Virus record (IMG/VR): IMGVR_UViG_3300031787_000001
Coordinates: 62,001-126,000 of that record
Reading direction: 5' to 3' (one strand)
DNA length: 64,000 nucleotides
Origin: a virus
Shown here piece after piece: positions 1-64,000 of the stretch. The notes under the pieces are model-generated. The model did not search any database. It saw only the letters and a program-made list of their open reading frames with translations, and was not told the DNA's origin. Each line of letters begins with the position of its first letter. Positions within the stretch are counted from its first letter, which is position 1. The translations under genes and the position numbers were made by a program.

Positions 1-37
1 GAAGTAACGCTTGTTCTAAAACTGATTTTTCGGTCAT
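1..37 (-). CDS. Start of a truncated gene, possibly the prohead scaffold/core protein
   Basis: Only the first twelve codons (MTEKSVLEQALL) lie inside the window; the gene continues past base 1. The ATG at 37-35 is preceded by the TATTTATA motif found before many structural genes here. In T4 the gene after the prohead protease is the scaffold gp22, which also starts with a short helical peptide. A scaffold protein is therefore the best guess from position alone; a major capsid protein is the alternative. Confidence 0.5.
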   Translation of the reverse strand, partial: MTEKSVLEQALL

Positions 38-55
38 TTGCGAATTTTATTTTTA

Positions 56-63
56 TATAAATA
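56..63 (-). promoter_or_regulatory. TATTTATA start-proximal motif
   Basis: Coding-strand TATTTATA, 18 nt before the ATG of the truncated gene at the left edge. One of 19 exact copies found 2-34 nt before start codons in this window. Confidence 0.5.
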
Positions 64-117
64 CTTTGATTATATAGAAAATTTACTTTTAAGATATTAA
101 TATCAATAAAAAATTTA

Positions 118-801
118 CTATTTTGATAAAAATGTATCTAGTCTACCCATTAATTTTTTCATTCTATCATCAACAACAGGTTTTCTCTCAATTGTTTCTT
201 GATATTGTTCTCTGTCTTTTAAATCACTAAACACATATGCTCCGGGAGTCGATGGTGAGGAGACTAAGTCAAAACACACTAATTCAAAATCATCTTGTAC
301 TATGTTTTGTCCTTTTATATTTTTCAATGATCCTACACCTCTTGATGAAATACCTAAAGTGGCACCATTCATAATTAACATTGCCGCTTGATCACCTCTT
401 GTACTTACGATACCCATTTTTTTCCAACCTGGTGATGTAAATAATTTAATTTTACCCATTAACATTTTACCATCCCACCATGTTTCAATGATTGAATGTG
501 ATACTCTATCTAAATCAATTAATGAAGATGAGGGGTGATTTAATTCATTTAAAGCACCACCTTTTTTTATTAAAGATTGATATTTTTCATTTTCTCTTTT
601 TAATAAAACTTCAGGATAAATTCTACCATTTTTGTTTGGGGTATCGTATTTCTGTAAAACAGCAAAAAGGATAAGGTCTTGCGAAAAGTCCATATCCTTC
701 ATTTCTGAAATTATTTTTTTATTATCTTCTGGTGAGATATGGCCGGCATCATATTCTATTAATATACCATGTCCGGTTTCTTTTGGTCCTAATATCTTCA
801 T
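118..801 (-). CDS. Prohead maturation protease, T4 gp21-like (S77)
   Basis: A 227-residue serine protease expected to act inside the immature capsid, cleaving scaffold, capsid and packaged proteins before DNA filling. The family hallmarks are visible: NHP around residues 88-90 (catalytic His candidate), GISSRG around 150-155 (nucleophile Ser candidate) and FDLVSSPSTPGA around 177-188, as in the T4 enzyme. It lies downstream of portal and terminase in T4 gene order. T4 gp21 cuts after (L/I)-x-E, which matters because many proteins in this window begin with a short peptide ending in that motif. The start is preceded at 15 nt by TATTTATA. Assignment to the protease family is secure. Confidence 0.93.
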   Translation of the reverse strand: MKILGPKETGHGILIEYDAGHISPEDNKKIISEMKDMDFSQDLILFAVLQKYDTPNKNGRIYPEVLLKRENEKYQSLIKKGGALNELNHPSSSLIDLDRVSHSIIETWWDGKMLMGKIKLFTSPGWKKMGIVSTRGDQAAMLIMNGATLGISSRGVGSLKNIKGQNIVQDDFELVCFDLVSSPSTPGAYVFSDLKDREQYQETIERKPVVDDRMKKLMGRLDTFLSK

Positions 802-816
802 TTATAGTTTTTATAC

Positions 817-824
817 TATAAATA
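817..824 (-). promoter_or_regulatory. TATTTATA start-proximal motif
   Basis: Coding-strand TATTTATA 15 nt before the prohead protease ATG. Confidence 0.5.
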
Positions 825-837
825 CATCGATATCGTA

Positions 838-1263
838 CTATTTTTTTGTTTTATAAAAATTAAACAAGTTTTTATCTACCAATGATTCGTTAATTATTGT
901 TTTTATAATATCCGTAATTATTCTTTTTGTGTCTTTAGATTTAACATCAAATTTATTTTCAACATATAATGTTATTTCTAAATTCATAAAAGATCTTTTT
1001 TCTTTTTTTATTCCTTTGGTTCTTATGTCTAAATCTACAATAGATTGTGGTTTAAAATTTTGATGATTTAAATCGTATATTAATCTTTTTATATCTCTCC
1101 TTGTTTTAAAAATCACACTATCAAAGTCATCATTTTCATTATTTGGTTGTAACCAAGAATTTAATTTTAAATAAATTGTTTTTAGATTTTTAAAATCTAC
1201 GGTTCCATATCCGATCTTAACATCATCGTATGTTCCCAAAGGAATAAACTTTCCTGTCTTCAT
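838..1263 (-). CDS. Hypothetical protein between head genes
   Basis: A 141-residue basic protein of unknown function. The sequence is mixed alpha/beta with no signal peptide or membrane segment; the C-terminal half, around residues 78-135, is Lys-rich (RTKGIKKEKRSF). It lies just upstream of the prohead protease and reads the same way, so it may be expressed with the head genes. In T4 the small genes between portal and protease (gp67, gp68) are prohead core proteins. Position alone makes a core role conceivable, but no homology is recognisable by eye. Confidence 0.75.
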   Translation of the reverse strand: MKTGKFIPLGTYDDVKIGYGTVDFKNLKTIYLKLNSWLQPNNENDDFDSVIFKTRRDIKRLIYDLNHQNFKPQSIVDLDIRTKGIKKEKRSFMNLEITLYVENKFDVKSKDTKRIITDIIKTIINESLVDKNLFNFYKTKK

Positions 1264-1365
1264 TATTTTTTACATATTAAAAATATTTTATGGTGTAAAT
1301 AAAAAATATGAAAAATTATCCACAAAACCAAATTTTTTTTGTATATATGGGTATAATTATAAAAT

Positions 1366-1557
1366 ATGATTATTATTGATTTAACTAAAGAAAAAAATTT
1401 GGAGTCTGCGTTAAGAACCTATAAACATAAAGTTCAAAAAACAAAATTGATCCAAGAACTTAGAAAAAGAAAGGAGTTTGTAAAACCTTCGGTAGAAAAA
1501 AGAGATTTGAAATTAAAAGCAATCCACACCAGTAAAATTAAAAATGGTCTCGATTAA
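1366..1557 (+). CDS. rpsU: Ribosomal protein bS21 (phage-encoded)
   Basis: A 63-residue basic protein aligning by eye with bacterial bS21: an N-terminal strand (MIIIDLTKEKNLESAL), then the RxYKxKxxKTKLIxELRxRKEFVKPSVEKR block typical of Bacteroidota S21. bS21 sits on the 30S platform near the anti-Shine-Dalgarno; in Flavobacterium it helps sequester that sequence. It is the only plus-strand gene in this part of the head region. An AT-rich upstream stretch could act as a promoter (TTTTTTTTG, then TATATATG). A phage copy could replace host bS21 and bias ribosomes to phage mRNA; that is inference. Its last codons form half of a bidirectional terminator. Confidence 0.9.
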   Translation: MIIIDLTKEKNLESALRTYKHKVQKTKLIQELRKRKEFVKPSVEKRDLKLKAIHTSKIKNGLD

Positions 1558-1571
1558 TCAAGACCATTTTT
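1540..1571. terminator. Bidirectional terminator inside convergent gene ends
   Basis: An 11-bp inverted repeat (AAAAATGGTCT / AGACCATTTTT, 10-nt loop) gives a U-tailed hairpin on both strands. The stop codons of bS21 and of the opposite gene overlap in its loop. As a result both proteins end in the same residues, KNGLD. Confidence 0.85.
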
Positions 1572-2306
1572 TAATTCTTTAAGTTTATAGTAACCGTACT
1601 TTGTGGTTTCCGTTTTCATCACTTCAGTTTTCACATTATTTAATTTAGTTACTAATTCAACATCATCTTTTGATTCAAGAATAGTTGAATCTATTTTAGA
1701 TACTATGGATTCTTTTAAATTTTTAACTTTATCTTTAAGTTCATTTTCATTTAAAGAAACAATTTCTTTTAATTCTTTCTTTTCGTTTTCATTTAAAGAA
1801 TTGTCAAATATAGTGTTAAAATTATTTGTCAATACGGCGTGTAGTAAATTTTGATTTTTAATAAAAATGGAAGATTTATTTTCATTTACTGTTTTGTTTT
1901 TTTTTCCAGTTAAAAAATCAATTAATTTTTTCTTTGCGGATATTTTTTTGTCTATGTTTAATAGATTATCATTCTCAGACAATAGATCTAACATTTTATA
2001 AATCTCATTATTATCCTCAACTTGAACATCTTTTAATTCGACATCCAATTCTTCCATTATTTTATTTAGACTTTTTAAATTTTTTGATTTAAGTAATGAA
2101 CTTATTTGATCTACATATTCTTTAGCAACATCAAGATCTTCAATGTCTTTATTTTCGATGTCTTCATACAACAAATACAATTCCTTAAAATCTTTATTTT
2201 CTTTAATTGTACCTAATATGTCCTTTAATTCACCCTTGTTATTTTTAATATAAGAGTCTGTTATTTTTTTTAACAACTTCATCTTTAATGATCCAAAATT
2301 TTTCAT
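1554..2306 (-). CDS. Helical charged protein downstream of portal; possible prohead core protein
   Basis: A 250-residue protein rich in Lys, Glu, Asp, Asn and Leu, predicted almost wholly helical with coiled-coil character (for example SLNENEKKELKEIVSLNENELKDKVKNL around 170-195; only part quoted as a guide). It starts 4 nt after the portal stop, so it is probably co-transcribed with the portal. In T4 the gene after the portal encodes gp67, a small acidic prohead core protein. Composition and place suggest a scaffold or core role, but no homology is identified. Its stop overlaps the bS21 stop in a shared terminator palindrome. Confidence 0.8.
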   Translation of the reverse strand: MKNFGSLKMKLLKKITDSYIKNNKGELKDILGTIKENKDFKELYLLYEDIENKDIEDLDVAKEYVDQISSLLKSKNLKSLNKIMEELDVELKDVQVEDNNEIYKMLDLLSENDNLLNIDKKISAKKKLIDFLTGKKNKTVNENKSSIFIKNQNLLHAVLTNNFNTIFDNSLNENEKKELKEIVSLNENELKDKVKNLKESIVSKIDSTILESKDDVELVTKLNNVKTEVMKTETTKYGYYKLKELKNGLD

Positions 2307-2310
2307 TTTT

Positions 2311-4152
2311 TTAATCGTTTAATATATCTTTTATTTTATTTTCTATTTCATAAATATTCTCTTGTGCCTTATTAAAATTAAATAAATCATTTAAATCTTT
2401 TTTTTCATCACCTAACATACTTAAAATTTTACTTTTTTTACTTTTGTTTTCACCTTCGGATAGTGTCTCTCCTCCACCTCCACCGGCTGGTGGCGGCGGT
2501 GCTGCTGATGCTCCTCCACCCATATCCATTCCACCACCTCCAGGTGATTCACTACCCGCTGATCCAGACGCCTCTAATTTCTTCCTCTCTTCTTCCGGTA
2601 TACCGTATTTTCTATCAACTTCATCAAACACACCCGAACGTTTTATTATGTTCTGTGTATTTGTTAATTCAAATCCGATCGCTCTTTCAAGACGTTGTTG
2701 TTCTAAGTCTAATATAACTTCATTATCACTAAAACCTAAAATATTTTTCTTAGCCCAAGTATGTGAAACAGGTAAAATACCTATTTGTGATTGGTCGGAT
2801 GTTGCATCTTTATAAAGAGTTATTTTTTCTTTCCATTGTTCTATTTTTAACAAATCAGACTGAGAGGAAGGATTTGTTAAAGATAATTGGAAATTATGTA
2901 GTTCATCCTCCAAACCCACAAGTGATAGGTGTATTAATGCAATTTTATTTAATTCTTGAATTAATGATTTCTGTATTTTATTAATTGTTCTGGCAAATCT
3001 AATATCCATTAATGCCAAATTCTTACCATCCCCAACAACTTCCTCAAAACCTAAAAACGCCTTAGGAATTCTAAGTGCCGCCAACATTTTCTTTTGAATA
3101 TATTCAATATCGGCAATTTCACCTAAGTTCTGTGCTCCTGCCAATGTTTCAATTGGATTTGCGGCTGAAGGGTCACGAACGGGAATAAAATAATCTTGAT
3201 CAACGGCCATTTGATTATATCTCATATCGACTTGACCGTTTTTAGGATCAGGTACCGCTTGTCTTTTAAATTTATTTGCAACTCTTTGTACATATGGTTC
3301 GATATCCTTATCATCCATATTACCAACAAATATTTTAAATACACGTCTCTCAGGTGCTCTTGATGTTCTATAAATTAACATTGCGTCTTCCGCTAATAGA
3401 AGTTGTTTCCAAATTCTTCTAATTTTATCTAACATAGAGGTACCATATGGTAATTTTCTATCGTCACCCAATAACCTAAAATGAGCAATTTCCCAGGCTT
3501 GGAATTCCATGTCTTTATTTTTCCACTGAAATCTTAACTCTCTTGTTGGTATTTTAATATCTCTTTGATTTGGTGTTTTAGAAGACGCGCCTTCAATTCT
3601 TTCTATCTCTATGTTTGGTAATTGTTGACAACCAACAATACCATCTTTAGGGTCTATTTTAAGGTATACAAAATCATCACCATATTTACAAAGACCTCTC
3701 GTCCACATTTGTAGATTTGTTGCTATGTCTAACTTATTATTGAATAGATCTTGTAGTATGGATTTAACTCTATCTGATTCTGAATATATTGTTAAAATTT
3801 CACCTTTTTCTGATGGTGTCGTACTTTCTTCTGCGTATATATCCAATGCCGCGGAAATTTCGGGTGTGAATTCCATTGATTCATAATCATAATATGCGGC
3901 CAATCTATTTGGTTCATAATAAACAGATTGATTATATAATGATTGATCTAATTTAGCCCACTTATCTGCAATATATTGACTTTGTTGGGATTGTAATAAA
4001 GCCGAATCATATTCTTCTTTACTACTTGTTTTTAATAATTCTTCTTTAGAGAAATTAAATGACGGATTTTCTGGTTGAGTAGGTTTATTTTGACCAACAA
4101 AACCAAACATCTTGGTTAATTTCTGAAATACTGTAATATTTTGATCTGCCAT
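2311..4152 (-). CDS. Portal protein, T4 gp20-like
   Basis: A 613-residue portal subunit that would form the dodecameric DNA entry ring at the capsid vertex. Recognised by the gp20 pattern: an N-terminal arm, then YYDYESMEFTPEISAALDIYAEES around residue 85-110, a LWxRGLCKYGDDFVYLKID-like segment, and the long helical region with LRIPKAFLGFEE and GKNLALMDIRFARTINKIQ. The C-terminus carries a Gly/Pro/Ala linker (around 535-565) and an acidic helical tail. It follows the terminase gene, as expected from shared packaging function. TATTTATA ends 3 nt before the ATG. Confidence 0.93.
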   Translation of the reverse strand: MADQNITVFQKLTKMFGFVGQNKPTQPENPSFNFSKEELLKTSSKEEYDSALLQSQQSQYIADKWAKLDQSLYNQSVYYEPNRLAAYYDYESMEFTPEISAALDIYAEESTTPSEKGEILTIYSESDRVKSILQDLFNNKLDIATNLQMWTRGLCKYGDDFVYLKIDPKDGIVGCQQLPNIEIERIEGASSKTPNQRDIKIPTRELRFQWKNKDMEFQAWEIAHFRLLGDDRKLPYGTSMLDKIRRIWKQLLLAEDAMLIYRTSRAPERRVFKIFVGNMDDKDIEPYVQRVANKFKRQAVPDPKNGQVDMRYNQMAVDQDYFIPVRDPSAANPIETLAGAQNLGEIADIEYIQKKMLAALRIPKAFLGFEEVVGDGKNLALMDIRFARTINKIQKSLIQELNKIALIHLSLVGLEDELHNFQLSLTNPSSQSDLLKIEQWKEKITLYKDATSDQSQIGILPVSHTWAKKNILGFSDNEVILDLEQQRLERAIGFELTNTQNIIKRSGVFDEVDRKYGIPEEERKKLEASGSAGSESPGGGGMDMGGGASAAPPPPAGGGGGETLSEGENKSKKSKILSMLGDEKKDLNDLFNFNKAQENIYEIENKIKDILND

Positions 4153-4155
4153 GTT

Positions 4156-4163
4156 TATAAATA
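4156..4163 (-). promoter_or_regulatory. TATTTATA start-proximal motif
   Basis: Coding-strand TATTTATA only 3 nt before the portal ATG, too close for a normal leader if it works as a -10 element. Confidence 0.5.
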
Positions 4164-4204
4164 GTCTTTTTATAAGATACGTGTTTTTTTTATCACTTTA
4201 AAGT

Positions 4205-5980
4205 TTATTTACGTTTAGTAAATAACCAAGAATATTCTTTATATATGTCTTTTCCAACATTCATTGTGTTATCTTTGTGATAAAAACTATTATCCATTGC
4301 TAATGCACCTATTGGGTCTAAAGTTGTTCCATATGAATAAAAAGTTTTATTGGCTTCATATGTTCTTTCGGATGATACCCAAGATTCTAACATTGCTTTA
4401 TTAGTTGAATCGGCTCTTTGTAATTGATTAAAACAAATTTCACCAGCATATAATGCCATGGATAGACTCATAATAGAATCATCGTGAGATCCCTTCATAT
4501 GGTCTGGTCTACCGTTTATGTAAACAAATGTGTTTAATTCATTTAGTAATCTATTTGATCTAACAATAAAACCTTTTCTTAGTTGTTCTTCAAATGATGC
4601 GACTATCTGGGTTCTTTTATTGTTAAAATTAATACCGGGAATTTTTTCCATCGCTTTCTTATTGTATTCCCAAATATTTTGTGTATTAATACCGTCAATA
4701 TAAATGTTTTTATAATTTAATTCTTGTAATTTTCTTGATGTTGCAACACCCATACCACCAGTTATATCCACAACCACAAAGGCGTTTCCATAAAGGATAC
4801 CCCATTTATAAACAATTGACGCTAAATCATCTGGTGGTATTTTACCAATATATTCTAACACCTGTTCTCTATCATCAAAATCAATAATATTGATCGAAGA
4901 AAAATCTTCACTATCACCTCTACTCACATCAACACCCATAATATAACGATGACCCTCAACTGGTTCTTTCCATTGCCAAAGTGTACCTTGCATGTACTTT
5001 TCCATTGGTTGTCTGATCATATTTTTTGCAATATTTTCTTGGGTTTCACTTGGAATAACACCATCACCTGAACCTAAAAAGTCACACTCCAATTCCTGTG
5101 CAATTTTACGTCTATCATATTTGAATTTTTTAGACATTGATTCAAACCAAGATGAAAATGGTTTATATCCTTGTTCTTCATATTCTCTATATTTTTCAAC
5201 ATCAAAATCATACATTACCACTTCATCATCATTATATTGTTCTCTATTCAACATATAATGACATATGTCAGCACATTTAACCCAACGTAAGTCTTTAGTG
5301 TAACGAGGGTCTTTAAACCATCTTAAATCTGTTATATGGAAATCATTTATACCACGTAACGCTTGGTCATAAACACCATAATAAATCGGATCATAACCAT
5401 TTGGTGTTGATATAAGAATAATCTTACCACCCGTAGATAGTGACGCCATAGATGCCGCCCAAAAGTCTTCTCCCGCTTCAATATATGCCGCCTCATCAAA
5501 TACAAGTATCGTTGGTGTGTAACCACGTAATGCATCCGCAGATGTCGCAACCGCTTTAACTTCACATCCATTATTTAATCTAAATCTACTTTCTGAGTTT
5601 TTATCAGGGTGAAAACCCACATTAATCCATTCTGGCCATTGATCCAAGAAATGTCTAACTTTATTGGCCATTTCAATCGCGGTATCTCTCTTATTCGCAA
5701 TAATCAGAACCCTTTCAGGATTTTCGGGTTTTGCGGTTTGGAGTTTTTTTGAAATCCAAGCGGCTGTTACTGTAGATACACCCGCCTGTCTATATTTTCT
5801 TGTTATATTTTCATTATAAGTTTCATAATCCTTAATCAATTGAACTTGATCAGGAAACAATTCTAAGGGTACGAATTTCTTTTGTGTATTATCATAAGTT
5901 GTTAAGTATGTTTTTAAGGCATACGGAGCATCTTTGATAATCTTAGCGTATTCTTTTAACTGTTCAATCTTTGTGTTCAT
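4205..5980 (-). CDS. Terminase large subunit, T4 gp17-like
   Basis: A 591-residue packaging motor. The ATPase domain shows a Walker A-like RKYRQAGVST (61-70), Walker B ILVFDEAAY (158-166) and coupling motif ISTPNG (190-195). The RNase H-like nuclease domain shows the acidic residues of MGVDVSRGDSED, VVVDITGGMG and the late HDDSIMSLSMALY. It would cut concatemeric DNA and pump it through the portal. No small terminase subunit is recognised here. The gene is bounded upstream by a strong hairpin terminator and has TATTTATA 5 nt before the ATG. Confidence 0.95.
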   Translation of the reverse strand: MNTKIEQLKEYAKIIKDAPYALKTYLTTYDNTQKKFVPLELFPDQVQLIKDYETYNENITRKYRQAGVSTVTAAWISKKLQTAKPENPERVLIIANKRDTAIEMANKVRHFLDQWPEWINVGFHPDKNSESRFRLNNGCEVKAVATSADALRGYTPTILVFDEAAYIEAGEDFWAASMASLSTGGKIILISTPNGYDPIYYGVYDQALRGINDFHITDLRWFKDPRYTKDLRWVKCADICHYMLNREQYNDDEVVMYDFDVEKYREYEEQGYKPFSSWFESMSKKFKYDRRKIAQELECDFLGSGDGVIPSETQENIAKNMIRQPMEKYMQGTLWQWKEPVEGHRYIMGVDVSRGDSEDFSSINIIDFDDREQVLEYIGKIPPDDLASIVYKWGILYGNAFVVVDITGGMGVATSRKLQELNYKNIYIDGINTQNIWEYNKKAMEKIPGINFNNKRTQIVASFEEQLRKGFIVRSNRLLNELNTFVYINGRPDHMKGSHDDSIMSLSMALYAGEICFNQLQRADSTNKAMLESWVSSERTYEANKTFYSYGTTLDPIGALAMDNSFYHKDNTMNVGKDIYKEYSWLFTKRK

Positions 5981-5985
5981 ATACC

Positions 5986-5993
5986 TATAAATA
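5986..5993 (-). promoter_or_regulatory. TATTTATA start-proximal motif
   Basis: Coding-strand TATTTATA 5 nt before the terminase ATG and directly after the terminator of the upstream gene. Confidence 0.55.
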
Positions 5994-5994
5994 C

Positions 5995-6022
5995 AAAAAA
6001 GGGAGGTAAAACCTCCCTTTTT
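5995..6022 (-). terminator. Rho-independent terminator
   Basis: Hairpin with GGGAGGT/ACCTCCC stem flanked by A and T runs, so it could work both ways. It lies after the stop at 6038 and before the terminase promoter motif. Confidence 0.85.
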
Positions 6023-6037
6023 ATTATCTTTACTTGA

Positions 6038-7357
6038 TTATGATAGATCAATACCTAAGCCACCAAGGAAATCTTTTAAATCATCATCATCAGTTTCATC
6101 TGAGATATCTGTAAGTTTATCGTCAAATTCACTCATCGATTCTTCATAATCATAATTTCTTATTTCCGCCTCTATAGAATCAACAATAATTTTCATTAAA
6201 TTTCTACCATTTTCTGATCCTGAAATAACTTCTTTCATGAATACTAAAAATTCTTTAGCTGGCTTTTTAACTATATGTGAAAATAACATTAATTGTATAT
6301 TCTTCTTATTTTCATCAGTTAACACATCTTCTGGTATTTGACTTCTAATTCTATCCCATATCGCTGGACCCAATCTTAAATCCCAAATTTCTTTTTCCAT
6401 TGTGTTTTCACTACTAATTACTCTTTGAGCAATTTCAGGATTACGCGATTGTCCTTTAATTGCAGCAATCACTTCAAAAGTACCTTTTATTAGTTCATGA
6501 ACCAATATTGGGAAATTCAATCCTTGTGCCATTACTTTTGGTGGATTTGAATTAGGGTCAATACTTTCTTTACCTCCAACCATATTACCACCACCTCCAC
6601 CACCCATGGAAGCTTTCATTTGTTGATCACTGACTTGCCAATATAATGTATCATTAATTGACATTAAAATACCATATTGATTAATTAATGATTCTGAACC
6701 GGTAATTTCTCTAATTTTATCTGTAACATAATGATACATATAATGACCTCTTTTCGATGCACCTTGTATCATACTACCAATTAGTCTTGCTTTAGCTTTT
6801 TCTAAATTTAATGTTTGTAAATCATCAAATAATTCCTGTTCAATTTCGACCTCTTCCATTTCAGGTTGTTGTTGACCCGGTTGATCTCTATTAAAGTCCT
6901 GAGTATCAATTTCACCCATACCAACAATTTTTGCCTCAAACTCAATGTCACCTTCCTCAATTCCAAATTCTTTCATGACCAAATCAATTGCCAATCTTTC
7001 TAATTCTTCTCTATGTTCTCTTTCGGTTTGAACAATTTCATTATGTGCCATCATCATGGTTTGCATTAATGGCATCATATTTTGCATACCAACCATTGGT
7101 GTTTGAATGTTAGTATATTGTCTAACTTTCTGAACAACTTGTTTATATCTCTCTGAAGCCAAAAGTTCCTGGAAATTTTGATTTGGTTCATTACCTGTTT
7201 TAGGTAAGGGAATTTTTTTCAAAGGAGTTTCACCTTGACTAAGTTTAGACTGTACACCAGAATCGGGCCTATCGGCAGAATCAAAATCCATTGCCATTTC
7301 TTCAATATTTTCTTTAACTAAAGATAGTAAATTTTTTTTGCTTATAACAATTTTCAT
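6038..7357 (-). CDS. Putative internal/structural virion protein with CTS-like N-terminus
   Basis: A 439-residue protein of unknown fold. It begins MKIVISKKNLLSLVKENIEE, resembling the short (L/I)-x-E-ending leader of many proteins here. A Met-rich stretch follows (GMQNMMPLMQTMMMAHN, around 108-125), then a helical acidic middle, a GGGGGG linker around 262-267, and a C-terminal acidic tail (SDETDDDDLKDFL). It lies between terminase and other internal-type proteins on one strand. A virion or prohead role is inferred from context and N-terminus only. Confidence 0.78.
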   Translation of the reverse strand: MKIVISKKNLLSLVKENIEEMAMDFDSADRPDSGVQSKLSQGETPLKKIPLPKTGNEPNQNFQELLASERYKQVVQKVRQYTNIQTPMVGMQNMMPLMQTMMMAHNEIVQTEREHREELERLAIDLVMKEFGIEEGDIEFEAKIVGMGEIDTQDFNRDQPGQQQPEMEEVEIEQELFDDLQTLNLEKAKARLIGSMIQGASKRGHYMYHYVTDKIREITGSESLINQYGILMSINDTLYWQVSDQQMKASMGGGGGGNMVGGKESIDPNSNPPKVMAQGLNFPILVHELIKGTFEVIAAIKGQSRNPEIAQRVISSENTMEKEIWDLRLGPAIWDRIRSQIPEDVLTDENKKNIQLMLFSHIVKKPAKEFLVFMKEVISGSENGRNLMKIIVDSIEAEIRNYDYEESMSEFDDKLTDISDETDDDDLKDFLGGLGIDLS

Positions 7358-7358
7358 T

Positions 7359-8276
7359 TTATTTTTTCTTTTTCCCTTCTTTTATTGTTGATCCTGCTCT
7401 TGGACCGGGATTCGGAATCGGATTTGGGTCATCTTTTCTGAATGGATCTTTTCTTGGATCTTTTCTTGGTGGGGTTTTTTCACCCGGATCTTTTGTTGGT
7501 GTGGGTTTTGTTGAAGGTTCTTTTGTCGGTGCTGTTTCAGTTGATGTTATTGAATCATAAGTCATAAACTCAGGAATACCATTATGACCTTTATGACCTT
7601 TTTTAGCTTTTTTGGGCATAGGTATCATTGTTTCAGTTTCATTAAGTTTTCTTTGTAAAAGTTCCATGATTTCTCCTTTTGATGTGAATGGATGATAATT
7701 TGTTTCTGCTAAGTTATTAACCCATTCTGATATTTCATGATTTTCTTTTAACTTTTTTAAAGTCATAGCCAATTTTGCTCTTTGACCTAATTTACGACCT
7801 TCCTTAACTTCAGATTTTTTTGATCCTAACTTTTTAAAATCGGCAGAAGTTAATTTACCTTTAGGTTCAGCAACATCTAATTTTTTCTGATTACCTTTTA
7901 ACTCTTCTTTAACATCTTTTTTATTTCTCAATAATTTGAAATCTTCTTTATCTATTCTCTTATTTTTATTTTTATCTAAAGCAGATAATTGTTTTTGAGT
8001 AGGTTTCTTTTTCCCTTCTTTCATTTCTGTTTCCTTTGTTACTTGTATGTGACCTTGTTTAGAAATATCGGTAACTTTTTTAGGATCATTAATAATTGTA
8101 TTAATTTCTGCGGCGTCACTTGGATTACTCATACTGTAAACTTTAACTTGTTTAACAAGTGCTTCATTTAACATTCTATCACATAGTGATCTAAGTTGAT
8201 TATCACTAAAATTAACCAATGTTTTTGTGGAAAGACCCTCATTTACAAGTCTTTTAACCATTTCTGATCTTGTCAT
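7359..8276 (-). CDS. Basic, proline-rich protein with an EF-hand-like loop
   Basis: A 305-residue Lys-rich protein. DKNKNKRIDKEDF near residues 100-112 matches an EF-hand or dockerin calcium loop (D-x-N-x-N-x-x-I-D-x-x-D). The C-terminus is a Pro/Lys/Thr-rich tail with KDP and TKEP repeats ending KEGKKKK. The N-terminus (MTRSEMVKRLVNEG) and several inner sites (MLNEA, LAET, LNET) fit (L/I)-x-E cleavage by the prohead protease. A DNA-binding or scaffold-like internal head protein is plausible. Its stop is 2 nt from the next ATG and its start overlaps the preceding gene by 4 nt. Confidence 0.78.
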   Translation of the reverse strand: MTRSEMVKRLVNEGLSTKTLVNFSDNQLRSLCDRMLNEALVKQVKVYSMSNPSDAAEINTIINDPKKVTDISKQGHIQVTKETEMKEGKKKPTQKQLSALDKNKNKRIDKEDFKLLRNKKDVKEELKGNQKKLDVAEPKGKLTSADFKKLGSKKSEVKEGRKLGQRAKLAMTLKKLKENHEISEWVNNLAETNYHPFTSKGEIMELLQRKLNETETMIPMPKKAKKGHKGHNGIPEFMTYDSITSTETAPTKEPSTKPTPTKDPGEKTPPRKDPRKDPFRKDDPNPIPNPGPRAGSTIKEGKKKK

Positions 8277-8674
8277 ATTATTTTAATTTTTATTTCTTCA
8301 TTTATTAGGTGATAACCTCTTTCTTTTATTTTTTTTGTTACACTTTCTAATGTTTCTCCAAACTTAAATGTCAATCTTTCATCTTGACTTTCAGGATTGA
8401 ATTTTTCCCAACCTAATGCAACTACACCATCCACAGCATCAATAACTCCGAAATAATCGGAGTTTTGAACAAGTTCTAATTCTATGTCTGAATTTTTTAA
8501 AAGACCAACTAAGTCAATATATTCAACATCGGGAGACTTAGATTGTGTTGAAATTGATGCCGGTATAACAAACCATTCCTCTATGTCAAGTTCTGTAGAT
8601 TTACTGAAGATAAATTCATACTGTTTTTGACCTTTATAATCTGCACCAATTTCATTAACATAGATAAGTCTCAT
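8273..8674 (-). CDS. Hypothetical protein in internal-protein operon
   Basis: A 133-residue acidic alpha/beta protein without membrane segments or recognised motifs (starts MRLIYVNEIGADYKG). It overlaps the next gene by 4 nt and follows the previous one by 3 nt, so it is translationally coupled in the operon 7359-9772. Its function is not recognised. The position among putative structural genes suggests a virion or assembly role. Confidence 0.78.
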   Translation of the reverse strand: MRLIYVNEIGADYKGQKQYEFIFSKSTELDIEEWFVIPASISTQSKSPDVEYIDLVGLLKNSDIELELVQNSDYFGVIDAVDGVVALGWEKFNPESQDERLTFKFGETLESVTKKIKERGYHLINEEIKIKII

Positions 8675-8677
8675 ATT

Positions 8678-9772
8678 TTATTTAAAATATTTACTCAACG
8701 TCTCACCAATACTTTTGCTTATGTCAGCTTTTATTTCATCCATATCAATTTCAACCTCTAAAAGATCATCACTTTCAGAAACACCTAAATCATTGTAATC
8801 ATCTAAATTAACTTCATCTATTTCTTCATCAGTTGCGATCGGTGTATTTATGAAATTTTCTAATTTATCCATTGTTTCACCCAATTCTTCTTCCCCACTT
8901 TCCGGTGCTTGTGGAATTTCTTCCCCACCTTCTGGTGTTTGTGGAATTTCTTCCTCACCTTCTGGTGTTTGTGGAATTTCTTCCTCACGATCGAATTTTT
9001 TAGATATTTCCTCGATATCTTCATCCTCTAATTTATCTAAATCAACTGCCGATATTATCATGTTTAAAACATATTTAATATCGTCACTTTCCATTTTTTG
9101 TTTTTGATCTCTTAATTCTTGACCAAGTTTCCCTGAAAATTTTTGTACTTCAGCCATGTAATCTGAAGGTTTTCCTGATTCTCCACCTTCAGGTGCGAAT
9201 GGAACTTCTTCTCCACCTTCTGGTGCCATTGGAACTTCTTCTCCACCTTCTGGCGCCATTGGAACTTCTTCTCCGCCAGGAGTAGGTGCCCCACCTTCTG
9301 GTGCCATTGGTGCTTCAGGTGCCCCACCTTCTGGTGCCATTGGTGCTTCAGGTGCCCCACCTTCTGGTGCCGCTGGTGCGGGTGCCATTGGTGCTTCAGG
9401 TGCAGGTGCCCCACCTTCTGGTTTTTGTTTTAAAACGTATTTTGTTGCTTCTTGTAAATTTTCTTGACCAACAAGTAAATCCATTCTTTTCAACGCCTCA
9501 GCATATGAAGAAAATCTATTTTTGTTTTTCATGAACATTCCACCAATATAATCTAGTGAATTTTCATTTAAACCTTTTTTTACATAGTAACCGTCTCTTT
9601 CTTTTACGATACCATATACTCCATTACCAATAGATTCTTTAATCATTTCGGCTTTAGTGTTATTATTTGTTGATTTTTTGGGTGTACTATTATAGTAGGT
9701 TAATTCGAGAATTCTTTTTAATTTGTCATCTCCATTTAACTTTTCACTACCCAATGGTTTTAAATCTCCCAT
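8678..9772 (-). CDS. Pro/Glu/Gly-repeat acidic protein, probable internal or scaffold protein
   Basis: A 364-residue protein. Residues 1-118 are a small mixed domain (LKPLGSEKLNGDDKLKRILE, then GNGVYGIVKERDGYYVKKG). Around 119-200 are tandem APEGG(A/E)(P/E)(A/V)PM-type repeats, and the C-terminal half is acidic with further EEIPQ(T/A)PEGG repeats near 268-292. Such low-complexity acidic repeats suit a flexible linker or a disposable scaffold. It opens an operon of three genes and has a TATTTATA motif 34 nt upstream. Its function is inferred from composition and place. Confidence 0.8.
   Translation of the reverse strand: MGDLKPLGSEKLNGDDKLKRILELTYYNSTPKKSTNNNTKAEMIKESIGNGVYGIVKERDGYYVKKGLNENSLDYIGGMFMKNKNRFSSYAEALKRMDLLVGQENLQEATKYVLKQKPEGGAPAPEAPMAPAPAAPEGGAPEAPMAPEGGAPEAPMAPEGGAPTPGGEEVPMAPEGGEEVPMAPEGGEEVPFAPEGGESGKPSDYMAEVQKFSGKLGQELRDQKQKMESDDIKYVLNMIISAVDLDKLEDEDIEEISKKFDREEEIPQTPEGEEEIPQTPEGGEEIPQAPESGEEELGETMDKLENFINTPIATDEEIDEVNLDDYNDLGVSESDDLLEVEIDMDEIKADISKSIGETLSKYFK
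8900..9420. repeat. In-frame tandem repeats within the Pro/Glu/Gly-rich gene
   Basis: Two clusters of short direct repeats, about 8900-8985 (unit encoding EEIPQTPEGG) and 9180-9420 (unit encoding APEGGEEVPM or APEGGAPEAPM). They stay in frame with the gene and differ by silent and conservative changes, so this is protein repeat expansion, not a CRISPR or iteron array. Confidence 0.85.
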
Positions 9773-9806
9773 GTTTTTTGTTTAATAAATATAATTATTC
9801 TTATCC

Positions 9807-9814
9807 TATAAATA
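9807..9814 (-). promoter_or_regulatory. TATTTATA upstream motif
   Basis: Coding-strand TATTTATA 34 nt before the ATG of the repeat-rich internal protein. Confidence 0.45.
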
Positions 9815-9840
9815 CAAGGATATATTAAAAAAATTGTTGT

Positions 9841-10944
9841 TTATTGATTTGATAGAGATAATTTTTTATCGATTATCTTACTTTTTAAATCTAATATTTT
9901 TTCTATATACCCATTTCTTCTAAGTAACTTGAATGTTAAGTTTTCATATGAGTACTCACCACCAGATTCTAAACCACTCTGTCTAAAGTTTTTTATCTTC
10001 TTATATAAGTCTTTAGTTTCTTTTGTTATATCATCACCACTTTCCATTTTAGATAATAAATCATCTATTTGCTTTCCATATTCTTCACCCTTTTGTAATA
10101 TTTTTTTATCATCTATTTTTGGATTTGTCTTTTCAGGTGTGACAACCCATTTGTTATTTAATATAGAGTAAACACCAGATGATACATGTTCTTGATGAAT
10201 ATCTTGAACGTATATTTCAAGATCAAAACCTTTTATTTTAATGTCGTGTTTCGATTTCCAAACTTTTTCTTTTGAATCAAAAAAATCTTGAACTATTTTA
10301 TGTAAGATAGTGGAATCTTCTTTTTCTTTATTATCAAATTCATCCATGTCAACTAATATGTGTAAATCAACATCTGAAAATTCCGACCAATTATAGTTTG
10401 CCAAAGATCCGGTAAGAACTATATCGTGAATAAAAAATTCAACATCAATAAAATCTAAATATTCATTGGTGATTTCCAATAGTTTTTTTCTAATGTCGTC
10501 TTTAATAACATATTCTTTCCCAACTCTACGAAATATGTTTGGACATAATGTATCTTTACTTCTAAAAGATTTAATTATCTTTTTATCAACTTCCTTGTCT
10601 TCAATTAGTTCTTCAAATAAAGATTTTTTTGGTTTTTTATTTAAAATATAATTAATCAAGTTAATCATATTTTCAGATGTAAAGCCCTGAGTACCTATCG
10701 TACCATTTGGTCTTCTAAGTAATTCTATTGGAACCAATTTAAATTCACCATCAATAATTGATGGAATATTATCAACTTTTAAAAGATTAAGTAAATTCGA
10801 CCTGTGATTACCATCTGATATGATATATGTATCGTCTGGCATTTTTGATAAAGTAACAGGATCTGTTTTTACGTATTCGTAAATTTTTTCAATTTTATCG
10901 GGATCCTCTCTTAATTTAAAAATTAGTTCTTTAAATTCACTCAT
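9841..10944 (-). CDS. ParB/Srx-like domain fused to a predicted nucleotidyltransferase
   Basis: A 367-residue two-part protein. The N-terminus contains IISDGNHRSNLLNLL (DGNHR at 44-48), the signature of the ParB/sulfiredoxin-like fold. The middle holds TGSLANYNWSEFSDVDLHILVD (GS at 179-180, DVD at 191-193; shown in pieces: TGSLANYNW, SDVDLHILVD), a Pol-beta-type nucleotidyltransferase core, with GFDLEIYVQD near 240 supplying a third acidic residue. The C-terminus is helical. The ParB/Srx fold can bind nucleotides or act as nuclease or ATPase, and minimal nucleotidyltransferases transfer NMPs to proteins or RNA. The target is unknown. Overlaps the KTSC gene by 4 nt. Confidence 0.75.
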   Translation of the reverse strand: MSEFKELIFKLREDPDKIEKIYEYVKTDPVTLSKMPDDTYIISDGNHRSNLLNLLKVDNIPSIIDGEFKLVPIELLRRPNGTIGTQGFTSENMINLINYILNKKPKKSLFEELIEDKEVDKKIIKSFRSKDTLCPNIFRRVGKEYVIKDDIRKKLLEITNEYLDFIDVEFFIHDIVLTGSLANYNWSEFSDVDLHILVDMDEFDNKEKEDSTILHKIVQDFFDSKEKVWKSKHDIKIKGFDLEIYVQDIHQEHVSSGVYSILNNKWVVTPEKTNPKIDDKKILQKGEEYGKQIDDLLSKMESGDDITKETKDLYKKIKNFRQSGLESGGEYSYENLTFKLLRRNGYIEKILDLKSKIIDKKLSLSNQ

Positions 10945-11186
10945 TTTACCTTTTTGTACTTATAAGTTTTCGCAATATTTGCGTTAAAAAACTTCCCTTG
11001 AGATTCCGCTAATCTTAATTTAGCAAAAATATCCCACGGTACTTTATTATACTCATAAATACCACCATTATTGAAAGTAATCGTCAAATCTTGACTTTCA
11101 GTATCATACAATGCTGATTTTAGATTTGATGAATTGATTTCAACTGTAATAAGTTTTCCTTCGATTTTTTCTGAAATGATTCCCAT
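10941..11186 (-). CDS. KTSC-domain protein
   Basis: An 81-residue protein with the KTSC domain pattern: VEINSSNLKSALYDTESQDLTITFNNGGIYEYNKVP at 15-50 (key elements SSNL, YD, F-NGG-YEY-VP), then a short helix and SQGKFFNANI near the end. KTSC is a small beta-rich domain common in phages and near nucleic-acid enzymes; its exact role is unknown. It is the first gene of a pair and overlaps the ParB/nucleotidyltransferase gene by 4 nt. Confidence 0.85.
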   Translation of the reverse strand: MGIISEKIEGKLITVEINSSNLKSALYDTESQDLTITFNNGGIYEYNKVPWDIFAKLRLAESQGKFFNANIAKTYKYKKVK

Positions 11187-11227
11187 AATATAGTTTTTAC
11201 TATAATATACGAAATATATGGGAAATA

Positions 11228-11253
11228 AAAAACCCCGAAAATTTCGGGGTTTT
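11228..11253. terminator. Rho-independent terminator
   Basis: AAAACCCCGAAA/TTTCGGGGTTTT perfect inverted repeat between the Hsp20 and KTSC genes. Serves the Hsp20 gene on the minus strand and could work in both directions. Confidence 0.87.
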
Positions 11254-11256
11254 AAT

Positions 11257-11616
11257 TTAATTAAGAGAAATTAGTTTTTCCAAAGTTTTTTTCTTTGAAA
11301 TTGGTAATGTTAATTCTAACACACCATTTTCGACCTTACCTTCAATTTGATTTTCATTTACCTCATCAGGTAAAGTGTAGGTTTTTGTGAAGTTTGGTAC
11401 AAATGTCGAACCACCTTCTTTTTCAAAAGTGATTTTCAAAATACCATCTTTTGTGGTGATCTTGAGATCACTCTTGGTTAGTCCCGGTACAGGAATAGTT
11501 ACAACATAACCTGTTTCATCTTTATTAACTTTGGTTTTCGGAACATTAAGTTCTCTTTCAAATTCAAACATTTTATCAAATGCCTGAAAAAATGGGTCTT
11601 TAAATAATGTAATCAT
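11257..11616 (-). CDS. Small heat-shock protein, Hsp20/alpha-crystallin family
   Basis: A 119-residue ATP-independent holdase chaperone. It begins with ITLFKDPFFQAFDKMF, followed by an alpha-crystallin domain (around 30-108) with DETGYVVTIPVPGLTKSDLKI and the closing NGVLELTLPIS, which is the conserved A-x-x-x-n-GVL-type motif. Short N- and C-terminal arms match phage small Hsp20 proteins such as those of T4-like cyanophages. It would protect folding intermediates late in infection. Followed by a strong terminator, so monocistronic. Confidence 0.92.
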   Translation of the reverse strand: MITLFKDPFFQAFDKMFEFERELNVPKTKVNKDETGYVVTIPVPGLTKSDLKITTKDGILKITFEKEGGSTFVPNFTKTYTLPDEVNENQIEGKVENGVLELTLPISKKKTLEKLISLN

Positions 11617-11680
11617 AATTATTAATTTTAGTAACCCATTTTCAATTTTTATACCATAAAGATACTGATGACATTTTGTC

Positions 11681-12541
11681 TTATCTTTTTATTTTGATCG
11701 GACTATTTGTCATATCAGTATGGTCATTATTTCTAAATTTAATTCTCTTACGAACTGTAGATTGATGATTGACAGTAGTTTTTTTATTTAATAATGAATT
11801 ATTACTTATATTTTCTTTTAATGATTTCTGTAGAACATTTATAATATGGAATGGGAGATTCGTTTCAGATTGTTCTATTTTTTTATCTAACTGACTCCAA
11901 TATGTTACCGAGTTATTCCTTAATAATTTATGTACTGCGGTCTTTTTACCTGTTTTCATATTAATAATGTAAATCAACATACCATTTCTACTGTAATCCT
12001 CAAAATATTGTGGAGCATCTTCCGATGCGGTACACCATTTTGTATTTGATCCATATTTTTTTGATGATTGATGTGTTAATGGTTTTAATATTAACCATTC
12101 TTCGTCTTTAAATAACACAACTATCTGACCCTCAAGTTCTTTTTCGTATTCTTTTATTTCTGCTAATGATATTGACGATTTAATCTGTGAAAAATTTTTA
12201 TATGTACTTAAATCGTTTTTTGGTATTAGATTTTTTTCATTATATTCACAAAACCTTTGAAATGATTTTAAGTCATCGATACCAATCATATTTTCCATAA
12301 ACGTATGATAAAACAATAAGTGATCTTCTGGAATATTTTTTATATCCTCTTCCGATATATTCAATTCATCATTTAAAAATTTTTTTATTTCTTTTATATG
12401 TTGTTTATGTTTTTTTTCATTTTTAATGATCCTCATCAACGTCTCAACATATTTTGTTTTTTTAACACAAAGAATAGATAAAAGATCAATAATATTTATA
12501 ATATTTTTTTCATCATTTTTTAATTCTTTTATTCTTGACAT
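11681..12541 (-). CDS. WCT-motif family protein (paralogue 1)
   Basis: A 286-residue protein of unknown function. The N-terminal half is helical and Lys-rich. The C-terminal half contains EWLILKPLTHQSSKKYG, NTKWCTASEDAPQYFEDY and MLIYIINMKTGKKTAVHK. This W-x-(I/L)-(I/V)-x-P-L ... W-C-T ... Y ... L-(F/Y)-I-(I/M)-N layout recurs in the proteins at 44546-46105 and 49973-51823, so the three share a domain. The conserved Trp-Cys-Thr suggests a catalytic or metal site. Unlike the others it lacks the short (L/I)-x-E leader. It is divergent from the ClpC gene. Confidence 0.8.
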   Translation of the reverse strand: MSRIKELKNDEKNIINIIDLLSILCVKKTKYVETLMRIIKNEKKHKQHIKEIKKFLNDELNISEEDIKNIPEDHLLFYHTFMENMIGIDDLKSFQRFCEYNEKNLIPKNDLSTYKNFSQIKSSISLAEIKEYEKELEGQIVVLFKDEEWLILKPLTHQSSKKYGSNTKWCTASEDAPQYFEDYSRNGMLIYIINMKTGKKTAVHKLLRNNSVTYWSQLDKKIEQSETNLPFHIINVLQKSLKENISNNSLLNKKTTVNHQSTVRKRIKFRNNDHTDMTNSPIKIKR

Positions 12542-12605
12542 ACGTTGTTTACTATAATTATCAATTTTTGTTAATAATTGATTTTTTTTTTAATTTAAAA
12601 TAACG

Positions 12606-12613
12606 TATGTTTG
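12606..12613 (+). promoter_or_regulatory. Host-type -7 element before clpC-like gene
   Basis: TATGTTTG fits the Bacteroidota TAnnTTTG -7 box, 18 nt before the ATG. No convincing TTG is present at the usual 19-20 nt spacing, so the -33 is weak. Confidence 0.5.
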
Positions 12614-12631
12614 TAGTAAAATAATTAAAAT

Positions 12632-14647
12632 ATGTCAGTAGATTTCATTGATGATGGGCAACCAACAAACCAAAATAAGAAAGGTAAGAGAAATTCTAAT
12701 ACACCTATATTAGATAATTTCTCAAGAGATTTGATAAAATTAGCACAAGAAGGTAAAATAGACCCTATTGTTGGTAGAGATAAAGAAGTAAAAAGAATTG
12801 CACAAATTCTTTCAAGAAAGAAGAAAAATAATGTTGTTATTGTGGGTGATGCCGGTGTGGGTAAATCGGCATTGGTTGAAAAATTGGCGCTATTGATTAA
12901 TAAAGGTAACTGTCCTTCAAATCTTTTAGATAAAAGAATAATGTCATTGGATTTGACATCTTTAGTTGCGGGTACCAAGTATAGGGGTCAATTTGAAGAA
13001 AGGATTAAAGCGATATTAAATGAATTACAAGAAGCACCGAATGTAATTGTTTTTATTGATGAATTACACACAATGGTCGGTGCAGGTAATGCCAGCGGAT
13101 CAATGGATGCAGCCAACATATTAAAACCCGCACTTGCTCGTGGTGAAATTCAATGTATTGGTGCAACAACTTTTGATGAATACAAAAAGAACATCGAAAA
13201 AGATTCTGCGTTAGTTAGAAGATTCCAAAAAATAATCTTACCGGAACCAACAGAAAAAGAAACTGTTGAAATTTTGGAAAATCTTAAAACATCATATGAG
13301 AATTTTCATAAAGTAAAATATGAAGATGGTGTTATTGATACTATTGTTAAAGTATCAAAAAGATTTATGACTGACAGACAATTTCCTGATAAGGCAATTG
13401 ATATTATGGATGAATTAGGTTCAGAAAAGAAAATATCTAATAAAATACCTGAAAGTGTTGAAAAATTAAAACAAGAAGTTGAGGAAATAAAACAAAAAAA
13501 ATTAGATGTCGTTAAAACACAGAATTATGAATTGGCAGCTAAATTAAGAGATACAGAAAAAACTGTTCTATCAAAATTAGAACAAGAAAAAGAAAAATGG
13601 TTGATAAACCAACAAAATAATAAAACACCAATTAGTATTGAAGATGTTTACCAGATAATTTCAAATATTACTGGTGTACCAATTACAAAATTGGATTCAA
13701 AAGAAACAGAAAAACTTTTGAATTTAGATAAAATTTTAACATCTAAGGTTATTGGACAGAATGAGGCGATATCAATCATATCTAAATGTATCAGAAGAAA
13801 TAGAGTTGGTATTAAAGATACAAATAAACCAATCGGATCATTTATATTCTTAGGATCAACTGGTGTCGGTAAAACATATCTTGCAAAATCATTGGCTGAA
13901 ATATTATTTGGTGATCCCGAAAAAATGATTCGTGTGGATATGAGTGAATTTATGGAGAAACACAATGTATCTAAATTAATTGGTTCACCTCCCGGTTACG
14001 TTGGATATGATGAAGGTGGTCAATTAACAGAAAAGGTAAAAAACAATCCATTTTCAGTTATATTGTTTGATGAAATTGAAAAGGCACATAAAGATGTTTT
14101 CAATTTGTTGTTACAAATTTTAGATGAAGGACACTTAACCGATTCTTTTGGTAGAAAAGTTAACTTCACCAATACTTTGATTATTATGACATCAAATGTT
14201 GGGGCTAAAAAAGTTTCTGAATTTGGTGGGGGAGTTGGTTTTGAAACATCTTCAACAAATAAACAAAAAGAAGAAGTTAAAAAAACAATGATACAAAAAT
14301 CATTGAAACAACAATTCAATCCTGAATTTTTAAATAGAATTGATGATGTAATCCTTTTCAATTCTTTAGACGAAAATGCACTAAAACAAATTATTGGTGT
14401 TGAATTAAATAAATTAAAAAATAGATTAACTGAAAAAGGATACAAAGTTAATTTTGACGAATCAGTATCACAAAAGATATATGAATTAAATCAACAAGAA
14501 GAATATGGAGCGAGACCCATAAAAAGAATAATACAAAATCTTTGTGAGGATTTCTTAAGTGAAGAAATTCTAAAAGGTACTATAAAAGAAAATGTTTTAG
14601 CAAATTTGAAAATTAAAGACGGAGAATTGGTAATTAGAAAAAAATAA
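12632..14647 (+). CDS. clpC: ClpC-like AAA+ unfoldase
   Basis: A 671-residue double-AAA+ Hsp100 protein. D1 has Walker A GDAGVGKS (72-79) and Walker B VIVFIDE (138-144). Between the rings lies NYELAAKLRDTEK (around 298-310), the UVR-like motif of ClpC. D2 has GSTGVGKT (408-415), VILFDE (476-481), pore YVGYDEGG (456-463) and a GARPIKR sensor-2 region. The usual N-terminal Clp-N repeat domain is missing, so adaptor recognition would differ from host ClpC. VGF at 535-537 lies where ClpC carries its ClpP-docking tripeptide, so it may feed substrates to host ClpP. The phage tmRNA further on could supply tagged substrates; that link is inference. Confidence 0.93.
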   Translation: MSVDFIDDGQPTNQNKKGKRNSNTPILDNFSRDLIKLAQEGKIDPIVGRDKEVKRIAQILSRKKKNNVVIVGDAGVGKSALVEKLALLINKGNCPSNLLDKRIMSLDLTSLVAGTKYRGQFEERIKAILNELQEAPNVIVFIDELHTMVGAGNASGSMDAANILKPALARGEIQCIGATTFDEYKKNIEKDSALVRRFQKIILPEPTEKETVEILENLKTSYENFHKVKYEDGVIDTIVKVSKRFMTDRQFPDKAIDIMDELGSEKKISNKIPESVEKLKQEVEEIKQKKLDVVKTQNYELAAKLRDTEKTVLSKLEQEKEKWLINQQNNKTPISIEDVYQIISNITGVPITKLDSKETEKLLNLDKILTSKVIGQNEAISIISKCIRRNRVGIKDTNKPIGSFIFLGSTGVGKTYLAKSLAEILFGDPEKMIRVDMSEFMEKHNVSKLIGSPPGYVGYDEGGQLTEKVKNNPFSVILFDEIEKAHKDVFNLLLQILDEGHLTDSFGRKVNFTNTLIIMTSNVGAKKVSEFGGGVGFETSSTNKQKEEVKKTMIQKSLKQQFNPEFLNRIDDVILFNSLDENALKQIIGVELNKLKNRLTEKGYKVNFDESVSQKIYELNQQEEYGARPIKRIIQNLCEDFLSEEILKGTIKENVLANLKIKDGELVIRKK

Positions 14648-14682
14648 TTTATAAATATCTTGACTTTTTGTAAAATTATATA

Positions 14683-14690
14683 TATTTATA
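14683..14690 (+). promoter_or_regulatory. TATTTATA motif before a possible small RNA
   Basis: TATATTTATA with TTG 18 nt upstream (from 14660), then about 80 nt without an ORF before a strong terminator. This suggests a short transcript of its own. Confidence 0.4.
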
Positions 14691-14694
14691 TTCT

Positions 14695-14797
14695 CGGAGG
14701 TTCTCTTTGTCGATTACCTTTTCGTTTTTTTTCATAAGTAAATGGGGTTGAACCCATTGAAAGACCTTAGTCCCGACATATCGTTGGGACTTTTTTT
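14695..14797 (+). ncRNA. Possible small RNA between clpC and the lipoprotein gene
   Basis: About 100 nt with no ORF, bounded by a promoter-like element at 14683-14690 and a terminator at 14768-14797. It contains an internal AATGGG/CCCATT hairpin near 14740-14758. It could equally be the 3' untranslated region of the clpC-like mRNA. No known RNA family recognised. Confidence 0.35.
14768..14797 (+). terminator. Rho-independent terminator
   Basis: AGTCCC...GGGACT stem followed by eight T, 120 nt after the ClpC stop. Confidence 0.85.
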
Positions 14798-14841
14798 TAT
14801 TATATTTTGTTATTAAATTTATTTTTCGTATATTTACAGGT

Positions 14842-15021
14842 ATGAAAAAATATATGTTTATTTTGATTGTTAGTGCGATTTTCGCGTTAACATCATGTGG
14901 ATCTGAGTCAACCACAACAATCGAAACTACTGACTCTACAGAAGTTTCTGTTGATACTTTAGTACCAACAGGACAAGACACTACAGTAGAAGTAAAAACT
15001 GATAGTGCTGATGTAAAATAA
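14842..15021 (+). CDS. Small secreted lipoprotein
   Basis: A 59-residue protein: MKKYMFILIVSAIFALTSCG is a classic lipoprotein signal peptide with the lipobox LTSC at 17-20, so Cys20 would be lipidated. The mature part is Thr/Ser/Asp/Val-rich and acidic (ESTTTIETTDSTEVSVDTL). TATATTTA with an upstream TTG precedes it and a strong terminator follows, so it is a stand-alone unit. Phage lipoproteins outside lysis cassettes often alter the cell surface or exclude superinfecting phages; that role is inference. The opposite-strand ORF here is a shadow. Confidence 0.82.
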   Translation: MKKYMFILIVSAIFALTSCGSESTTTIETTDSTEVSVDTLVPTGQDTTVEVKTDSADVK

Positions 15022-15024
15022 AAT

Positions 15025-15050
15025 TTGGGGGGAATATAAATTCCCCCTAA
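15025..15050 (+). terminator. Rho-independent terminator
   Basis: TTGGGGGGAAT/ATTCCCCCTAA hairpin with T-rich tail, directly after the lipoprotein stop. Confidence 0.85.
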
Positions 15051-15076
15051 TTTTGTTAAACTAAAATTCCCAATTT

Positions 15077-15502
15077 ATGGAAGAAAAAAAATATGTCGGA
15101 GATTTAATTCTTTTAAGAGGAGTACCAGGTAGTGGTAAATCTACATTAGGTAAAACAATTTTAAGATGTTTAGCTTCAGATGATCCTGACGTTATTTCTG
15201 CGGATGATTTTTTTCTTGACGAAAAGGGTAATTATATTTTTGATTCCACAAAATTAAAAGAGGCACATGCACAATCACAACAAAGATGTGCAACAAAAAT
15301 GAAAAATGAATTTTCAAGAATTGTTGTCGCGAATACCTTTACACAGAAATGGGAAATGGACGCATATTACGAAATGGCGGAAAGATACAATTACAGGGTT
15401 TTTAGTGTGATTGTTGAAAATAGACACGGAAATTTAAATATTCACGATGTTCCCGAAGAAAAAGTTGAACAAATGAAAAATAGATTTGATGTTTCTCTTT
15501 AA
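15077..15502 (+). CDS. P-loop polynucleotide kinase-like protein
   Basis: A 141-residue zeta-toxin/Pnk-type kinase. P-loop GVPGSGKST lies at 15-23. ISADDFF near 40-46 and YIFDSTKLKEAHAQSQQR near 53-70 match the kinase domain shared by T4 polynucleotide kinase and N4BP2-like proteins. It has no phosphatase domain. The stop overlaps the start of an RNA ligase by one base, and a cREC-type protein follows. It is therefore expected to phosphorylate 5'-OH RNA ends before sealing. The kinase fold is certain; the RNA substrate is inferred from the operon. Confidence 0.85.
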   Translation: MEEKKYVGDLILLRGVPGSGKSTLGKTILRCLASDDPDVISADDFFLDEKGNYIFDSTKLKEAHAQSQQRCATKMKNEFSRIVVANTFTQKWEMDAYYEMAERYNYRVFSVIVENRHGNLNIHDVPEEKVEQMKNRFDVSL

Positions 15503-16572
15503 TGTTAGATATATTAGAAAAATATCACAATGATGGTCTGTTATTAAAACAGACACACCCAACATTACCTTTAACAATTTGGAATTACTCACCAAAAGTT
15601 CAATATGATAACTTATGGGATGATGTTATTATTCAATGTAGAGGATTAGTTACCGATGTTGATGGTAATATTGTTGCTCGACCTTTTCCAAAATTTTTTA
15701 ATTACGAAGAATTAAAACCCGAACAGATACCAAACGAACCATTTGATGTTTTTGAAAAATTAGATGGGTCTTTAGGTATATTATTTAATTATGAAGGTCA
15801 ATGGGTATTTGCAACTCGTGGATCATTTACATCCGATCAAGCAAAAAGAGGATGGGAACTTCTTCAAAAATATGACTACCAAAGATTAATTGAGGATAAA
15901 ACATATCTATTTGAAATAATTTATAAAGAAAATCGTATTGTTGTTGATTATGATTATGAAGATCTAATAATGCTCGGTGTAATTGACAATATCGATGGTT
16001 ACGAATATAAAATATTTGACGAAAGAATCCATCTTGAAGGTGTTAGGTTCGTTAATATGTATAGAAATCTTGGATTTAAATTTGTTAAAAAATATGATGG
16101 TATAAAAGACTATTCAACCCTAAAAGAAATAATCAAAGATAATGAAGAGGGATTCGTTATTAGATTTCAAAATGGGTTTAGAATGAAAATAAAAGGTGTA
16201 GAATATTGTCGTCTCCATAAAATCCTAACAAACATCTCAAATAGAGATATTTGGGAATCTTTAAAAAATGGAGAATCATTAGATAAAATTATTGAAAAGG
16301 TACCCGATGAATTTTATAATTGGGTAAAAGAAACAAAAAATAAATTTGAGTCAGAATTTGATAAAATAAAAAAAGAATATGAATGGATATTCAAAGTTAT
16401 TATGAGATCGGAAAATTCAAATGAAAGAAAAGTATTCGCACAATTTGCAATAAAATACAAATATTCTTCAATTCTATTTTCTATGTATGATAATAAACCA
16501 TATAATCAAACAATATGGAAAATCCTATATCCTGAGTATTCGAAACCTTTTAAAAAAAATGATAATGAGTAA
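15502..16572 (+). CDS. RNA ligase, T4 Rnl1-like
   Basis: A 356-residue ATP-dependent RNA ligase. Nucleotidyltransferase motif I is EKLDGS with Lys86 as the adenylated residue. Later motifs are WVFATRGSF (around 101-109), YLFEIIY (around 134-140), EEGFVIRF (around 210-217) and FRMKIKGVEY (around 220-229). The C-terminal third is helical, as in Rnl1. With the upstream kinase it would repair cleaved tRNA anticodon loops, as T4 Pnkp and Rnl1 do against anticodon nucleases. That suits a phage with its own tRNA set. Its stop overlaps the next ATG by 8 nt. Confidence 0.9.
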   Translation: MLDILEKYHNDGLLLKQTHPTLPLTIWNYSPKVQYDNLWDDVIIQCRGLVTDVDGNIVARPFPKFFNYEELKPEQIPNEPFDVFEKLDGSLGILFNYEGQWVFATRGSFTSDQAKRGWELLQKYDYQRLIEDKTYLFEIIYKENRIVVDYDYEDLIMLGVIDNIDGYEYKIFDERIHLEGVRFVNMYRNLGFKFVKKYDGIKDYSTLKEIIKDNEEGFVIRFQNGFRMKIKGVEYCRLHKILTNISNRDIWESLKNGESLDKIIEKVPDEFYNWVKETKNKFESEFDKIKKEYEWIFKVIMRSENSNERKVFAQFAIKYKYSSILFSMYDNKPYNQTIWKILYPEYSKPFKKNDNE

Positions 16573-16993
16573 ATTAAAATTGTATTTAGACGATGTTCGT
16601 GTTCCAAAAGACAATAGTTGGATTCTTGTAAAAGACTATGGTGAATTTGTAAGTACCATATTAAAACATGGTTTAGAAAGTTTTGATACCATTTCTTTGG
16701 ATCACGATTTGGGTGAGACTGCAATGGCTGAATATTTTAACAATGTTTACCCAAACTATGAACTGAACTACGATAACATAAAAGAAAAAACTGGATTGGA
16801 TTGTGCGAAATGGTTGGTGAATCATTATTTGGAAAAACCAAAAGAAAATTTTACCTTTCCACTTGTTTATACTCATTCCGCAAACCCGATAGGTTCCGCA
16901 AATATTATGGGTTATATAAACAATTTTTTAAAAAACATGAGACAACCCCAAACATGTATTAGGGTACGTATTGATCACACAATAAACGAATAA
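16565..16993 (+). CDS. cREC-type receiver-like protein of RNA repair
   Basis: A 142-residue protein starting MSKLKLYLDDVRVPKDNSW; this ATG lies inside the end of the ligase gene, and the longer in-frame ORF upstream is overlap. The N-terminal LYLDDVR and the later TISLDHDLGE match the receiver-like fold proposed to process cyclic phosphates (cREC) and found beside RNA kinases and ligases. Acidic residues of LDDVR and DHDLG mark the presumed active site. It would heal 2',3'-cyclic phosphate ends, completing an end-healing and sealing operon; the activity is inference from the family proposal. Confidence 0.8.
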   Translation: MSKLKLYLDDVRVPKDNSWILVKDYGEFVSTILKHGLESFDTISLDHDLGETAMAEYFNNVYPNYELNYDNIKEKTGLDCAKWLVNHYLEKPKENFTFPLVYTHSANPIGSANIMGYINNFLKNMRQPQTCIRVRIDHTINE

Positions 16994-17457
16994 TGAATAT
17001 ATTTTTTTTAGATAAAGATCCAAAAAAATGTGCAGAATACCATTGTGATAAACATGTTGTTAAAATGATATTGGAAACCGCACAATTATTATGTTCCGCA
17101 CATTGGGTAACAGGTTCACAAGCACAATACAAATTATCTCACAAAAATCACCCATGTTCAATATGGGTCAGGGAATCACTATCAAACTATTTGTACCTTT
17201 GCGAAATTGGATTGGAATTATGTTACGAATACACATATCGTTATGGTAAAAAACATAAATCACAAGAAGTAATTGAATGGTGTGTAATAAATAAAGTAAA
17301 AATTTCTGACAAAGGTATTACAGAATTACCTAAAGCAATGCCAGATAAATACAAAGTTAGTTGTCCAATACAATCATATAGAAATTATTATATTGGTGAC
17401 AAAATAAATTTTGCATCTTGGAAAAATAGAGAGACACCTTTTTGGTTTTCCAATTAA
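16993..17457 (+). CDS. Conserved phage protein of unknown function (CDKHVVKM family)
   Basis: A 154-residue protein with MNIFFLDKDPKKCAEYHCDK and HVVKMILETAQLLCSAHW at the N-terminus and FASWKNRETPFWF at the C-terminus. I recall this layout from many phage hypothetical proteins but know no assigned function. Several Cys and His residues (C13, H17, C18, H21) could bind metal. It starts on the last base of the cREC stop, so it is coupled to the RNA-repair operon and may take part in it. Confidence 0.82.
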   Translation: MNIFFLDKDPKKCAEYHCDKHVVKMILETAQLLCSAHWVTGSQAQYKLSHKNHPCSIWVRESLSNYLYLCEIGLELCYEYTYRYGKKHKSQEVIEWCVINKVKISDKGITELPKAMPDKYKVSCPIQSYRNYYIGDKINFASWKNRETPFWFSN

Positions 17458-17472
17458 TTTTAAATATCTTTG
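17442..17472 (+). promoter_or_regulatory. Bacteroidota-type promoter
   Basis: TTG (17442-17444), 20-nt spacer, TATCTTTG (17465-17472), ending 12 nt before the ATG at 17485. Confidence 0.6.
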
Positions 17473-17484
17473 AAAAAAAATTTA

Positions 17485-17805
17485 ATGAAAACATACAGCA
17501 ATGACATCGTGGTTGATTTGACTAAAAATTATCAAGATTTTCGCCATTTCTATGATGAAAATAAAAGTATAATTTATAAATCAATTATTGAGATTTTCGA
17601 AAAATTTAAAACAACCAAGAAAAAAAATCTAAAACTTCTTGTTAAAGCAACAATCATGGATTTGGAATTTGAAACCGAATTCTGTTATCGTAAAAATGAG
17701 AATTTTGTATTAATGAGGGATCTAATGCCGTATTTTGAACAAATAGAAGATTTCGAGACTTGCACGAGAATAAGAGATTTAAGTAAAGAATTAAACACCA
17801 TATAA
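17485..17805 (+). CDS. Small helical protein with UVR-like C-terminus
   Basis: A 106-residue protein; the ATG at 17485 (MKTYSNDIVVDLTKNYQDF) is preferred over the upstream TTG, which lies in the promoter's TATCTTTG. It is mostly helical. The C-terminus, PYFEQIEDFETCTRIRDLSKEL, resembles UVR motifs (Y-E-x-C/A-x-x-(L/I)-R-D). The protein at 36037-36330 ends similarly, so the two may be distant paralogues. The stop overlaps the SLOG gene ATG by one base. Function unknown. Confidence 0.78.
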   Translation: MKTYSNDIVVDLTKNYQDFRHFYDENKSIIYKSIIEIFEKFKTTKKKNLKLLVKATIMDLEFETEFCYRKNENFVLMRDLMPYFEQIEDFETCTRIRDLSKELNTI

Positions 17806-18155
17806 TGAAAATAATCGTTGCGGGTGGTCGTGATTTTAGTGATTACGAACTACTAAAAGAAAAATTAGACGAATTGATTGGTGAAAATAAAGAGGATCTC
17901 GAAATAGTTTCAGGAATGGCTAGAGGGGCTGATACTTTAGGGGTACAATACGCGAATGAGAGAGGTTACAAAATTAAGAAGTTTCCAGCACAATGGGATA
18001 AGTACGGAAAGAGTGCGGGTTATAAAAGAAATGAAGAAATGGCGAATTATGGTAATACTTGTATTTGTTTTTGGGATGGTAATAGTAAGGGCACGAAACA
18101 TATGATCGATCTATCAAATAAATATAAATTAAACACTATTGTTATTAGATATTGA
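17805..18155 (+). CDS. SLOG-fold protein (YspA/DUF2493-like)
   Basis: A 116-residue Rossmann-like protein: MKIIVAGGRDFSDYELL (nucleotide-binding strand-loop), then IVSGMARGADTLGVQYANERG (shown in parts: SGMARGADTLG), PAQWDKYGKSAGYKRN and a C-terminal strand. This is the SLOG pattern of the YspA/DprA/LOG superfamily, which bind nucleotides or nucleotide signals. Phage members are common and their role is unsettled. It is the last gene before a terminator. Confidence 0.88.
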   Translation: MKIIVAGGRDFSDYELLKEKLDELIGENKEDLEIVSGMARGADTLGVQYANERGYKIKKFPAQWDKYGKSAGYKRNEEMANYGNTCICFWDGNSKGTKHMIDLSNKYKLNTIVIRY

Positions 18156-18186
18156 TCTATATTTAACAAAAAAATATTACATAAAT

Positions 18187-18217
18187 GTCAACTAAAAAAA
18201 AGTTGACATTTTTTTTT
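18187..18217 (+). terminator. Rho-independent terminator
   Basis: GTCAACT/AGTTGAC stem with a poly-A loop and a run of T, ending the RNA-repair/SLOG transcription unit. Confidence 0.87.
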
Positions 18218-18264
18218 TAATTATAAAACTTTTCAAGTATTTATTGTTGATTCCATTTTAATAT

Positions 18265-19323
18265 ATGAATAAAAATAAAGTACTTTTCATCTTAAAAAGA
18301 AAAAATAATTATGATGGAATAAAGGATTCACATGTCGGTATGAGTACCGGATTGTACAATTCGGCATCTTTTATGAACGATATGTTAAATGATTCAGGTA
18401 TTGAGTCCCATATTTCAGTCGTGATTGATAATAATTGTATTGATAGGGAAGTTACAAAATACAAACCAACACATGTTATTATTGAGGCACTTTGGGTTGT
18501 ACCGTCTAAATTTTATGTTCTATGTAAACTACACCCAAAGGTAAAATGGATAATTAGATTACATAGTGAAATACCATTTTTAGCAAATGAAGGTATGGCA
18601 TTAGATTGGTTGGGTGATTATATATTTTATGAAAATGTTTATATTGGGACAAATGCACCCAGAGCAACGAGAGAATTGAGAGATTTCATAAAACATAAAG
18701 TGAATTGGTCAAGTAAACAGATAAATGAAAAGATAATTTATCTTCCAAATTTTTATCCTCAAGAATATAAAATAAAAAAATACGATAGAAATAAAGATAC
18801 CATCGATATAGGTTGTTTTGGTGCAATTAGACCAATGAAAAACCATTTAATGCAAGCAATTGCGGCAGTTAAATTTGCTGAAAGTATAGGTAAAAAATTA
18901 AGATTTCATATAAATTCAGGTAGAGTTGAACAAAAAGGAGATGCAGTATATAATAATTTAAAAAGTTTTTTTGCACATTTATCCGATTCAGAACATCAAT
19001 TAATTAACCACTCTTGGGCACCGAGAGAAGATTTTTTGGAAATATGTGGTAAAATGGATATAGGTATGCAGGTTTCATTTTCAGAAACATTTAATATTGT
19101 TGCCGCGGATTTAGTTAGTCAGGGTGTCCCTGTAATTTCCTCGGATGAACTTCCTTGGATCAACCGTATTTTTACCGCAAAACCAACAGAAACAAGAGAT
19201 ATATATTTAAAATTATTGTTAACACATTTATTACCAAAGGTAAATTTGATAACAAACCAATATTTATTAAGGGGTTATACCAATAAGACACGTAAAATTT
19301 GGGTAAATTATTTTAAAAAATGA
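18265..19323 (+). CDS. GT-B glycosyltransferase (GT4-like)
   Basis: A 352-residue protein. The C-terminal Rossmann half has IDIGCFGAIRPMKNHLMQAIAA (quoted in parts: CFGAIRPMKN) around 188-200 and SFSETFNIVAADLVSQGVPV around 272-292, the E-x7-E-like nucleotide-sugar site of GT4 enzymes. The N-terminal half is an acceptor domain. It would transfer a sugar from a nucleotide donor to an unknown acceptor, possibly phage DNA, virion proteins or cell envelope. Overlaps the next small gene by 4 nt. Confidence 0.85.
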   Translation: MNKNKVLFILKRKNNYDGIKDSHVGMSTGLYNSASFMNDMLNDSGIESHISVVIDNNCIDREVTKYKPTHVIIEALWVVPSKFYVLCKLHPKVKWIIRLHSEIPFLANEGMALDWLGDYIFYENVYIGTNAPRATRELRDFIKHKVNWSSKQINEKIIYLPNFYPQEYKIKKYDRNKDTIDIGCFGAIRPMKNHLMQAIAAVKFAESIGKKLRFHINSGRVEQKGDAVYNNLKSFFAHLSDSEHQLINHSWAPREDFLEICGKMDIGMQVSFSETFNIVAADLVSQGVPVISSDELPWINRIFTAKPTETRDIYLKLLLTHLLPKVNLITNQYLLRGYTNKTRKIWVNYFKK

Positions 19324-19628
19324 CAAATAAAAAAGAAAAAAACAATAAAATGAAAAACTATTCAGGAAAAAAGAAAAAAGAAATTATAGAACACAAAACA
19401 AAAGAAAAAAATAAAGATTATTCTGTTATTATTTTTGATTGGGTTGATGGTGTTTTAGTAAAAACAGAAACATTTTTTAAAACAATAGAAGAAGCAAAAG
19501 AATTTGTTGAAACTAAAACAGGAGACATAAAAATATATAACATAGACAAACAAGTAATACATTCTGAAAAAAAAGAAAAGAAATATGCTAAAATAAAAAA
19601 TAAAGAAGATGACGATACTTACGCATAA
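19320..19628 (+). CDS. Small lysine-rich protein
   Basis: A 102-residue highly charged protein with Lys-rich termini flanking a short ordered core (YSVIIFDWVDGVLVKTETFF, then TIEEAKEFVETKTGDIKIYN), which looks like a small beta-alpha-beta fold. It overlaps the glycosyltransferase stop by 4 nt and is followed by a terminator. Function not recognised. Confidence 0.75.
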   Translation: MTNKKEKNNKMKNYSGKKKKEIIEHKTKEKNKDYSVIIFDWVDGVLVKTETFFKTIEEAKEFVETKTGDIKIYNIDKQVIHSEKKEKKYAKIKNKEDDDTYA

Positions 19629-19658
19629 TTTTAATAATTAAATGTAACGTAAAAAAAA

Positions 19659-19686
19659 ATCTCTTAAAATTTTAAGAGATTTTTTG
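19659..19686 (+). terminator. Rho-independent terminator
   Basis: AATCTCTTAAAA/TTTTAAGAGATT inverted repeat followed by T run. The T run is immediately reused as the -33 region of the next promoter. Confidence 0.85.
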
Positions 19687-19730
19687 TTTTAAGGAATATA
19701 TTGTTTATCTTTGTTTTGTTCTTTGACATT
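19684..19730 (+). promoter_or_regulatory. Bacteroidota-type promoter plus boxA-like leader
   Basis: TTG (19684-19686), 19-nt spacer, TATCTTTG (19706-19713), then GTTCTTTGACATT (19718-19730), which resembles rRNA-leader boxA. It heads the first tRNA unit. Confidence 0.75.
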
Positions 19731-19743
19731 TTTGGAAATAGTT

Positions 19744-19832
19744 GCCCCGGTGGTGGAACAGGTAGACACGCAGGACTTAAAATCCTGTGGACCGAAACGT
19801 CCGTGCGGGTTCGATTCCCGCCTGGGGCACCA
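19744..19832 (+). tRNA. tRNA-Leu (UAA)
   Basis: Class II tRNA. Acceptor GCCCCGG/CTGGGGC, anticodon loop CTTAAAA in a CAGGA/TCCTG stem, normal T-loop TTCGATT. CCA is encoded. First gene after the promoter/boxA leader. Confidence 0.95.
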
Positions 19833-20262
19833 ATACTATCGTTCTTTGACATATAAGGAGAAACAAATTATGGAAATACTTTTCTTTATTTTAGGAATTA
19901 CTTCCGTGGTGGTTATTGCGACCGCAATAGTTGCTGTGGTAAGTATTGTTAAGGTAACAAAGTTACAAACAAAAGTTAAAGATGGTTTTGATGGTGTTTA
20001 TCATTCAATTGATAATACACATACTTCCATCGATAACACAAAAAGAGATACTCACGATAACATCGGAAGATTAAATGAAGAAGTTAATCGTAGAGTTGAT
20101 AACCTCGAAAGAGAAACCTTCTCACAGTTAGATTCTCGATTAGATAAGTTGGAAACGAAGTTAAAAACTTACGTTCACACTAATGCAACCATGATGAAAC
20201 TTGCATTAGATACACATAAAGCAACATCAAAATAAAATAAAAGTCAAAAGAACGATAGTATT
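19832..20262. repeat. Inverted repeat enclosing a small gene
   Basis: AATACTATCGTTCTTTGAC (19832-19850) is repeated inverted as GTCAAAAGAACGATAGTATT (20243-20262) with one extra A. The transcript could form a 19-bp stem around the small membrane-protein ORF, similar to RNase III processing stems in rRNA operons. The left arm includes a second boxA-like GTTCTTTGACAT. Confidence 0.75.
19870..20235 (+). CDS. Small membrane-anchored coiled-coil protein
   Basis: A 121-residue protein. The ATG at 19870 is chosen because AAGGAG lies 9 nt upstream, one of the few clear Shine-Dalgarno sites in the window; the longer ORF upstream runs through tRNA-Leu. Residues 3-29 form one transmembrane segment (LFFILGITSVVVIATAIVAV). 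The rest is a soluble coiled coil with heptads (RLNEEVNRRVDNLERETFSQ). It resembles spanin-like or envelope-tethered proteins in shape only. It is transcribed with tRNA-Leu and enclosed by an inverted repeat. Confidence 0.82.
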   Translation: MEILFFILGITSVVVIATAIVAVVSIVKVTKLQTKVKDGFDGVYHSIDNTHTSIDNTKRDTHDNIGRLNEEVNRRVDNLERETFSQLDSRLDKLETKLKTYVHTNATMMKLALDTHKATSK

Positions 20263-20266
20263 AAGG

Positions 20267-20349
20267 TTGAACGGGGAATGAAGATTAAGACACCTGTTGG
20301 TGGTTGGTGATTATCTTCGGAGTTGGAACCAACATAGTAATGCCGTTCG
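20267..20349 (+). ncRNA. Structured RNA of unknown class
   Basis: About 83 nt closed by GAACGG/CCGTTC, with inner helices GAAGAT/ATCTTC and GTTGG/CCAAC. It has no TTCGA T-loop and no anticodon arm, so it is not a tRNA. It lies between the small membrane gene and tRNA-Arg in the same transcript. Confidence 0.45.
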
Positions 20350-20391
20350 TAAAAGAGGATGTCCACTCGACCATCTTCCTCTTTCCTTCTT

Positions 20392-20462
20392 GGTCTCATA
20401 GTTTAAGGGAAAAACGGTAGCCTTCTAAGCTTCTGATCCTAGTTCGAGTCTAGGTGAGACTA
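20392..20462 (+). tRNA. tRNA-Arg (UCU)
   Basis: Acceptor GGTCTCA/TGAGACT, anticodon loop CTTCTAA, T-arm CCTAG-TTCGAGT-CTAGG. One U-U mismatch in the anticodon stem. The discriminator A is followed by CA, not CCA. Confidence 0.92.
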
Positions 20463-20464
20463 CA

Positions 20465-20665
20465 AAGTTCCTGTAGGCCGCGGGATCGTAGTTCCTCTAT
20501 TCCACTGACAAAAGTCAAGAAAAGAGCCAGATCGTAAGCTGGATGGGTTGACAACTTTCCCACTGACTCGGAAAAAAGTTGTAAATTTTAAGCGGGTCCT
20601 CGCTTCCCACGGTTTAATAGTACAAGGATAATGAAGGGAATAATACGACCCCTAAGACCTGCTTT
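20465..20665 (+). ncRNA. Possible structured RNA downstream of tRNA-Arg
   Basis: About 200 nt without an ORF and with higher GC than neighbours. Helices include ACAACTTTCC/GGAAAAAAGTTGT (about 20550-20582), CCAG...CTGG (20526-20543) and AGCG/CGCT (20591-20604). Not recognised as RNase P, SRP, 6S or 5S RNA. It may be a separate RNA or a long leader of the next operon. Confidence 0.35.
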
Positions 20666-20683
20666 TATTAAAAAAAATAAAAT

Positions 20684-21115
20684 ATGAATTACAAATTAAA
20701 AGAAATGCCCGAAAAAGTATATTGGGCGGAAACAAAACAATTTACAGTTGAAAATGAAAATGGTGAAACATTTGATATTCGAATTGGTGAAAGTTCAAAA
20801 TTTACTGAATATTGGATTTGGAAAGATCCGGGTGGATGGGAAGAAATTGATGATGATGATCTTATGGAGTATATAAATGAACAATTTGCCGATGATGAAT
20901 GGGAATTTGAACTTTCTGCACAAAAAGAAAGAGAAGAAAAAATGGATAAAATTATTGATGAATATATTAAAGAAAATGGTGATCAAATAAAAATAGATGA
21001 ATTAGTGTCTAAAATAAGTAGAGAAAATCTATATCCACGAAATATCACATTTTACGAAGAGTTTTATCACAACTATCATTATGTCAATAAAAAAATAAAA
21101 CAACTTAATAAATAA
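20684..21115 (+). CDS. Acidic hypothetical protein
   Basis: A 143-residue very acidic protein. The N-terminus is beta-rich and Trp/Glu-rich (KVYWAETKQFTVENENGETF, then WIWKDPGGWEEIDDDDLMEY) and the C-terminal half is helical. No signal peptide, membrane segment or known motif. It is the first gene of a three-gene operon with a small membrane protein and a band-7 protein (2-11 nt gaps), so it may be a cytosolic partner of them. Confidence 0.8.
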   Translation: MNYKLKEMPEKVYWAETKQFTVENENGETFDIRIGESSKFTEYWIWKDPGGWEEIDDDDLMEYINEQFADDEWEFELSAQKEREEKMDKIIDEYIKENGDQIKIDELVSKISRENLYPRNITFYEEFYHNYHYVNKKIKQLNK

Positions 21116-21117
21116 AA

Positions 21118-21321
21118 ATGGAAAATTATAGAAAAGTATTAATTTTTGTGATGTGTTTTTTGGTCACATTTATCGGTGGCATTATTGTTACAGAATTATC
21201 CGCCTATCTTTTAACTTTACCAAATACAATTGCAAATATTTTTGGTTATATCATTTTAATCACTACCTTTGTATTGATCCTCTTATTAGGACATAAATTA
21301 GTAAAATCTTTAAACAAATAA
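21118..21321 (+). CDS. Small two-helix membrane protein
   Basis: A 67-residue protein with two transmembrane segments, about residues 7-33 (VLIFVMCFLVTFIGGIIVTE) and 38-60 (IANIFGYIILITTFVLILLL), and a short basic C-terminus. It starts 2 nt after the previous stop and 11 nt before the band-7 gene. Size and topology are compatible with a holin, but the lysis cassette lies elsewhere. A partner of the band-7 protein is more likely. Confidence 0.8.
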   Translation: MENYRKVLIFVMCFLVTFIGGIIVTELSAYLLTLPNTIANIFGYIILITTFVLILLLGHKLVKSLNK

Positions 21322-21332
21322 AAAAAACAGTT

Positions 21333-22277
21333 ATGATTGGAATTATCACATTTACCTTATCGGTAGTAGTATTAGGAATTTTATTCGGAGTATTTAACTT
21401 CAAAAATTATTTGTCAGAACCTGACAAGTACAATAATACAAAAATAAAAGCGAGTGCAGTTATTAAAGCGGTTGTTGTGTTTATTGTATCTATTATCTTG
21501 GCAATCATCAATCCAATTTCAGTTGAACGAATTGATGTTGGACACGTAGGATTAAAAATCAACAACACCGGAGATGAAAAAGGTATCAGTAAGACCACAT
21601 ATGTAACGGGTTGGGTGTTTTATAATAGTTGGTTATCTCGTATTAAGGAGTATCCCGTGACCCAACAACATGTAGATTACGAAGAAACCGCAATCATCAC
21701 AAAAGGTGGGTTCCAAGCGGTAATTAAACCAAGTTTTAACTGGTCTGTGAATCCATCCAATGCCGCTGATATGTATCAAAATCTCAGACAAGATGTTGAT
21801 CAGATTAAAGAAACTTGGTTGAAGAACGCTATTATAGGTGCCGTGAATGATGTTGCCAACTTATATAGTGTCGATTCAATTTTTAATCATCGAGCCGAAT
21901 TTGAATCTGACATTGTAAAAGAATGTAATTTAAGGGTTAGTAAATGGTTTAACGTATCTCAATTAAGAACAAATATTGTTCCTCCAAAAGAGATCACGGA
22001 AGCCATCAACCAAAAGACCAAGGCGGTTCAAGAAGCTCAAGCGGCTATCCAACAAAAGATCGTGGCCGAAGCTCAGGCTTTAACACAGATCGCAAAGGCA
22101 AAAGGTGATAGTGCTCAAGCGGTGATTGCAGCATCCGGTAGGGCTGAAGCGGTGAGAAAAGAACAACAATACTTAACACCGATGTATATTGAGTATATTA
22201 GAGCACAAAGATGGGATGGTAAGTATCCACAAACAATGCTCGGTTCTGGTGGAAATGTGTTGTTAAATTTGAAATAG
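21333..22277 (+). CDS. SPFH/band-7 (prohibitin-like) membrane protein
   Basis: A 314-residue protein. Two hydrophobic N-terminal segments (about 3-21 and 44-66) anchor it. The SPFH domain covers about 70-210 (VERIDVGHVGLKINNTGDEK, then VTQQHVDYEETAIITKGGFQ). A helical Ala/Gln-rich coiled coil (AVQEAQAAIQQKIVAEAQAL) at about 232-275 is typical of prohibitins and HflC. Such proteins form rings that organise membranes or regulate FtsH. A phage copy could shield phage membrane proteins from host FtsH or remodel the envelope; that is inference. Confidence 0.9.
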   Translation: MIGIITFTLSVVVLGILFGVFNFKNYLSEPDKYNNTKIKASAVIKAVVVFIVSIILAIINPISVERIDVGHVGLKINNTGDEKGISKTTYVTGWVFYNSWLSRIKEYPVTQQHVDYEETAIITKGGFQAVIKPSFNWSVNPSNAADMYQNLRQDVDQIKETWLKNAIIGAVNDVANLYSVDSIFNHRAEFESDIVKECNLRVSKWFNVSQLRTNIVPPKEITEAINQKTKAVQEAQAAIQQKIVAEAQALTQIAKAKGDSAQAVIAASGRAEAVRKEQQYLTPMYIEYIRAQRWDGKYPQTMLGSGGNVLLNLK

Positions 22278-22284
22278 AATATTA

Positions 22285-22487
22285 AGTCAGGTGGCGGAAT
22301 AGAATGTAATGATGATTTGGACGATTAGTCGACACGTAATCACGTGACTATTTCTATCCTTATCAGATGTTGAATCATCGAATCTTACATTCTTTGGTAG
22401 ACGATAATCACGGAAACCTAATGAGGTAGAGAACGCAAGTGAGAGGTATCTGCGGATACCGTACGGGTTCGAATCCTGTCCTGACTA
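22285..22487 (+). tRNA. tRNA-like gene with large D-loop insertion (Leu-like)
   Basis: Ends pair perfectly as a tRNA acceptor (AGTCAGG/CCTGACT), with a normal T-arm (ACGGG-TTCGAAT-CCTGT) and a class II variable arm (GGTATC-TGCG-GATACC). The Leu-type D sequence GTGGCGGAAT...TGGTAGACG is split by about 90 nt closed by AGAATGTAA/TTACATTCT. No standard anticodon arm could be drawn in the remaining 40 nt. Discriminator A is followed by CA. It may be a tRNA with inserts, or a tRNA-like RNA not used for decoding. Confidence 0.55.
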
Positions 22488-22501
22488 CAATTTTGATATT
22501 T

Positions 22502-23062
22502 ATGGGAATGTTAAGAAAAATAAAATATTGGTTTGAATACGAAGGAAGATATCTTCACAAAGATTTTATTAAAGGTGTAAAAAATCTGTGGAAATGGTTT
22601 CCAACTATTTGGAAAGATAGAGAACATGACTATCATTTTATTTTAGTTCTTCTTGAAAAGAAACTTAATTTTCAATCAAAATATATTGGTTATAAAAATA
22701 GACATTCAGAAGCAACTAGAGATTCTGAACGTATGATGACATGTGTTCGTCTTATACAAAAAATAAAAGAAGATTACTATAATACGGAATATGTGGATTA
22801 TCAAAAAAGTGAATTTCATTTTGATCCCATTCCCGATAGACCTACCCACAAACAACTTCGTATTGAGGAAATTTCAGATAATTTTGATGATTATTTTAAA
22901 ATATATCCTCGTATCTATAAAAAAGTTTTTAATGAACTTGATGTGGATCAAAGAAACTCAAAAAGAATTATTGCTATTCGTATGAGTTGGGAAAATCACA
23001 ACAGAGCAAAAAAACTTTTATTTAAAATGATGGAAAATCATATCGAGTCTTGGTGGGATTGA
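22502..23062 (+). CDS. Conserved phage protein of unknown function
   Basis: A 186-residue protein starting MGMLRKIKYWFEYEGRYLHK; this ATG is chosen because the longer ORF begins inside the tRNA-like gene. Aromatic and charged residues dominate (KNLWKWFPTIWKDREHDYHF near 24-45). Then comes a helical region with RMMTCVRLIQKIKEDYYNTE. It has no membrane segment. Similar W/Y-rich proteins occur as hypotheticals in myoviruses. Function unknown. Confidence 0.82.
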   Translation: MGMLRKIKYWFEYEGRYLHKDFIKGVKNLWKWFPTIWKDREHDYHFILVLLEKKLNFQSKYIGYKNRHSEATRDSERMMTCVRLIQKIKEDYYNTEYVDYQKSEFHFDPIPDRPTHKQLRIEEISDNFDDYFKIYPRIYKKVFNELDVDQRNSKRIIAIRMSWENHNRAKKLLFKMMENHIESWWD

Positions 23063-23099
23063 TTTTTTTTCTTATATTATATAAAATAAAACATAAATT

Positions 23100-23345
23100 A
23101 TGAAATGTATCAAATCAATTAAGTCAACTAAAAACACCGAAATCGGGGTAATTAAAAGAATTGACGACAAAGAAGCAGAATCAATGGTTAAATCAGGTTA
23201 TTGGAAATATGTTCCTAAATCTGAATTTAAAATTAAAAAAGTAAAAGAAGATGAAACATTAAGGGAACAATATCCCGCCAATGTTGAAGGATCAAAAGAA
23301 TTTAACAAGGCAAATAAAAAAAATAATAAAAAAGTTTCGAAATAA
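23100..23345 (+). CDS. Small basic conserved protein
   Basis: An 81-residue Lys-rich protein. The core IGVIKRIDDKEAESMVKSGY followed by WKYVPKSEFK (16-46) looks like a compact beta-alpha-alpha-beta domain seen in small phage proteins. The C-terminal tail is disordered and basic. No partner is evident. Confidence 0.75.
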   Translation: MKCIKSIKSTKNTEIGVIKRIDDKEAESMVKSGYWKYVPKSEFKIKKVKEDETLREQYPANVEGSKEFNKANKKNNKKVSK

Positions 23346-23369
23346 TTTTTTTATTATTTCAAATTTACA

Positions 23370-23377
23370 TATATTTG
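23370..23377 (+). promoter_or_regulatory. Host-type -7 element
   Basis: TATATTTG, followed 2 nt later by TATATTTATA, upstream of a 30-codon ORF. No clear TTG at -33, so strength is uncertain. Confidence 0.45.
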
Positions 23378-23394
23378 CATATATTTATAAGACA

Positions 23395-23487
23395 ATGACA
23401 AACTTGTTTAACATACTAACGATAGAGAATACACCAAATAATGGTGGTGGGTATGATGTGCCAGTATACAAACAAGTTCGGAGTTAA
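23395..23487 (+). CDS. Possible 30-residue peptide
   Basis: ATG-initiated ORF MTNLFNILTIENTPNNGGGY plus ten residues, lying between promoter elements (23370-23386) and a strong terminator (23516-23546). It has no neighbour in the same unit, so the transcript encodes only this peptide or acts as an RNA. No homology recognised. Confidence 0.4.
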   Translation: MTNLFNILTIENTPNNGGGYDVPVYKQVRS

Positions 23488-23515
23488 AAAAATTTATTAA
23501 AACAAAATAAACATA

Positions 23516-23546
23516 AACCCGAACACAAAAAGTTCGGGTTTTTTTT
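23516..23546 (+). terminator. Rho-independent terminator
   Basis: AACCCGAAC/GTTCGGGTT stem followed by eight T, just before the tRNA array. Confidence 0.87.
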
Positions 23547-23568
23547 GTTAATAGATCTTTGAAATAAT

Positions 23569-23642
23569 CGGGATGTAGTTCAGTCCGGTAGAATGCTTGG
23601 TTTGGGACCAAGATGTCGTAGGTTCGAATCCTGCCATCCCGA
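23569..23642 (+). tRNA. tRNA-Pro (UGG)
   Basis: Acceptor CGGGATG/CATCCCG, anticodon loop TTTGGGA in CTTGG/CCAAG. Preceded by a GATCTTTGAAATAATC leader-like sequence. Discriminator A followed by CA. Confidence 0.95.
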
Positions 23643-23648
23643 CATAAT

Positions 23649-23720
23649 GTCTTCTTAGCTCAACGGTAGAGCAATTGGCTGTTAACCAATAGGTTTTAGG
23701 TTCGAATCCTAAAGAGGACG
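23649..23720 (+). tRNA. tRNA-Asn (GUU)
   Basis: Acceptor GTCTTCT/AGAGGAC, anticodon loop CTGTTAA in ATTGG/CCAAT, T-loop TTCGAAT. Discriminator G followed by CA. Confidence 0.95.
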
Positions 23721-23725
23721 CAATC

Positions 23726-23807
23726 GCCCCGATGGTGGAATTGGTAGTCACGGCAGACTTAGGATCTGTTGCCTTATGGTGTGAGAGTTCGAGTCTCTCT
23801 TGGGGTA
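23726..23807 (+). tRNA. tRNA-Leu (UAG)
   Basis: Class II tRNA, acceptor GCCCCGA/TTGGGGT, anticodon loop CTTAGGA in GCAGA/TCTGT. Discriminator A followed by CA. Confidence 0.93.
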
Positions 23808-23816
23808 CATTAAATT

Positions 23817-23889
23817 GGCCGATTAGTTCAGCAGGTTAGAATGCGTGACTTGTAATCATGAGACGACAGTTCGATTCTGTCATTGGCCT
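23817..23889 (+). tRNA. tRNA-Thr (UGU)
   Basis: Acceptor GGCCGAT/ATTGGCC, anticodon loop CTTGTAA in CGTGA/TCATG. Discriminator T followed by CA. Confidence 0.94.
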
Positions 23890-23894
23890 CATAA

Positions 23895-23968
23895 GCGGAT
23901 TTCGCCTAGTTGGCATGGCACCACACTTCCACTGTGGAATAGGGTCGGTTCGAGACCGTCAATCCGCT
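23895..23968 (+). tRNA. tRNA-Gly (UCC)
   Basis: Acceptor GCGGATT/AATCCGC, anticodon loop CTTCCAC in a CCACA/TGTGG stem. Discriminator T followed by CA. Confidence 0.93.
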
Positions 23969-24014
23969 CAGAATTTTTTTTATTCAAATATATTTTGTAT
24001 GTTTGAATTTGTAA

Positions 24015-24097
24015 GGTGTAGTTGAGCAATTGGTTGGCTCGCCGGACTGTAAATCCGGTCCCTTCGGGGCTTGTAGGTTCGAGTCCTACCTACACCA
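24015..24097 (+). tRNA. tRNA-Tyr (GUA)
   Basis: Class II tRNA, acceptor GGTGTAG/CTACACC, anticodon loop CTGTAAA in CCGGA/TCCGG, variable arm CCC-TTC-GGG. Discriminator A followed by CA. Confidence 0.95.
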
Positions 24098-24103
24098 CAA
24101 ATT

Positions 24104-24175
24104 GCCGCTGTCGTCTAACGGTTAGGACGCGTCCCTTTCACGGACAAAATGCGAGTTCGATTCTCGTCGGTGGTA
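24104..24175 (+). tRNA. tRNA-Glu (UUC)
   Basis: Acceptor GCCGCTG/CGGTGGT with several G-U pairs, anticodon loop CTTTCAC in a CGTCC/GGACA stem. Discriminator A followed by CG. Confidence 0.92.
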
Positions 24176-24180
24176 CGATT

Positions 24181-24252
24181 GGTCTCATAGTTAATCGGCT
24201 ATAATATTGCCCTGTCACGGCAAAGTGCCGGGTTCGATTCCCGGTGGGACCG
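24181..24252 (+). tRNA. tRNA-Asp (GUC)
   Basis: Acceptor GGTCTCA/TGGGACC, anticodon loop CTGTCAC in TTGCC/GGCAA, T-arm GCCGG-GTTCGATT-CCGG. Discriminator G followed by CA. Confidence 0.93.
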
Positions 24253-24253
24253 C

Positions 24254-24302
24254 AAACTTCAGGAGTAATTAACCTGAAGATGGAAGGTTCGAAACTTTCG
24301 AT
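24254..24302 (+). other. tRNA-fragment-like spacer
   Basis: Contains a CTTCAGG/CCTGAAG hairpin and a T-arm-like GAAGG-TTCGAAA-CTTTC, but no D-arm or matching acceptor strand. It may be a decayed tRNA or a processing element for the insert-bearing tRNA-like gene that follows. Confidence 0.4.
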
Positions 24303-24402
24303 TGGCTATGGTGTAATGGGCACACTGGTCCCGTGATTGGCTCGGTTATCGTCGAGTTTCAGTCGGGACCGGGGGATTCAGGTTCAATTCCTGATTGGTC
24401 AG
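24303..24402 (+). tRNA. tRNA-like gene with an anticodon-loop insertion
   Basis: Acceptor TGGCTAT/TTGGTCA (six of seven paired, with wobbles), D-arm GTGTAATGGGCAC, T-arm TCAGG-TTCAATT-CCTGA, discriminator G followed by CA. The anticodon stem CTGGT/ACCGG does not close a 7-nt loop. It continues as CCCG/CGGG around about 30 nt containing a CTCG/CGAG hairpin. No anticodon can be assigned; isotype unknown. Confidence 0.55.
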
Positions 24403-24408
24403 CAAAAT

Positions 24409-24482
24409 GGACCCTTAGCTCAGTAGGTTAGAGCAAATGACTCATAATCATTAGGTGCACGGTTCGAGCCCGTGAGGGTCCA
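24409..24482 (+). tRNA. tRNA with CAU anticodon (Ile2 or elongator Met)
   Basis: Acceptor GGACCCT/AGGGTCC, anticodon loop CTCATAA in AATGA/TCATT. The acceptor and D-arm (TTAGCTCAG) resemble tRNA-Ile2, whose C34 becomes lysidine to read AUA, but elongator Met is possible. Discriminator A followed by CA. Confidence 0.9.
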
Positions 24483-24487
24483 CATTT

Positions 24488-24559
24488 AGTCCTTTAGCTT
24501 AGTGGGAAAGCGGTTGTCTTACATGCAACATAGAGTGTGTTCGATTCACACAGGGACTA
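24488..24559 (+). tRNA. tRNA-Val (UAC)
   Basis: Acceptor AGTCCTT/AGGGACT, anticodon loop CTTACAT in GTTGT/GCAAC, T-arm GTGTG-TTCGATT-CACAC. Discriminator A followed by CCC. Confidence 0.92.
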
Positions 24560-24561
24560 CC

Positions 24562-24665
24562 CCCGATATGTATGTGTAAGCAAGAAGCATATCATCAGTT
24601 GGGATCTTACAGTCCACGAACTGGGGTCCGGTGGGAACCGGGATGAGAGTACCCGAACCTCTCAA
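24562..24665 (+). ncRNA. Structured spacer RNA within the tRNA array
   Basis: About 105 nt with helices GATATG/CATATC, CAGTT/AACTG, CCGG/CCGG, GAGAG/CTCTC and a possible TGTAAG/CTTACA long-range pair. No complete tRNA cloverleaf. Longer than other spacers in the array (4-10 nt), so it probably has a role or is a decayed RNA. Confidence 0.4.
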
Positions 24666-24667
24666 AC

Positions 24668-24739
24668 GCAGATATAGCACAATGGTTAGTGTTCGGCCTT
24701 GCCAAGGCTGAGATGCCAGTTCGAATCTGACTATCTGCT
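24668..24739 (+). tRNA. tRNA-Gly (GCC)
   Basis: Acceptor GCAGATA/TATCTGC, anticodon loop TTGCCAA in CGGCC/GGCTG. Discriminator T followed by CA. Confidence 0.94.
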
Positions 24740-24744
24740 CAAAT

Positions 24745-24894
24745 TGTACTGTGGTGAAATTGGCAGACACCCCCACTCGTCTCGTGGGCGTCGACAACGA
24801 AATAGGTAAATGGATAAGGGTTGACCACAAGCTAGCTAGCATATTTGTCCTTTACCGAATCGCGACATAGACGGTTCGAATCCTCTCGGTACAG
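24745..24894 (+). tRNA. tRNA-like gene with a giant variable arm (Leu-like)
   Basis: Acceptor TGTACTG/CGGTACA, Leu-type D-arm GTGGTGAAATTGGCAGACAC, and T-loop TTCGAAT in a stem that needs one bulged C. Between anticodon and T-arms lies about 90 nt closed by GTCG/CGAC and GGTAAA/TTTACC. The apparent anticodon loop TCGTCTC (stem CCCAC/GTGGG) has C instead of U at position 33, so decoding is doubtful. Discriminator G followed by CA. Confidence 0.55.
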
Positions 24895-24923
24895 CATATA
24901 TTTTTGACAAATAAAAATAGTTT

Positions 24924-25163
24924 ATGACGATCTTAATCGGCATCAATGAATTAGAAGAAGAATTTCAAATACCGTGGAAGATGGGATTAGTTAATCATTT
25001 GGTCATTGATTACGCAGACAACGCAATCTATGGTACATTTGAGAAAAAAGAAGTAATTATTTTTAGGTTCAAAAAATATGGTTGGGTTTGTGATAATAGA
25101 TACAATTTATACACACTATCAAGTGGTGAGGCAGGTATCATGATTAACATGAATTCAACATAA
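24924..25163 (+). CDS. Small hypothetical protein in the tRNA array
   Basis: A 79-residue beta-rich protein (MTILIGINELEEEFQIPWKM, then YADNAIYGTFEKKEVIIFRF) without known motifs, charge extremes or membrane segments. It lies between two tRNA blocks and 24 nt before the RNase H-like gene, probably in one transcript with it. Function unknown. Confidence 0.75.
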   Translation: MTILIGINELEEEFQIPWKMGLVNHLVIDYADNAIYGTFEKKEVIIFRFKKYGWVCDNRYNLYTLSSGEAGIMINMNST

Positions 25164-25187
25164 AATATTTATTAATAACAACATGTT

Positions 25188-25649
25188 ATGAGAAAATTTA
25201 AAACATTATTCGGAATTGAGATTGATAATCTTGCTGAATATATTAAAGAATATATTTCAACAAGAGAAAATGTGGAGATATTAGTTGGCGCCGATTCTCA
25301 AAATTATAGTAATAGAAAAACTATATATGGAGTTGTTATTGCCTTATACACAAAAGGTAAAGGTGCACATGTTTTGTGTTCAAGAGATACTGTTCCAATT
25401 GAGAGAAACACATCAACCAGATTACTTACTGAAGTTTGGAAATCAATTGAGACCGCAGAATTTTTAAAAGAAAATGGTTTACCAAAACCATTATGGATTG
25501 ATATTGACTTAAATCCTGATCCGAAATTTAAATCAAATACCGTATTAAGACAAGCGGTTGGTCTTGTTGAAGGTATGGGTTATCAAGTTAGATATAAACA
25601 ATTAGGTGCTATGGTAACATACGCCGCAAATCACTTAGTTAGAAATTAA
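25188..25649 (+). CDS. RNase H-like nuclease, YkuK/DUF458 family
   Basis: A 153-residue protein with the YkuK pattern: VEILVGADSQNYSNRKTIYG around 29-48 (first Asp in GADSQ), YGVVIALYTKGKGAHVL, a central helix, and PLWIDIDLNPDPKFKSN around 106-122 (second acidic cluster). The RNase H-like fold and acidic residues suggest a metal-dependent nuclease; the substrate is not established. Its position between tRNA blocks makes RNA processing an attractive guess. Confidence 0.85.
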   Translation: MRKFKTLFGIEIDNLAEYIKEYISTRENVEILVGADSQNYSNRKTIYGVVIALYTKGKGAHVLCSRDTVPIERNTSTRLLTEVWKSIETAEFLKENGLPKPLWIDIDLNPDPKFKSNTVLRQAVGLVEGMGYQVRYKQLGAMVTYAANHLVRN

Positions 25650-25662
25650 ATTATACTTTTCT

Positions 25663-25692
25663 TTGTTTTTACAATATTTATTATTATCTTTG
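25663..25692 (+). promoter_or_regulatory. Bacteroidota-type promoter
   Basis: TTG (25663-25665), 19-nt spacer, TATCTTTG (25685-25692). Drives a short unit ended by the terminator at 25851-25877. Confidence 0.7.
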
Positions 25693-25721
25693 TAAAACAA
25701 AAGATTAAAAAAATAAATTCG

Positions 25722-25823
25722 ATGAAACAGTTCAAACATATTATGTCGTTTATTAGTTGTTCAAAATGGGCAAGTCAGCGTCATATCCGTATGTCCCGAT
25801 CTGTTTGTATGAATTTGTGTTAA
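25722..25823 (+). CDS. Possible 33-residue basic Cys-containing peptide
   Basis: ORF MKQFKHIMSFISCSKWASQR plus thirteen residues (ending SVCMNLC), basic with three Cys. It begins about 30 nt after a consensus promoter and is followed by a strong terminator, so it is the only coding content of its transcript. It may be a real small protein, a leader peptide, or chance coding in a small RNA. Confidence 0.45.
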   Translation: MKQFKHIMSFISCSKWASQRHIRMSRSVCMNLC

Positions 25824-25850
25824 AATATTTTAATAAGTAATTCAAAAAAA

Positions 25851-25877
25851 CCTCGGGACAAAATCTCGAGGTTTTTT
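25851..25877 (+). terminator. Rho-independent terminator
   Basis: CCTCGGGA/TCTCGAGG stem and six T, directly before the second tRNA block. Confidence 0.85.
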
Positions 25878-25884
25878 GTTTTAT

Positions 25885-25957
25885 GGGCTGTCATGTTCCA
25901 AGGCTGGCGAAGGACCCTTGCAAGGTCTTTGGGAGATTTCGATTATCTCACGGTCCA
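25885..25957 (+). tRNA. tRNA-Ala (UGC)
   Basis: Acceptor GGGCTGT/ACGGTCC with the G3-U70 alanine identity pair, anticodon loop CTTGCAA in GGACC/GGTCT, T-arm GAGAT-TTCGATT-ATCTC. Discriminator A followed by CA. Confidence 0.92.
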
Positions 25958-25963
25958 CATAAT

Positions 25964-26037
25964 GTTCGGGTAGATCAATTGGTGAGATCATTCGCCTGAT
26001 ACGCGAAAGGTTGTAGGTTCGAGTCCTACTCCGAACA
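25964..26037 (+). tRNA. tRNA-Ile (GAU)
   Basis: Acceptor GTTCGGG/TCCGAAC, D-stem GATC/GATC, anticodon loop CTGATAC in TTCGC/GCGAA. Discriminator A followed by CG. Confidence 0.94.
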
Positions 26038-26042
26038 CGAAT

Positions 26043-26115
26043 GGTACACAAGCTAACTTAGTAGAAGCATTGGACTGAAAATCCAAGGGACTTGGAGCGT
26101 AACCAAGGTGTACCA
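26043..26115 (+). tRNA. tRNA-Phe (GAA) with non-canonical T- and D-loops
   Basis: Perfect cloverleaf geometry: acceptor GGTACAC/GTGTACC, D-stem GCT/AGC, anticodon loop CTGAAAA in TTGGA/TCCAA, T-stem CTTGG/CCAAG. The T-loop is AGCGTAA instead of TTCRANN and the D-loop (AACTTAGTAGA) lacks the GG pair, so the usual elbow contacts are absent. Discriminator A followed by CA. Confidence 0.88.
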
Positions 26116-26124
26116 CAAACATAT

Positions 26125-26198
26125 TCCCTCGTAACTCAATTGGCTAGAGTACCACACTTTTAATGTGGGAGTTTCGAGTTCGAATCTCGACGGGGGAA
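26125..26198 (+). tRNA. tRNA-Lys (UUU)
   Basis: Acceptor TCCCTCG/CGGGGGA, anticodon loop CTTTTAA in CCACA/TGTGG. Discriminator A followed by CA. Confidence 0.94.
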
Positions 26199-26202
26199 CA
26201 AT

Positions 26203-26274
26203 GGTCGGATGGCCGAGTGGATTAGGTGGAGGTCTGCAAAACCTCTTACGTCAGTTCGATTCTGACTCCGACCT
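26203..26274 (+). tRNA. tRNA-Cys (GCA)
   Basis: Acceptor GGTCGGA/TCCGACC, anticodon loop CTGCAAA in GAGGT/ACCTC. Discriminator T (typical for Cys) followed by CA. Confidence 0.94.
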
Positions 26275-26281
26275 CAAATAC

Positions 26282-26354
26282 ACGGGTGTGGTGAAATTGG
26301 TTATCATTTCGGTCTCCAAAACCGACGTTTCAGATTCGAATTCTGACATCCGTG
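26282..26354 (+). tRNA. tRNA-Trp (CCA)
   Basis: Acceptor ACGGGTG/CATCCGT, anticodon loop CTCCAAA in TCGGT/ACCGA. Discriminator G (typical for Trp) followed by CA. Confidence 0.93.
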
Positions 26355-26358
26355 CAAT

Positions 26359-26431
26359 GGTTCTATGGTGTAATGGATTAGCACACGAAGCTACGGACTT
26401 CGGAGTTTGGGTTCGAGTCCTAATAGAACCA
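26359..26431 (+). tRNA. tRNA-Arg (ACG)
   Basis: Acceptor GGTTCTA/TAGAACC, anticodon loop CTACGGA in CGAAG/CTTCG; A34 presumably edited to inosine by host TadA. Discriminator A followed by CA. Confidence 0.93.
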
Positions 26432-26436
26432 CATAT

Positions 26437-26508
26437 TGTTCCGTGATGTAATGGTTAGCATACAAGAATTTGACTCTTGTAGTATAGGTTCGAGTCCTAT
26501 CGGAACAT
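26437..26508 (+). tRNA. tRNA-Gln (UUG)
   Basis: Acceptor TGTTCCG/CGGAACA, anticodon loop ATTTGAC in CAAGA/TCTTG. Discriminator T followed by CA. Confidence 0.93.
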
Positions 26509-26514
26509 CATAAA

Positions 26515-26597
26515 GGAGAGGTCGTATAGTGGTTTAGTACAGTAGTCTTGAAAACTACCGAGTTTAGGCTCCGTGGGTTCGAATCCCACCCTCTCCG
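26515..26597 (+). tRNA. tRNA-Ser (UGA)
   Basis: Class II tRNA, acceptor GGAGAGG/CCTCTCC, anticodon loop CTTGAAA in GTAGT/ACTAC. Discriminator G (serine identity) followed by CA. Confidence 0.94.
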
Positions 26598-26603
26598 CAT
26601 ATG

Positions 26604-26680
26604 GTGGCCTGAGATGGGTTGGTTACATCGTCAGATTGTGGCTCTGAAGAACACGGGTTCGACTCCCGTAGGTCACACCA
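26604..26680 (+). tRNA. tRNA-His (GUG)
   Basis: Acceptor GTGGCCT/AGGTCAC, where the first G-C pair may correspond to G-1:C73. Anticodon loop TTGTGGC in TCAGA/TCTGA. CCA is encoded. Confidence 0.94.
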
Positions 26681-26683
26681 AAA

Positions 26684-26772
26684 GGAGAGTAAACTACGAC
26701 GGTGAGTAGACATGCCTGCTAAGCATTGTGTTCGTTAATTCGGATGAGGTTCGATCCCTCTACTCTCCGCCA
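26684..26772 (+). tRNA. tRNA-Ser (GCU)
   Basis: Class II tRNA, acceptor GGAGAGT/ACTCTCC, anticodon loop CTGCTAA on an ATGC/GCAT stem with the outer pair mismatched. Discriminator G, CCA encoded. Confidence 0.92.
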
Positions 26773-26775
26773 AAT

Positions 26776-26848
26776 GCCGTGGGTTAGTGGAATACGACTA
26801 TCTCTCATAAGGATGGAGAACACAGTTCGAACCTGTGCTACGGTACCA
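26776..26848 (+). tRNA. tRNA with CAU anticodon (elongator Met or Ile2)
   Basis: Acceptor GCCGTGG/CTACGGT, anticodon loop CTCATAA in TATCT/GGATG, T-arm ACAG-TTCGAAC-CTGT. CCA encoded. Together with the gene at 24409 it probably makes the Met/Ile2 pair. Confidence 0.92.
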
Positions 26849-26869
26849 AAAAAAAGTTTTAAAAAGATT

Positions 26870-26917
26870 TTGTATTTTAAAAAAGTATTTATATCTTTGT
26901 AAAAGTTCTTTAAACAT
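26870..26917 (+). promoter_or_regulatory. Promoter plus boxA-like leader of the initiator tRNA
   Basis: TTG (26870-26872), 19-nt spacer, TATCTTTG (26892-26899), then GTTCTTTAAACAT (26905-26917) abutting the first base of tRNA-fMet. Confidence 0.8.
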
Positions 26918-26989
26918 CGTGGCGTGGAGAAGTGGTATCTCACTAGGCTCATAACCTAGGGACCGTTGGTTCGAATCCAACCGCCGCAA
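26918..26989 (+). tRNA. Initiator tRNA-fMet (CAU)
   Basis: The first acceptor pair is the C1xA72 mismatch that marks bacterial initiators (CGTGGCG/CGCCGCA), and the D-stem has the initiator A11-U24 pair. Anticodon loop CTCATAA in CTAGG/CCTAG; only two G-C pairs stack on the loop rather than the usual three. Sequence closely follows E. coli tRNA-fMet in the D-arm (TGGAG...). Discriminator A followed by CA. Confidence 0.93.
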
Positions 26990-27010
26990 CAAAAAAGTTT
27001 TAAAAAGATT

Positions 27011-27040
27011 TTGTTTTTTGAAAAACTCTTTTTATATTTG
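27011..27040 (+). promoter_or_regulatory. Bacteroidota-type promoter upstream of the large RNA
   Basis: TTG (27011-27013), 19-nt spacer, TATATTTG (27033-27040), followed by GTTCTT at 27071-27076. Confidence 0.7.
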
Positions 27041-27098
27041 TAAAACAATTCGGTAATACACACCGAAAAAGTTCTTAAAAAAAAAGTTTGACAAAAAT

Positions 27099-27160
27099 TT
27101 GGAAAGTTGAAAAACACTTCTTATCTTTGTAAAACAATCGGAAACGATAAAGTTCTTTGA
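27099..27160 (+). promoter_or_regulatory. Second promoter plus boxA-like leader of the large RNA
   Basis: TTG (27099-27101), 20-nt spacer, TATCTTTG (27122-27129), then GTTCTTTGA (27152-27160). Tandem with the promoter at 27011, as in strong rRNA promoters. Confidence 0.75.
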
Positions 27161-28060
27161 AAATATTGGGCGGTCTATAGTCCATAAAATAAACCATGAA
27201 AGTGGTATAAAGTGGAATACCTTGGTTTTGGTATTCTGCGGCTTGGGTAACCGAGCTCGAGTAGACAAACGAGATATCGTCTGACCTTTAGTACTGAGGG
27301 TAACACTGTAGGGAAAGTGGTTGGGCGATCAAGCGATGTGGGTCGTTTGGTTGAGGTGGGAACACCAATAAGAATAACTCGTAGAATTATTGCAAGAAAT
27401 GTTGTTATCCGACTTCATAATTGCGTTTTTCAATATTATGGTTGTCTTAAAACCGAAAGGTATGTTAGTGTACAGGTGGTGCTGTTATTAACCTTAACCT
27501 TAGCCTACCAAGGCATGAGTTATGAAGATGAGCAAAAATATGGAGGTGGGGACATCTCAGAGGGTAGTTTAGTATTTAGCCGTTCAAAAGATGGCTGAGC
27601 TGGTGACGAACCACTACCTTCACAATCCACAAACCAATAACTTGCATCCATTTAATTGCAAAATTAATAAATCAAGGAAAAGTGTTCGTCAGTTGTGGAT
27701 GACAGGTCACTACATAGTCATGAGTTGTTCATGGCCATGAAGGGTCCCAAGCCCAACATGATTTTCACCAAAGTTCTCTAATCTCGCAAGGATTAATTGG
27801 GGTGGCAACCTCGAAGAGTGATGAGTAATGAGAGAGTGATTCACAACTTAAGGATTGGTTAATCTAATTGACCGTGACTGATTATTACTACTCAAAAGGT
27901 AGTGGATAAGGGAAGAATCAATAATGTCCCAAAGATAATCACCCGAACGTGTAATCTCAGCGTTTTATTTTCCTGATTTTTATAAAATCATGGTGGTGGA
28001 GTAATAAAAAGATTTCATGCCGCAAGGCCCCAAAGGTTAGATTTTTCTAACCTTTTTTTG
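27136..28060 (+). ncRNA. Large structured non-coding RNA (about 0.9 kb), GOLLD/ROOL-like by context
   Basis: A stretch with no credible gene, bounded by two tandem promoters and a terminator. Many local helices can be drawn: GAATACC/GGTATTC (27220s), ATCCACAA/TTGTGGAT (about 27622-27705), TTCATGGCCATGAA, TAATC/GATTA, GGTTAAT-CTA-ATTGACC, ACTAC/GTAGT and TGATTTT/AAAATCA. GC is clearly above flanking genes. The 93-codon ORF inside (27317-27598) looks like chance. It is not rRNA, RNase P RNA, a group I or a group II intron by recognised core motifs. GOLLD and ROOL are huge ornate RNAs found beside phage tRNAs, so this is a candidate member or a new class. Confidence 0.65.
28032..28059 (+). terminator. 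Terminator of the large RNA
   Basis: AAAGGTTAG/CTAACCTTT stem with an ATTTTT loop and a T run. Confidence 0.88.
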
Positions 28061-28075
28061 TTTTTATATTTTTTT

Positions 28076-28083
28076 TATTTATA
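28076..28083 (+). promoter_or_regulatory. TATTTATA start-proximal motif
   Basis: TATTTATA 8 nt before the phosphoesterase ATG. Confidence 0.45.
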
Positions 28084-28091
28084 TTATACCT

Positions 28092-28844
28092 ATGAGATTA
28101 ATTTGTATATCAGACACACATTCTTTACATGAAAGAATGACACATAAAGTTGAAAAATATATCGATCCTGATCAAGACAATATACTCATCCATGCGGGGG
28201 ATTGTACTAATATGGGTAGAGAACCTGAAATTATTGAATTTGTTTATTGGTATCAAAATTTAAAAGGATTTGATACCAAGATCTTTATTGCGGGTAATCA
28301 TGATTTTGGTTTTGAACATTATAATGGTCTTCGTCATAGTAATGAGGCACCTTGGTTACATCATATAATAAATGAGGAGAATTTATCTCAATCAGATGTC
28401 GTTTATCTTCATGATTCTGAATTTGTAATTGAACATCCGAAATTTTCAAGACCAATTAAATTTTATGGAAGTCCTTGGCAACCTGAATTTTATAATTGGG
28501 CATTTAATCTTCCAAGAAATGGTTGGGAGTTAGAACTTAAATGGAAAGAAATACCAGATGATACTGATATATTGATCACACACGGACCTCCACATGGTTG
28601 TAGAGATTTTACACCACAAAATTTACAAGTTGGTTGTGAATTGTTGAGATATAGATTAGATACATTAAAACCACTTGTCCATGTGTTTGGACATATTCAT
28701 CATGCATATGGTGGTGCATATATTGATGATGTTTTATACATTAACGCATCAACATGTACAGAAAGATATGTCCCACGTAATAGACCTATTGTTGTTGATT
28801 TAAAAGAAGAAGATGGTAAAATAGTTACTACCTATATTGATTAA
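28092..28844 (+). CDS. Calcineurin-like metallophosphoesterase
   Basis: A 250-residue enzyme with the complete metallophosphoesterase motif set: CISDTHS (4-10), HAGDCT (34-39), AGNHDFG (66-72), THGPPHGC (around 164-171) and FGHIHHAYG (around 197-205), which bind two metals. The layout is closest to the MPPED/YkuE-like branch. The substrate could be a nucleotide, a cyclic nucleotide or a nucleic-acid end; nothing here decides. A monocistronic gene just after the large RNA. Confidence 0.92.
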   Translation: MRLICISDTHSLHERMTHKVEKYIDPDQDNILIHAGDCTNMGREPEIIEFVYWYQNLKGFDTKIFIAGNHDFGFEHYNGLRHSNEAPWLHHIINEENLSQSDVVYLHDSEFVIEHPKFSRPIKFYGSPWQPEFYNWAFNLPRNGWELELKWKEIPDDTDILITHGPPHGCRDFTPQNLQVGCELLRYRLDTLKPLVHVFGHIHHAYGGAYIDDVLYINASTCTERYVPRNRPIVVDLKEEDGKIVTTYID

Positions 28845-28863
28845 GTTTTTCATTTTTATATGA

Positions 28864-28871
28864 TATTTATA
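28864..28871 (+). promoter_or_regulatory. TATTTATA start-proximal motif
   Basis: TATTTATA 14 nt before the ATG of the small AT-hook-like protein. Confidence 0.45.
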
Positions 28872-28885
28872 TATAAACAATATCT

Positions 28886-29086
28886 ATGAAAAATATAATT
28901 GATTTTTTAAAAAACCTATTAACAAAAAAATCTGAAGAAGTTATTTCAGAAATAAAACAAAAGGTTGTATCTGAAATAAAGGGTGAACCTGAGAAAGTAG
29001 AAGAACCTGTTAAGGTTGAGGAACCAAAAGAAGAAATCGTCGAAGAAAAACCCAAAAAAAGAGGTAGAAAGAAAAAGGTAGATTAA
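28886..29086 (+). CDS. Small charged protein with AT-hook-like tail
   Basis: A 66-residue protein: an amphipathic N-terminal helix (MKNIIDFLKNLLTKKSEEVI), a Glu/Val/Pro-rich linker (EPEKVEEPVKVEEPKEE) and a basic end KPKKRGRKKKVD resembling an AT-hook (RGRKKK). It may bind AT-rich DNA or RNA. Followed by a terminator. Confidence 0.75.
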   Translation: MKNIIDFLKNLLTKKSEEVISEIKQKVVSEIKGEPEKVEEPVKVEEPKEEIVEEKPKKRGRKKKVD

Positions 29087-29107
29087 TAAAAAAAATAAAA
29101 GATAAAT

Positions 29108-29137
29108 TGGGTTAAATTTTTATTTAACCCTTTTTTT
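29108..29137 (+). terminator. Rho-independent terminator
   Basis: GGGTTAAAT/ATTTAACCC stem followed by seven T, which overlap the tmRNA promoter region. Confidence 0.85.
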
Positions 29138-29140
29138 GTC

Positions 29141-29163
29141 TATATTTGTGAAAGTTCTTTAAA
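29141..29163 (+). promoter_or_regulatory. tmRNA promoter -7 element and boxA-like leader
   Basis: TATATTTG (29141-29148) with GTTCTTTAAA (29154-29163) 4 nt before the mature tmRNA. The -33 TTG is not clear. Confidence 0.6.
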
Positions 29164-29167
29164 ATAT

Positions 29168-29560
29168 GGGGGTGTCCAGGTATTGATTGGCGTTTATATG
29201 GTAAATGGGCACGTAGTCAGATGTCATCTATGACTTAAATCTACGGTGGTAAAAATCAAACGGCAACGTTTACAACAACATGGAAATTGCAGGTATCCTT
29301 GCAACTTCTAAAGTAGCTGCTTAATAAGTACCTACTGTCGGGTCGGTTAGGACATATAACCCAGGAACAGAAGTCCGTTATACGGGTCACAGGTCAGAGC
29401 TCGTTTAAAATAATTCTGAGACCAAGTTGTTTGTAGGTAGGTTTCTCACATATATCAAACCTAATATTTTGGAACATTGAGAACCAATGTTATACTAAAC
29501 GTGTAGTCCATCTATTGTATGGCGAACAAGACAAGGGTTCGATTCCCTTCACCTCCACCA
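29168..29560 (+). ncRNA. ssrA: tmRNA
   Basis: A 393-nt transfer-messenger RNA for ribosome rescue. The ends form a tRNA-like domain: GGGGGTG/CACCTCC acceptor with G3-U70 (alanine identity), T-arm with TTCGATT, and encoded CCA. An internal ORF at 29262-29127+ (29262-29321 plus two stops to 29327) reads GNVYNNMEIAGILATSKVAA. The first codon GGC fits Bacteroidota tags, which start with Gly, but the tag is about twice as long as typical ones in that group and ends VAA, not LAA. The C-terminal hydrophobic-Ala-Ala is the usual protease signal. The resume codon is inferred. A terminator follows. Confidence 0.9.
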
Positions 29561-29566
29561 AAAATT

Positions 29567-29593
29567 AAACCCATCGAATTCGATGGGTTTTTT
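29567..29593 (+). terminator. tmRNA terminator
   Basis: AAACCCATCGAA/TTCGATGGGTTT perfect hairpin followed by T run. Confidence 0.88.
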
Positions 29594-29733
29594 ATTTATA
29601 ATAACTGAGGTTTATAAACGAACAAAGAGGTCTTTAGGACCCCTTTGTCGAGATTTGGAATACCCCCTTTCGTTTTTTTCGAGTTATCATCTAATGGCGA
29701 CCAAACCATTAAACTCTAATATAAATATCTAAT
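29594..29733. other. Intergenic region between convergent units
   Basis: No gene. Contains a CAAAG-AGGTC-TTTA-GGACC-CCTTTG-type hairpin (about 29625-29650) that may terminate minus-strand transcription, and a TATTTATA (minus-strand reading) at 29720-29727 that does not precede any recognised minus-strand gene. Confidence 0.5.
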
Positions 29734-30684
29734 TTAATAGTTTTGTGCTATTGTTTTCAAAAAATTTAATCCAAATTGACTATTCATATCCATTAAACCA
29801 CCACCCTGTTGTTGTAGATTCTCTTGTCCATTAATCCCTAATCTATCAATTTGGACCAAATCTTCTTGACTTGTTGATTGATTAACAACTTGTGAAAATC
29901 TTGGATCGTTTGCCAATTTTTCTCTAAATTGTTCATCTTCATTGAATTTCTTTTCAAACGCATCAAAACTCGGTAATCCAAACATGGCTAAAACACCATT
30001 AGCGATTATAAATTGTTTTACCATATTTCTTCTACCACGTCTTGCAGGCATAACTACGTTCCACCAATTAGATAACCAAGTACTTGGTGCTTTTCCTGTT
30101 TTTGCAATATATTCTGCCAATTTTTCTCCTTGAAAGAAATTTTTAAAACCTGTACTAAATTTTCCACCAGCAGAGATCGTAGATCCAATCTGTTTACCTA
30201 ATCCAACAGGTCTTTGTAATATTTTACCAATCGCGGTTGTGTGTTCCGCCATTGCATGTCTTAATCCACCAGCGGCTTTGGTACCAATAATTGGTACTTT
30301 TTCTAAACTTCTAATTGTGTTGGTAACAGGTGCGGAATTTATGTATTTACCTAACTCAACATATTTTTTTGCGAACGTTGGATTTTTAGCCGCAAAGGCA
30401 ACTAAGTTATCTGTATTTTTCAACGCACCTCTCGCAATAGGACTTTTAAGTAGTCTAATTATTGGTTTAGCGAAAAAATCACCCACTGTCGGTATTAGTG
30501 CAATTAACATTAAACCAGCGTAAAGATATTCCTTTTTGTATATGTAACGAATAATCAATATAATGTCAGCAACCTCACCTATCACAGGTATAAAACCTGC
30601 GATCATTAATGCATTTTCTAAACCATCTTCTTTTAGTAGTTGTTTAGATTCTAAGATTTCCTTTTTTGTATAAATTCTAGACAT
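29734..30684 (-). CDS. Hydrophobic probable injected virion protein with pretoxin-like segment
   Basis: A 316-residue protein. Residues 25-72 read FIPVIGEVADIILIIRYIYK ... LMLIALIPTVGDFFAKP, the FIPxxGexxD...IPxvGD double helical hairpin seen in pre-toxin regions of polymorphic toxins and in some phage internal proteins. The rest is Gly/Ala/Lys-rich and amphipathic, with a Gln-rich C-terminus. The N-terminus (MSRIYTKKEILESKQLLKED) is close to the shared leader. Last of a run of five tightly spaced minus-strand genes. A membrane-active injected protein is the inference; a toxin is the alternative. Confidence 0.72.
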   Translation of the reverse strand: MSRIYTKKEILESKQLLKEDGLENALMIAGFIPVIGEVADIILIIRYIYKKEYLYAGLMLIALIPTVGDFFAKPIIRLLKSPIARGALKNTDNLVAFAAKNPTFAKKYVELGKYINSAPVTNTIRSLEKVPIIGTKAAGGLRHAMAEHTTAIGKILQRPVGLGKQIGSTISAGGKFSTGFKNFFQGEKLAEYIAKTGKAPSTWLSNWWNVVMPARRGRRNMVKQFIIANGVLAMFGLPSFDAFEKKFNEDEQFREKLANDPRFSQVVNQSTSQEDLVQIDRLGINGQENLQQQGGGLMDMNSQFGLNFLKTIAQNY

Positions 30685-30691
30685 TTCAATT

Positions 30692-31312
30692 TTATTTATG
30701 GATTAATTTACAAAAGGGTTGACTAATCGCCTCACCTAAACCAGTATTTCTTATCATTTCACCTGAAAGGTTACCTAATATTGATCCAGGTATACCTGAA
30801 AATCCATCATTATTTCTATTTAGACCAAATAATGTAGACACACCTGCTCTAAGTGATACCTCAACAACAGCATCCATAATATGTGGAGCATGTTTTAAAC
30901 AAGTGGGACTATCTTTAAAAATTCTAATAAAATCAATTGGACTTAAATCAGCAAATGCCTGAGATAAAGTTGTTGACCAACCAGGACTAACACCCATGTA
31001 TCTTAAAACCCAATTTATTGCCAATTCCTTTAAAAATGAAATACCACCTTCTTTTGCTAAATCACCAAAATCAAGTTTATCTAAACCAAGAGATGTTGGT
31101 AATGAAAATTCTTTTAATAATTGATCATTTACTTCTTTTTCAGTATATCCTTCATTTATCAATTTAATAGATGTATTAAAACATTCTTTTAAATAAATGT
31201 TAGGATCATCAATATCTCTCAAATGTGAAAAAGATTCATTAAGATTAGATTTTCTTTTTTCATTTAATTTTTTACTAACTATACTCTTAGTATCTATTAC
31301 TATTTTTTTCAT
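30692..31312 (-). CDS. Hypothetical virion-associated protein
   Basis: A 206-residue protein. The N-terminus MKKIVIDTKSIVSKKLNE ends in L-N-E, like the leader peptides of this window. The C-terminal half is hydrophobic and Gly/Ser-rich (SGIPGSILGNLSGEMIRNTG). It sits between two larger probable internal proteins with 1-7 nt gaps. No recognised domain. Confidence 0.75.
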   Translation of the reverse strand: MKKIVIDTKSIVSKKLNEKRKSNLNESFSHLRDIDDPNIYLKECFNTSIKLINEGYTEKEVNDQLLKEFSLPTSLGLDKLDFGDLAKEGGISFLKELAINWVLRYMGVSPGWSTTLSQAFADLSPIDFIRIFKDSPTCLKHAPHIMDAVVEVSLRAGVSTLFGLNRNNDGFSGIPGSILGNLSGEMIRNTGLGEAISQPFCKLIHK

Positions 31313-31313
31313 T

Positions 31314-33347
31314 TTAGAATTCTGCGTTTGAGTTAATCCATTTATATTTCATATCACCATCCCCTTTATCGACTTGTTTTGTTTCTACATATCCCTTATC
31401 TTCTAAATATTTGTTTAATATGTAGTAATCATTACCCGATAATTGTTTTCCTCTCCATACTGCGGCCAATCCTTTTTTAGGCCATCTTTTTCTTTTAATT
31501 AATTTATTACTAGCCAATAATTCCTGTAATCTGTTTTCATCATATACAGGTTTAATTGGTGTTGGAGGAGGAGGTGCAGGTGTTGGTGCAACTGTAGGTG
31601 CTGGTGTTGCAGTAGGTCCTGGTACTGGTGTGCCGGTTGGACTTGGGTTTTTACCACAAATCTCTTTTTTAACATAATCGTAAACTTCTTTAGTTATAGG
31701 ATTAATTGGCATCTTCACACCTCTTTTTTCAATGATTTCCTCTCTAAGTTTCGCCATCGTTTTAGGTCCAAAATAACCTTTTTGACTTGGTAAATCTAAA
31801 CATGCTTGTATTTCGGCTATTTTTTCATTTCTACATCCGAATTCAAACGGGAAATCTTTACATTCTTTATATGGTACCGGTTCTTTTGTTGGTCTAGGTT
31901 CTTTTGTTGGACCAGGTACAGGAGGTACAGGACCATCTGTTGGTTTTGGTTGACCATCCCAAGTAATTTCAACACCACCTAAATCACCGGTATTGGTACC
32001 ACCTCCACCGCCTTTACCACTTTCAATTTGGTTTATTAATGAATACATCTCTTGTTTGGCTCTAACAGATGATGCGTTTACTGTGTAGATATAATCTAAT
32101 GATTTTTTTAGACTACCACCACCTAAACCTGATGCTTGGTATAGTTTCAAGAATTCTTTACCATTAGCACTTCCAGCATATTTTTTAAGTAATGCTAATG
32201 CACTTTGTAAATCACTACCTGAAACAGGGAAATCCAATAAATCAATCATTGTTTCAACATCATTATCTATTGATGAAGTTGCTGCCTCATTTATATCTTC
32301 ATCTATAGTTTGGATGTTACCACCTTTACATTTCCAACTACCCATGGCCCCCGTCTCTGTATTCATTACTCTACCATTTGTGAAAAATTGTACTCCTTTA
32401 GGATATTCACTTGATTTAACAATAACCCAAACTTGGCCAGTTGAACTTGTCTCTACTTTACCTTGTTGTTTATTTATTAAATCTTGAATACATGGTGCCC
32501 ATTGTCCATCATTTGGTGGTGGTGTTGGTGGGAAATCTTCTGGAACAGTTTCTCCACTATCTGCCATCATCCACCATAAGGCCGCTGCAGTTAAACCACC
32601 GGCTAGACCCCATTTTAATATATCTTTCCAACTCTTTCCTTGTTTTATCCAAATAATTATTTTAATATACCAAGGTCTTGGAATTGGTGGTGGCGGTACC
32701 GGTGGTGGTTTTGGTAAAGTTATCTCTCCACCGCCAGTTTTTTTAATTCTTCTATTTATGGCTTTATCAACTGCTTTAGTTGATACCCCGCCTCCCGATT
32801 TCATTTCTCTCGCACCTTTTTGAAGTAATGCCTCCGCTTCTTTAGCGGACATTCCATATGTTTTTTGTAATGTTTCAGATGCCAATTTAAAGTTTTCAGG
32901 ATTTGCTGGCATTGCACCTCCTTTAGGATAAACCTTTTTTAGAATTTCTTTAAATGTTGGTGATTCACCAATAAGACCTTTTAATTTTAGTGCAATTTCA
33001 GGAACTTTATTTGCTTGTTTAATTACAAGAAATTTCTCAGCAGTACTGAGAGCCCCTGCTTCACCCGGTGCCTTTTTCATTGCGATTAATAACTCGTCAG
33101 CGGTTTTAAATCTAGAAAGTGCGGGTATTTCATTTTTTAATGTGGAAAATAAACCTTTTTCTGATTTTAAAATACTACCGATTGCTTCAATACCTTGTTG
33201 AGCAACTTTTGTTACTTGTTCTTCAATATTTTCAGGATTTTCTTCTTCTGATACCTCGATATTGGGATCTTCATTTTCTAATTTATCATTAACTGATTCA
33301 ACTAATGATATCATTTTTCTAATTAATAATGCGTCTCTATTTTCCAT
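31314..33347 (-). CDS. Large probable virion protein with a peptidoglycan-binding domain
   Basis: A 677-residue multidomain protein. The leader-like N-terminus MENRDALLIRKMISLVES is followed by a helical region, a Pro-rich linker (KPPPVPPPPIPRPW, about 212-225) and a single transmembrane stretch (WGLAGGLTAAALWWMM, about 245-262). A beta region and Pro/Thr-rich linkers (TKEPRPTKEP, TATPAPTVAPTP) flank a peptidoglycan-binding-type domain (FEFGCRNEKIAEIQACLDL, GYFGPKTMAKL, about 505-545). The C-terminus is a small helical domain. It could reach from virion through the envelope during DNA entry. A role in penetration is inferred. Confidence 0.8.
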   Translation of the reverse strand: MENRDALLIRKMISLVESVNDKLENEDPNIEVSEEENPENIEEQVTKVAQQGIEAIGSILKSEKGLFSTLKNEIPALSRFKTADELLIAMKKAPGEAGALSTAEKFLVIKQANKVPEIALKLKGLIGESPTFKEILKKVYPKGGAMPANPENFKLASETLQKTYGMSAKEAEALLQKGAREMKSGGGVSTKAVDKAINRRIKKTGGGEITLPKPPPVPPPPIPRPWYIKIIIWIKQGKSWKDILKWGLAGGLTAAALWWMMADSGETVPEDFPPTPPPNDGQWAPCIQDLINKQQGKVETSSTGQVWVIVKSSEYPKGVQFFTNGRVMNTETGAMGSWKCKGGNIQTIDEDINEAATSSIDNDVETMIDLLDFPVSGSDLQSALALLKKYAGSANGKEFLKLYQASGLGGGSLKKSLDYIYTVNASSVRAKQEMYSLINQIESGKGGGGGTNTGDLGGVEITWDGQPKPTDGPVPPVPGPTKEPRPTKEPVPYKECKDFPFEFGCRNEKIAEIQACLDLPSQKGYFGPKTMAKLREEIIEKRGVKMPINPITKEVYDYVKKEICGKNPSPTGTPVPGPTATPAPTVAPTPAPPPPTPIKPVYDENRLQELLASNKLIKRKRWPKKGLAAVWRGKQLSGNDYYILNKYLEDKGYVETKQVDKGDGDMKYKWINSNAEF

Positions 33348-33364
33348 TTTTTTATTTTTTATTT

Positions 33365-34648
33365 TTATTGCATTTTATTTAATAAATTTGCCATATCATC
33401 CTCCACACCTTGTTTTATTTGTTCATCGGGTATTGCACTTGCGATTTTTGTTAAGTCTTCCTGTGATGCTACCGATCCATCTTCTCCTTTATTTTTACCG
33501 GCAAAATATTGTGCTCCCTTTTCCATACCCTTCATCGCCACAGCGGTACCCCCACCCCATGTTAAACCTTTTCTTACTGCCGTTGCGGTACTAACAGGAC
33601 CTTTACCCTTTAGTGCGGCGTTTATTGGTTTTGTAAAATCTTTTTGAATGAATTTTTTACCAAGTGAGGTTAAAGTCTCGGCACCTTGAACTCCCGCCTT
33701 TTGTGCTGCAGGTGCAAAAACATTTTTCATATTTTCTAAAACTTTACCAACACCTGATTTAAATGAAGAAATCATACCTGCTGCTTTTGGTCCGAAAGCC
33801 TTAGCGATCCATTCTAATGGTTTTATTAATATATTCATTATACCACCAAGACCTTTACTTAAAACAGTAATGATTGGTTGTAAAATTTTTCCACCAACTT
33901 TCATAACACTACCACCCGCAGCTTTAAAGGCCGCTTTAAGACCTTTGGCAGCACCAGAAAAAAGAACACCCGCTAAACATACTGCGAGATCAATATAAGT
34001 CCATACACTTTTTGAATCAGTTTTACCACTTAATAATTGATAAACTTTCCAAACAAATAGAATACCCCAAACTATACCTGTGGCTAATTTACCAATACCT
34101 AATGCGGTTAATGCCACGTCCAAACCGATACCAACAGGACTCATCATGAAATGTTCTATTTTTTCCATTATCCATGGTAATCCTTTATTTAACACCCATG
34201 CACCCGCATCTTTTATACCTTGCCAAGCTTTTCCCGCAACTTCTTTTGTTTTATCCCAAAGATCACCAAAAAAACCCTCAGCAAGTGTTGGATATTTTTG
34301 AGATATTTTATTTTTTACAAATTCCCAAGAATCAGTTATAACTTGTTCAGTTGATAATGAATTGATTGATTCTATGATTAAATTTCTACCAAATTTTATT
34401 TCATATTCCATTATTATATTCATATCCGATTCCATCAAACGATATAATAATTTTCTTATATTACTAAATAACTGTGTAGATTCCATTATTGAATGTCTAT
34501 AAATGAATATACTTTGATTTTTAAACATTTCACAAATAAAAAATGGATTTGGGTTATTAATATCAGTATATAACCCTGTTTCTACATCAATAATTCGATT
34601 TAAACCCGAAACATACCTACCATCTCTTGTGAATAATAAATCTTCCAT
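33365..34648 (-). CDS. Gly/Ala-rich membrane-active probable virion protein
   Basis: A 427-residue protein. Residues 1-130 are mixed alpha/beta (MEDLLFTRDGRYVSGLNRII). Then follow amphipathic and hydrophobic helices, FWGDLWDKTKEVAGKAWQGIKDAG-like (quoted FGDLWDKTKEVAGKAWQGIK), with transmembrane-like GLDVALTALGIGKLATGIVW and YIDLAVCLAGVLFSGAAKGL. The remainder is Gly/Lys/Ala-rich. This composition suits a protein injected with DNA that inserts into membrane. The ATG has TATTTATA 4 nt upstream. Confidence 0.75.
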   Translation of the reverse strand: MEDLLFTRDGRYVSGLNRIIDVETGLYTDINNPNPFFICEMFKNQSIFIYRHSIMESTQLFSNIRKLLYRLMESDMNIIMEYEIKFGRNLIIESINSLSTEQVITDSWEFVKNKISQKYPTLAEGFFGDLWDKTKEVAGKAWQGIKDAGAWVLNKGLPWIMEKIEHFMMSPVGIGLDVALTALGIGKLATGIVWGILFVWKVYQLLSGKTDSKSVWTYIDLAVCLAGVLFSGAAKGLKAAFKAAGGSVMKVGGKILQPIITVLSKGLGGIMNILIKPLEWIAKAFGPKAAGMISSFKSGVGKVLENMKNVFAPAAQKAGVQGAETLTSLGKKFIQKDFTKPINAALKGKGPVSTATAVRKGLTWGGGTAVAMKGMEKGAQYFAGKNKGEDGSVASQEDLTKIASAIPDEQIKQGVEDDMANLLNKMQ

Positions 34649-34652
34649 GTTA

Positions 34653-34660
34653 TATAAATA
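34653..34660 (-). promoter_or_regulatory. TATTTATA start-proximal motif
   Basis: Coding-strand TATTTATA 4 nt before the ATG at 34648. Confidence 0.5.
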
Positions 34661-34668
34661 TATTGATT

Positions 34669-34926
34669 TTACTTAAGTGGATTTCCTTTACCTCTTTTTA
34701 ATATAGATCCAACAACATCACTCCATTTAGTTACACCAACTTGATTTGATGGTCCTCTAGTTACACCACTTTCCCATTTACCAACTTGTGGATATCCCGA
34801 ACCCCCACCACTTGATGATGTACCCGCACTAGGTGCTGCTGCCGCATCTTGTTCACTTATCTCTTCTTCCTCCAAATCTTTAGAGAGAATTAGTTTAAGT
34901 TGTTTTTCATTTATTAAAACTTTCAT
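34669..34926 (-). CDS. Small CTS-bearing probable internal head protein
   Basis: An 85-residue protein beginning MKVLINEKQLKLILSKDLEE, one of the clearest copies of the shared (T)E-x-Q-L-K leader. It is followed by a Ser/Gly/Ala low-complexity linker (AAAAPSAGTSSSGGGSGYPQ) and a short basic tail. Small size, leader and a TATTTATA 4 nt upstream fit a packaged internal protein. Confidence 0.78.
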   Translation of the reverse strand: MKVLINEKQLKLILSKDLEEEEISEQDAAAAPSAGTSSSGGGSGYPQVGKWESGVTRGPSNQVGVTKWSDVVGSILKRGKGNPLK

Positions 34927-34930
34927 CTAC

Positions 34931-34938
34931 TATAAATA
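34931..34938 (-). promoter_or_regulatory. TATTTATA start-proximal motif
   Basis: Coding-strand TATTTATA 4 nt before the ATG at 34926. Confidence 0.5.
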
Positions 34939-34976
34939 CTTAAATTTTCTTGTTTTTTATACCATAAACTAAAAAA

Positions 34977-35345
34977 TTATTCATCATATATTGTCTCATC
35001 AATTTTTGAAAACATTTTAACAAACTGTCCCGCTTTTGCATTAGCTTCATCTTCAATCTCACCACCAATATCTGGCGGCTTAACTTTTAAACGACCTTGT
35101 TCGTATTGTTTATGATGGACAAGTTCATGTGCTAAACTTCTCATTACATCAACAAGTGCCCTATTTTTAGCATTAACTTTAATTATTTTATTTTTTTTAG
35201 TGTAGTCATAGCTAGCAGTAGTCTTTAATTCTTTTCTACCATTTTGAATAGAAATAGTTGGCACTGTTTTTAAATCCAATTCCTTTTTAACGAATTTTAC
35301 AAATTCTTGTAATTTCTTCTTTTTTTCGTCAGATAAAAATTCCAT
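34977..35345 (-). CDS. Zincin-like metallopeptidase domain protein
   Basis: A 122-residue protein; the ATG at 35345 (MEFLSDEKKKKLQEFVKFVK) is preferred because TATTTATA lies 3 nt upstream, inside a longer ORF. HELVHHKQYEQG near 78-89 is an HExxH zinc motif and GGEIEDEANAKAG about 15 residues later supplies the third ligand (Glu), the compact gluzincin layout. Substrate unknown. A second HExxH protein lies at 42635-43030. Confidence 0.82.
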   Translation of the reverse strand: MEFLSDEKKKKLQEFVKFVKKELDLKTVPTISIQNGRKELKTTASYDYTKKNKIIKVNAKNRALVDVMRSLAHELVHHKQYEQGRLKVKPPDIGGEIEDEANAKAGQFVKMFSKIDETIYDE

Positions 35346-35348
35346 AAA

Positions 35349-35356
35349 TATAAATA
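35349..35356 (-). promoter_or_regulatory. TATTTATA motif deciding the peptidase start
   Basis: Coding-strand TATTTATA 3 nt before the ATG at 35345. It also overlaps the end of the upstream gene. Confidence 0.5.
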
Positions 35357-35596
35357 TCACAAACTTACCCGTTCGGGTAAATCGTTTTCTTTTAAATATT
35401 CAGATAATAATTCAATTACAAATTCTTCATCAATATCTAATATATCGTGTTCAGATATTATCGTTGGACTATAATATTCTATGGAATCAAATTCAATGTC
35501 TAATACTCTATAAAAATTATCACCGTCTTCTTCGGTTGAGAATTCAACATGTAGAGTACTTTTTTCTTCTGTGTAGTAATACTCGTGTATAACCAT
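35357..35596 (-). CDS. Small acidic hypothetical protein
   Basis: A 79-residue acidic beta-rich protein (MVIHEYYYTEEKSTLHVEFS) ending in a helix (EEFVIELLSEYLKENDLPER). It lies directly upstream of the zincin gene, with only the promoter motif between, and may be its partner. No known domain. Confidence 0.75.
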   Translation of the reverse strand: MVIHEYYYTEEKSTLHVEFSTEEDGDNFYRVLDIEFDSIEYYSPTIISEHDILDIDEEFVIELLSEYLKENDLPERVSL

Positions 35597-35693
35597 TCTA
35601 AATATGTGGATTACGTAAACTTAATTAAAAAATAATTATGTTGATTTTTATCAAAAACCATAAATAATTGAATTATTCTAAATAATTACTAGT

Positions 35694-36023
35694 ATGATGG
35701 ATTGGTATATTATAGAATATTTGTATCCTGAATCATTTAAAAGATTCATTGACGTAACATTCCCAAATATTGGTATTGTAAGTACTAATTCTTTATCGTT
35801 TTATAAAACAAAAAATTTATACAATTTTTTTGACAAAGAAGGTTTATATTTTAATGTCGAACAATGTTGTCCAAAAAGATGGATTTATACAATATCAATA
35901 AAAAATATAATAGTGCTCGGACCAATTAATTTAAAAGAAAATACCAAAGAGGATATCGAAATAGAGGGATTTACGGAGTGTTTTAAAATACTAGATAAAA
36001 TTCTAATAACCCATCAATTATAA
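35694..36023 (+). CDS. Hypothetical protein
   Basis: A 109-residue protein (MMDWYIIEYLYPESFKRFID) with aromatic-rich beta strands and RWIYTISIKNIIVLGPINL in the middle. No membrane segment or motif recognised. Followed after 13 nt by another small gene, probably one operon, ending at the terminator near 36335. Confidence 0.75.
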   Translation: MMDWYIIEYLYPESFKRFIDVTFPNIGIVSTNSLSFYKTKNLYNFFDKEGLYFNVEQCCPKRWIYTISIKNIIVLGPINLKENTKEDIEIEGFTECFKILDKILITHQL

Positions 36024-36026
36024 ATG

Positions 36027-36034
36027 TATTTATA
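36027..36034 (+). promoter_or_regulatory. TATTTATA start-proximal motif
   Basis: TATTTATA only 2 nt before the ATG at 36037, the tightest spacing in the window. Confidence 0.45.
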
Positions 36035-36036
36035 AT

Positions 36037-36330
36037 ATGGAAATATCTATAAAATTTCTATTACAGTCTGTAAAAGTTATAACAGAAAAAAAATATCATT
36101 TAGAGGATCTATATCTTATATATGACTTTTTAATTTCTGTTAAAAAAGATGAATTAATTAAATACCTAAAATCTAATACAGTTTTGTCCTATAAGAACGA
36201 TTTAGAATTATATAAGGACACAATCATTCATTTAATGAAAATTTTTGAGGATTTAGAAAACTATGAGGAATGTTTTGTATTAAAACAAAAGTATGATGAA
36301 TGTGAATTTTTAATAAATGAAAAAACCTAA
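36037..36330 (+). CDS. Small helical protein with UVR-like end
   Basis: A 97-residue helical protein. IHLMKIFEDLENYEECFVLK near 68-88 resembles the C-terminal segment of the protein at 17485-17805 (FEQIEDFETCTRIRDLSKEL), suggesting a shared UVR-like helical hairpin for protein contacts. Function unknown. Confidence 0.75.
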   Translation: MEISIKFLLQSVKVITEKKYHLEDLYLIYDFLISVKKDELIKYLKSNTVLSYKNDLELYKDTIIHLMKIFEDLENYEECFVLKQKYDECEFLINEKT

Positions 36331-36350
36331 TCAATAACGATTAGGTTTTG
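36321..36350. terminator. Bidirectional terminator
   Basis: AAAACCTAATC/GATTAGGTTTT inverted repeat between convergent genes; its left arm overlaps the final codons of the plus-strand gene. Confidence 0.85.
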
Positions 36351-36356
36351 TATAAA

Positions 36357-36584
36357 TTATTTACTTACACGTTTTCGCAATAAAAAATAAAAAATAAAAA
36401 ATAGACCCGATATAAAATACATAATAATATTGGCTCTCCAAATGTTTCCGGTTATAGACATTAACGTATATTGTACAACATCGAACCCAAATGGGAGAAA
36501 GAACATCGCTAACATTAGAGACGTATCTTTGTATAACACCAATCTTTTTTCCTTGTTTTTTATTGTTTTTAGTCGATTCACCAT
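36357..36584 (-). CDS. Small two-helix membrane protein
   Basis: A 75-residue protein with a basic N-terminus (MVNRLKTIKNKEKRLVLYKD) and two transmembrane segments, about 24-43 (LMLAMFFLPFGFDVVQYTLM) and 50-70 (ANIIMYFISGLFFIFYFLLR). It lies downstream of the galactofuranose cassette. An overlapping frame encodes a similar-length ORF without hydrophobic logic and is rejected. Confidence 0.7.
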   Translation of the reverse strand: MVNRLKTIKNKEKRLVLYKDTSLMLAMFFLPFGFDVVQYTLMSITGNIWRANIIMYFISGLFFIFYFLLRKRVSK

Positions 36585-36634
36585 CGGTATCCATGTATGA
36601 ATAATTTATCTAATTATGTCTTAATGACTTTTAA

Positions 36635-37735
36635 CTATAAATATGTCTCTATTTCTGTTTTAACTTTTTTTAACGCGGAGGCGATTACTTGGTGCATATC
36701 ATAATACTTATATTCCGCCAACCTACCACCAAAAATGACATTATTTTCCATTTTTGTTAAATCTTGGTACTTGTTAAATATATTTTGATTTATTAAATCA
36801 TTTATTGGGTAATATGGTTCTTCATTTTTATTCCATTCAATTGGATATTCTTTTGTTATTATTGTTTTAGAAGAAATATCATTATTAAAATGTTTGTGTT
36901 CAATAATTCTCGTAAAAGGTATTTCAATGTCTGTAAAATTTATAACTGAATGACCTTGATAATTTTCTTTGTCGAGTATTTCAGTTTCAAATCTCAATGG
37001 TCGATACTCTAAATCACCATAACAATAATTATAAAATTTGTCTACCGGTCCTGTATAAATTATTTTTCTAGATAATGAATTGAAATATTCTCTATTTTCA
37101 AAATAGTCAACATTTTTTCGTACTTCAATATTTTCTAATAATTTTTCAAATAATTCTGTATAACCGTTTTTTGGAATTCCTTGGTATGTGTCAAAAAAAT
37201 AATTATTATCGTATGTGAATCTTACAGGTAATCTTTTTATGATAAAAGGTGGTAATTCTTTTGGGTTTTTCATCCATTGTTTTTCAGTGTAACCCTTAAT
37301 TAATTTATCATATACATCTCTACCTACTAATGATAATGCTTGTTCTTCTAAATTATTGGGTACACCTCCATATCTTTGACTTTCTATTATTTTTATCGCT
37401 TCTTCCGGATTATTGACCCCCCACAGTTTATTAAACGTAAACATATTGAAGGGTAAAGAGTATAGTTGATCTTTATGTGACGCCAAAACATGATGTCTAT
37501 AATTGTTAAACTCAACAAATTTATTTACATAATCCCAAACTTCTTTATCTGAAGTATGAAATATATGTGCACCATACTTATGTACATTAATTTCTAAATT
37601 TTTTTCAGTATAACAATTACCACCAATATGATCTCTTTTTTCTATAACCAATACTTTTTTTCCGACATTGGTTAATTCTCTGGCAAAAATAGATCCAAAG
37701 AGACCCGATCCAACTATTAAATAATCATACATCAT
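36635..37735 (-). CDS. glf: UDP-galactopyranose mutase
   Basis: A 366-residue flavoenzyme that converts UDP-galactopyranose to UDP-galactofuranose. The FAD-binding DYLIVGSGLFGSIFARELTN (4-23), VIEKRDHIGGNCYTE (30-44) and NVHKYGAHIFHTSD (50-63) match the Glf signature. Other conserved segments are GYTEKQWMKNPKELP and GRLAEYKYYDMHQVI. Length fits the family. It overlaps the GT25-type gene by 11 nt, so donor synthesis and transfer are probably coupled. Confidence 0.95.
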   Translation of the reverse strand: MMYDYLIVGSGLFGSIFARELTNVGKKVLVIEKRDHIGGNCYTEKNLEINVHKYGAHIFHTSDKEVWDYVNKFVEFNNYRHHVLASHKDQLYSLPFNMFTFNKLWGVNNPEEAIKIIESQRYGGVPNNLEEQALSLVGRDVYDKLIKGYTEKQWMKNPKELPPFIIKRLPVRFTYDNNYFFDTYQGIPKNGYTELFEKLLENIEVRKNVDYFENREYFNSLSRKIIYTGPVDKFYNYCYGDLEYRPLRFETEILDKENYQGHSVINFTDIEIPFTRIIEHKHFNNDISSKTIITKEYPIEWNKNEEPYYPINDLINQNIFNKYQDLTKMENNVIFGGRLAEYKYYDMHQVIASALKKVKTEIETYL

Positions 37736-38369
37736 TAATTCTTTTTACCGGCCTGTTGTATGCATTTACGAATATATTATCATAACCAAGAAATCCACCA
37801 ATATTATCACTAACACTATCTATTTGAGAAATTAACAATGGATATCCACCATATTTAATAAAATTATTTTGATAAATCCACGCGTCTATTGGGACATCAA
37901 CTTCTGGGTCGTATTTTAACATTTTTTCATATGCCTGTTTATTGACAGCATATGCGTGAACACAATAACATCCATGGATATACATTAAATTATCATCAAT
38001 TAAGTTTATTGGGTTATCAAAAATATTTGCACTAAAATAATAAACATCCCAATTATCTATTTTCGAAAGACTATCTAATGATTTTTCTATAAGTTCCTCC
38101 GCACCTTCTTTGAAAAAAACATCATCCTCAAAAATTAAAATATTTTCTAAATCATTATTGTAGGCATATTCAATAATATTTCTGTGTGATTTACCGCTGG
38201 CAATTACACAATTTTGAGGTGTTTTAATATCCGCCTTTATTGCTGAATATCTTTTTACAAATTTATCTAAATCAACTCTCGATAGTTCTCGTTTCATGTG
38301 ATCTTGTCTATCAACTCTATCGTCTAAATTTATATAAAAAGCGTCTTTAAAAAATTCTTGTATTTTCAT
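37725..38369 (-). CDS. Glycosyltransferase family 25-like
   Basis: A 214-residue protein. FYINLDDRVDRQDHMKREL (12-30) and ILIFEDDVFFKEG (77-89; EDD metal/donor motif) define the GT25/LPS-type family, followed by WDVYYFSANIF and AYAVNKQAYEKML. It would transfer Gal or Galf to an unknown acceptor. It lies between Glf and a second glycosyltransferase in one minus-strand operon. Confidence 0.9.
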   Translation of the reverse strand: MKIQEFFKDAFYINLDDRVDRQDHMKRELSRVDLDKFVKRYSAIKADIKTPQNCVIASGKSHRNIIEYAYNNDLENILIFEDDVFFKEGAEELIEKSLDSLSKIDNWDVYYFSANIFDNPINLIDDNLMYIHGCYCVHAYAVNKQAYEKMLKYDPEVDVPIDAWIYQNNFIKYGGYPLLISQIDSVSDNIGGFLGYDNIFVNAYNRPVKRINDV

Positions 38370-38375
38370 TTTTTT

Positions 38376-39605
38376 TTAAATTTTAAAATATGATGGTCTT
38401 TTCCATTCTAAATCTTCAGAGTATGGCCAAATTAATAGTTGTGTTGGTATTTGCCTATTTTTGGATCTATAAAATTTAAATGTACGAGAATTTATTTTAC
38501 CATCGATTATATCTTTATTTTCGTTATAAGTTAAATCTTCTCTATGTATTGCAATACCCCCCTGATCTAACACAATCATCGCCCAAAATCTAACATTATT
38601 TATTTTTTCAATTTTATCATAATCCCAAGAAATTGTGTCATTGAAATAAACTTGTTCATTGTCCCAACCTTCTTCAGAATTTGAACATGGAGGTTCGATA
38701 CCCTTCTCAGTATCTTTATGTACAATACATTTAACAAAATCGATTCCAGAATAATCGGTATACTCTTGTAATGTTCTTTCTTTACCTAAACCATACATAC
38801 CTAAACCAAACAAATCATTTCTACCAAGTAAACAATCTAATCTATCATGTGCAACTTTATTTAAATTCCCCCAATTATTATGGTCACCCCAATGTTTAGG
38901 GTTATCTAACCTTTGATAAAAATGATGTACAATTGTTCTATGAGAATTATATATATTATAACCGTGTGTGAAATACCTAATCGCCATGGCCGCTTCCTCA
39001 CCCGAAAAATAAAAATCAGGATCGTATGGTACTTCTCTGTTTATTTGACCAGGACCAAAGATAAAACCTGCAGATATATAAACACCTTTGACAGGAAAAT
39101 TCTTAGATTGCCAATCTTCCATATTCATTGGTCTACTCATCGGATACTTATGATCGAACCTATAAACATTACATATTTGTGGTACGTTATACCATTTACT
39201 TTCATCCATTTCTGGATTATAGTTTGGGGGGTATCCAGTAATGATTGCTTTTTCGTCATTTAGTGACTCCCAAATGTTTATCAACTTTTCATCCCAATTT
39301 TCAACAAATCTCATATGTGAATCTATCTGAAGTGAAAATTTCTCATCTTTCCACAACATTTGTGTTATATTTCTGGCCCAACACGCTCCTTTTGATTCTT
39401 TGTAATCAAAATCAATTATTTCTATATTTTCATTATTTTTTATTTCATCTAAATTATCCCATATATCATCTTTTGAATGTTGCCAACATATAACAAACCT
39501 CAAATTCTCGGGAAATTTAGATCTACTAATCGCATGTTTTATTGTTGGCAATAACTCTTTATCTCTATACGATGCGATTTGAACAAAAATTTTATTATTA
39601 CTCAT
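38376..39605 (-). CDS. GlcNAc-transferase-family glycosyltransferase
   Basis: A 409-residue protein of the Glycosyltransferase (GlcNAc) family: IFVQIASYRDKELLPTIKHA (5-24), LRFVICWQHS (35-44), GACWARNITQMLW, SLQIDSHMRFVENWD (metal-binding D-x-H) and GPGQINREVPYDPDFYFSGE. Related enzymes add GlcNAc to a Skp1 hydroxyproline in Dictyostelium; phage homologues have unknown acceptors. First gene of the sugar operon. Candidates for the acceptor are virion proteins, modified DNA bases or the cell surface. Confidence 0.88.
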   Translation of the reverse strand: MSNNKIFVQIASYRDKELLPTIKHAISRSKFPENLRFVICWQHSKDDIWDNLDEIKNNENIEIIDFDYKESKGACWARNITQMLWKDEKFSLQIDSHMRFVENWDEKLINIWESLNDEKAIITGYPPNYNPEMDESKWYNVPQICNVYRFDHKYPMSRPMNMEDWQSKNFPVKGVYISAGFIFGPGQINREVPYDPDFYFSGEEAAMAIRYFTHGYNIYNSHRTIVHHFYQRLDNPKHWGDHNNWGNLNKVAHDRLDCLLGRNDLFGLGMYGLGKERTLQEYTDYSGIDFVKCIVHKDTEKGIEPPCSNSEEGWDNEQVYFNDTISWDYDKIEKINNVRFWAMIVLDQGGIAIHREDLTYNENKDIIDGKINSRTFKFYRSKNRQIPTQLLIWPYSEDLEWKRPSYFKI

Positions 39606-39699
39606 ATGTCTTAAACATAAATAAAAATTGTTAAAAAGTAAAACACTATTATTTTTTTTTTCTATTTAATTTTTTTATTTTTATCTAAAATAATTACAA

Positions 39700-40068
39700 A
39701 TGAATAAAGTTTATCAACCAGTCGTATTAGAAAGATCAAATGAAATTGTTCAAAGTTTGGTCGAATCTGGATTTTTTAAAGATTATGAATTACCAAGTAC
39801 CGATTTTGCTAAAGAATATCTGTGTGAAAAATTGACAGAAAAGTTCATAGAAAATGGTTCAGATATAAATGATACGATTTTCACTGAAAACGAATTTGAG
39901 AATATTTTAAGAGTAATTGTAACTGGATCAATTTTAGGTGAATTAAAGAGAAAAGGATATATAAATTCTTATGAAGATGAAAATACGGAAGAAACTTTTT
40001 TTCTAACCGAAGATGGTAAAGAAATGTTAAAAAACCTAAAAAGTACAGATGATAAAACTAAAGAATAG
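39700..40068 (+). CDS. Winged-helix-like small protein
   Basis: A 122-residue protein. The C-terminal half ILGELKRKGYINSYEDENTE followed by ETFFLTEDGKEML looks like the recognition helix and wing of a winged-helix domain. The N-terminal half is helical and acidic. It could be a transcriptional or assembly regulator. Convergent with the next gene, whose stop begins at the next base. Confidence 0.72.
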   Translation: MNKVYQPVVLERSNEIVQSLVESGFFKDYELPSTDFAKEYLCEKLTEKFIENGSDINDTIFTENEFENILRVIVTGSILGELKRKGYINSYEDENTEETFFLTEDGKEMLKNLKSTDDKTKE

Positions 40069-40398
40069 TTATTTCTTTTTTTCATCAACTTGTTGACTAA
40101 GACTGTTCTTTTTATGTTGTCTTATTTTTTCTTTTAATTGCGATAAAATTTTTTGTGTGTTAGATAAATTTGTGGAAATAGTTGAAACTCTACCATTAGA
40201 TAATGTTTTTAAACCTTCAGGAATACTATCCTCTAATTTTCTAAATTCCTTTATTGTTTCAGATAATGAGTTTTGTAACTCCTCAATTTTATATTGCACT
40301 CTATTATATTCCTGTCTATTAACTTTGGACGTTTCCTCATTTAATAGGTCATTTAACACTTTTTTTACCGTTTCTTCTGATATTAATCTACCTTCCAT
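40069..40398 (-). CDS. Coiled-coil protein with CTS-like N-terminus
   Basis: A 109-residue protein beginning MEGRLISEETVKKVLNDLLN with (L-L-N-E) at 18-21, similar to the shared leader. The rest is a long coiled coil and a Lys-rich tail. It is preceded at 5 nt by TATTTATA, as for structural genes. A packaged or assembly protein is plausible. Confidence 0.75.
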   Translation of the reverse strand: MEGRLISEETVKKVLNDLLNEETSKVNRQEYNRVQYKIEELQNSLSETIKEFRKLEDSIPEGLKTLSNGRVSTISTNLSNTQKILSQLKEKIRQHKKNSLSQQVDEKKK

Positions 40399-40403
40399 AA
40401 TAT

Positions 40404-40411
40404 TATAAATA
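40404..40411 (-). promoter_or_regulatory. TATTTATA start-proximal motif
   Basis: Coding-strand TATTTATA 5 nt before the ATG at 40398. Confidence 0.5.
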
Positions 40412-40478
40412 CTTTTTAATCACCAATTTTTTTTATTAAAGAAAATTTCTTAAATTTAAAATACAAAAATAAATACAA

Positions 40479-41558
40479 ATGAGAAATGTTGAATTTACAT
40501 TATTTGATTTTGATGATCTACTAATTGAACCTGCACATATTTCACCAATCAGGTCCAGAAAAGAAATTAACCCAAAGTATGATAATGGTTACTATCCATT
40601 GATGACCGCTCCGATGGATACGGTCATTTCCAAAGATAATCACAAACTTTTTGGTAATTTGGGTATTAGATCTGTAGTCCCAAGAGGTGAGGGTTATTAT
40701 GATCAAAATTATAATGACACACACTTTAATTCATATGGATTAGATGAATTTAATGAAATTTTCATAAATGGTGATGTGGAAATTCTAACAGATTCCAAAA
40801 TTTATGTGTTAATTGATATTGCAAATGGCCATATGAGGGCGTTATACGATTCCGCTAAGACCGCAAAGGAAAAATATGGTGATAAAATGGTCTTAATGAT
40901 TGGGAATGTTGCAAACCCCAAGACTTTTGCGGAATATTGTTCAATAGGTGTCGATTATATTAGAATTGGTATAGGTAATGGTGGTGGTTGTTTAACAACT
41001 GTTCAGACTGGTGTTGGATTCCCAATGGCATCACTAATTGAAGAGTGTTATGATGTTAAAAAATATATGGAATTTCCAAATATTAAGATAGTTGCGGATG
41101 GAGGATTCAAATCATATTCTGACATCATAAAGGCACTCGCGTTAGGTGCGGATTATGTTATGTTAGGATCAATATTAAACAAATCTCTCGAAAGTTCGGG
41201 TGAAACAACTAGATTACGACAATCACATAAACCACATTTTGATCAACACATAGTGATAGACCAATATTCCGAAGAAGCTAAAAAAATGTTTGAGGCAGGT
41301 ACACCATTATTCAAAACATTTAGAGGAATGAGCACAAAAGAAGTACAAAAATCGTGGGGAAAAGAAGAATTAAAGACATCTGAAGGTGTTGTTAGAACAC
41401 ATAAGGTTGAATACACATTAGAAGGGTGGATTAATAATTTTGATTCATATTTGAGATCTGCGATGAGTTATACAGGAAAAAAAGAACTCCACGAATTTAT
41501 CGGTGGAGTTCAGTTGAATTTCATAAGTCAAAATTCCTATAAGAGATTTAGTAAATAA
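40479..41558 (+). CDS. IMP dehydrogenase / GMP reductase family enzyme
   Basis: A 359-residue TIM-barrel enzyme. GIGNGGGCLTTVQTGVGFP around 166-184 carries the catalytic-Cys loop (G-x-G-x-G-x-x-C-T-T). IVADGGFKSYSDIIKALALG and ADYVMLGS form the phosphate-binding region, and FRGMSTKEVQ is the flap region. CBS regulatory domains are absent. IMPDH makes XMP, GMPR returns GMP to IMP; by-eye features do not separate them. It would tune guanine nucleotide pools during infection. Followed by a convergent RHH gene one base later. Confidence 0.88.
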   Translation: MRNVEFTLFDFDDLLIEPAHISPIRSRKEINPKYDNGYYPLMTAPMDTVISKDNHKLFGNLGIRSVVPRGEGYYDQNYNDTHFNSYGLDEFNEIFINGDVEILTDSKIYVLIDIANGHMRALYDSAKTAKEKYGDKMVLMIGNVANPKTFAEYCSIGVDYIRIGIGNGGGCLTTVQTGVGFPMASLIEECYDVKKYMEFPNIKIVADGGFKSYSDIIKALALGADYVMLGSILNKSLESSGETTRLRQSHKPHFDQHIVIDQYSEEAKKMFEAGTPLFKTFRGMSTKEVQKSWGKEELKTSEGVVRTHKVEYTLEGWINNFDSYLRSAMSYTGKKELHEFIGGVQLNFISQNSYKRFSK

Positions 41559-41795
41559 TTATACTCTGAATTCTCTATCTTCAGAACTTGATAATTCTTT
41601 ATCTCTCTTCATACCTTCTTTGATATAACTTCTAATAAGTCTTGAAACGGTTACCTTTTTCTTATCCGCAACTTTTTCAATCTCCTTATAATAAGCGGGA
41701 ACAACTCTAAATGACAACATTTGAATGAGTTGTTTGTGCTTTGGTAAACTAGAACCTTCAGGTTGTTTTTCTTCTTTTGATGCTTTTGATGCCAT
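41559..41795 (-). CDS. Ribbon-helix-helix DNA-binding protein
   Basis: A 78-residue protein: a charged N-terminal arm, then MLSFRVVPAYYKEIEKVADK and KKVTVSRLIRSYIKEGM (29-65), the strand-helix-helix layout of MetJ/Arc/CopG regulators. It is a candidate regulator of phage promoters. TATTTATA lies 13 nt upstream of its own ATG. Confidence 0.82.
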   Translation of the reverse strand: MASKASKEEKQPEGSSLPKHKQLIQMLSFRVVPAYYKEIEKVADKKKVTVSRLIRSYIKEGMKRDKELSSSEDREFRV

Positions 41796-41808
41796 TATAC
41801 ACTTTTTT

Positions 41809-41816
41809 TATAAATA
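41809..41816 (-). promoter_or_regulatory. TATTTATA start-proximal motif
   Basis: Coding-strand TATTTATA 13 nt before the RHH gene. Confidence 0.5.
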
Positions 41817-41864
41817 TTTGGTTTTTCGGTAATTTTTAATTATTTTAATAAAAACAACATATAT

Positions 41865-42224
41865 ATGTCAGAAGAAAAATCTACAGTAAATCCCGCAATT
41901 AAGGAAATCGAGGAAAAATACCCCGAAATGACTAAAGAATTCAAAAGAATTATGAGAGAACAATATGAAATGTTCTGTAAAAAACAATTAACTTACGGTA
42001 CAGGAAATATTTCCGTGGGAACGAGGTTGGAAACACCCGAAGAAGTTAAATTATCCCAAACAGGTCTTTGGTTTAGAAAAATGGACAAAATAAACAGATT
42101 AAAACAGTTAGTTTTGTTGAATAAAGAGGATGTAGTTAGTGAAACCGTAGAAGATACGTATTCAGACCTATCGGTTTACTCAATTATCTCACAAATCGTT
42201 AGTAGGGGTAAATGGGGAAAATAA
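41865..42224 (+). CDS. Nucleotide modification-associated domain protein (DUF1599-like)
   Basis: A 119-residue helical protein with KQLTYGTGNISVGTRLETPE and LWFRKMDKINRLKQLV, then a C-terminal ETVEDTYSDLSVYSIISQIV. The Y-G...R-x-x-D-K-x-x-R-L...D-x-x-x-D-L-x-x-Y layout matches the Nmad1/DUF1599 family, associated with phage DNA base modification. It suggests modified bases in this phage, though no base-synthesising enzyme is seen in this window. Confidence 0.78.
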   Translation: MSEEKSTVNPAIKEIEEKYPEMTKEFKRIMREQYEMFCKKQLTYGTGNISVGTRLETPEEVKLSQTGLWFRKMDKINRLKQLVLLNKEDVVSETVEDTYSDLSVYSIISQIVSRGKWGK

Positions 42225-42250
42225 AAGGGATATATATATCCCTTTTTTTT
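42225..42250 (+). terminator. Rho-independent terminator
   Basis: AAAAGGGATAT/ATATCCCTTTT hairpin with T tail, immediately after the Nmad1-like gene stop. Confidence 0.85.
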
Positions 42251-42259
42251 ATTTAAAAA

Positions 42260-42267
42260 TATTTATA
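42260..42267 (+). promoter_or_regulatory. TATTTATA start-proximal motif
   Basis: TATTTATA 14 nt before the ATG at 42282. Confidence 0.5.
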
Positions 42268-42281
42268 ATAAACGAAAAGAT

Positions 42282-42632
42282 ATGACAGTCAATGTGAATC
42301 ACCCAACTTTTATTGCATTTTTAGAACAAGTAACTAATAAGATCCTATCTTCCACACAGGTTGAAAATTACTTTAAATTAACACCAGAAAAAAAATTACG
42401 TGTTCAATATATGGTGTTTAAATTAATGAAAAATTCAACAAAAATGAGAGGAAAATTTAATGATTCTGAATTAAAAAGTTTTGTAATGATTTTATGTAAA
42501 AAAAATGAAGATGATGAGAATTATGAATTTTCTGCAATATTGAATGACATACATAATAATTTTGATAAGATAAATGATGTTACAAAAATAAAAACTAAAA
42601 CCAATAAACCAATAAAAGTAGAAACAAAGTAA
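42282..42632 (+). CDS. Hypothetical protein upstream of zincin gene
   Basis: A 116-residue helical, Lys/Asn-rich protein (MTVNVNHPTFIAFLEQVTNK) with a basic tail (KTKTNKPIKVETK). It is 2 nt from the zincin gene and surely co-transcribed. No motif recognised. Confidence 0.78.
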   Translation: MTVNVNHPTFIAFLEQVTNKILSSTQVENYFKLTPEKKLRVQYMVFKLMKNSTKMRGKFNDSELKSFVMILCKKNEDDENYEFSAILNDIHNNFDKINDVTKIKTKTNKPIKVETK

Positions 42633-42634
42633 CT

Positions 42635-43030
42635 ATGAAAAACAAAACTGCGGATTTTGATGCAAAGAAAAAGTGTGCGGTTTTAGCAATGAAATGGTGT
42701 AAAACAAATTTGGGTGTCAATAAAAAGAAAAAAAATAAAATAAAGATATCTATTAGAGTTAGACCCAAAAAAGAAGGAAATTATTTCTTCTATGGTGACT
42801 TTAATTCAAAAGAGAATAAAATTATAGTATATGGTGCAAACGAACAAAGCTTAGACGATATTGTTTCAACCGTTATACACGAATATACACATTATCTACA
42901 GTCAACTAAAAAATATTGGGAATATTTTGAAACACATTATTACTCAACACACCCTTACGAAAGACAGGCAAAAAGGAATGAAATAAAGTATACATCAGAA
43001 TGTTTAAAAGAGATAAAGAAATTAATTTAA
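42635..43030 (+). CDS. Second zincin-like metallopeptidase domain protein
   Basis: A 131-residue basic protein. TVIHEYTHYLQSTKKYW near 84-100 has the HExxH zinc motif. HPYERQAKRNEIKY about 20 residues later gives the third-ligand Glu within an (E)RxAxxxE-type helix. The fold matches compact gluzincins; unlike the one at 34977-35345 it is more basic and lacks the acidic tail. Substrate unknown. Confidence 0.82.
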   Translation: MKNKTADFDAKKKCAVLAMKWCKTNLGVNKKKKNKIKISIRVRPKKEGNYFFYGDFNSKENKIIVYGANEQSLDDIVSTVIHEYTHYLQSTKKYWEYFETHYYSTHPYERQAKRNEIKYTSECLKEIKKLI

Positions 43031-43222
43031 TATCTCTAGTTCGGGTATTTCTCTTAAAAACAATAAAAGATCATCCTCATTATGTCTGTGTTTTACCACT
43101 AAATCACAATTCCAATAATTTTTAATATCTTGGACAAATCCTTCCTTAATTCTATCATTTTTTACCTTTCTATAGATCCAATATAATCTATTTTGGTAAT
43201 TTACAAATTCTTTAGGATACAT
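43022..43222 (-). CDS. Small hypothetical protein
   Basis: A 66-residue basic/aromatic protein (MYPKEFVNYQNRLYWIYRKV) with no known motif. It overlaps the kinase-like gene start by 11 nt and the convergent zincin gene end by 9 nt, which supports translation coupling with the former. Confidence 0.7.
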   Translation of the reverse strand: MYPKEFVNYQNRLYWIYRKVKNDRIKEGFVQDIKNYWNCDLVVKHRHNEDDLLLFLREIPELEILN

Positions 43223-43769
43223 TGTTATTAATTATATAATTAAAAATATCCACATGTGTCGTATCATTGACTTCAAATTCAACAAATGGGATATTATAGG
43301 TTATTAGTTTATTTTTGATGTCCCCATCAATTTCTTTTGCCTCTTCTAATTTTTGAAATCTACCATTTTCATCATACGAACTATCGTTTCTCGTTAGTAA
43401 TATATTAAAATTCCTATATTTTTTAAATAATTGTAATATAAAAAAATCAAAAGAATTATCATAAAACATTGCAGGATATTCTGGTTCAGTGTTATATCTT
43501 TCTTTGTAGACCATACCCAAAATTATTGGAGAATCTACTATAATATATTTGACTTTATTATATAACCTACTTATGTTTCTATGTTGATTTGCGGTAATGT
43601 AGAATTGATCTTTAATTGCCGAATAATTCTCTTCCCAAGAGACTATTTTAGGAAATTCATAAGTTAACTCAACATCCATGTGTTGTTTTTTCATTTCAGT
43701 AAATAAACCTGCCGATTGTGTTGATTTACCTATACCAGGACCACCAAAAAAATTTATTATTAAACTCAT
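43212..43769 (-). CDS. P-loop NTPase (kinase-like)
   Basis: A 185-residue protein from MSLIINFFGGPGIGKSTQSA; the upstream Met eight codons earlier is less likely. Walker A GGPGIGKST lies at 9-17; YIIVDSPIILGMVYK gives a Walker B-like Asp; ILLTRNDSSYDENGRFQ is a lid-like Arg segment. It resembles AAA_28/NadR-type nucleotide kinases. Substrate unknown; thymidylate or nucleoside kinase activity is conceivable. Confidence 0.8.
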   Translation of the reverse strand: MSLIINFFGGPGIGKSTQSAGLFTEMKKQHMDVELTYEFPKIVSWEENYSAIKDQFYITANQHRNISRLYNKVKYIIVDSPIILGMVYKERYNTEPEYPAMFYDNSFDFFILQLFKKYRNFNILLTRNDSSYDENGRFQKLEEAKEIDGDIKNKLITYNIPFVEFEVNDTTHVDIFNYIINNNVS

Positions 43770-43877
43770 AAGATAATATAACAAATTAGACACAAATTAC
43801 CAAATGAAAATTAGACATTTATATATTTGTTTATATTTATTGGAATAAATGTTAATCACACCCTGAAATAAAGAAAT

Positions 43878-44498
43878 ATGGACACAAATATTAGTATGTT
43901 AGGTGCAATAATAGTTGCGGTAATTTCAACAATAATAGGACCAACTATTATGGAATATGTTAAACAAAAGTTTAGAAAGAAAAAAGGTGATTTAATAAAA
44001 AAAGATTTAGAAAAAAATGTAATTGTTGATCAAGAATTGAGATCCATATCTGAGGTATTAGATGCCGATAGAGTTTGGATAACACAATTCCATAACGGAG
44101 GTCATTTTTTACTTTCAAATAAATCTATTCAAAAATTTTCAATAACATATGAAATAACAAAAATTGGTGTTAGTCCAGCGAGTCAAGTTTTTAAAGATAT
44201 TCCCATATCTTTATATTCAAGAGCAATGAATAAAATTTTAGAAGATGGTTACATTTATGTTTCCGATTTTGATAATCCTTGTATAGAATCATATTGTTTA
44301 AAAAGTGCGGCATATGCCACCGGAACTAAGTCCAGTTATATTGTGGCATTAAATGATATTGTGACCGACAGGTGTATCGGTACAATTGGTGTTGAATATT
44401 GTAATAAAAAAGAGTTGCACCAAGACGAAATTGAATTTATAACAGAAAAAAGTAATAGAATTGCGGGATATCTATCAGTATTTTTAAAAGAGAAATAA
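43878..44498 (+). CDS. Membrane-anchored GAF-like domain protein
   Basis: A 206-residue protein with one N-terminal transmembrane helix (about 7-25, MLGAIIVAVISTIIGPTIME) and a basic stretch (KQKFRKKKGDLIKKD). A GAF-like sensory domain follows (ADRVWITQFHNGGHFLLSNK ... IGTIGVEYCNK). GAF domains bind small ligands such as nucleotides. A phage sensor at the membrane is unusual; its ligand cannot be told from sequence. Confidence 0.78.
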   Translation: MDTNISMLGAIIVAVISTIIGPTIMEYVKQKFRKKKGDLIKKDLEKNVIVDQELRSISEVLDADRVWITQFHNGGHFLLSNKSIQKFSITYEITKIGVSPASQVFKDIPISLYSRAMNKILEDGYIYVSDFDNPCIESYCLKSAAYATGTKSSYIVALNDIVTDRCIGTIGVEYCNKKELHQDEIEFITEKSNRIAGYLSVFLKEK

Positions 44499-44545
44499 AT
44501 ATCTTTTTAATTTAAAAAGATATTTATCAATATATTTATGTTTTT

Positions 44546-46105
44546 ATGAAAATAAAAAATTTGATTTATGATTTATTGTTAGAGGAAGTTAAAAACAAAA
44601 AACTTCTTGACTATCTCTCAAACAAATGGTTTGGTGAAAATCCAACACAGGAACAAAGAATAGAATCTGAAAAACTATATACTGAATTCCAAAAAATACA
44701 AAACGGTCTGTCAACAAAAAGACCTCAAGTAATTTCATTTTTAACTCGTTTTGATGGTAATCACGGTTTTAGTGTGTTTGATCCAAATAATCTTAGAGAT
44801 ATTACAAAATATACGTTACAACAAATAAGATCATTAGTTGACGAATATAGAGATGATGATTTGGATCTTGGAGGAGATGTTTTTTCTGGTAAAGACACAA
44901 AACCAACGACCGAAAGATTAGATGCTTCTAAATCACTATGGGAAGGAGATCAAAATTTAATAATAAATGAAGGCGGTCTTAGGGTTTATGACATTAAAGA
45001 TCAAAAAATGTCAGTTAAGTATGGTTATTATGTTGAAAATGTAAATAAAGACCAAGGTGGTACCATGCCGTGGTGTGTGACATGGAGACCTGATCAACCA
45101 AATAGAACAAATATGTGGGGTCATTACAGAAGTCAAGGAAGAAGTTTTTATTTTGTTATTGATACCAACAAAAACCCTAAAAAAGACAGATATTATTTAG
45201 GTGCATTACAAAGAGTAAAAAGTAACACAACTGGTTTTATTTTAACATCTGTTTTAAATGATGGTGATAATACAATGTCTTGGGATCAAATAATTGGAAT
45301 ATATCCACAATTAAAAAATTATAAAGAATTATTCATAGAAAAACCATATAGTCAAGATGAATTGGAGGAAAAAAATATTGTAGGTCAAATTACAGAAAGA
45401 CCAGGTAGTCAATATGAATTTAGAAGAATGGATAGACAACTTAAAAAGGCATATATCAATAATCTAGGTACTTTAACTTTACCTGAATCTTGGCAATCAA
45501 TGGACGAAAAACTAAGAGCACTTTATATTACAACAACTAGAGAAAATGATATAACCAATAAATTTAGTAATTTATCATTTGTAAATGAAATAAAAAAAGT
45601 TGGTAACGAATACACTTTACTTAAAAATAGATTAATTGCCCTTAAAAAGAGTCCCGGTTTCATTATTGAACATTTAATGAAAAATGAATTTGATATCGTT
45701 ATGAGAAATGTTGCTAATGATAATATCAAATTATTACAAAGTAAAAACACAAGAAAATATGGTTTATTCGATTCGTTAAAAAACGATTGGGTAAAATTAA
45801 ATGGTGTTGAATATTTTGTTAATTATCAAAAAATAGATCATAAAATAGTTGAGGACGATAATGGAACCGAATATTTCCTTCATGTATTTTCAACATCACC
45901 AGAACCAAATCAACAATCATTTTATTGTTTATATGATTCAAATAGTGAAGTATCTAGTGGACAAATACAAGATTCTTATTTTGTATCTAAAAATAAATGG
46001 GACGATTTAATCAAATCAGAGAAAATAATCGATGATGAAATGATGGCAACATCTAAAGATGTTGATTTGGGTACAGATTCCGACATAAAAGAAATGTTTA
46101 AATAA
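44546..46105 (+). CDS. WCT-motif family protein with CTS-like N-terminus (paralogue 2)
   Basis: A 519-residue protein beginning MKIKNLIYDLLLEE, matching the shared leader with L-L-E cleavage motif. Around 170-215 it has MPWCVTWRPDQPNRTNMWGH and GRSFYFVIDTNKNPKKDRYY, the same W-C-(T/V) ... (F/L)-(Y/F)-x-(V/I)-(I/M) layout as the proteins at 11681 and 49973. The C-terminal half is mixed. Likely packaged into the head and injected; its activity is unknown. Confidence 0.8.
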   Translation: MKIKNLIYDLLLEEVKNKKLLDYLSNKWFGENPTQEQRIESEKLYTEFQKIQNGLSTKRPQVISFLTRFDGNHGFSVFDPNNLRDITKYTLQQIRSLVDEYRDDDLDLGGDVFSGKDTKPTTERLDASKSLWEGDQNLIINEGGLRVYDIKDQKMSVKYGYYVENVNKDQGGTMPWCVTWRPDQPNRTNMWGHYRSQGRSFYFVIDTNKNPKKDRYYLGALQRVKSNTTGFILTSVLNDGDNTMSWDQIIGIYPQLKNYKELFIEKPYSQDELEEKNIVGQITERPGSQYEFRRMDRQLKKAYINNLGTLTLPESWQSMDEKLRALYITTTRENDITNKFSNLSFVNEIKKVGNEYTLLKNRLIALKKSPGFIIEHLMKNEFDIVMRNVANDNIKLLQSKNTRKYGLFDSLKNDWVKLNGVEYFVNYQKIDHKIVEDDNGTEYFLHVFSTSPEPNQQSFYCLYDSNSEVSSGQIQDSYFVSKNKWDDLIKSEKIIDDEMMATSKDVDLGTDSDIKEMFK

Positions 46106-46106
46106 T

Positions 46107-46134
46107 AAAAAAGGGAGGTTAACCTCCCTTTTTT
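46107..46134. terminator. Bidirectional terminator
   Basis: AAAAAAGGGAGGTT/AACCTCCCTTTTTT palindromic hairpin between the convergent WCT and endolysin genes. Confidence 0.88.
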
Positions 46135-46732
46135 ATTTAAGTAAACTATAGTACTCTTTAAAGTGTTTAATTCTATCAGGTAATCCAATAGTTCCACCAT
46201 TTACTCTTTTCGTAATTGAAGTAACATCAACATCAGTAGCACCTTTATCGGCTAATGTGTTTAATCCATTTTTACCCCAAAACCAAGCCGCAGATAGTAA
46301 TGGATATTTTGTCGCAACTAAATCAGGATTTTCTAAAATGTTTTCAGTAACAACTTTATCAAATTCAGTATAATTTGCTTTACCGGTTAATTGGATATAA
46401 CCTCTGCCGCGAAATTTATAACCTTCTTTTGTTGGTTCAGCACCATTACCCATTCTTCCACCATAAACTCTCGATGCAATTAGTTCAGGTTTTCTTTCAT
46501 ACTGTTCTGCAAGTGCCTGAGTTGGGAAATACTTTTTAAACGTAGTTAATAAACCTTTTGCCCCGTAATTAAGGTTCTCGTTTACAAACTTAAATCCACC
46601 ACTTTCATGTCCACACTGAGCAAGAAAATGAGATAATCTCAAGGGTGTGTTTATGTTAAATTTAGCCATAACATCGGGAATTTGTCCGATCACTGTGTCA
46701 GGAACATGTCCTTTTAATTTGTTTAAATCCAT
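46133..46732 (-). CDS. Endolysin, glycoside hydrolase family 19
   Basis: A 199-residue chitinase-like muramidase that degrades host peptidoglycan. AQCGHESGGFKFVNENLNYG (38-57) contains the catalytic Glu, FRGRGYIQLTGKANYTEF (about 108-125) is the GH19 signature, and AAWFWGKNGLNTLAD follows. It has no signal peptide, so export by a holin is needed; a two-helix membrane protein lies directly upstream. Lysis cassette gene. Confidence 0.94.
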   Translation of the reverse strand: MDLNKLKGHVPDTVIGQIPDVMAKFNINTPLRLSHFLAQCGHESGGFKFVNENLNYGAKGLLTTFKKYFPTQALAEQYERKPELIASRVYGGRMGNGAEPTKEGYKFRGRGYIQLTGKANYTEFDKVVTENILENPDLVATKYPLLSAAWFWGKNGLNTLADKGATDVDVTSITKRVNGGTIGLPDRIKHFKEYYSLLK

Positions 46733-46758
46733 TGTTTTTTGTTTTTATTTATTGTTTA

Positions 46759-47031
46759 TTATTCTACTGTTTCTTCATTTGTTTCTTCTGCCGGTTTACC
46801 ATGTTTCATAACGATAAATTTATCAACTGAGGCAATACCAAATGACCCCAATGTCATAATTAGGAACGAATTAAAGATGAAGTCTGTAACTAATAATTCT
46901 TTACCTAAAGAACCTGTTACGATGTCTGCAACGGCAAATATTACCATTACAACAAAAGATGCAAAACCAACAACCGATTTTTCATTTATATCGTTGTTGT
47001 CACTAAATAAATTTTTAAAAAATTTTTTCAT
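46759..47031 (-). CDS. Holin candidate, two transmembrane helices
   Basis: A 90-residue protein: MKKFFKNLFSDNNDINEKSV, then transmembrane segments about 21-43 (VGFASFVVMVIFAVADIVTG) and 50-70 (DFIFNSFLIMTLGSFGIASV) and an acidic tail. It is 26 nt from the endolysin gene. The protein at 52981-53346 starts with the same M(K/R)KFF...LxSDxNxI pattern, so the two are paralogues. Holin function is inferred from place and shape. Confidence 0.78.
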   Translation of the reverse strand: MKKFFKNLFSDNNDINEKSVVGFASFVVMVIFAVADIVTGSLGKELLVTDFIFNSFLIMTLGSFGIASVDKFIVMKHGKPAEETNEETVE

Positions 47032-47052
47032 AGGATACGGATTTTATTTTTA

Positions 47053-47484
47053 TTATTGACTTATACCAGTTATAAAGATGGTTAACCAAACAACAAGTGC
47101 CGATACCACACCAATCGTTACTCTTTGTTTTACTTTTTTATCCTCAAATTCCATCTTTTTATATTTTTCAATTTCTTTAACGTAAACGTCATTTAATAAT
47201 AAAGTTCTTTTTAAGGAATCTTGTGTTTTTGATAAATTTTTATTTGTATTAATTAATGATTCACTTGTTAATCTCAAATTTTCTTTATTTTGAAATAAAG
47301 AAACATTTATTAATTTAATACTATCTTTTAATAATAAAAATTTATTATCAATTGCTTTGGCTTGAGGTACGGTCATTATAACAACTTCCTCACCTTTAAT
47401 AATCTTCGTAGTCGGATATTGTGCGAATGATATATGGCTCACCACGATCATTGTCAATATCATAAAGTATTTTTTTAAGTTCAT
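47053..47484 (-). CDS. Coiled-coil envelope protein, spanin-like
   Basis: A 143-residue protein with a signal-like N-terminus (MNLKKYFMILTMIVVSHISF, cleavage after FA likely), a periplasmic coiled coil (about 45-115) and a C-terminal transmembrane helix (VTIGVVSALVVWLTIFITGI). The first 89 nt overlap the upstream lipoprotein gene in another frame, as in Rz/Rz1 pairs, although the topology differs from classic Rz. Lysis role inferred. Confidence 0.75.
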   Translation of the reverse strand: MNLKKYFMILTMIVVSHISFAQYPTTKIIKGEEVVIMTVPQAKAIDNKFLLLKDSIKLINVSLFQNKENLRLTSESLINTNKNLSKTQDSLKRTLLLNDVYVKEIEKYKKMEFEDKKVKQRVTIGVVSALVVWLTIFITGISQ

Positions 47485-47728
47485 TATTTTCTTCTTTTAA
47501 TTGTTTTATTTCATTTTCCATTTTTTGAATCTTTTTTACAGTTTTTTCTACTTTTCCTGTAATTGCAGAATCAGATTTGGAAGAGGCTTCTTGTGCTACT
47601 TCTGAATTTAATTTACTTTGTTGTATCAGAGAATCTATGGTAGAAGTTGTATTGTCAACCTTTTCCATTTTAATGGTTTTTGAGTTACAAGAAAGTAATA
47701 AAATACAGAAAAATAATAGTTTTTTCAT
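47396..47728 (-). CDS. Lipoprotein, outer-membrane spanin candidate
   Basis: A 110-residue protein with a lipobox signal peptide MKKLLFFCILLLSCNSKTIK (LLSC, Cys14 lipidated), then a coiled coil (KVEKTVKKIQKMENEIKQLK). It overlaps the next gene by 89 nt in a different frame and follows an inner-membrane coiled-coil gene by 2 nt. This matches two-component spanins that fuse inner and outer membranes at lysis. Confidence 0.82.
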   Translation of the reverse strand: MKKLLFFCILLLSCNSKTIKMEKVDNTTSTIDSLIQQSKLNSEVAQEASSKSDSAITGKVEKTVKKIQKMENEIKQLKEENNELKKILYDIDNDRGEPYIIRTISDYEDY

Positions 47729-47730
47729 GA

Positions 47731-48033
47731 TTACTTAATTTTTCCTAATTCTTGTAATACCGCAATTTTAGATGCCGCTGCGGACAATGTACTATCGGAT
47801 CTACGAAGAGCTTCAGTTAATTGATCAACTTTTCCTTCTAATTTTGTTATTTTTTCGTTCATTGTTTTTTGTGTATTTGAGTTAGTCATCTTTATATCAA
47901 CATAAAGATAACCTACAGCAATTATACAAATGAACATTAAACCTTTAACAGGTTCTTTAGCGAATTCTTTGAAAGAGATTGGTGGTTTTACTGTACCAGC
48001 AACTGTTTCTACTGCGGATTTAGCCTTAGCCAT
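47731..48033 (-). CDS. Inner-membrane coiled-coil protein, i-spanin candidate
   Basis: A 100-residue protein with a cytoplasmic N-terminus, one transmembrane helix (about 31-47, GLMFICIIAVGYLYVDI) and a periplasmic coiled coil (KITKLEGKVDQLTEALRRSD). Topology fits an Rz-type inner-membrane spanin; the lipoprotein partner starts 2 nt later. First gene of the lysis operon, with TATTTATA 31 nt upstream. Confidence 0.8.
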   Translation of the reverse strand: MAKAKSAVETVAGTVKPPISFKEFAKEPVKGLMFICIIAVGYLYVDIKMTNSNTQKTMNEKITKLEGKVDQLTEALRRSDSTLSAAASKIAVLQELGKIK

Positions 48034-48064
48034 TTAAATAGGATTTTGGATATATTATTATAAC

Positions 48065-48072
48065 TATAAATA
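48065..48072 (-). promoter_or_regulatory. TATTTATA upstream motif of the lysis operon
   Basis: Coding-strand TATTTATA 31 nt before the first lysis gene. A plus-strand TATATATTTATTG (about 48094-48106) faces the other way, giving a divergent pair. Confidence 0.5.
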
Positions 48073-48100
48073 TTGACATTTTTTAAAAATTCATATATAT

Positions 48101-49025
48101 TTATTGTAGACCTTGTGATTGAATCGGAAGTGTTTAAGTAACATTTGAGTTGGAATTGATACCAACGAATTCGGGTTCAAATACAAAAAAATATAAGGAA
48201 AATGAGAAGAAGAATTTCACTTCAAAGTGGTCTTGCTGTACCACAATCTTTTATTACCAAGGGTAAACAAAGATTAAAACAAAACGTAGACACCGTATAT
48301 ATGAACAACGGTGATGAGTTCGAGATCGAACTTTATAATCCCACACAAAATAAGATTTTAGCAAAAATTGAAATGAATGGTAGTTCTATTGGTAATGGAA
48401 TTATCCTTCGTCCTGGTGAAAGGGTATTTTTAGAAAGATACTTTGATGAAGCCAAAAAGTTTTTGTTTGAAACTTATACTGTCGACGGAAATAATGAAGA
48501 AGTACAAAATGCAATTGCAAAAAATGGTGATGTTACTGTTAGTTTCTACAATGAAAATAAACCACAACTGTATAATACAATCACTCCAAATGTAAATTGG
48601 ACTGCAACAAATGTGGGTGGTTCTTTTTCTTACACGGGTGATATTGGTGTATATAACACAACAACATCTGGCACTGTTAGTTATAGTAGTACATCGGGAA
48701 CTTATACTACCACAAATGAACCAATATTATTTTCAAGTTCTGTTAAATCCACACTTGATAAAAAATCGAGAGAAATTGAAACGGGTAGGGTTGAGAAGGG
48801 TTCAAATTCCGATCAATCATTTGTTTATGATAACTCAAGTTTCGAATATTATTCATTTCATACTAACTGGTGGAGAATAAAACCTATGCAGGAAAAACCA
48901 TGCACTAAGGACGATTTAGTGGTTTACTGCACGGAATGCGGTGCAAAACGTAAGAAAGATAACCATAAATTTTGTCCACATTGTGGAACAAAATATTAAT
49001 AAAAAATAAAACACAAGGTCAATAA
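48101..49025. repeat. Inverted repeat flanking the zinc-ribbon gene
   Basis: TTATTGTAGACCTTGTG (48101-48117) pairs with CACAAGGTCAATAA (49012-49025), a 9-bp core plus 5 bp after a 3-nt bulge. The arms lie in the 5' leader and just after the stop, so the mRNA ends could pair. Confidence 0.6.
48202..48999 (+). CDS. Zinc-ribbon protein with beta-rich body
   Basis: A 265-residue protein. The N-terminal 120 residues look like a small beta-sandwich (DEFEIELYNPTQNKILAKIE, then ILRPGERVFLERYF). A Thr/Ser/Gly-rich stretch (about 135-180) follows, and the C-terminus is a CxxC...CxxC zinc ribbon, VYCTECGAKRKKDNHKFCPH with a final CGTKY. AAGGAAA precedes the ATG. The leader (48107-48200) has a GTTGG/CCAAC hairpin. 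Function unknown; an abundant phage protein is possible given its isolated, strongly bounded unit. Confidence 0.85.
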   Translation: MRRRISLQSGLAVPQSFITKGKQRLKQNVDTVYMNNGDEFEIELYNPTQNKILAKIEMNGSSIGNGIILRPGERVFLERYFDEAKKFLFETYTVDGNNEEVQNAIAKNGDVTVSFYNENKPQLYNTITPNVNWTATNVGGSFSYTGDIGVYNTTTSGTVSYSSTSGTYTTTNEPILFSSSVKSTLDKKSREIETGRVEKGSNSDQSFVYDNSSFEYYSFHTNWWRIKPMQEKPCTKDDLVVYCTECGAKRKKDNHKFCPHCGTKY

Positions 49026-49052
49026 AAAAGGGGAGTTAAACTCCCCTTTTTT
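49024..49052. terminator. Bidirectional terminator
   Basis: AAAAAAGGGGAGTT/AACTCCCCTTTTTT hairpin between the convergent zinc-ribbon and amphipathic internal-protein genes. Confidence 0.88.
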
Positions 49053-49069
49053 AATTTGTATTTTCTCAA

Positions 49070-49930
49070 TTATAGAATTGATTTTCCGTTAAAAGCAATT
49101 GCTTCAGATAAAATACTTAAAGTATTTTTACCGGTAAAACTGTGATATCTTTCAAACATTTCTTGTAAGAAACCTTTAATACCACCCCAAACATTTCCAG
49201 CGACATTTGCCGCCTTATTTGCAAAACCAGTCACTCCCTGTTTAACGGTGTTGTACGCACTACTTACAGTTTGTTTGGCTTTATTATATGCACCTGATGC
49301 CCAACTTGCTGCCTTATCCCAAGCAACACCAACTTGATTTTGTATTGTACCCCACTGTTGTCCCAACCAACCTGAAACAGCACCACCAAATTCTTTAATA
49401 GCAGCGGCACCGACTAATATTTTTGCCCATGCCTGAACACCAAATTGTTTGAATGCCTGTATAACCCACTTAACAACACCGAATGTAGCTTCTTTTGCTG
49501 AGTTAAGTCCTTGTAAAATAGCTTGTGATCCTTTTTCGATTGCGATACCAGCCGCTTTCAATGCATCCATTCCCGATTTTCCAACTGCTTGAGCACCACT
49601 AACAACGGCCTTACCTGTTGAGGCCAAAAATTTCAATATTGCATTACTAACCGCCGCACTTACTTTGTAAAGACCTTTACCTATTAAATAAACAACAGTT
49701 GCACCTGCAATAAAAATGTTAAATGTTATTTTACCTATCGTTACCACAATTTGTTTACCTATATTAACAGCCTTTACAGCTGCGGTATTTACCGCTTGTC
49801 TGACTTTCTGTCCTGCTTGTGTACCGGTTTGAACACCTTGATTATAACTTTGTTTAATGTCTTCTTTGAGGATTATTTCATTTATCAAATCCTTTAATTG
49901 GGATTCCGTTAATTTAACTACTCTAGCCAT
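49070..49930 (-). CDS. Amphipathic CTS-bearing probable internal protein
   Basis: A 286-residue protein starting MARVVKLTESQLKDLINE, a textbook copy of the shared leader. The rest is Ala/Gly/Val/Lys-rich amphipathic helix with apolipoprotein-like 11-residue periodicity (AASWASGAYNKAKQTVSSAY) and a hydrophobic stretch (NIFIAGATVVYLIGKGLY). Such proteins can bind membranes or line DNA. Likely packaged and injected. TATTTATA lies 13 nt upstream. Confidence 0.78.
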   Translation of the reverse strand: MARVVKLTESQLKDLINEIILKEDIKQSYNQGVQTGTQAGQKVRQAVNTAAVKAVNIGKQIVVTIGKITFNIFIAGATVVYLIGKGLYKVSAAVSNAILKFLASTGKAVVSGAQAVGKSGMDALKAAGIAIEKGSQAILQGLNSAKEATFGVVKWVIQAFKQFGVQAWAKILVGAAAIKEFGGAVSGWLGQQWGTIQNQVGVAWDKAASWASGAYNKAKQTVSSAYNTVKQGVTGFANKAANVAGNVWGGIKGFLQEMFERYHSFTGKNTLSILSEAIAFNGKSIL

Positions 49931-49943
49931 AATGTTTTTTATT

Positions 49944-49951
49944 TATAAATA
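49944..49951 (-). promoter_or_regulatory. TATTTATA start-proximal motif
   Basis: Coding-strand TATTTATA 13 nt before the ATG at 49930. Confidence 0.5.
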
Positions 49952-49972
49952 TCTTGACTTTTATAAAAAAAA

Positions 49973-51823
49973 TTATTTTATTACTTTTTTAAATTTAATA
50001 AAACTTTCAAATAACTGATAATTTGTCACATATGACGCTAAATTTTCTACCTTAACATTACCTCTGTAAGATTTACCTGTGTCTTTATTTTGAAAATGTA
50101 TCTCGACTGATTTTTCAGAACAGTCAACACCAGATAATATTTTTACAATCACATGTTCATTTTCAAAAAAGTCTTTATTTTTGAAAATTTTACTATATAC
50201 ATCATTAAATTTTTGTCTAACTTCTAAACATTCTTTTGTTACCTCACCATCATCTATTAATTCTTCAAAAAATTTTTCAACATCATATTCCATTTTATCC
50301 CATCCTGCGGTTTCCCCCACATATTCATAAATGTATTCATATTCCGTTTGAACATTATTATCCGTTATATAATCCTCAATTATATTAAGTAAATCGGATC
50401 CCCCTTCCCCATCCATTTTTGTTATGTTATTTTTAACCAAATATTGTACAAAATATACAATATTTAATTCGACGTTAGAATTACGATAACCATTATCTAT
50501 TTTTATATACTTTTCAATATCATTTATTAATTTTTGTGCCTCAGCTTCAAAACTTTCTTGATTTAATCTCGTTGATTGATCTAAAAATTCTTCTTGTATT
50601 TTGCTACTTTTATAAAAAATTTCAAAATAATCTTTTTTAAATTGTTCATAATTAAAAGAACCTAAACCTTGTTTTACTTTATCTGAATTTTCTTCATAAT
50701 ATTTTTTGAATAAAGGTTCAAGTTCAATTGCAACATCATCATCATTATAAAATCTATCTCTTAAATCATCATATATTCTATCATAACTACTATTAATGTC
50801 CCCATTATACCCCGCAAGTACACTTTCCACATCACCAATTGTACTATAACTTCTGTAAGAATCTACTTCGAAATTAACATATCCACCACCAATCTGAATA
50901 TCAACTAATCGTTCATGTTCTATCTTTTCTTTCAATCCATCTATATTATTATTTAATAAATCATATACAATTGGATTTGATGTTGCATCTTCAGAAATTG
51001 ATTTTTTCAATAACTCAAGTGAATCTTCACCACTTAAAACAGTCATTCTTTTTATTTGAGCATCTATTTGTTTTTGATCAGTAACATTTGTAAAAAGTGA
51101 TGGGAAAAAATATTTTTTAATTTCGGGATTTTCATTTAAAAAATCACCAGTATTAATTTGTTTGTCAGCCGGATTCATGAATTGTTTAGACTCAAAATGA
51201 AACTGATACTTATCATTTTCATTTGTTTTATTAATCATAATAAACAATGGTCCCTGTGTGTTATATCTACTGAAATAATTATCCTTACCCTTATGTTTAT
51301 CATTTAAAGAATATGGACCCCATGTTGTACACCATTCAGTATTAACACCTAAATAACACGATGCCCTTTCGGTTAATGGTTGAACAATATACCAATTTTC
51401 TCCGTTATGTAAAATTTTATATTCTTGTTCAGATAAAGATTTTAATATCGTAGATATATCTCTTTTATCTTGAACAATGTATTTTTTAACTAAATCATAT
51501 AAATCACTAAGTTGATTTACTTTATTTATGTCTACTGCTATTTTGTGTTTATATAGATACCCAAGATAATCCTTGGCTCTATCTAAATCTTCCAATTTCA
51601 ATGTACCCTTACCATATAATAACAATAATAATTTAGAATACTTTCCAATTCTTTGTACCCTTTTTTCAATACTTGTATCAACTCCCGGATTTACCGCTGA
51701 TTGTGGATCTGCTGAAATTACTTTAATAAATGTTGCGGGAGGTATTTTACTATAATATTTTGTATATATCTCACTGGGGGTGGCCTCAACTAATAATTCC
51801 TCAAATAGTAATTTTAATTTCAT
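49973..51823 (-). CDS. WCT-motif family protein with CTS-like N-terminus (paralogue 3)
   Basis: A 616-residue protein beginning MKLKLLFEELLVEATPSEIY (L-V-E cleavage motif). Around 138-200 it has WYIVQPLTERASCYLGVNTE, WCTTWGPYS and GPLFIMINKTNENDKYQFHF, the W-(I/L)-(I/V)-x-P-L ... E-W-C-T ... (L)-F-I-(M/I)-(I/N) block of the WCT family. The remaining 400 residues are acidic, helical and Asp/Glu/Tyr-rich. Tandem with the OmpA-like gene (12-nt gap). Packaged enzyme is a guess. Confidence 0.82.
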   Translation of the reverse strand: MKLKLLFEELLVEATPSEIYTKYYSKIPPATFIKVISADPQSAVNPGVDTSIEKRVQRIGKYSKLLLLLYGKGTLKLEDLDRAKDYLGYLYKHKIAVDINKVNQLSDLYDLVKKYIVQDKRDISTILKSLSEQEYKILHNGENWYIVQPLTERASCYLGVNTEWCTTWGPYSLNDKHKGKDNYFSRYNTQGPLFIMINKTNENDKYQFHFESKQFMNPADKQINTGDFLNENPEIKKYFFPSLFTNVTDQKQIDAQIKRMTVLSGEDSLELLKKSISEDATSNPIVYDLLNNNIDGLKEKIEHERLVDIQIGGGYVNFEVDSYRSYSTIGDVESVLAGYNGDINSSYDRIYDDLRDRFYNDDDVAIELEPLFKKYYEENSDKVKQGLGSFNYEQFKKDYFEIFYKSSKIQEEFLDQSTRLNQESFEAEAQKLINDIEKYIKIDNGYRNSNVELNIVYFVQYLVKNNITKMDGEGGSDLLNIIEDYITDNNVQTEYEYIYEYVGETAGWDKMEYDVEKFFEELIDDGEVTKECLEVRQKFNDVYSKIFKNKDFFENEHVIVKILSGVDCSEKSVEIHFQNKDTGKSYRGNVKVENLASYVTNYQLFESFIKFKKVIK

Positions 51824-51835
51824 AAAGTTTAATTA

Positions 51836-52930
51836 TTACATACAACCACCTTGAATATCCCAAATAGTAGTACCAATTGGACTATATACAAATATATCAA
51901 CAGAATTCATTGATTCATCTTTCACAAAATTGGTAACACCAACTATTCGTCCTGGAAATAATTCATCTCTTCCTTCTGTTTTTATAACATCAGAAGTGAA
52001 TGTCCAAAACCCACCCGCCTTTTTTATTCTTTCAACATTCCTCTCCCCTGATTTTGACCAATTTATATTGACAACATGACCAAGAAGTTCTTGTAAACCA
52101 CCATCATCATTAAAACTTGAAGGATCGGGAATATTTTTTATATTACTTGGGAACATACCGGGTATTTTTTGACCATTTTTAACATATGTGTGATACAATA
52201 TTGTTCCCAACATAATATTCCAGTAAGTTTTTGGTTCGTCACCAACAAATCCCGTATTTATAATTTTATTACCCGATCTTACAACTAACATATCAGGAAC
52301 CATACGTGGATACATAACAATTTTAAATTTAGACCCGACCGGCATTTTTGATATATCAATAGATTTACTATATCCTAAGAAATTGTTATTTGGGTACGCA
52401 ACACCACCATTCATTGTTTCTTTAAAATCACAAATATTGTTTGTAGTGGTGCCGGTATTAACTGGTGTTTCTTTTTCACCCGAAACAGATGCAAACAACT
52501 TTACATATTGCCAAGCTGTATAATCGGGGTGTTTTGAACCTTTTTTAGTATCCCAATCAGGTCCTTGAGCACCTTTATTATCTATTATTAAATTTACATT
52601 TTGTGGTAATTTCTTATCTAAATAATTTTTAACCTCTTCAGCCCTTAATCTTGAAAGATCTCCGGGTTTCAAACCAACACCACTATTTGGTACTTTAGAC
52701 TCCGAAGATTCTATGGTTACATTTATTGCCGTATTTTTTGGGTATTTTGAAATATACCCATTAATTTGAGCTAGTGCACCATCTATAGCTTGTGTATTTA
52801 TTGGTCTATATTGACCACTTGGAAAACTATTTGGTGGTAATTTAATTTCTAACGCTTGACCCCTTTCTACTACGGGGTCCTGTTCTAGAATTATTCTTTT
52901 TAATTGATTTTCTGTTATAATAATTTTCAT
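51836..52930 (-). CDS. CTS-bearing protein with OmpA-like peptidoglycan-binding domain
   Basis: A 364-residue protein starting MKIIITENQLKRIILEQ (I-L-E cleavage motif). Residues about 30-145 resemble the OmpA C-terminal domain (INGYISKYPKNTAINVTIES, then LSRLRAEEVKNYLDKKLP). The C-terminal 200 residues are beta-rich and unrecognised. It could bind cell-wall peptidoglycan after injection or anchor the virion. TATTTATC lies 3 nt upstream. Confidence 0.82.
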   Translation of the reverse strand: MKIIITENQLKRIILEQDPVVERGQALEIKLPPNSFPSGQYRPINTQAIDGALAQINGYISKYPKNTAINVTIESSESKVPNSGVGLKPGDLSRLRAEEVKNYLDKKLPQNVNLIIDNKGAQGPDWDTKKGSKHPDYTAWQYVKLFASVSGEKETPVNTGTTTNNICDFKETMNGGVAYPNNNFLGYSKSIDISKMPVGSKFKIVMYPRMVPDMLVVRSGNKIINTGFVGDEPKTYWNIMLGTILYHTYVKNGQKIPGMFPSNIKNIPDPSSFNDDGGLQELLGHVVNINWSKSGERNVERIKKAGGFWTFTSDVIKTEGRDELFPGRIVGVTNFVKDESMNSVDIFVYSPIGTTIWDIQGGCM

Positions 52931-52969
52931 ATAGATAAATATAATATCAAAATAAAAAAAATGAAGTTA

Positions 52970-52977
52970 TATTTATA
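52970..52977 (+). promoter_or_regulatory. TATTTATA start-proximal motif
   Basis: TATTTATA 3 nt before the ATG at 52981; a near copy (TATTTATC, 52934-52941) serves the divergent gene. Confidence 0.5.
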
Positions 52978-52980
52978 AAT

Positions 52981-53346
52981 ATGAGGAAGTTTTTTACGAT
53001 TCTACTTTCAGATAGTAATAAAATATCAACCAAAAGGTTTATTGGGTTGATATGTTTAATTATGTTTATTGCATATGGTATCTCAGGATTACTAAGACCG
53101 TTTAATGTTCAATTTTGGATTTTTTATGTTTCTTTATGTACAATAACAATTTGGATTGCATTCAAGTTTATGTCTTCTGAAAAAATATTGAAGTATGATG
53201 TTATATCAAAATTAACTAAATTTGGTGCAGTAAAAGAAGTTGTGGATGGATTTATAGAAAATGAAAATACAATAGATGGTATAATACAACCTAATAATAA
53301 TGAAGAGGTGGGGGAAGAAGAAACTGTTTGGAATAAAGTAGAATAA
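52981..53346 (+). CDS. Two-helix membrane protein, paralogue of the holin candidate
   Basis: A 121-residue protein: MRKFFTILLSDSNKISTKRF, transmembrane segments about 19-38 and 46-66 (LICLIMFIAYGISGLL; FWIFYVSLCTITIWIAFKFM), then a soluble acidic tail. It shares the start pattern and topology with the protein at 46759-47031 but has a longer tail. It may be a second holin, an antiholin or a membrane decoy. Confidence 0.78.
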   Translation: MRKFFTILLSDSNKISTKRFIGLICLIMFIAYGISGLLRPFNVQFWIFYVSLCTITIWIAFKFMSSEKILKYDVISKLTKFGAVKEVVDGFIENENTIDGIIQPNNNEEVGEEETVWNKVE

Positions 53347-53347
53347 A

Positions 53348-53854
53348 TTATCTATTAAAATACATCTTAATAAATTCACTTTTCGACATCCCGACTTTGT
53401 TTGTTTCTTTTGGTTTTTCTGTAACTTTATTATCTACTACCTTTTTCTCTACGATTTTCTTTTCAACAATTTGATTTTTTGTGGTTGTTGGAGTTAAAGT
53501 AATTTCATTAACCACAATTTTAGGTTTTTTATCTTCAACTTGTTCTTGAACTGTTACACTAACCTTCTTATCTGAAACAACATCAAATTCTGAACTCCAA
53601 GGTTCAAAATGTACATCATCGGCTATGATCTCCAATTTTATTGTACCAACCTCACCTTCACTAAGGATATTTTTTAATTTTGGTAAATTAAATTCACACA
53701 CACCATTATCAAATAATTTACCTCTAAAAAGATATGACATTTCGTTCTTTGTTTCCAAAATAACTCTAGCTTGAGAATTACTTAAAGAAGTACCTTCAAC
53801 CTGTACAGTACATTGAAATTTATTGGTCTTGTCGGTATATAATTTGTAACCCAT
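53348..53854 (-). CDS. Hypothetical virion-associated protein with Lys/Val-rich tail
   Basis: A 168-residue protein. The N-terminal 90 residues are beta-rich, immunoglobulin-like (QCTVQVEGTSLSNSQARVIL, GTIKLEIIADDVHFEPWSSE). The tail is repetitive and charged (EKKIVEKKVVDNKVTEKPKE). It resembles decoration or tail-tube-associated proteins in design only. Coupled to the next gene by a 1-nt gap. Confidence 0.75.
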   Translation of the reverse strand: MGYKLYTDKTNKFQCTVQVEGTSLSNSQARVILETKNEMSYLFRGKLFDNGVCEFNLPKLKNILSEGEVGTIKLEIIADDVHFEPWSSEFDVVSDKKVSVTVQEQVEDKKPKIVVNEITLTPTTTKNQIVEKKIVEKKVVDNKVTEKPKETNKVGMSKSEFIKMYFNR

Positions 53855-53855
53855 A

Positions 53856-54185
53856 TTAAACTATAACTTTTACGTTTATTTGTCTTATTTCTTTTATAAA
53901 TAGTTTCATATCCTTAATTGTTACATCAACATCGGTATTTTTTGATTTATTACTAGTGATGACCAATTCTTTATTTTGTTCCGTTTTTATTCTTGTTATC
54001 AGTCCTATTAATACTTTTTTATCTTCTTCTGGTAGATTTTTAACAAATTTCGATAATTTCTTATTTCTGTTAAGTGGACCTGAAAAATTTACAATTTTTG
54101 ATATGACACAAGCCTCTACCCAAGTTATATTGGCATCTAACCATGTTAAAGTTGCGTCGTTCCATGTTAAACATTGTTGTGCCAT
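53856..54185 (-). CDS. Hypothetical protein with Trp repeats at the N-terminus
   Basis: A 109-residue protein. The N-terminus has three short repeats, LTWNDATLTWLDANITWVEA, and the rest is Lys-rich and helical/beta. It lies between the fibre paralogues and the beta-rich protein; a tail or fibre attachment role is possible. Confidence 0.75.
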   Translation of the reverse strand: MAQQCLTWNDATLTWLDANITWVEACVISKIVNFSGPLNRNKKLSKFVKNLPEEDKKVLIGLITRIKTEQNKELVITSNKSKNTDVDVTIKDMKLFIKEIRQINVKVIV

Positions 54186-54188
54186 AGG

Positions 54189-56069
54189 TTATCTTTTATA
54201 TGCTGCTAGTAATTGACCAAGTATCTCAGGTGTAGCGGCTATTCTCAATCTTTGAGCTATCGGATCTGAACTTGCACTAAGTTCCGCTAATAATTGTGAC
54301 GTATCAAATAATGCGGTTCCAACTGTATTATCTGTTGCAACTCCGCTTCTAACGTCAGTTGGTGATGTCATTCTTAATGTTCCCGTAAGTCCACTTGATG
54401 GTCCGAATTGGGTTAGATATCTAACATCTGATAGTGGTGGTTGATTTGGGAATGTGTTGTCTGAATAAAGTGTTCTGTCTGCACCACCTGATGTGAAAAA
54501 CCTTGCTTGGGTTGTTCCTGTTTGGTCTAACCATATGATTGGTGCGTAGATTGCCATTTTACCATTAATATTGAACATATCACCTCTCAAATATACTTGT
54601 GCGGTTGAGTTTGTAACAGATACCGCAACAGCACTTGTTGAGGCACTTGCATTGCCTAATATATTTATACTACTTGATATCGCAGATGCAACAGCCGCCC
54701 CAACATTTGAGGTTGAAACATTACCACTTACGTTTATTGTTGTGAAGTTTGTTGATATTGTTGAGTTTGTGGTACTTGAATTTGTTACATTTCCACCAAC
54801 ATTTATTACACCACCTGATTGAAAAAGGTTTGTTCCACCATTAGAAACGTTTCCACTTATTGTCACGGTTGGCGAACCAAGTTGTATTTGGGCGTTTGCA
54901 CTACCACTAACATTTGTTACATTTCCACCAATTGTTAATTGTGTTATACTTCCAGCCGCTATTGTTATATTACCAACACAAGAAACATTACCTGTTATTG
55001 TAATTGTCCCTATTGTTGATTTTGATAATAATGTTTCACCTCCTCTACCTGATGGTTGACCAATTAAACTTCCATTAACTATAATATTACCTGTTCCTGT
55101 TGAAGCTATTGTTTGGTTTGATGCACCAGCACTAGTTGTTGTATGTTGAAAATAGTCACCAAATAATGTTAAATTTCCTGTCGATGAATGGGTTATTTGT
55201 GCTCCACCAATAAGACCTAATGTTACATTACCAAGTGTATTAACTATTAAATTAGCTGTTCCACTATGTTGTAATCCATTAAGAGTTAAAGGTATCCTTG
55301 CGGCAGGTGCATTTATTGTAATTGTTCCACCACTTGTTGAATTGACAACCAAACTTGATAGGTTTAACGCACCTGATAGATTTGCGGTTATATTTGATGT
55401 GTTAAAGTTAAAGTTTCCTCCTGCAGTTGTTGTAATACTATTGTTACCCGCAAAAATCTGTACCTCACCCACTGTAGTGTTAGTTCCACCATTTATTGTC
55501 AATAAATTTACCCTGTATCTTGAATATGCAATTGTATTTGAAAATAATGGACTGGTATAAACAACAGAATCGGTTAATGCAAATCCCGATACACTGTGTA
55601 AAATAGTCCAACTTACACCATCATTACTACCTTCAAAATTCCAACTTGTTGGTGCATTTACGTTTCCTCCACCGTATGTTGATATCCACCATTGGGATAA
55701 TACATATCTTGTTGCAATGAATGGTGTTGCGGGTATATAACCAATCCATCCTGTGGTGGCACCCGCTTGCCATCCCTGATTTTCTGATAAAGCATTACCA
55801 TTAAATGCCAAATAACTAATTGATGAGCTATTATTACTTATCACAAAACCTGATGGTGACCCATTTGATGTCATGTTGGGAGTTGCTTTACTACCAAGAG
55901 ATTTAGCACTATTGTTCAAACTGTTCACTGTAAACCCTGTGTCAACTAATACCGTAAACCCATTGGTATATACATCGTCACCAACTGTTGGTATTCCCAA
56001 TGTTGTTCCATCATTCCAAGTTGTTATGTTTGACCAACTACCGCCTGTTATTGCCCATCTTATTGCCAT
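54189..56069 (-). CDS. Tail fibre/adhesin with discoidin-like domain (paralogue A)
   Basis: A 626-residue protein, 55-60 percent Ser/Thr/Gly/Asn/Ile by appearance. Residues 1-35 (MAIRWAITGGSWSNITTWND) match the next gene. About 90-215 is an F5/8 type C (discoidin)-like carbohydrate-binding domain (SWNFEGSNDGVSWTILHSVS). The rest is repeat-rich beta (GNVTNSSTTNSTISTNFTTI), probably beta-helix. It would bind host surface glycans. The start overlaps the stop of paralogue B by one base. Confidence 0.88.
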   Translation of the reverse strand: MAIRWAITGGSWSNITTWNDGTTLGIPTVGDDVYTNGFTVLVDTGFTVNSLNNSAKSLGSKATPNMTSNGSPSGFVISNNSSSISYLAFNGNALSENQGWQAGATTGWIGYIPATPFIATRYVLSQWWISTYGGGNVNAPTSWNFEGSNDGVSWTILHSVSGFALTDSVVYTSPLFSNTIAYSRYRVNLLTINGGTNTTVGEVQIFAGNNSITTTAGGNFNFNTSNITANLSGALNLSSLVVNSTSGGTITINAPAARIPLTLNGLQHSGTANLIVNTLGNVTLGLIGGAQITHSSTGNLTLFGDYFQHTTTSAGASNQTIASTGTGNIIVNGSLIGQPSGRGGETLLSKSTIGTITITGNVSCVGNITIAAGSITQLTIGGNVTNVSGSANAQIQLGSPTVTISGNVSNGGTNLFQSGGVINVGGNVTNSSTTNSTISTNFTTINVSGNVSTSNVGAAVASAISSSINILGNASASTSAVAVSVTNSTAQVYLRGDMFNINGKMAIYAPIIWLDQTGTTQARFFTSGGADRTLYSDNTFPNQPPLSDVRYLTQFGPSSGLTGTLRMTSPTDVRSGVATDNTVGTALFDTSQLLAELSASSDPIAQRLRIAATPEILGQLLAAYKR

Positions 56070-57940
56070 TATACAAAATTATATTCTGATATTAGTTGTC
56101 CAGCCGAATTATCTGTTAGCATTGTTCTCATCCTGACAGCTAGTGGGTCTGAACTTGTGTTTATAAAGTTTAATATGTCTTGTGCCGTTATATTCGCAGT
56201 TCCAACTGTATTATCAGTTAGAACATTAACTCTTATATCTGATGGAGATGCAACAATCATTGTTCCTGTTAAACCACTTGCAGGTCCATATTGAATCAAA
56301 TTTCTAACATCACTTGTTGGAGGTAAATTTGGAAAACTATCTGCGGAATATAATGTTCTTGTTAATCCTCCACCTATATCCATTCTCCAAAGTGTTGTTG
56401 CACTATTGCTGATAAATACGTTAGGACACCATATAGCCATTCTTCCCAATGTGTTATACATATTACCTGTTAGGTTGACATTACTATTTGTATTTGTTGA
56501 TGAGATACCAACAGATGTTGATGAGGCGTAAACATCACCACTTACAGTTATAGCAATTGCGGATGTTGTTGAAATACCCGCAGTCGCTCTTGCAAAAACA
56601 CTACCATTTATTATAAGTGGTGCAGTTGTTGATACTCCGACAGCAGCGGCGCCATAAATGTTACCATTTATTGTTGTTGGTGCGGTTGTTATTAATCCAT
56701 TAGACGCCGCAGCATATACATCACCGTTAATTAGAACAGATGCCGCGGATGTGATAAATACCGCTTCAGCATTAACATTAAAACCACCAAATAGGTTACC
56801 GTTGATTATCAGAATTGAAGATACGTTATTTAGTATAACACCCCTAGTACCAGAAGTATTACCCTGTACATTACCTGTAATAGTTATATTACCGGCAGTT
56901 TGATTTATTGATGCTAATGTACTATTACCATTAACATTACCCACAACTACCGTATTTCCAGCAATAGAGTTGAGAGCATAAGCTGTCCCCCCATTTCCAC
57001 CGCCGAACATATCACCTATTATCGTTATAGTACCTGTTGAAGTTTTATTTATACAAAACGCAGTACCACTTGCATTACCTCCATTGAATCTAATACCATT
57101 CAATATTAAATCACAATTTCCTGTGTGATTGAACATCTGTGTTCCGACTGTTGCTAATGCAGTCACAGTGCTTGCTAAATTAAGTGTTACTGTCCCTCCT
57201 GTAGCGGTAATTGTTATTAAATTTGTCGCACCTATTGATAGAGATGATGAAGTGGATGTACAAGTTACAGATACACCTGCTGTGTTGAAGTTGAAAGACC
57301 CACCCGCAGCCAATGCAGCTGTTCCTGGTTGGTAGAGTTCGAGTTCTGTTATTCTTGTATTTGAACTAGCACCATTATTACTTACATTAACTCTGTAATA
57401 TCTATATGCTGTTGGATTACCTATGGAGAATATTGAATATGTTCCACCAGCAGGTATTGCGGTTGCACTTGTAACTGTATGTAATATATTCCAACTAGTA
57501 TTATTATTACTTCCTTCAAATGTCCAGTTACGAGGATTATCATTAACACTATTACTTCCGTAAATGGTATAACCATCTATAATAATAGAACTACCAAAAT
57601 CAAATGATAACCAAGAAGGAAGACCGTTACTAGTCCAATAGGTTGATGTTGAATAGTTTCTATCAAAAGCTCTATATGCTTCTTGGCCAGCGGCAAAAAC
57701 AGTGCTAGCAGCAGCAACATAAGGACTTGGAGCATTGTTGGCCGTCATCTGCGGTGTAGCAATATCTCTTGCTCTTGCACTATTGTTTAAACTGTTCACC
57801 GTAGAATTAACATTCATAGTAACAGTGAAACCATTGGAGAATACATCATCAGATGATGTGGGAATACCCAATGTTGCACCATTATTCCATGTTGATGTTG
57901 AAGACCATGTTCCACCTGTTACTGCCCAACGTGTTGCCAT
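56069..57940 (-). CDS. Tail fibre/adhesin with discoidin-like domain (paralogue B)
   Basis: A 623-residue paralogue of the following gene, with the same start (MATRWAVTGGTWSSTSTWNN), discoidin-like domain (NWTFEGSNNNTSWNILHTVT), beta repeats and end (RMRTMLTDNSAGQLISEYN). The N- and C-termini are most alike and the middle differs, consistent with duplication and diversification of receptor binding. It is 2 nt from the small fibre gene upstream. Confidence 0.88.
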   Translation of the reverse strand: MATRWAVTGGTWSSTSTWNNGATLGIPTSSDDVFSNGFTVTMNVNSTVNSLNNSARARDIATPQMTANNAPSPYVAAASTVFAAGQEAYRAFDRNYSTSTYWTSNGLPSWLSFDFGSSIIIDGYTIYGSNSVNDNPRNWTFEGSNNNTSWNILHTVTSATAIPAGGTYSIFSIGNPTAYRYYRVNVSNNGASSNTRITELELYQPGTAALAAGGSFNFNTAGVSVTCTSTSSSLSIGATNLITITATGGTVTLNLASTVTALATVGTQMFNHTGNCDLILNGIRFNGGNASGTAFCINKTSTGTITIIGDMFGGGNGGTAYALNSIAGNTVVVGNVNGNSTLASINQTAGNITITGNVQGNTSGTRGVILNNVSSILIINGNLFGGFNVNAEAVFITSAASVLINGDVYAAASNGLITTAPTTINGNIYGAAAVGVSTTAPLIINGSVFARATAGISTTSAIAITVSGDVYASSTSVGISSTNTNSNVNLTGNMYNTLGRMAIWCPNVFISNSATTLWRMDIGGGLTRTLYSADSFPNLPPTSDVRNLIQYGPASGLTGTMIVASPSDIRVNVLTDNTVGTANITAQDILNFINTSSDPLAVRMRTMLTDNSAGQLISEYNFV

Positions 57941-57942
57941 AT

Positions 57943-58260
57943 CTAACTATAACTATGTGTTAAATACCCTACCCAATTAACCCCACCAACAGGTTGTGCT
58001 GTTGCCGTAGCACTAACACTTCCATCACTTGATGTTGTTAATCTTGTTATCGTCCAAACCAAATCGGACTCTGTTGTTGCAACACCTGTTGTTGTAACAG
58101 GTGCAACTCCGCAATAAAGATTTGATCCTGATAACGCAAATCTTCTTATCAAATTATATTCATTATATGCATCCCAAGCATAACCGTTATACTTCCAAGA
58201 GATTCCTCCTGAAGTATATATTTGATTAGGTGTTGCTCCTGTTGGAAAGTTTAATGCCAT
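57943..58260 (-). CDS. Small fibre-associated protein
   Basis: A 105-residue protein starting MALNFPTGATPNQIYTSGGI with ISWKYNGYAWDAY, a pattern found at the start of phage fibre and baseplate-linked proteins, then a Thr/Ser-rich end. One-base overlap with the gene upstream shows coupling. Confidence 0.8.
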   Translation of the reverse strand: MALNFPTGATPNQIYTSGGISWKYNGYAWDAYNEYNLIRRFALSGSNLYCGVAPVTTTGVATTESDLVWTITRLTTSSDGSVSATATAQPVGGVNWVGYLTHSYS

Positions 58261-58802
58261 TAGATTTCAATTTGATATGCACTTATGAATATATCATCCA
58301 CTTGTTGGTCTGTTAATCCTAAAACCATTTGTATCATACTAACGGTTGGACTATCTCTTTCAATATAGTTTGAGTAATCCCAAGCATATTGAGCTTTTAT
58401 TTTAAGTTCTTGTTCAGGTTGTGTTCCTGATGGAAGAGCATTAATTGCATTTGTAACATCACTTTCCAATCCTTGAATTGCAAGTTCCGCTCTTAACTGC
58501 CATCTTGTTACCTTAACAGGAACTCCATCAACAACATCTGTTACCAAAGGATGTGTTAATTGTCCTTTGAAATAATTATCAATCGGAAGTGATGTTAGAA
58601 CAGATAATAGATGATTTTTTTCTGATTCTGTTAAAACAACTTCTGATGTTGATTTCAATTCTGTTGAGATTCTATACTCCAATAGAGGTTTATCAGAAGT
58701 TATTCTTCTGTCTAATTCTTGTGCAATATATGTTGCCGCTGTGTCTGTGGTTCCATAAGGTGAACCATCTTTTTCAATGTTAAAATTAAAATTGTATGTC
58801 AT
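58260..58802 (-). CDS. Hypothetical tail-region protein
   Basis: A 180-residue protein; start MTYNFNFNIEKDGSPYGTTD at 58802 is preferred over the Met twelve codons earlier, which lies in the upstream gene. Mixed helical domain (TESEKNHLLSVLTSLPIDNY; AELAIQGLESDVTNAINALP). Possibly a fibre chaperone or tail assembly protein; no homology seen. Confidence 0.78.
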   Translation of the reverse strand: MTYNFNFNIEKDGSPYGTTDTAATYIAQELDRRITSDKPLLEYRISTELKSTSEVVLTESEKNHLLSVLTSLPIDNYFKGQLTHPLVTDVVDGVPVKVTRWQLRAELAIQGLESDVTNAINALPSGTQPEQELKIKAQYAWDYSNYIERDSPTVSMIQMVLGLTDQQVDDIFISAYQIEI

Positions 58803-58813
58803 AGTTTTTATAT

Positions 58814-59224
58814 TTATATTTCGTAGAAGAATTGACAAGATATTTCTTTTATTCCAGATGCAGTAAATGTTGTAGTTGCATTGTTAAATGCTGTAAATCT
58901 ATATGCATTTAATATATTTGTAGGACTTGTAGTTTGTGCAATGAAACCTAATTGAAATGAACCATTGTCTGCTAAATATGAATATGGAATTCCCAATAAC
59001 CCTTTAATTATAAATGGTAATGAAAAATTCAATGATGTAGAGTTTGATGTTCCAGCAATACTCACAAAAACATAAACCATATTACCTACCACTTTATATT
59101 TTATTATTTTTCTTGTATAACTACCCCATCCCACAATAGTAGACTGCTCCGAGAAATCAATCCACGGAGTATTGATATTATTTGCCAAATCACCACCATA
59201 CATTCCATTTGCAAGTCCATTCAT
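58814..59224 (-). CDS. Probable fibre or receptor-binding tip protein
   Basis: A 136-residue beta-rich protein (MNGLANGMYGGDLANNINTP; MVYVFVSIAGTSNSTSLNFS) resembling the C-terminal head of phage fibres with sheet-rich, Thr/Asn/Phe-rich sequence. Lies in the fibre operon. Confidence 0.75.
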   Translation of the reverse strand: MNGLANGMYGGDLANNINTPWIDFSEQSTIVGWGSYTRKIIKYKVVGNMVYVFVSIAGTSNSTSLNFSLPFIIKGLLGIPYSYLADNGSFQLGFIAQTTSPTNILNAYRFTAFNNATTTFTASGIKEISCQFFYEI

Positions 59225-59236
59225 AAATTATTAATT

Positions 59237-59698
59237 TTAAGGTGCGACAAAATCTTGCGCAAATGATGTTATCCAACAGGACCTACCTGCCGTCAAGTTA
59301 GCTAATGTTGTCGCTCTTAAAACATCACCAGCCACCAATGGAATATATTGTCTCCCTGTATTATCTATTGGGAGACCAGGAATATTTGTTCCATTCAAAA
59401 AGTCCGTTACAAACCTAGCAGCATTCGTATTACCTGCGGATATTGGAACGTTAACTAATCCAATTGGAACAACTGTTGAACCACCTCTTAAAATATAAAG
59501 GAATACGTTAGGTGATAATGATGCATCATCTGTTGAAGCGATCAACGAAATTATTCTTGTCCCATATGTTCCAGCAGTTTCAATGGTAACACCATTTGTA
59601 TTGCTACCTAATGTTCCAATTGTGGTTCCGTTTAATACCGCAATACCACTATTTAATTCATTTGCAACCCTTACAATTGCGTCGTTTCTTAAAGCCAT
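59237..59698 (-). CDS. Probable virion surface protein
   Basis: A 153-residue beta-rich protein (MALRNDAIVRVANELNSGIA; FLYILRGGSTVVPIGLVNVP) with little Lys and no signal peptide, within the fibre operon. Its layout resembles small virion proteins such as decoration or fibre-neck components. Exact role unknown. Confidence 0.75.
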   Translation of the reverse strand: MALRNDAIVRVANELNSGIAVLNGTTIGTLGSNTNGVTIETAGTYGTRIISLIASTDDASLSPNVFLYILRGGSTVVPIGLVNVPISAGNTNAARFVTDFLNGTNIPGLPIDNTGRQYIPLVAGDVLRATTLANLTAGRSCWITSFAQDFVAP

Positions 59699-59701
59699 AG
59701 T

Positions 59702-61351
59702 TTAATAATTAAATAATATTCTTTGATTTATCATTGTTGCATAATCTACTTCATCACTAAAAGATTGTAAAGCGTTATTAACAACATTATTTGTTGGATA
59801 TTTTGTATTTGAACTGTCCAACGCAACAGTTTCTTTGTTTGCAACATTTTCAGGTATATAACCAATCACATTAGTTATACTCGCCGCAGATACAACCACA
59901 CCATCACCAATTAATACACCTGTAAAAGTTGTTGTTGTCCCTGAATCAATGTTATTTGTTCCATTAACACCTTGAGGACCTTGAGGACCAACAGGTAATG
60001 TTTGTTGTATCCATTGATAGCTGTTACCATCATAATTATATTTATACTCCACACCTGTTTCAGAATGTTGCCAAACTGAACCTTCGTCAATTGATGCAGT
60101 CCCTGTACCTGTTGGTGCCGTGTTTTGATAATAGAATTTGTATGATACGATATTTGCAGTTAAAGGTAATTTTCCTTCATTCTGATTTAATGTCAAAACA
60201 TTATTTGAATATGTTAAACCAGTAACATATGTATCAATGAATGATGGTATTGTTGTTATACCAAAACTATATTCATTACTACCCTCACTATACAAATAAA
60301 TTGTTTCAGTTGAATTAGAAGTATTTTGTCCATATATCTTAACTAATAACCTATCGGTAAGATCCAACGTAGCACCCGAAAAATAAGCATCAGAAATATA
60401 CATCTGAGTTGTTGTAGACACAACAGGAACAGTCTCCGTTGTTAATAATAAAGTTTCTGTTCCACCCGAAGATCTTTTATATAATTCAACATAAATGTTA
60501 AAAGCGGCACTTACAGAACCTGTTTTTGCATGAAGATAAAAACCAACAATTCCTATCGGAAGTTGTGTTAAATTAGGTATATTAGAAGGAGTTAAAAACC
60601 CACCAATATATACCGTTTGTGTTGACCCTGTTGTTGCTGATATTATTTGTTCTATCCCGGATGTTGGTGTTGGAGAAAATTCATAATACCCATCTTGGGT
60701 ATTAGATATATTCAGATAATATATTTGACCACCTGAACCACCACCCGCTTTAGGAATACCCGTTAAATTACTACCATCACCAAAATAAGTGAAAGCCGTT
60801 ACACTACCTGATGACGATAGTGATGGGACATTTAATTGTCCCGTCATTGTGTCACCACCTTTATTTACTTTTTGTGAAAGATTGTTTTGAGTTGAAGATG
60901 TAAACGACTCAAATAGTGAATATGGTGTAATATTGGTTAGAGTAAAACTATTACCATCATTATAACTAAAAACAATTGAAGTTCCCGATACTGTCCCACC
61001 ACTAATAAATGTATCAGTGAACCCTGTAACGATTACATTACTATTATCTGAATTATAAAGAGTTAATACTTTTGTACTTGAATCAAATGTCCCACCTGTT
61101 ACTGTTGTACCACCAGTACCACCTGAAATTGGTTTCCAAGTTGCATTACCACTTGAATCCGATGTTAAAACATAACCGTATGATTCGGAACCATCTTGGT
61201 ATTTCAATGTGCCCATTATTGTCATACCCGACGAAAATATCGGATTGACGGGGATATCACCACCTATTCTATAAACAATACCACTTGTAATATCTGACTG
61301 TAAAACATAGTTATATGATTCTTTAATCAGTAATCCCGAAATATTTGACAT
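59702..61351 (-). CDS. Long tail fibre-like protein with collagen-like segment
   Basis: A 549-residue protein. The N-terminus repeats GYVLTSDSSGNATWKPI-type segments found in fibre bases. Ser/Thr/Gly beta repeats fill the middle, with NNLSQKVNKGGDTMTGQLNV (about 155-175), a motif common in trimeric phage fibres. A short collagen-like GPQGPQGVNG lies near 485. First gene of the fibre operon; TATTTATA lies 11 nt upstream. Confidence 0.88.
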   Translation of the reverse strand: MSNISGLLIKESYNYVLQSDITSGIVYRIGGDIPVNPIFSSGMTIMGTLKYQDGSESYGYVLTSDSSGNATWKPISGGTGGTTVTGGTFDSSTKVLTLYNSDNSNVIVTGFTDTFISGGTVSGTSIVFSYNDGNSFTLTNITPYSLFESFTSSTQNNLSQKVNKGGDTMTGQLNVPSLSSSGSVTAFTYFGDGSNLTGIPKAGGGSGGQIYYLNISNTQDGYYEFSPTPTSGIEQIISATTGSTQTVYIGGFLTPSNIPNLTQLPIGIVGFYLHAKTGSVSAAFNIYVELYKRSSGGTETLLLTTETVPVVSTTTQMYISDAYFSGATLDLTDRLLVKIYGQNTSNSTETIYLYSEGSNEYSFGITTIPSFIDTYVTGLTYSNNVLTLNQNEGKLPLTANIVSYKFYYQNTAPTGTGTASIDEGSVWQHSETGVEYKYNYDGNSYQWIQQTLPVGPQGPQGVNGTNNIDSGTTTTFTGVLIGDGVVVSAASITNVIGYIPENVANKETVALDSSNTKYPTNNVVNNALQSFSDEVDYATMINQRILFNY

Positions 61352-61362
61352 ACTAGTTTAAA

Positions 61363-61370
61363 TATAAATA
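61363..61370 (-). promoter_or_regulatory. TATTTATA start-proximal motif
   Basis: Coding-strand TATTTATA 11 nt before the fibre operon's first ATG. Confidence 0.5.
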
Positions 61371-61404
61371 TTTTTAAGGACTAAATAAACTATTATAACA
61401 TAAA

Positions 61405-61425
61405 AAATCCCCAAATTGGGGATTT
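61405..61425 (-). terminator. Rho-independent terminator
   Basis: AAATCCCC-AAATT-GGGGATTT hairpin between the murein hydrolase and fibre genes. Confidence 0.82.
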
Positions 61426-61535
61426 AAAAATTTTTTCTATTTTCATATCTCTGTGTTAGAAATATCTTTAATAGATAAATTGATGGAACACAAATTAAAA
61501 GTAACATAATAAATTATTTTTTTATTTAAAATATA

Positions 61536-62495
61536 TTAAGCAACCATGTTACTTATTTTTCTACCTCCCTGTGCGATCAAACTATTACCACTATTTATTC
61601 TGTGACTTACTGCGGATTTAGTTAAATAAACAGGATCTAAATTACCATTTGCAACTTGTAAATTTATTTTTTTTGCAAATTTTTGAAACCAACCCGGTCC
61701 ATTCCAAACACCATAAACAAAATGGAACATTAACGGTGGTGTTGAATTAACTATCTGAATTGCTTTTGGTGATAAATATGATTTACAGTATTGGTCATAC
61801 AATGGTTTCATCATTTTAGGTATTAAAGACATTAATTGAGATTGTAACGGTCCACCGAAATAATTCCATTTCCATTTATTTTTTGCGTTCTGACCATCAA
61901 TTATTGACCAAAACTGTTTACCGGCAGACGTTGTATTGATACTACCTCCCGTTTTTCTATCTATACCAAACATGGTTTCACCCGAACCTGCATATCTTTG
62001 GTCTTTTACTCTACCATCTTTTAACATGTTAGGATGATAATATCCACCCTCAAGTTCTTGTACTACTTTTTGTACAATACCATCAAAATCTGTGGGTATA
62101 TTTTTAAATTTTCCCGAACTAAGTTTTTGAGATCTTGATTTTATTCTCCAATCATCTTTCTCATTTATCTTCTCAATTTCTTCTTTAAGGTATTTTTTTA
62201 TTATATTTTCTAATCTTAGCTCGTTCATTTTTTTTGAATTTTTTATTTTAATTGTACCTATTGATTTTGGAAAAAACTCAGTAGTATCCACGTCATCACC
62301 ATATTTGTTAATTAAAAAAATACCAGTTTTTAATTCACCAATATCCTCTATCCTATAAATTTTATTTTCTTCAACATCAACACCTTCTTTTTGTGGGTAT
62401 CCCACGTATTTTTCATCACCGTTTGAATATATTGGAATTTCATATCCTTTGTATGAAATTTTATCTATTTTTTTAAATTTTGGTTTAAAGAACAT
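61536..62495 (-). CDS. Virion-associated murein hydrolase candidate
   Basis: A 319-residue protein from MFFKPKFKKIDKISYKGYEI; the ORF can extend 28 codons upstream, but that part is hydrophobic read-through and TATATATTTATTATT directly precedes this ATG. Residues 1-85 form a small domain. MNELRLENIIKKYLKEEIEK near 96-115 resembles the shared leader placed inside. Then VVQELEGGYYHPNMLKDGRV and GSGETMFGIDRKTGG resemble GH108-type lysozymes (E-G-G-Y ... G-E-T-x-(F/Y)-G-I). It would open the cell wall for DNA entry. Confidence 0.75.
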   Translation of the reverse strand: MFFKPKFKKIDKISYKGYEIPIYSNGDEKYVGYPQKEGVDVEENKIYRIEDIGELKTGIFLINKYGDDVDTTEFFPKSIGTIKIKNSKKMNELRLENIIKKYLKEEIEKINEKDDWRIKSRSQKLSSGKFKNIPTDFDGIVQKVVQELEGGYYHPNMLKDGRVKDQRYAGSGETMFGIDRKTGGSINTTSAGKQFWSIIDGQNAKNKWKWNYFGGPLQSQLMSLIPKMMKPLYDQYCKSYLSPKAIQIVNSTPPLMFHFVYGVWNGPGWFQKFAKKINLQVANGNLDPVYLTKSAVSHRINSGNSLIAQGGRKISNMVA

Positions 62496-62534
62496 AATAA
62501 TAAATATATAAAAAAATAGAACAAAAACAAAATA

Positions 62535-62559
62535 GGACAAGAGTAGCGAATTCTTGTCC
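62535..62559 (-). terminator. Rho-independent terminator
   Basis: GGACAAGA/TCTTGTCC hairpin with a U-rich tail on the minus strand. A second hairpin, CCGAGT/ACTCGG (62592-62609), lies just after the upstream gene's stop at 62616. Confidence 0.8.
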
Positions 62560-62615
62560 TTGTCGCGGAATATAACCATCCCGGTCCTAATCCGAGTATC
62601 TAAACTCGGTGTATC

Positions 62616-62945
62616 TTACCTGTGTTTTATGAGTAACTCACCCAACACTTCTATTTTACCAACTAATTTTTGAAATTCAACTTGACCCAAACTCGGATCA
62701 TCTGTTTTACATAATTTATCCAATAGTTCTTTATATTCTTTTTTGGATTTTTCAACATCAAATTTACCTTCAGATGCTTTCTTATAATAAGGTAATTTAA
62801 CCACAAAATGATGATAAGTTAACATAGAAGAACCACCCTTTTCTTTTGCGGTATTCGCAATCTTTGTAGCACCTTTTAATCTTTTGCCAGAAAATTCCTC
62901 AAACTGTTCTTCTTTGGATTCTTCTAATATCTCTAAAAATTTCAT
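62616..62945 (-). CDS. Small CTS-bearing protein
   Basis: A 109-residue Lys/Glu-rich helical protein starting MKFLEILEESKEEQFEEFSG (I-L-E motif). The rest (KLPYYKKASEGKFDVEKSKK) is helical. One base separates it from the next upstream gene. Packaged internal protein by N-terminus and context. Confidence 0.78.
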   Translation of the reverse strand: MKFLEILEESKEEQFEEFSGKRLKGATKIANTAKEKGGSSMLTYHHFVVKLPYYKKASEGKFDVEKSKKEYKELLDKLCKTDDPSLGQVEFQKLVGKIEVLGELLIKHR

Positions 62946-62946
62946 A

Positions 62947-63282
62947 TTATTCTCTCCACATTGGATTTGCGATTATTAATTTATCACCTTCAACACGAGG
63001 AATCTCACCCATATCTTGATTATCGGCAAATTCTATTTGATCGGGATAAAATTTTTGACCATTAAAAACGGTATAATAAGTGTCTTCGTTGTCGTTAGAA
63101 TTGTCTTTACCCATATGACTATAACCTTGTGATCTTAATGCATCTTTAGCCGCATCCTGAGCTGTAGGTTTATTAAAAAATCTACCAAAACGACCGAAAA
63201 ACCCTTCACCTTCATTAATCAAATTATATTTTTTTCTTATTTCATTTTTTTCGGATTCTGTAATTGTAAAACGTTTTCCCAT
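62947..63282 (-). CDS. Small CTS-bearing protein
   Basis: A 111-residue protein starting MGKRFTITESEKNEIRKKYN with LINE at 21-24, a variant of the shared leader. A basic Phe/Gly segment (GEGFFGRFGRFFNKPTAQDA) is followed by an acidic beta-rich end. Operon with the next two genes; TATTTATA lies 14 nt upstream. Confidence 0.78.
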   Translation of the reverse strand: MGKRFTITESEKNEIRKKYNLINEGEGFFGRFGRFFNKPTAQDAAKDALRSQGYSHMGKDNSNDNEDTYYTVFNGQKFYPDQIEFADNQDMGEIPRVEGDKLIIANPMWRE

Positions 63283-63296
63283 TATATTTCTTTTTA

Positions 63297-63304
63297 TATA
63301 AATA
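63297..63304 (-). promoter_or_regulatory. TATTTATA start-proximal motif
   Basis: Coding-strand TATTTATA 14 nt before the ATG at 63282, just after the stop of the phosphatase gene. Confidence 0.5.
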
Positions 63305-63323
63305 TCTCTATTATATTTTTAAC

Positions 63324-64000
63324 TTACATCAAAGATTTTGCATGTCCTAAATCAATAACACCAAATTTTTGTGCTTGTTTTAAATAACCACCATTCACAA
63401 AATTATTTGGTGAATTTTTTATCATTCTCTTCCAACCATTATATTGAGTAGTGTAGTCCCATATTTTTTTTGTGTCACCCCATCCCTTTTTATATAACCA
63501 ACCACCAACATTACCACCAGTTCTATCAGCACCATGATGACAATGAATTAATGTATTTCCTTTATCCAACAATTCATTTACTTTATCTTGATCTTTTGTG
63601 GATGATAATTTATAAAATTTACACCCATTTTCTTCACAAACTCTTTTTTCTTCTTTTATGGATAATCCAGAACTATCTCCACCATCACCATTAAATCTTA
63701 CTACATTTTTTATTCCATATTTTAATATAACACCTTTTAGTGCATCTGCCGTAGGTTCTGCGGAACGATAATTGTTATCACCTAAAGGTATTTTATGGAA
63801 ATTTTTTATACTTTTATCGTTTATATCTTCCGAATCTGTCGAGAACGTAGGTCCAACGTATTCTTTACCATAAACCTCTTCATAGGCCTTTCTGGTCATT
63901 GGTCCCATAATACCATCAACACCATCTTTTTTAGGTCCATATTTACCGATATCTTTTTTATGGACATAAACTAATTCTTTTTGTATATCTTCTATACTTT
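63324..64000 (-). CDS. Peptidoglycan-binding domain fused to a tyrosine-phosphatase-like domain (partial)
   Basis: The frame stays open to the right window edge, so the N-terminus is missing; the internal ATG at 63908 is not the start. The edge part reads IQKELVYVHKKDIGKYGPKK then DGVDGIMGPMTRKAYEEV, a PG_binding_1 repeat. About 40 residues later IPLGDNNYRSAEPTADALKG and TLIHCHHGADRTGG give a dual-specificity/tyrosine phosphatase fold with HC-x5-R-TG (general-acid Asp not assigned). It would be a wall-bound or injected phosphatase; substrates are unknown. Confidence 0.85.
   Translation of the reverse strand, partial: SIEDIQKELVYVHKKDIGKYGPKKDGVDGIMGPMTRKAYEEVYGKEYVGPTFSTDSEDINDKSIKNFHKIPLGDNNYRSAEPTADALKGVILKYGIKNVVRFNGDGGDSSGLSIKEEKRVCEENGCKFYKLSSTKDQDKVNELLDKGNTLIHCHHGADRTGGNVGGWLYKKGWGDTKKIWDYTTQYNGWKRMIKNSPNNFVNGGYLKQAQKFGVIDLGHAKSLM

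Follow-up and report, generated by a model that had tools for sequence, protein, structure and literature searches.

Positions 27168–27971 (+ strand) of the window, the 64,000-nucleotide stretch of viral DNA analysed here (bases 62001–126000 of a 286,785-bp virus record), contain a structured non-coding RNA of approximately 0.8 kb. This RNA is a GOLLD RNA, a known kind of giant phage RNA and not a new class, as concluded from a full-model match, homologues in which the 5′ and 3′ halves occur jointly, covariation and the lack of a shared reading frame. The GOLLD family itself was already known; what this analysis adds is a conserved rRNA-type leader element together with conserved cage contacts in the clade to which this RNA belongs. 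Taken as a whole, it is probable that the virus is a T4-like jumbo phage of Bacteroidota with a GOLLD that would be expressed from host-type promoters, be subject to boxA antitermination and assemble into a cage.

Identification of the RNA as GOLLD

In an Rfam scan of the window, the GOLLD model RF02032 matched positions 27560–27963 (+), the 3′ half of the RNA, with 338.5 bits (E 2.3e-96; cut-off 150 bits), and the match is complete (model positions 1–416 of 416). Since this score lies well above the cut-off over the full model, the 3′ half is not even divergent. The Rfam model spans only the 3′ region and leaves the 5′ half unmodelled. GOLLD RNAs also possess a separate, less conserved 5′ region of approximately 400 nt, and such a region was found at 27168–27559 (+), conserved with covariation in the clade. 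It is the cap domain by comparison with the published cage; full-length homologues occur in viral contigs and nearly all of its helices covary. ROOL is likewise a large, cage-forming phage RNA often located beside tRNAs (PMC12286853), but its covariance model gave no match in the window at the gathering threshold, nor at E ≤ 1 in positions 26900–29700, which rules out this identity.

Two patterns from the 5′ half retrieved about 180 loci from viral contigs; 133 sequences, mostly from metagenomic phage contigs, could be aligned over almost their entire length in a profile search. Rfam scanning of 19 loci gave full-model GOLLD matches for 14 and matches cut by the locus end for two, with no match for the remaining three (L058, L134 and L152), probably because these loci end too soon. 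Given the 133 end-to-end homologues and the 16 of 19 scanned loci assigned to GOLLD, both halves travel together in the clade. The latter count also ruled out a 5′ cap domain joined to a different 3′ domain, an arrangement considered for the many loci lacking TAATCTCAG. A distant DNA search showed the same RNA, including its 5′ half, in the uncultured huge phages LR756502 (642 kb) and LR745206 (635 kb), both of which have full GOLLD matches in Rfam. The only match in a sequenced genome (L182), a candidate prophage copy, lay within a coding gene and arose by chance, and the pattern AAAGGTGTAATCTCAGC matched 20 contigs, none of them GOLLD. GOLLD was not found in the Flavobacterium immuto and Microcystis Mel-JY01 phages, and no cultured phage with this GOLLD clade was found in the collection searched.

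The single-sequence fold of 27168–27971 has an energy of -236 kcal/mol, compared with -206 kcal/mol in shuffled sequences (z -4.8). Covariation was analysed in an alignment (A1) of 44 non-redundant homologues with a mean identity of about 67%. Their consensus fold comprises 211 pairs, 162 of which show changes on both sides, and 95.4% of pairing cells are paired as opposed to 75.6% in shuffles, none of which reached the observed value for either pairing or both-side changes. Sliding the structure by one to three columns lowers pairing to 37–45%, and a shift of a single column already lowers it to 41–44%. Long-range pairs beyond the nested fold covary too. Two further covarying pairs (27339–27340 with 27628–27629) link a hairpin loop of the 5′ region to the 3′ region and are a candidate inter-domain contact. 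The first helix proposed by RNAalifold (27169–27171 with 27684–27686) is probably wrong; 27685–27690 covaries better with 27605–27610. The GC content is 40.5% in the RNA versus 31.2% in the window, and only 2.8% of 804-nt windows reach such a value.

No reading frame is shared among the homologues, the longest ORF of each measuring 27–126 aa and changing in position, which rules out a hidden protein. That the RNA represents a new class of giant phage RNA, or a decayed gene that has kept structure, has next to no probability: the 5′ half is indeed missing from the Rfam model, but the match covers the full GOLLD model, which excludes a new class, the two halves co-occur in 133 homologues and these have no ORF in common. 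The initial annotation, which proposed a structured non-coding RNA of raised GC content without a credible ORF, is borne out on each of these points, including the absence of a conserved frame and the covariation across homologues that it named as a check. It had left the choice between a divergent Bacteroidota-phage member of GOLLD or ROOL and a new class, to be settled with the Rfam models of both; membership of GOLLD stands, while ROOL, a new class and, for the 3′ half, divergence do not.

Phage, host and transcription signals

The window encodes T4-like head genes (prohead protease, portal and terminase), and the closest annotated relatives of the portal and terminase include Flavobacterium phages. 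ARAGORN identified 23 tRNA genes, with a tRNA-Met (CAT; 26918–26990, +) directly upstream of GOLLD; among the 35 homologous loci that have an upstream tRNA, the closest one is likewise tRNA-Met in 31. A phage tmRNA is located downstream at 29168–29560 (+; RF00023, 86.8 bits), which ARAGORN missed in the window. Its tag was read by hand as GNVYNNMEIAGILATSKVAA, which is unusually long for Bacteroidota.

Bacteroidota-type -7 elements (TANNTTTG) are found at 27033 and 27122, as well as at 26892 ahead of tRNA-Met, and GTTCTT follows each of them. The upstream element of GOLLD (27033–27040, +; TATATTTG), identified by consensus match only, is followed by a weaker boxA-like sequence, GTTCTTAAA, at 27071. 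The proximal element (27122–27129, +; TATCTTTG), with TTTG about 20 nt upstream, is backed by homologous leaders as well as by its consensus match and is likely to be the main promoter. Among homologous leaders, TANNTTTG is present in 49 of 80, versus 12% of random stretches. A sigma-70 scan found no forward-strand promoter. An intrinsic terminator with a perfect 10-bp stem and a T tail lies at 28032–28055 (+). The transcript would probably start near 27135 and end near 28060, with 27168–27971 as the RNA proper. The interval between GOLLD and the terminator (27972–28031) holds a hairpin followed by GTGGTGGA, common to about ten relatives, among which the hairpin changes in sequence and keeps its pairing.

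Several features point to a Bacteroidota host: the -7 elements, the leader motif of rRNA type described below, the kinship with huge phages and the Flavobacterium phages among the portal and terminase relatives. A genome size above 634 kb marks phages predicted to infect Bacteroidetes (PMC7162821), and LR756502 (642 kb) and LR745206 (635 kb) fall into this size class. This evidence agrees with the assignment to a Bacteroidota phage in the initial annotation, and the tandem rRNA-like promoters, the perfect terminator and the position beside tRNA genes that it described were all recovered. In the literature searched, outside which many subscription papers lie, no paper treating GOLLD and Bacteroidetes together was found.

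A boxA-like element in the leader

The predicted transcribed leader of GOLLD contains a boxA-like element, AGTTCTTTGAAAAT (27151–27164, +), recognised from homologous leaders and from 16S leaders of the host phylum. The motif GTTCTTTRA occurs within 150 nt before the RNA in 72 of 80 non-redundant leaders, and those without an exact copy mostly carry near variants (e.g. GATCTTTGA and GTTCTTTGT). By comparison, it was found in none of the 80 reverse strands, in 0.9% of random stretches and at two of 473 long-ORF starts; before the first tRNA of a cluster it is present in 22 of 144 cases. The core GTTCTTT is essentially invariant and is found 15–111 nt ahead of the RNA. Here the motif follows the proximal -7 element by 22 nt, an order kept in homologues (the start site being predicted), in which the distance from the -7 element ranges from 6 to 90 nt and is often 15–35 nt. 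Where the motif lies 48–111 nt upstream (L008, L036, L097 and others), sequences between it and GOLLD could pair into an extra short helix (e.g. ATTATC/GATAAT).

Host-phylum 16S leaders, taken from genomes of the phylum of a Bacteroidaceae genome, contain GTTCTTTRA in 16 of 30 cases and a wider pattern in 27 of 30 (e.g. AGTTCTTTGACAGAGTGAG and GTTCATTGACATATTGG), the random background of the motif in 16S loci being raised (5.8% per 250 nt). The GOLLD-leader motif GTTCTTTGA matches this rRNA-leader motif, which would be the Bacteroidota boxA; boxA of E. coli is GCTCTTTAACA. As in rrn leaders, the motif stands after a promoter and ahead of a stable RNA that is long and untranslated; there this is rRNA, whereas here the putative boxA, assigned by sequence and position, precedes a phage non-coding RNA.

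Within this phage the motif precedes tRNA-Leu (19718), tRNA-Met (GTTCTTTAA at 26905), GOLLD (27152) and the tmRNA (GTTCTTTAA at 29154, together with a -7 element), and a further copy lies at 19841. These account for five of the 20 occurrences in the genome whose surroundings were examined; the other 15 are not accompanied by a structured RNA of Rfam and, by inspection, look coding or incidental. Between tRNA-Leu and tRNA-Arg, a perfect 16-bp inverted repeat (AATACTATCGTTCTTT at 19832–19847 and AAAGAACGATAGTATT at 20247–20262) flanks a small ORF (19870–20235) and resembles a processing stem; one of its arms holds most of a boxA-like motif.

The GOLLD of Acinetobacter phage AM24 (KY000079) resembles the one described here in its full-model match (214.7 bits), similar 5′ start and GGTGGTGCTG motif, but differs in being embedded within the tRNA array and in having no boxA-like element near. 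As LR756502 (L002) also carries GOLLD without a nearby boxA, the element is a feature of the clade and not a requirement of GOLLD everywhere. Vibrio phage ICP1 produces an abundant non-coding RNA of ~0.8 kb (PMC7567579); it was dropped as a comparison, as its locus (L233 10098–11108, -) matched no Rfam family at E ≤ 0.01.

Since the leader motif resembles rrn boxA, GOLLD may be transcribed in the manner of rRNA. Host RNA polymerase would start at the -7 elements, and NusB-S10 and partners would bind the putative boxA (AGUUCUUUGA, GUUCUUUGA) in the nascent leader, giving an rRNA-type antitermination complex. Polymerase modified in this way could escape Rho termination across 0.8 kb of untranslated RNA, and the complex may also help GOLLD to fold. 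For the rrn antitermination complex of E. coli to form, boxA is both necessary and sufficient, and a role as RNA chaperone has been put forward (PMC10250234). It seems somewhat more probable than otherwise that in Bacteroidota phages rRNA-type boxA antitermination governs GOLLD, some tRNAs and tmRNA, the host machinery for ribosome-making transcription producing the RNA cage and perhaps folding it co-transcriptionally.

Two other readings of GTTCTTTRA were weighed. It is unlikely, though the better of the two, that the motif belongs to the GOLLD fold or signals processing, pairing with the RNA tail or marking a maturation cleavage site. Its location 15–111 nt before the RNA would suit such a role, as rRNA leaders serve processing too (PMC10250234), and so would the extra short helix of the group with a distal motif. 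However, GTTCTTT is near-invariant at widely differing distances from the RNA, it is also found ahead of tRNAs and tmRNA, which have no GOLLD tail, and by inspection no covarying partner was seen. It is very unlikely that the motif acts at the DNA level, as a downstream promoter element recognised by RNA polymerase or by a phage sigma factor or activator: the frequent spacing of 15–35 nt past the -7 element would fit, but the full range of 6–90 nt is unlike that of promoter elements and host rRNA leaders carry the same type of motif.

Cage contacts and function

GOLLD RNAs assemble into hollow cages, the structure of GOLLD env-38 being a homo-14-mer (PMC12286853). Expression that rises during lysis is a further trait of the family. 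Loop numbers were assigned here by following the order of the Rfam model together with residue numbers given in the text of PMC12286853, not from the env-38 sequence. A GG at 27676–27677 (+) pairs with 27747–27748 in loop L20 and corresponds to inter-subunit bridge B7 (L20-J13/15), a kissing contact that lies between subunits in the published cage (PMC12286853). Both base pairs are formed in 44 of 44 homologues and covary (GC/CG/AU and GC/UA). Loop L21a (bridge B8) has a self-complementary dinucleotide at 27786–27787 (+) in all 44 homologues: mostly GC, CG in eight, and AU in one of the 44 as well as in one further relative. GC and CG are the states given in PMC12286853, so that this clade, with AU, raises the self-complementary states of this cage contact to three. 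The GC of loop L21b (bridge B9; 27805–27806, +) is present in 43 of 44, the exception being an alignment shift. A variable A/U-rich linker was delimited in alignment A1 at 27622–27675 (+) and holds no inserted tRNA according to ARAGORN; in the published structure the linker is disordered and lies inside the cage (PMC12286853).

By these comparisons, the subunit-contact sites B7, B8 and B9 of the published cage are conserved in the clade, and the RNA would, once transcribed, assemble into a multi-subunit cage as solved for another GOLLD. Covariation by itself does not separate contacts within a chain from those between chains, and a cage for this RNA is predicted from sequence comparison; the RNA might accordingly function uncaged, perhaps as a monomer with a regulatory or decoy role, in which case the conserved loops would make intramolecular contacts. 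This is distinctly unlikely, as a loop pairing with its own copy best accounts for adjacent bases that remain complementary to each other (GC, CG, AU), an argument also made for other GOLLDs (PMC12286853). The GOLLD of this phage shares with env-38 a 5′ region of similar length, the linker, the L20-J13/15 and L21a/L21b sites and an upstream tRNA-Met. It differs in belonging to an uncultured Bacteroidota jumbo phage and in its boxA-like leader; neither boxA nor antitermination is mentioned in the cage paper (PMC12286853).

Given the position of GOLLD amid tRNA and tmRNA genes, the best guess is that the cage may hold or bind translation-related RNA (tRNAs or ribosomes). Work cited in PMC12286853 reports that ribosomes bind GOLLD in pull-downs, and according to a study cited in PMC7567579 the GOLLD of a Lactobacillus brevis prophage is dispensable for phage production. 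The large, coherent clade of Bacteroidota phages adds covariation data for the family, and its boxA-like leader offers a concrete idea of how long untranslated phage RNAs may get transcribed, one that would tie GOLLD to the machinery that makes rRNA.
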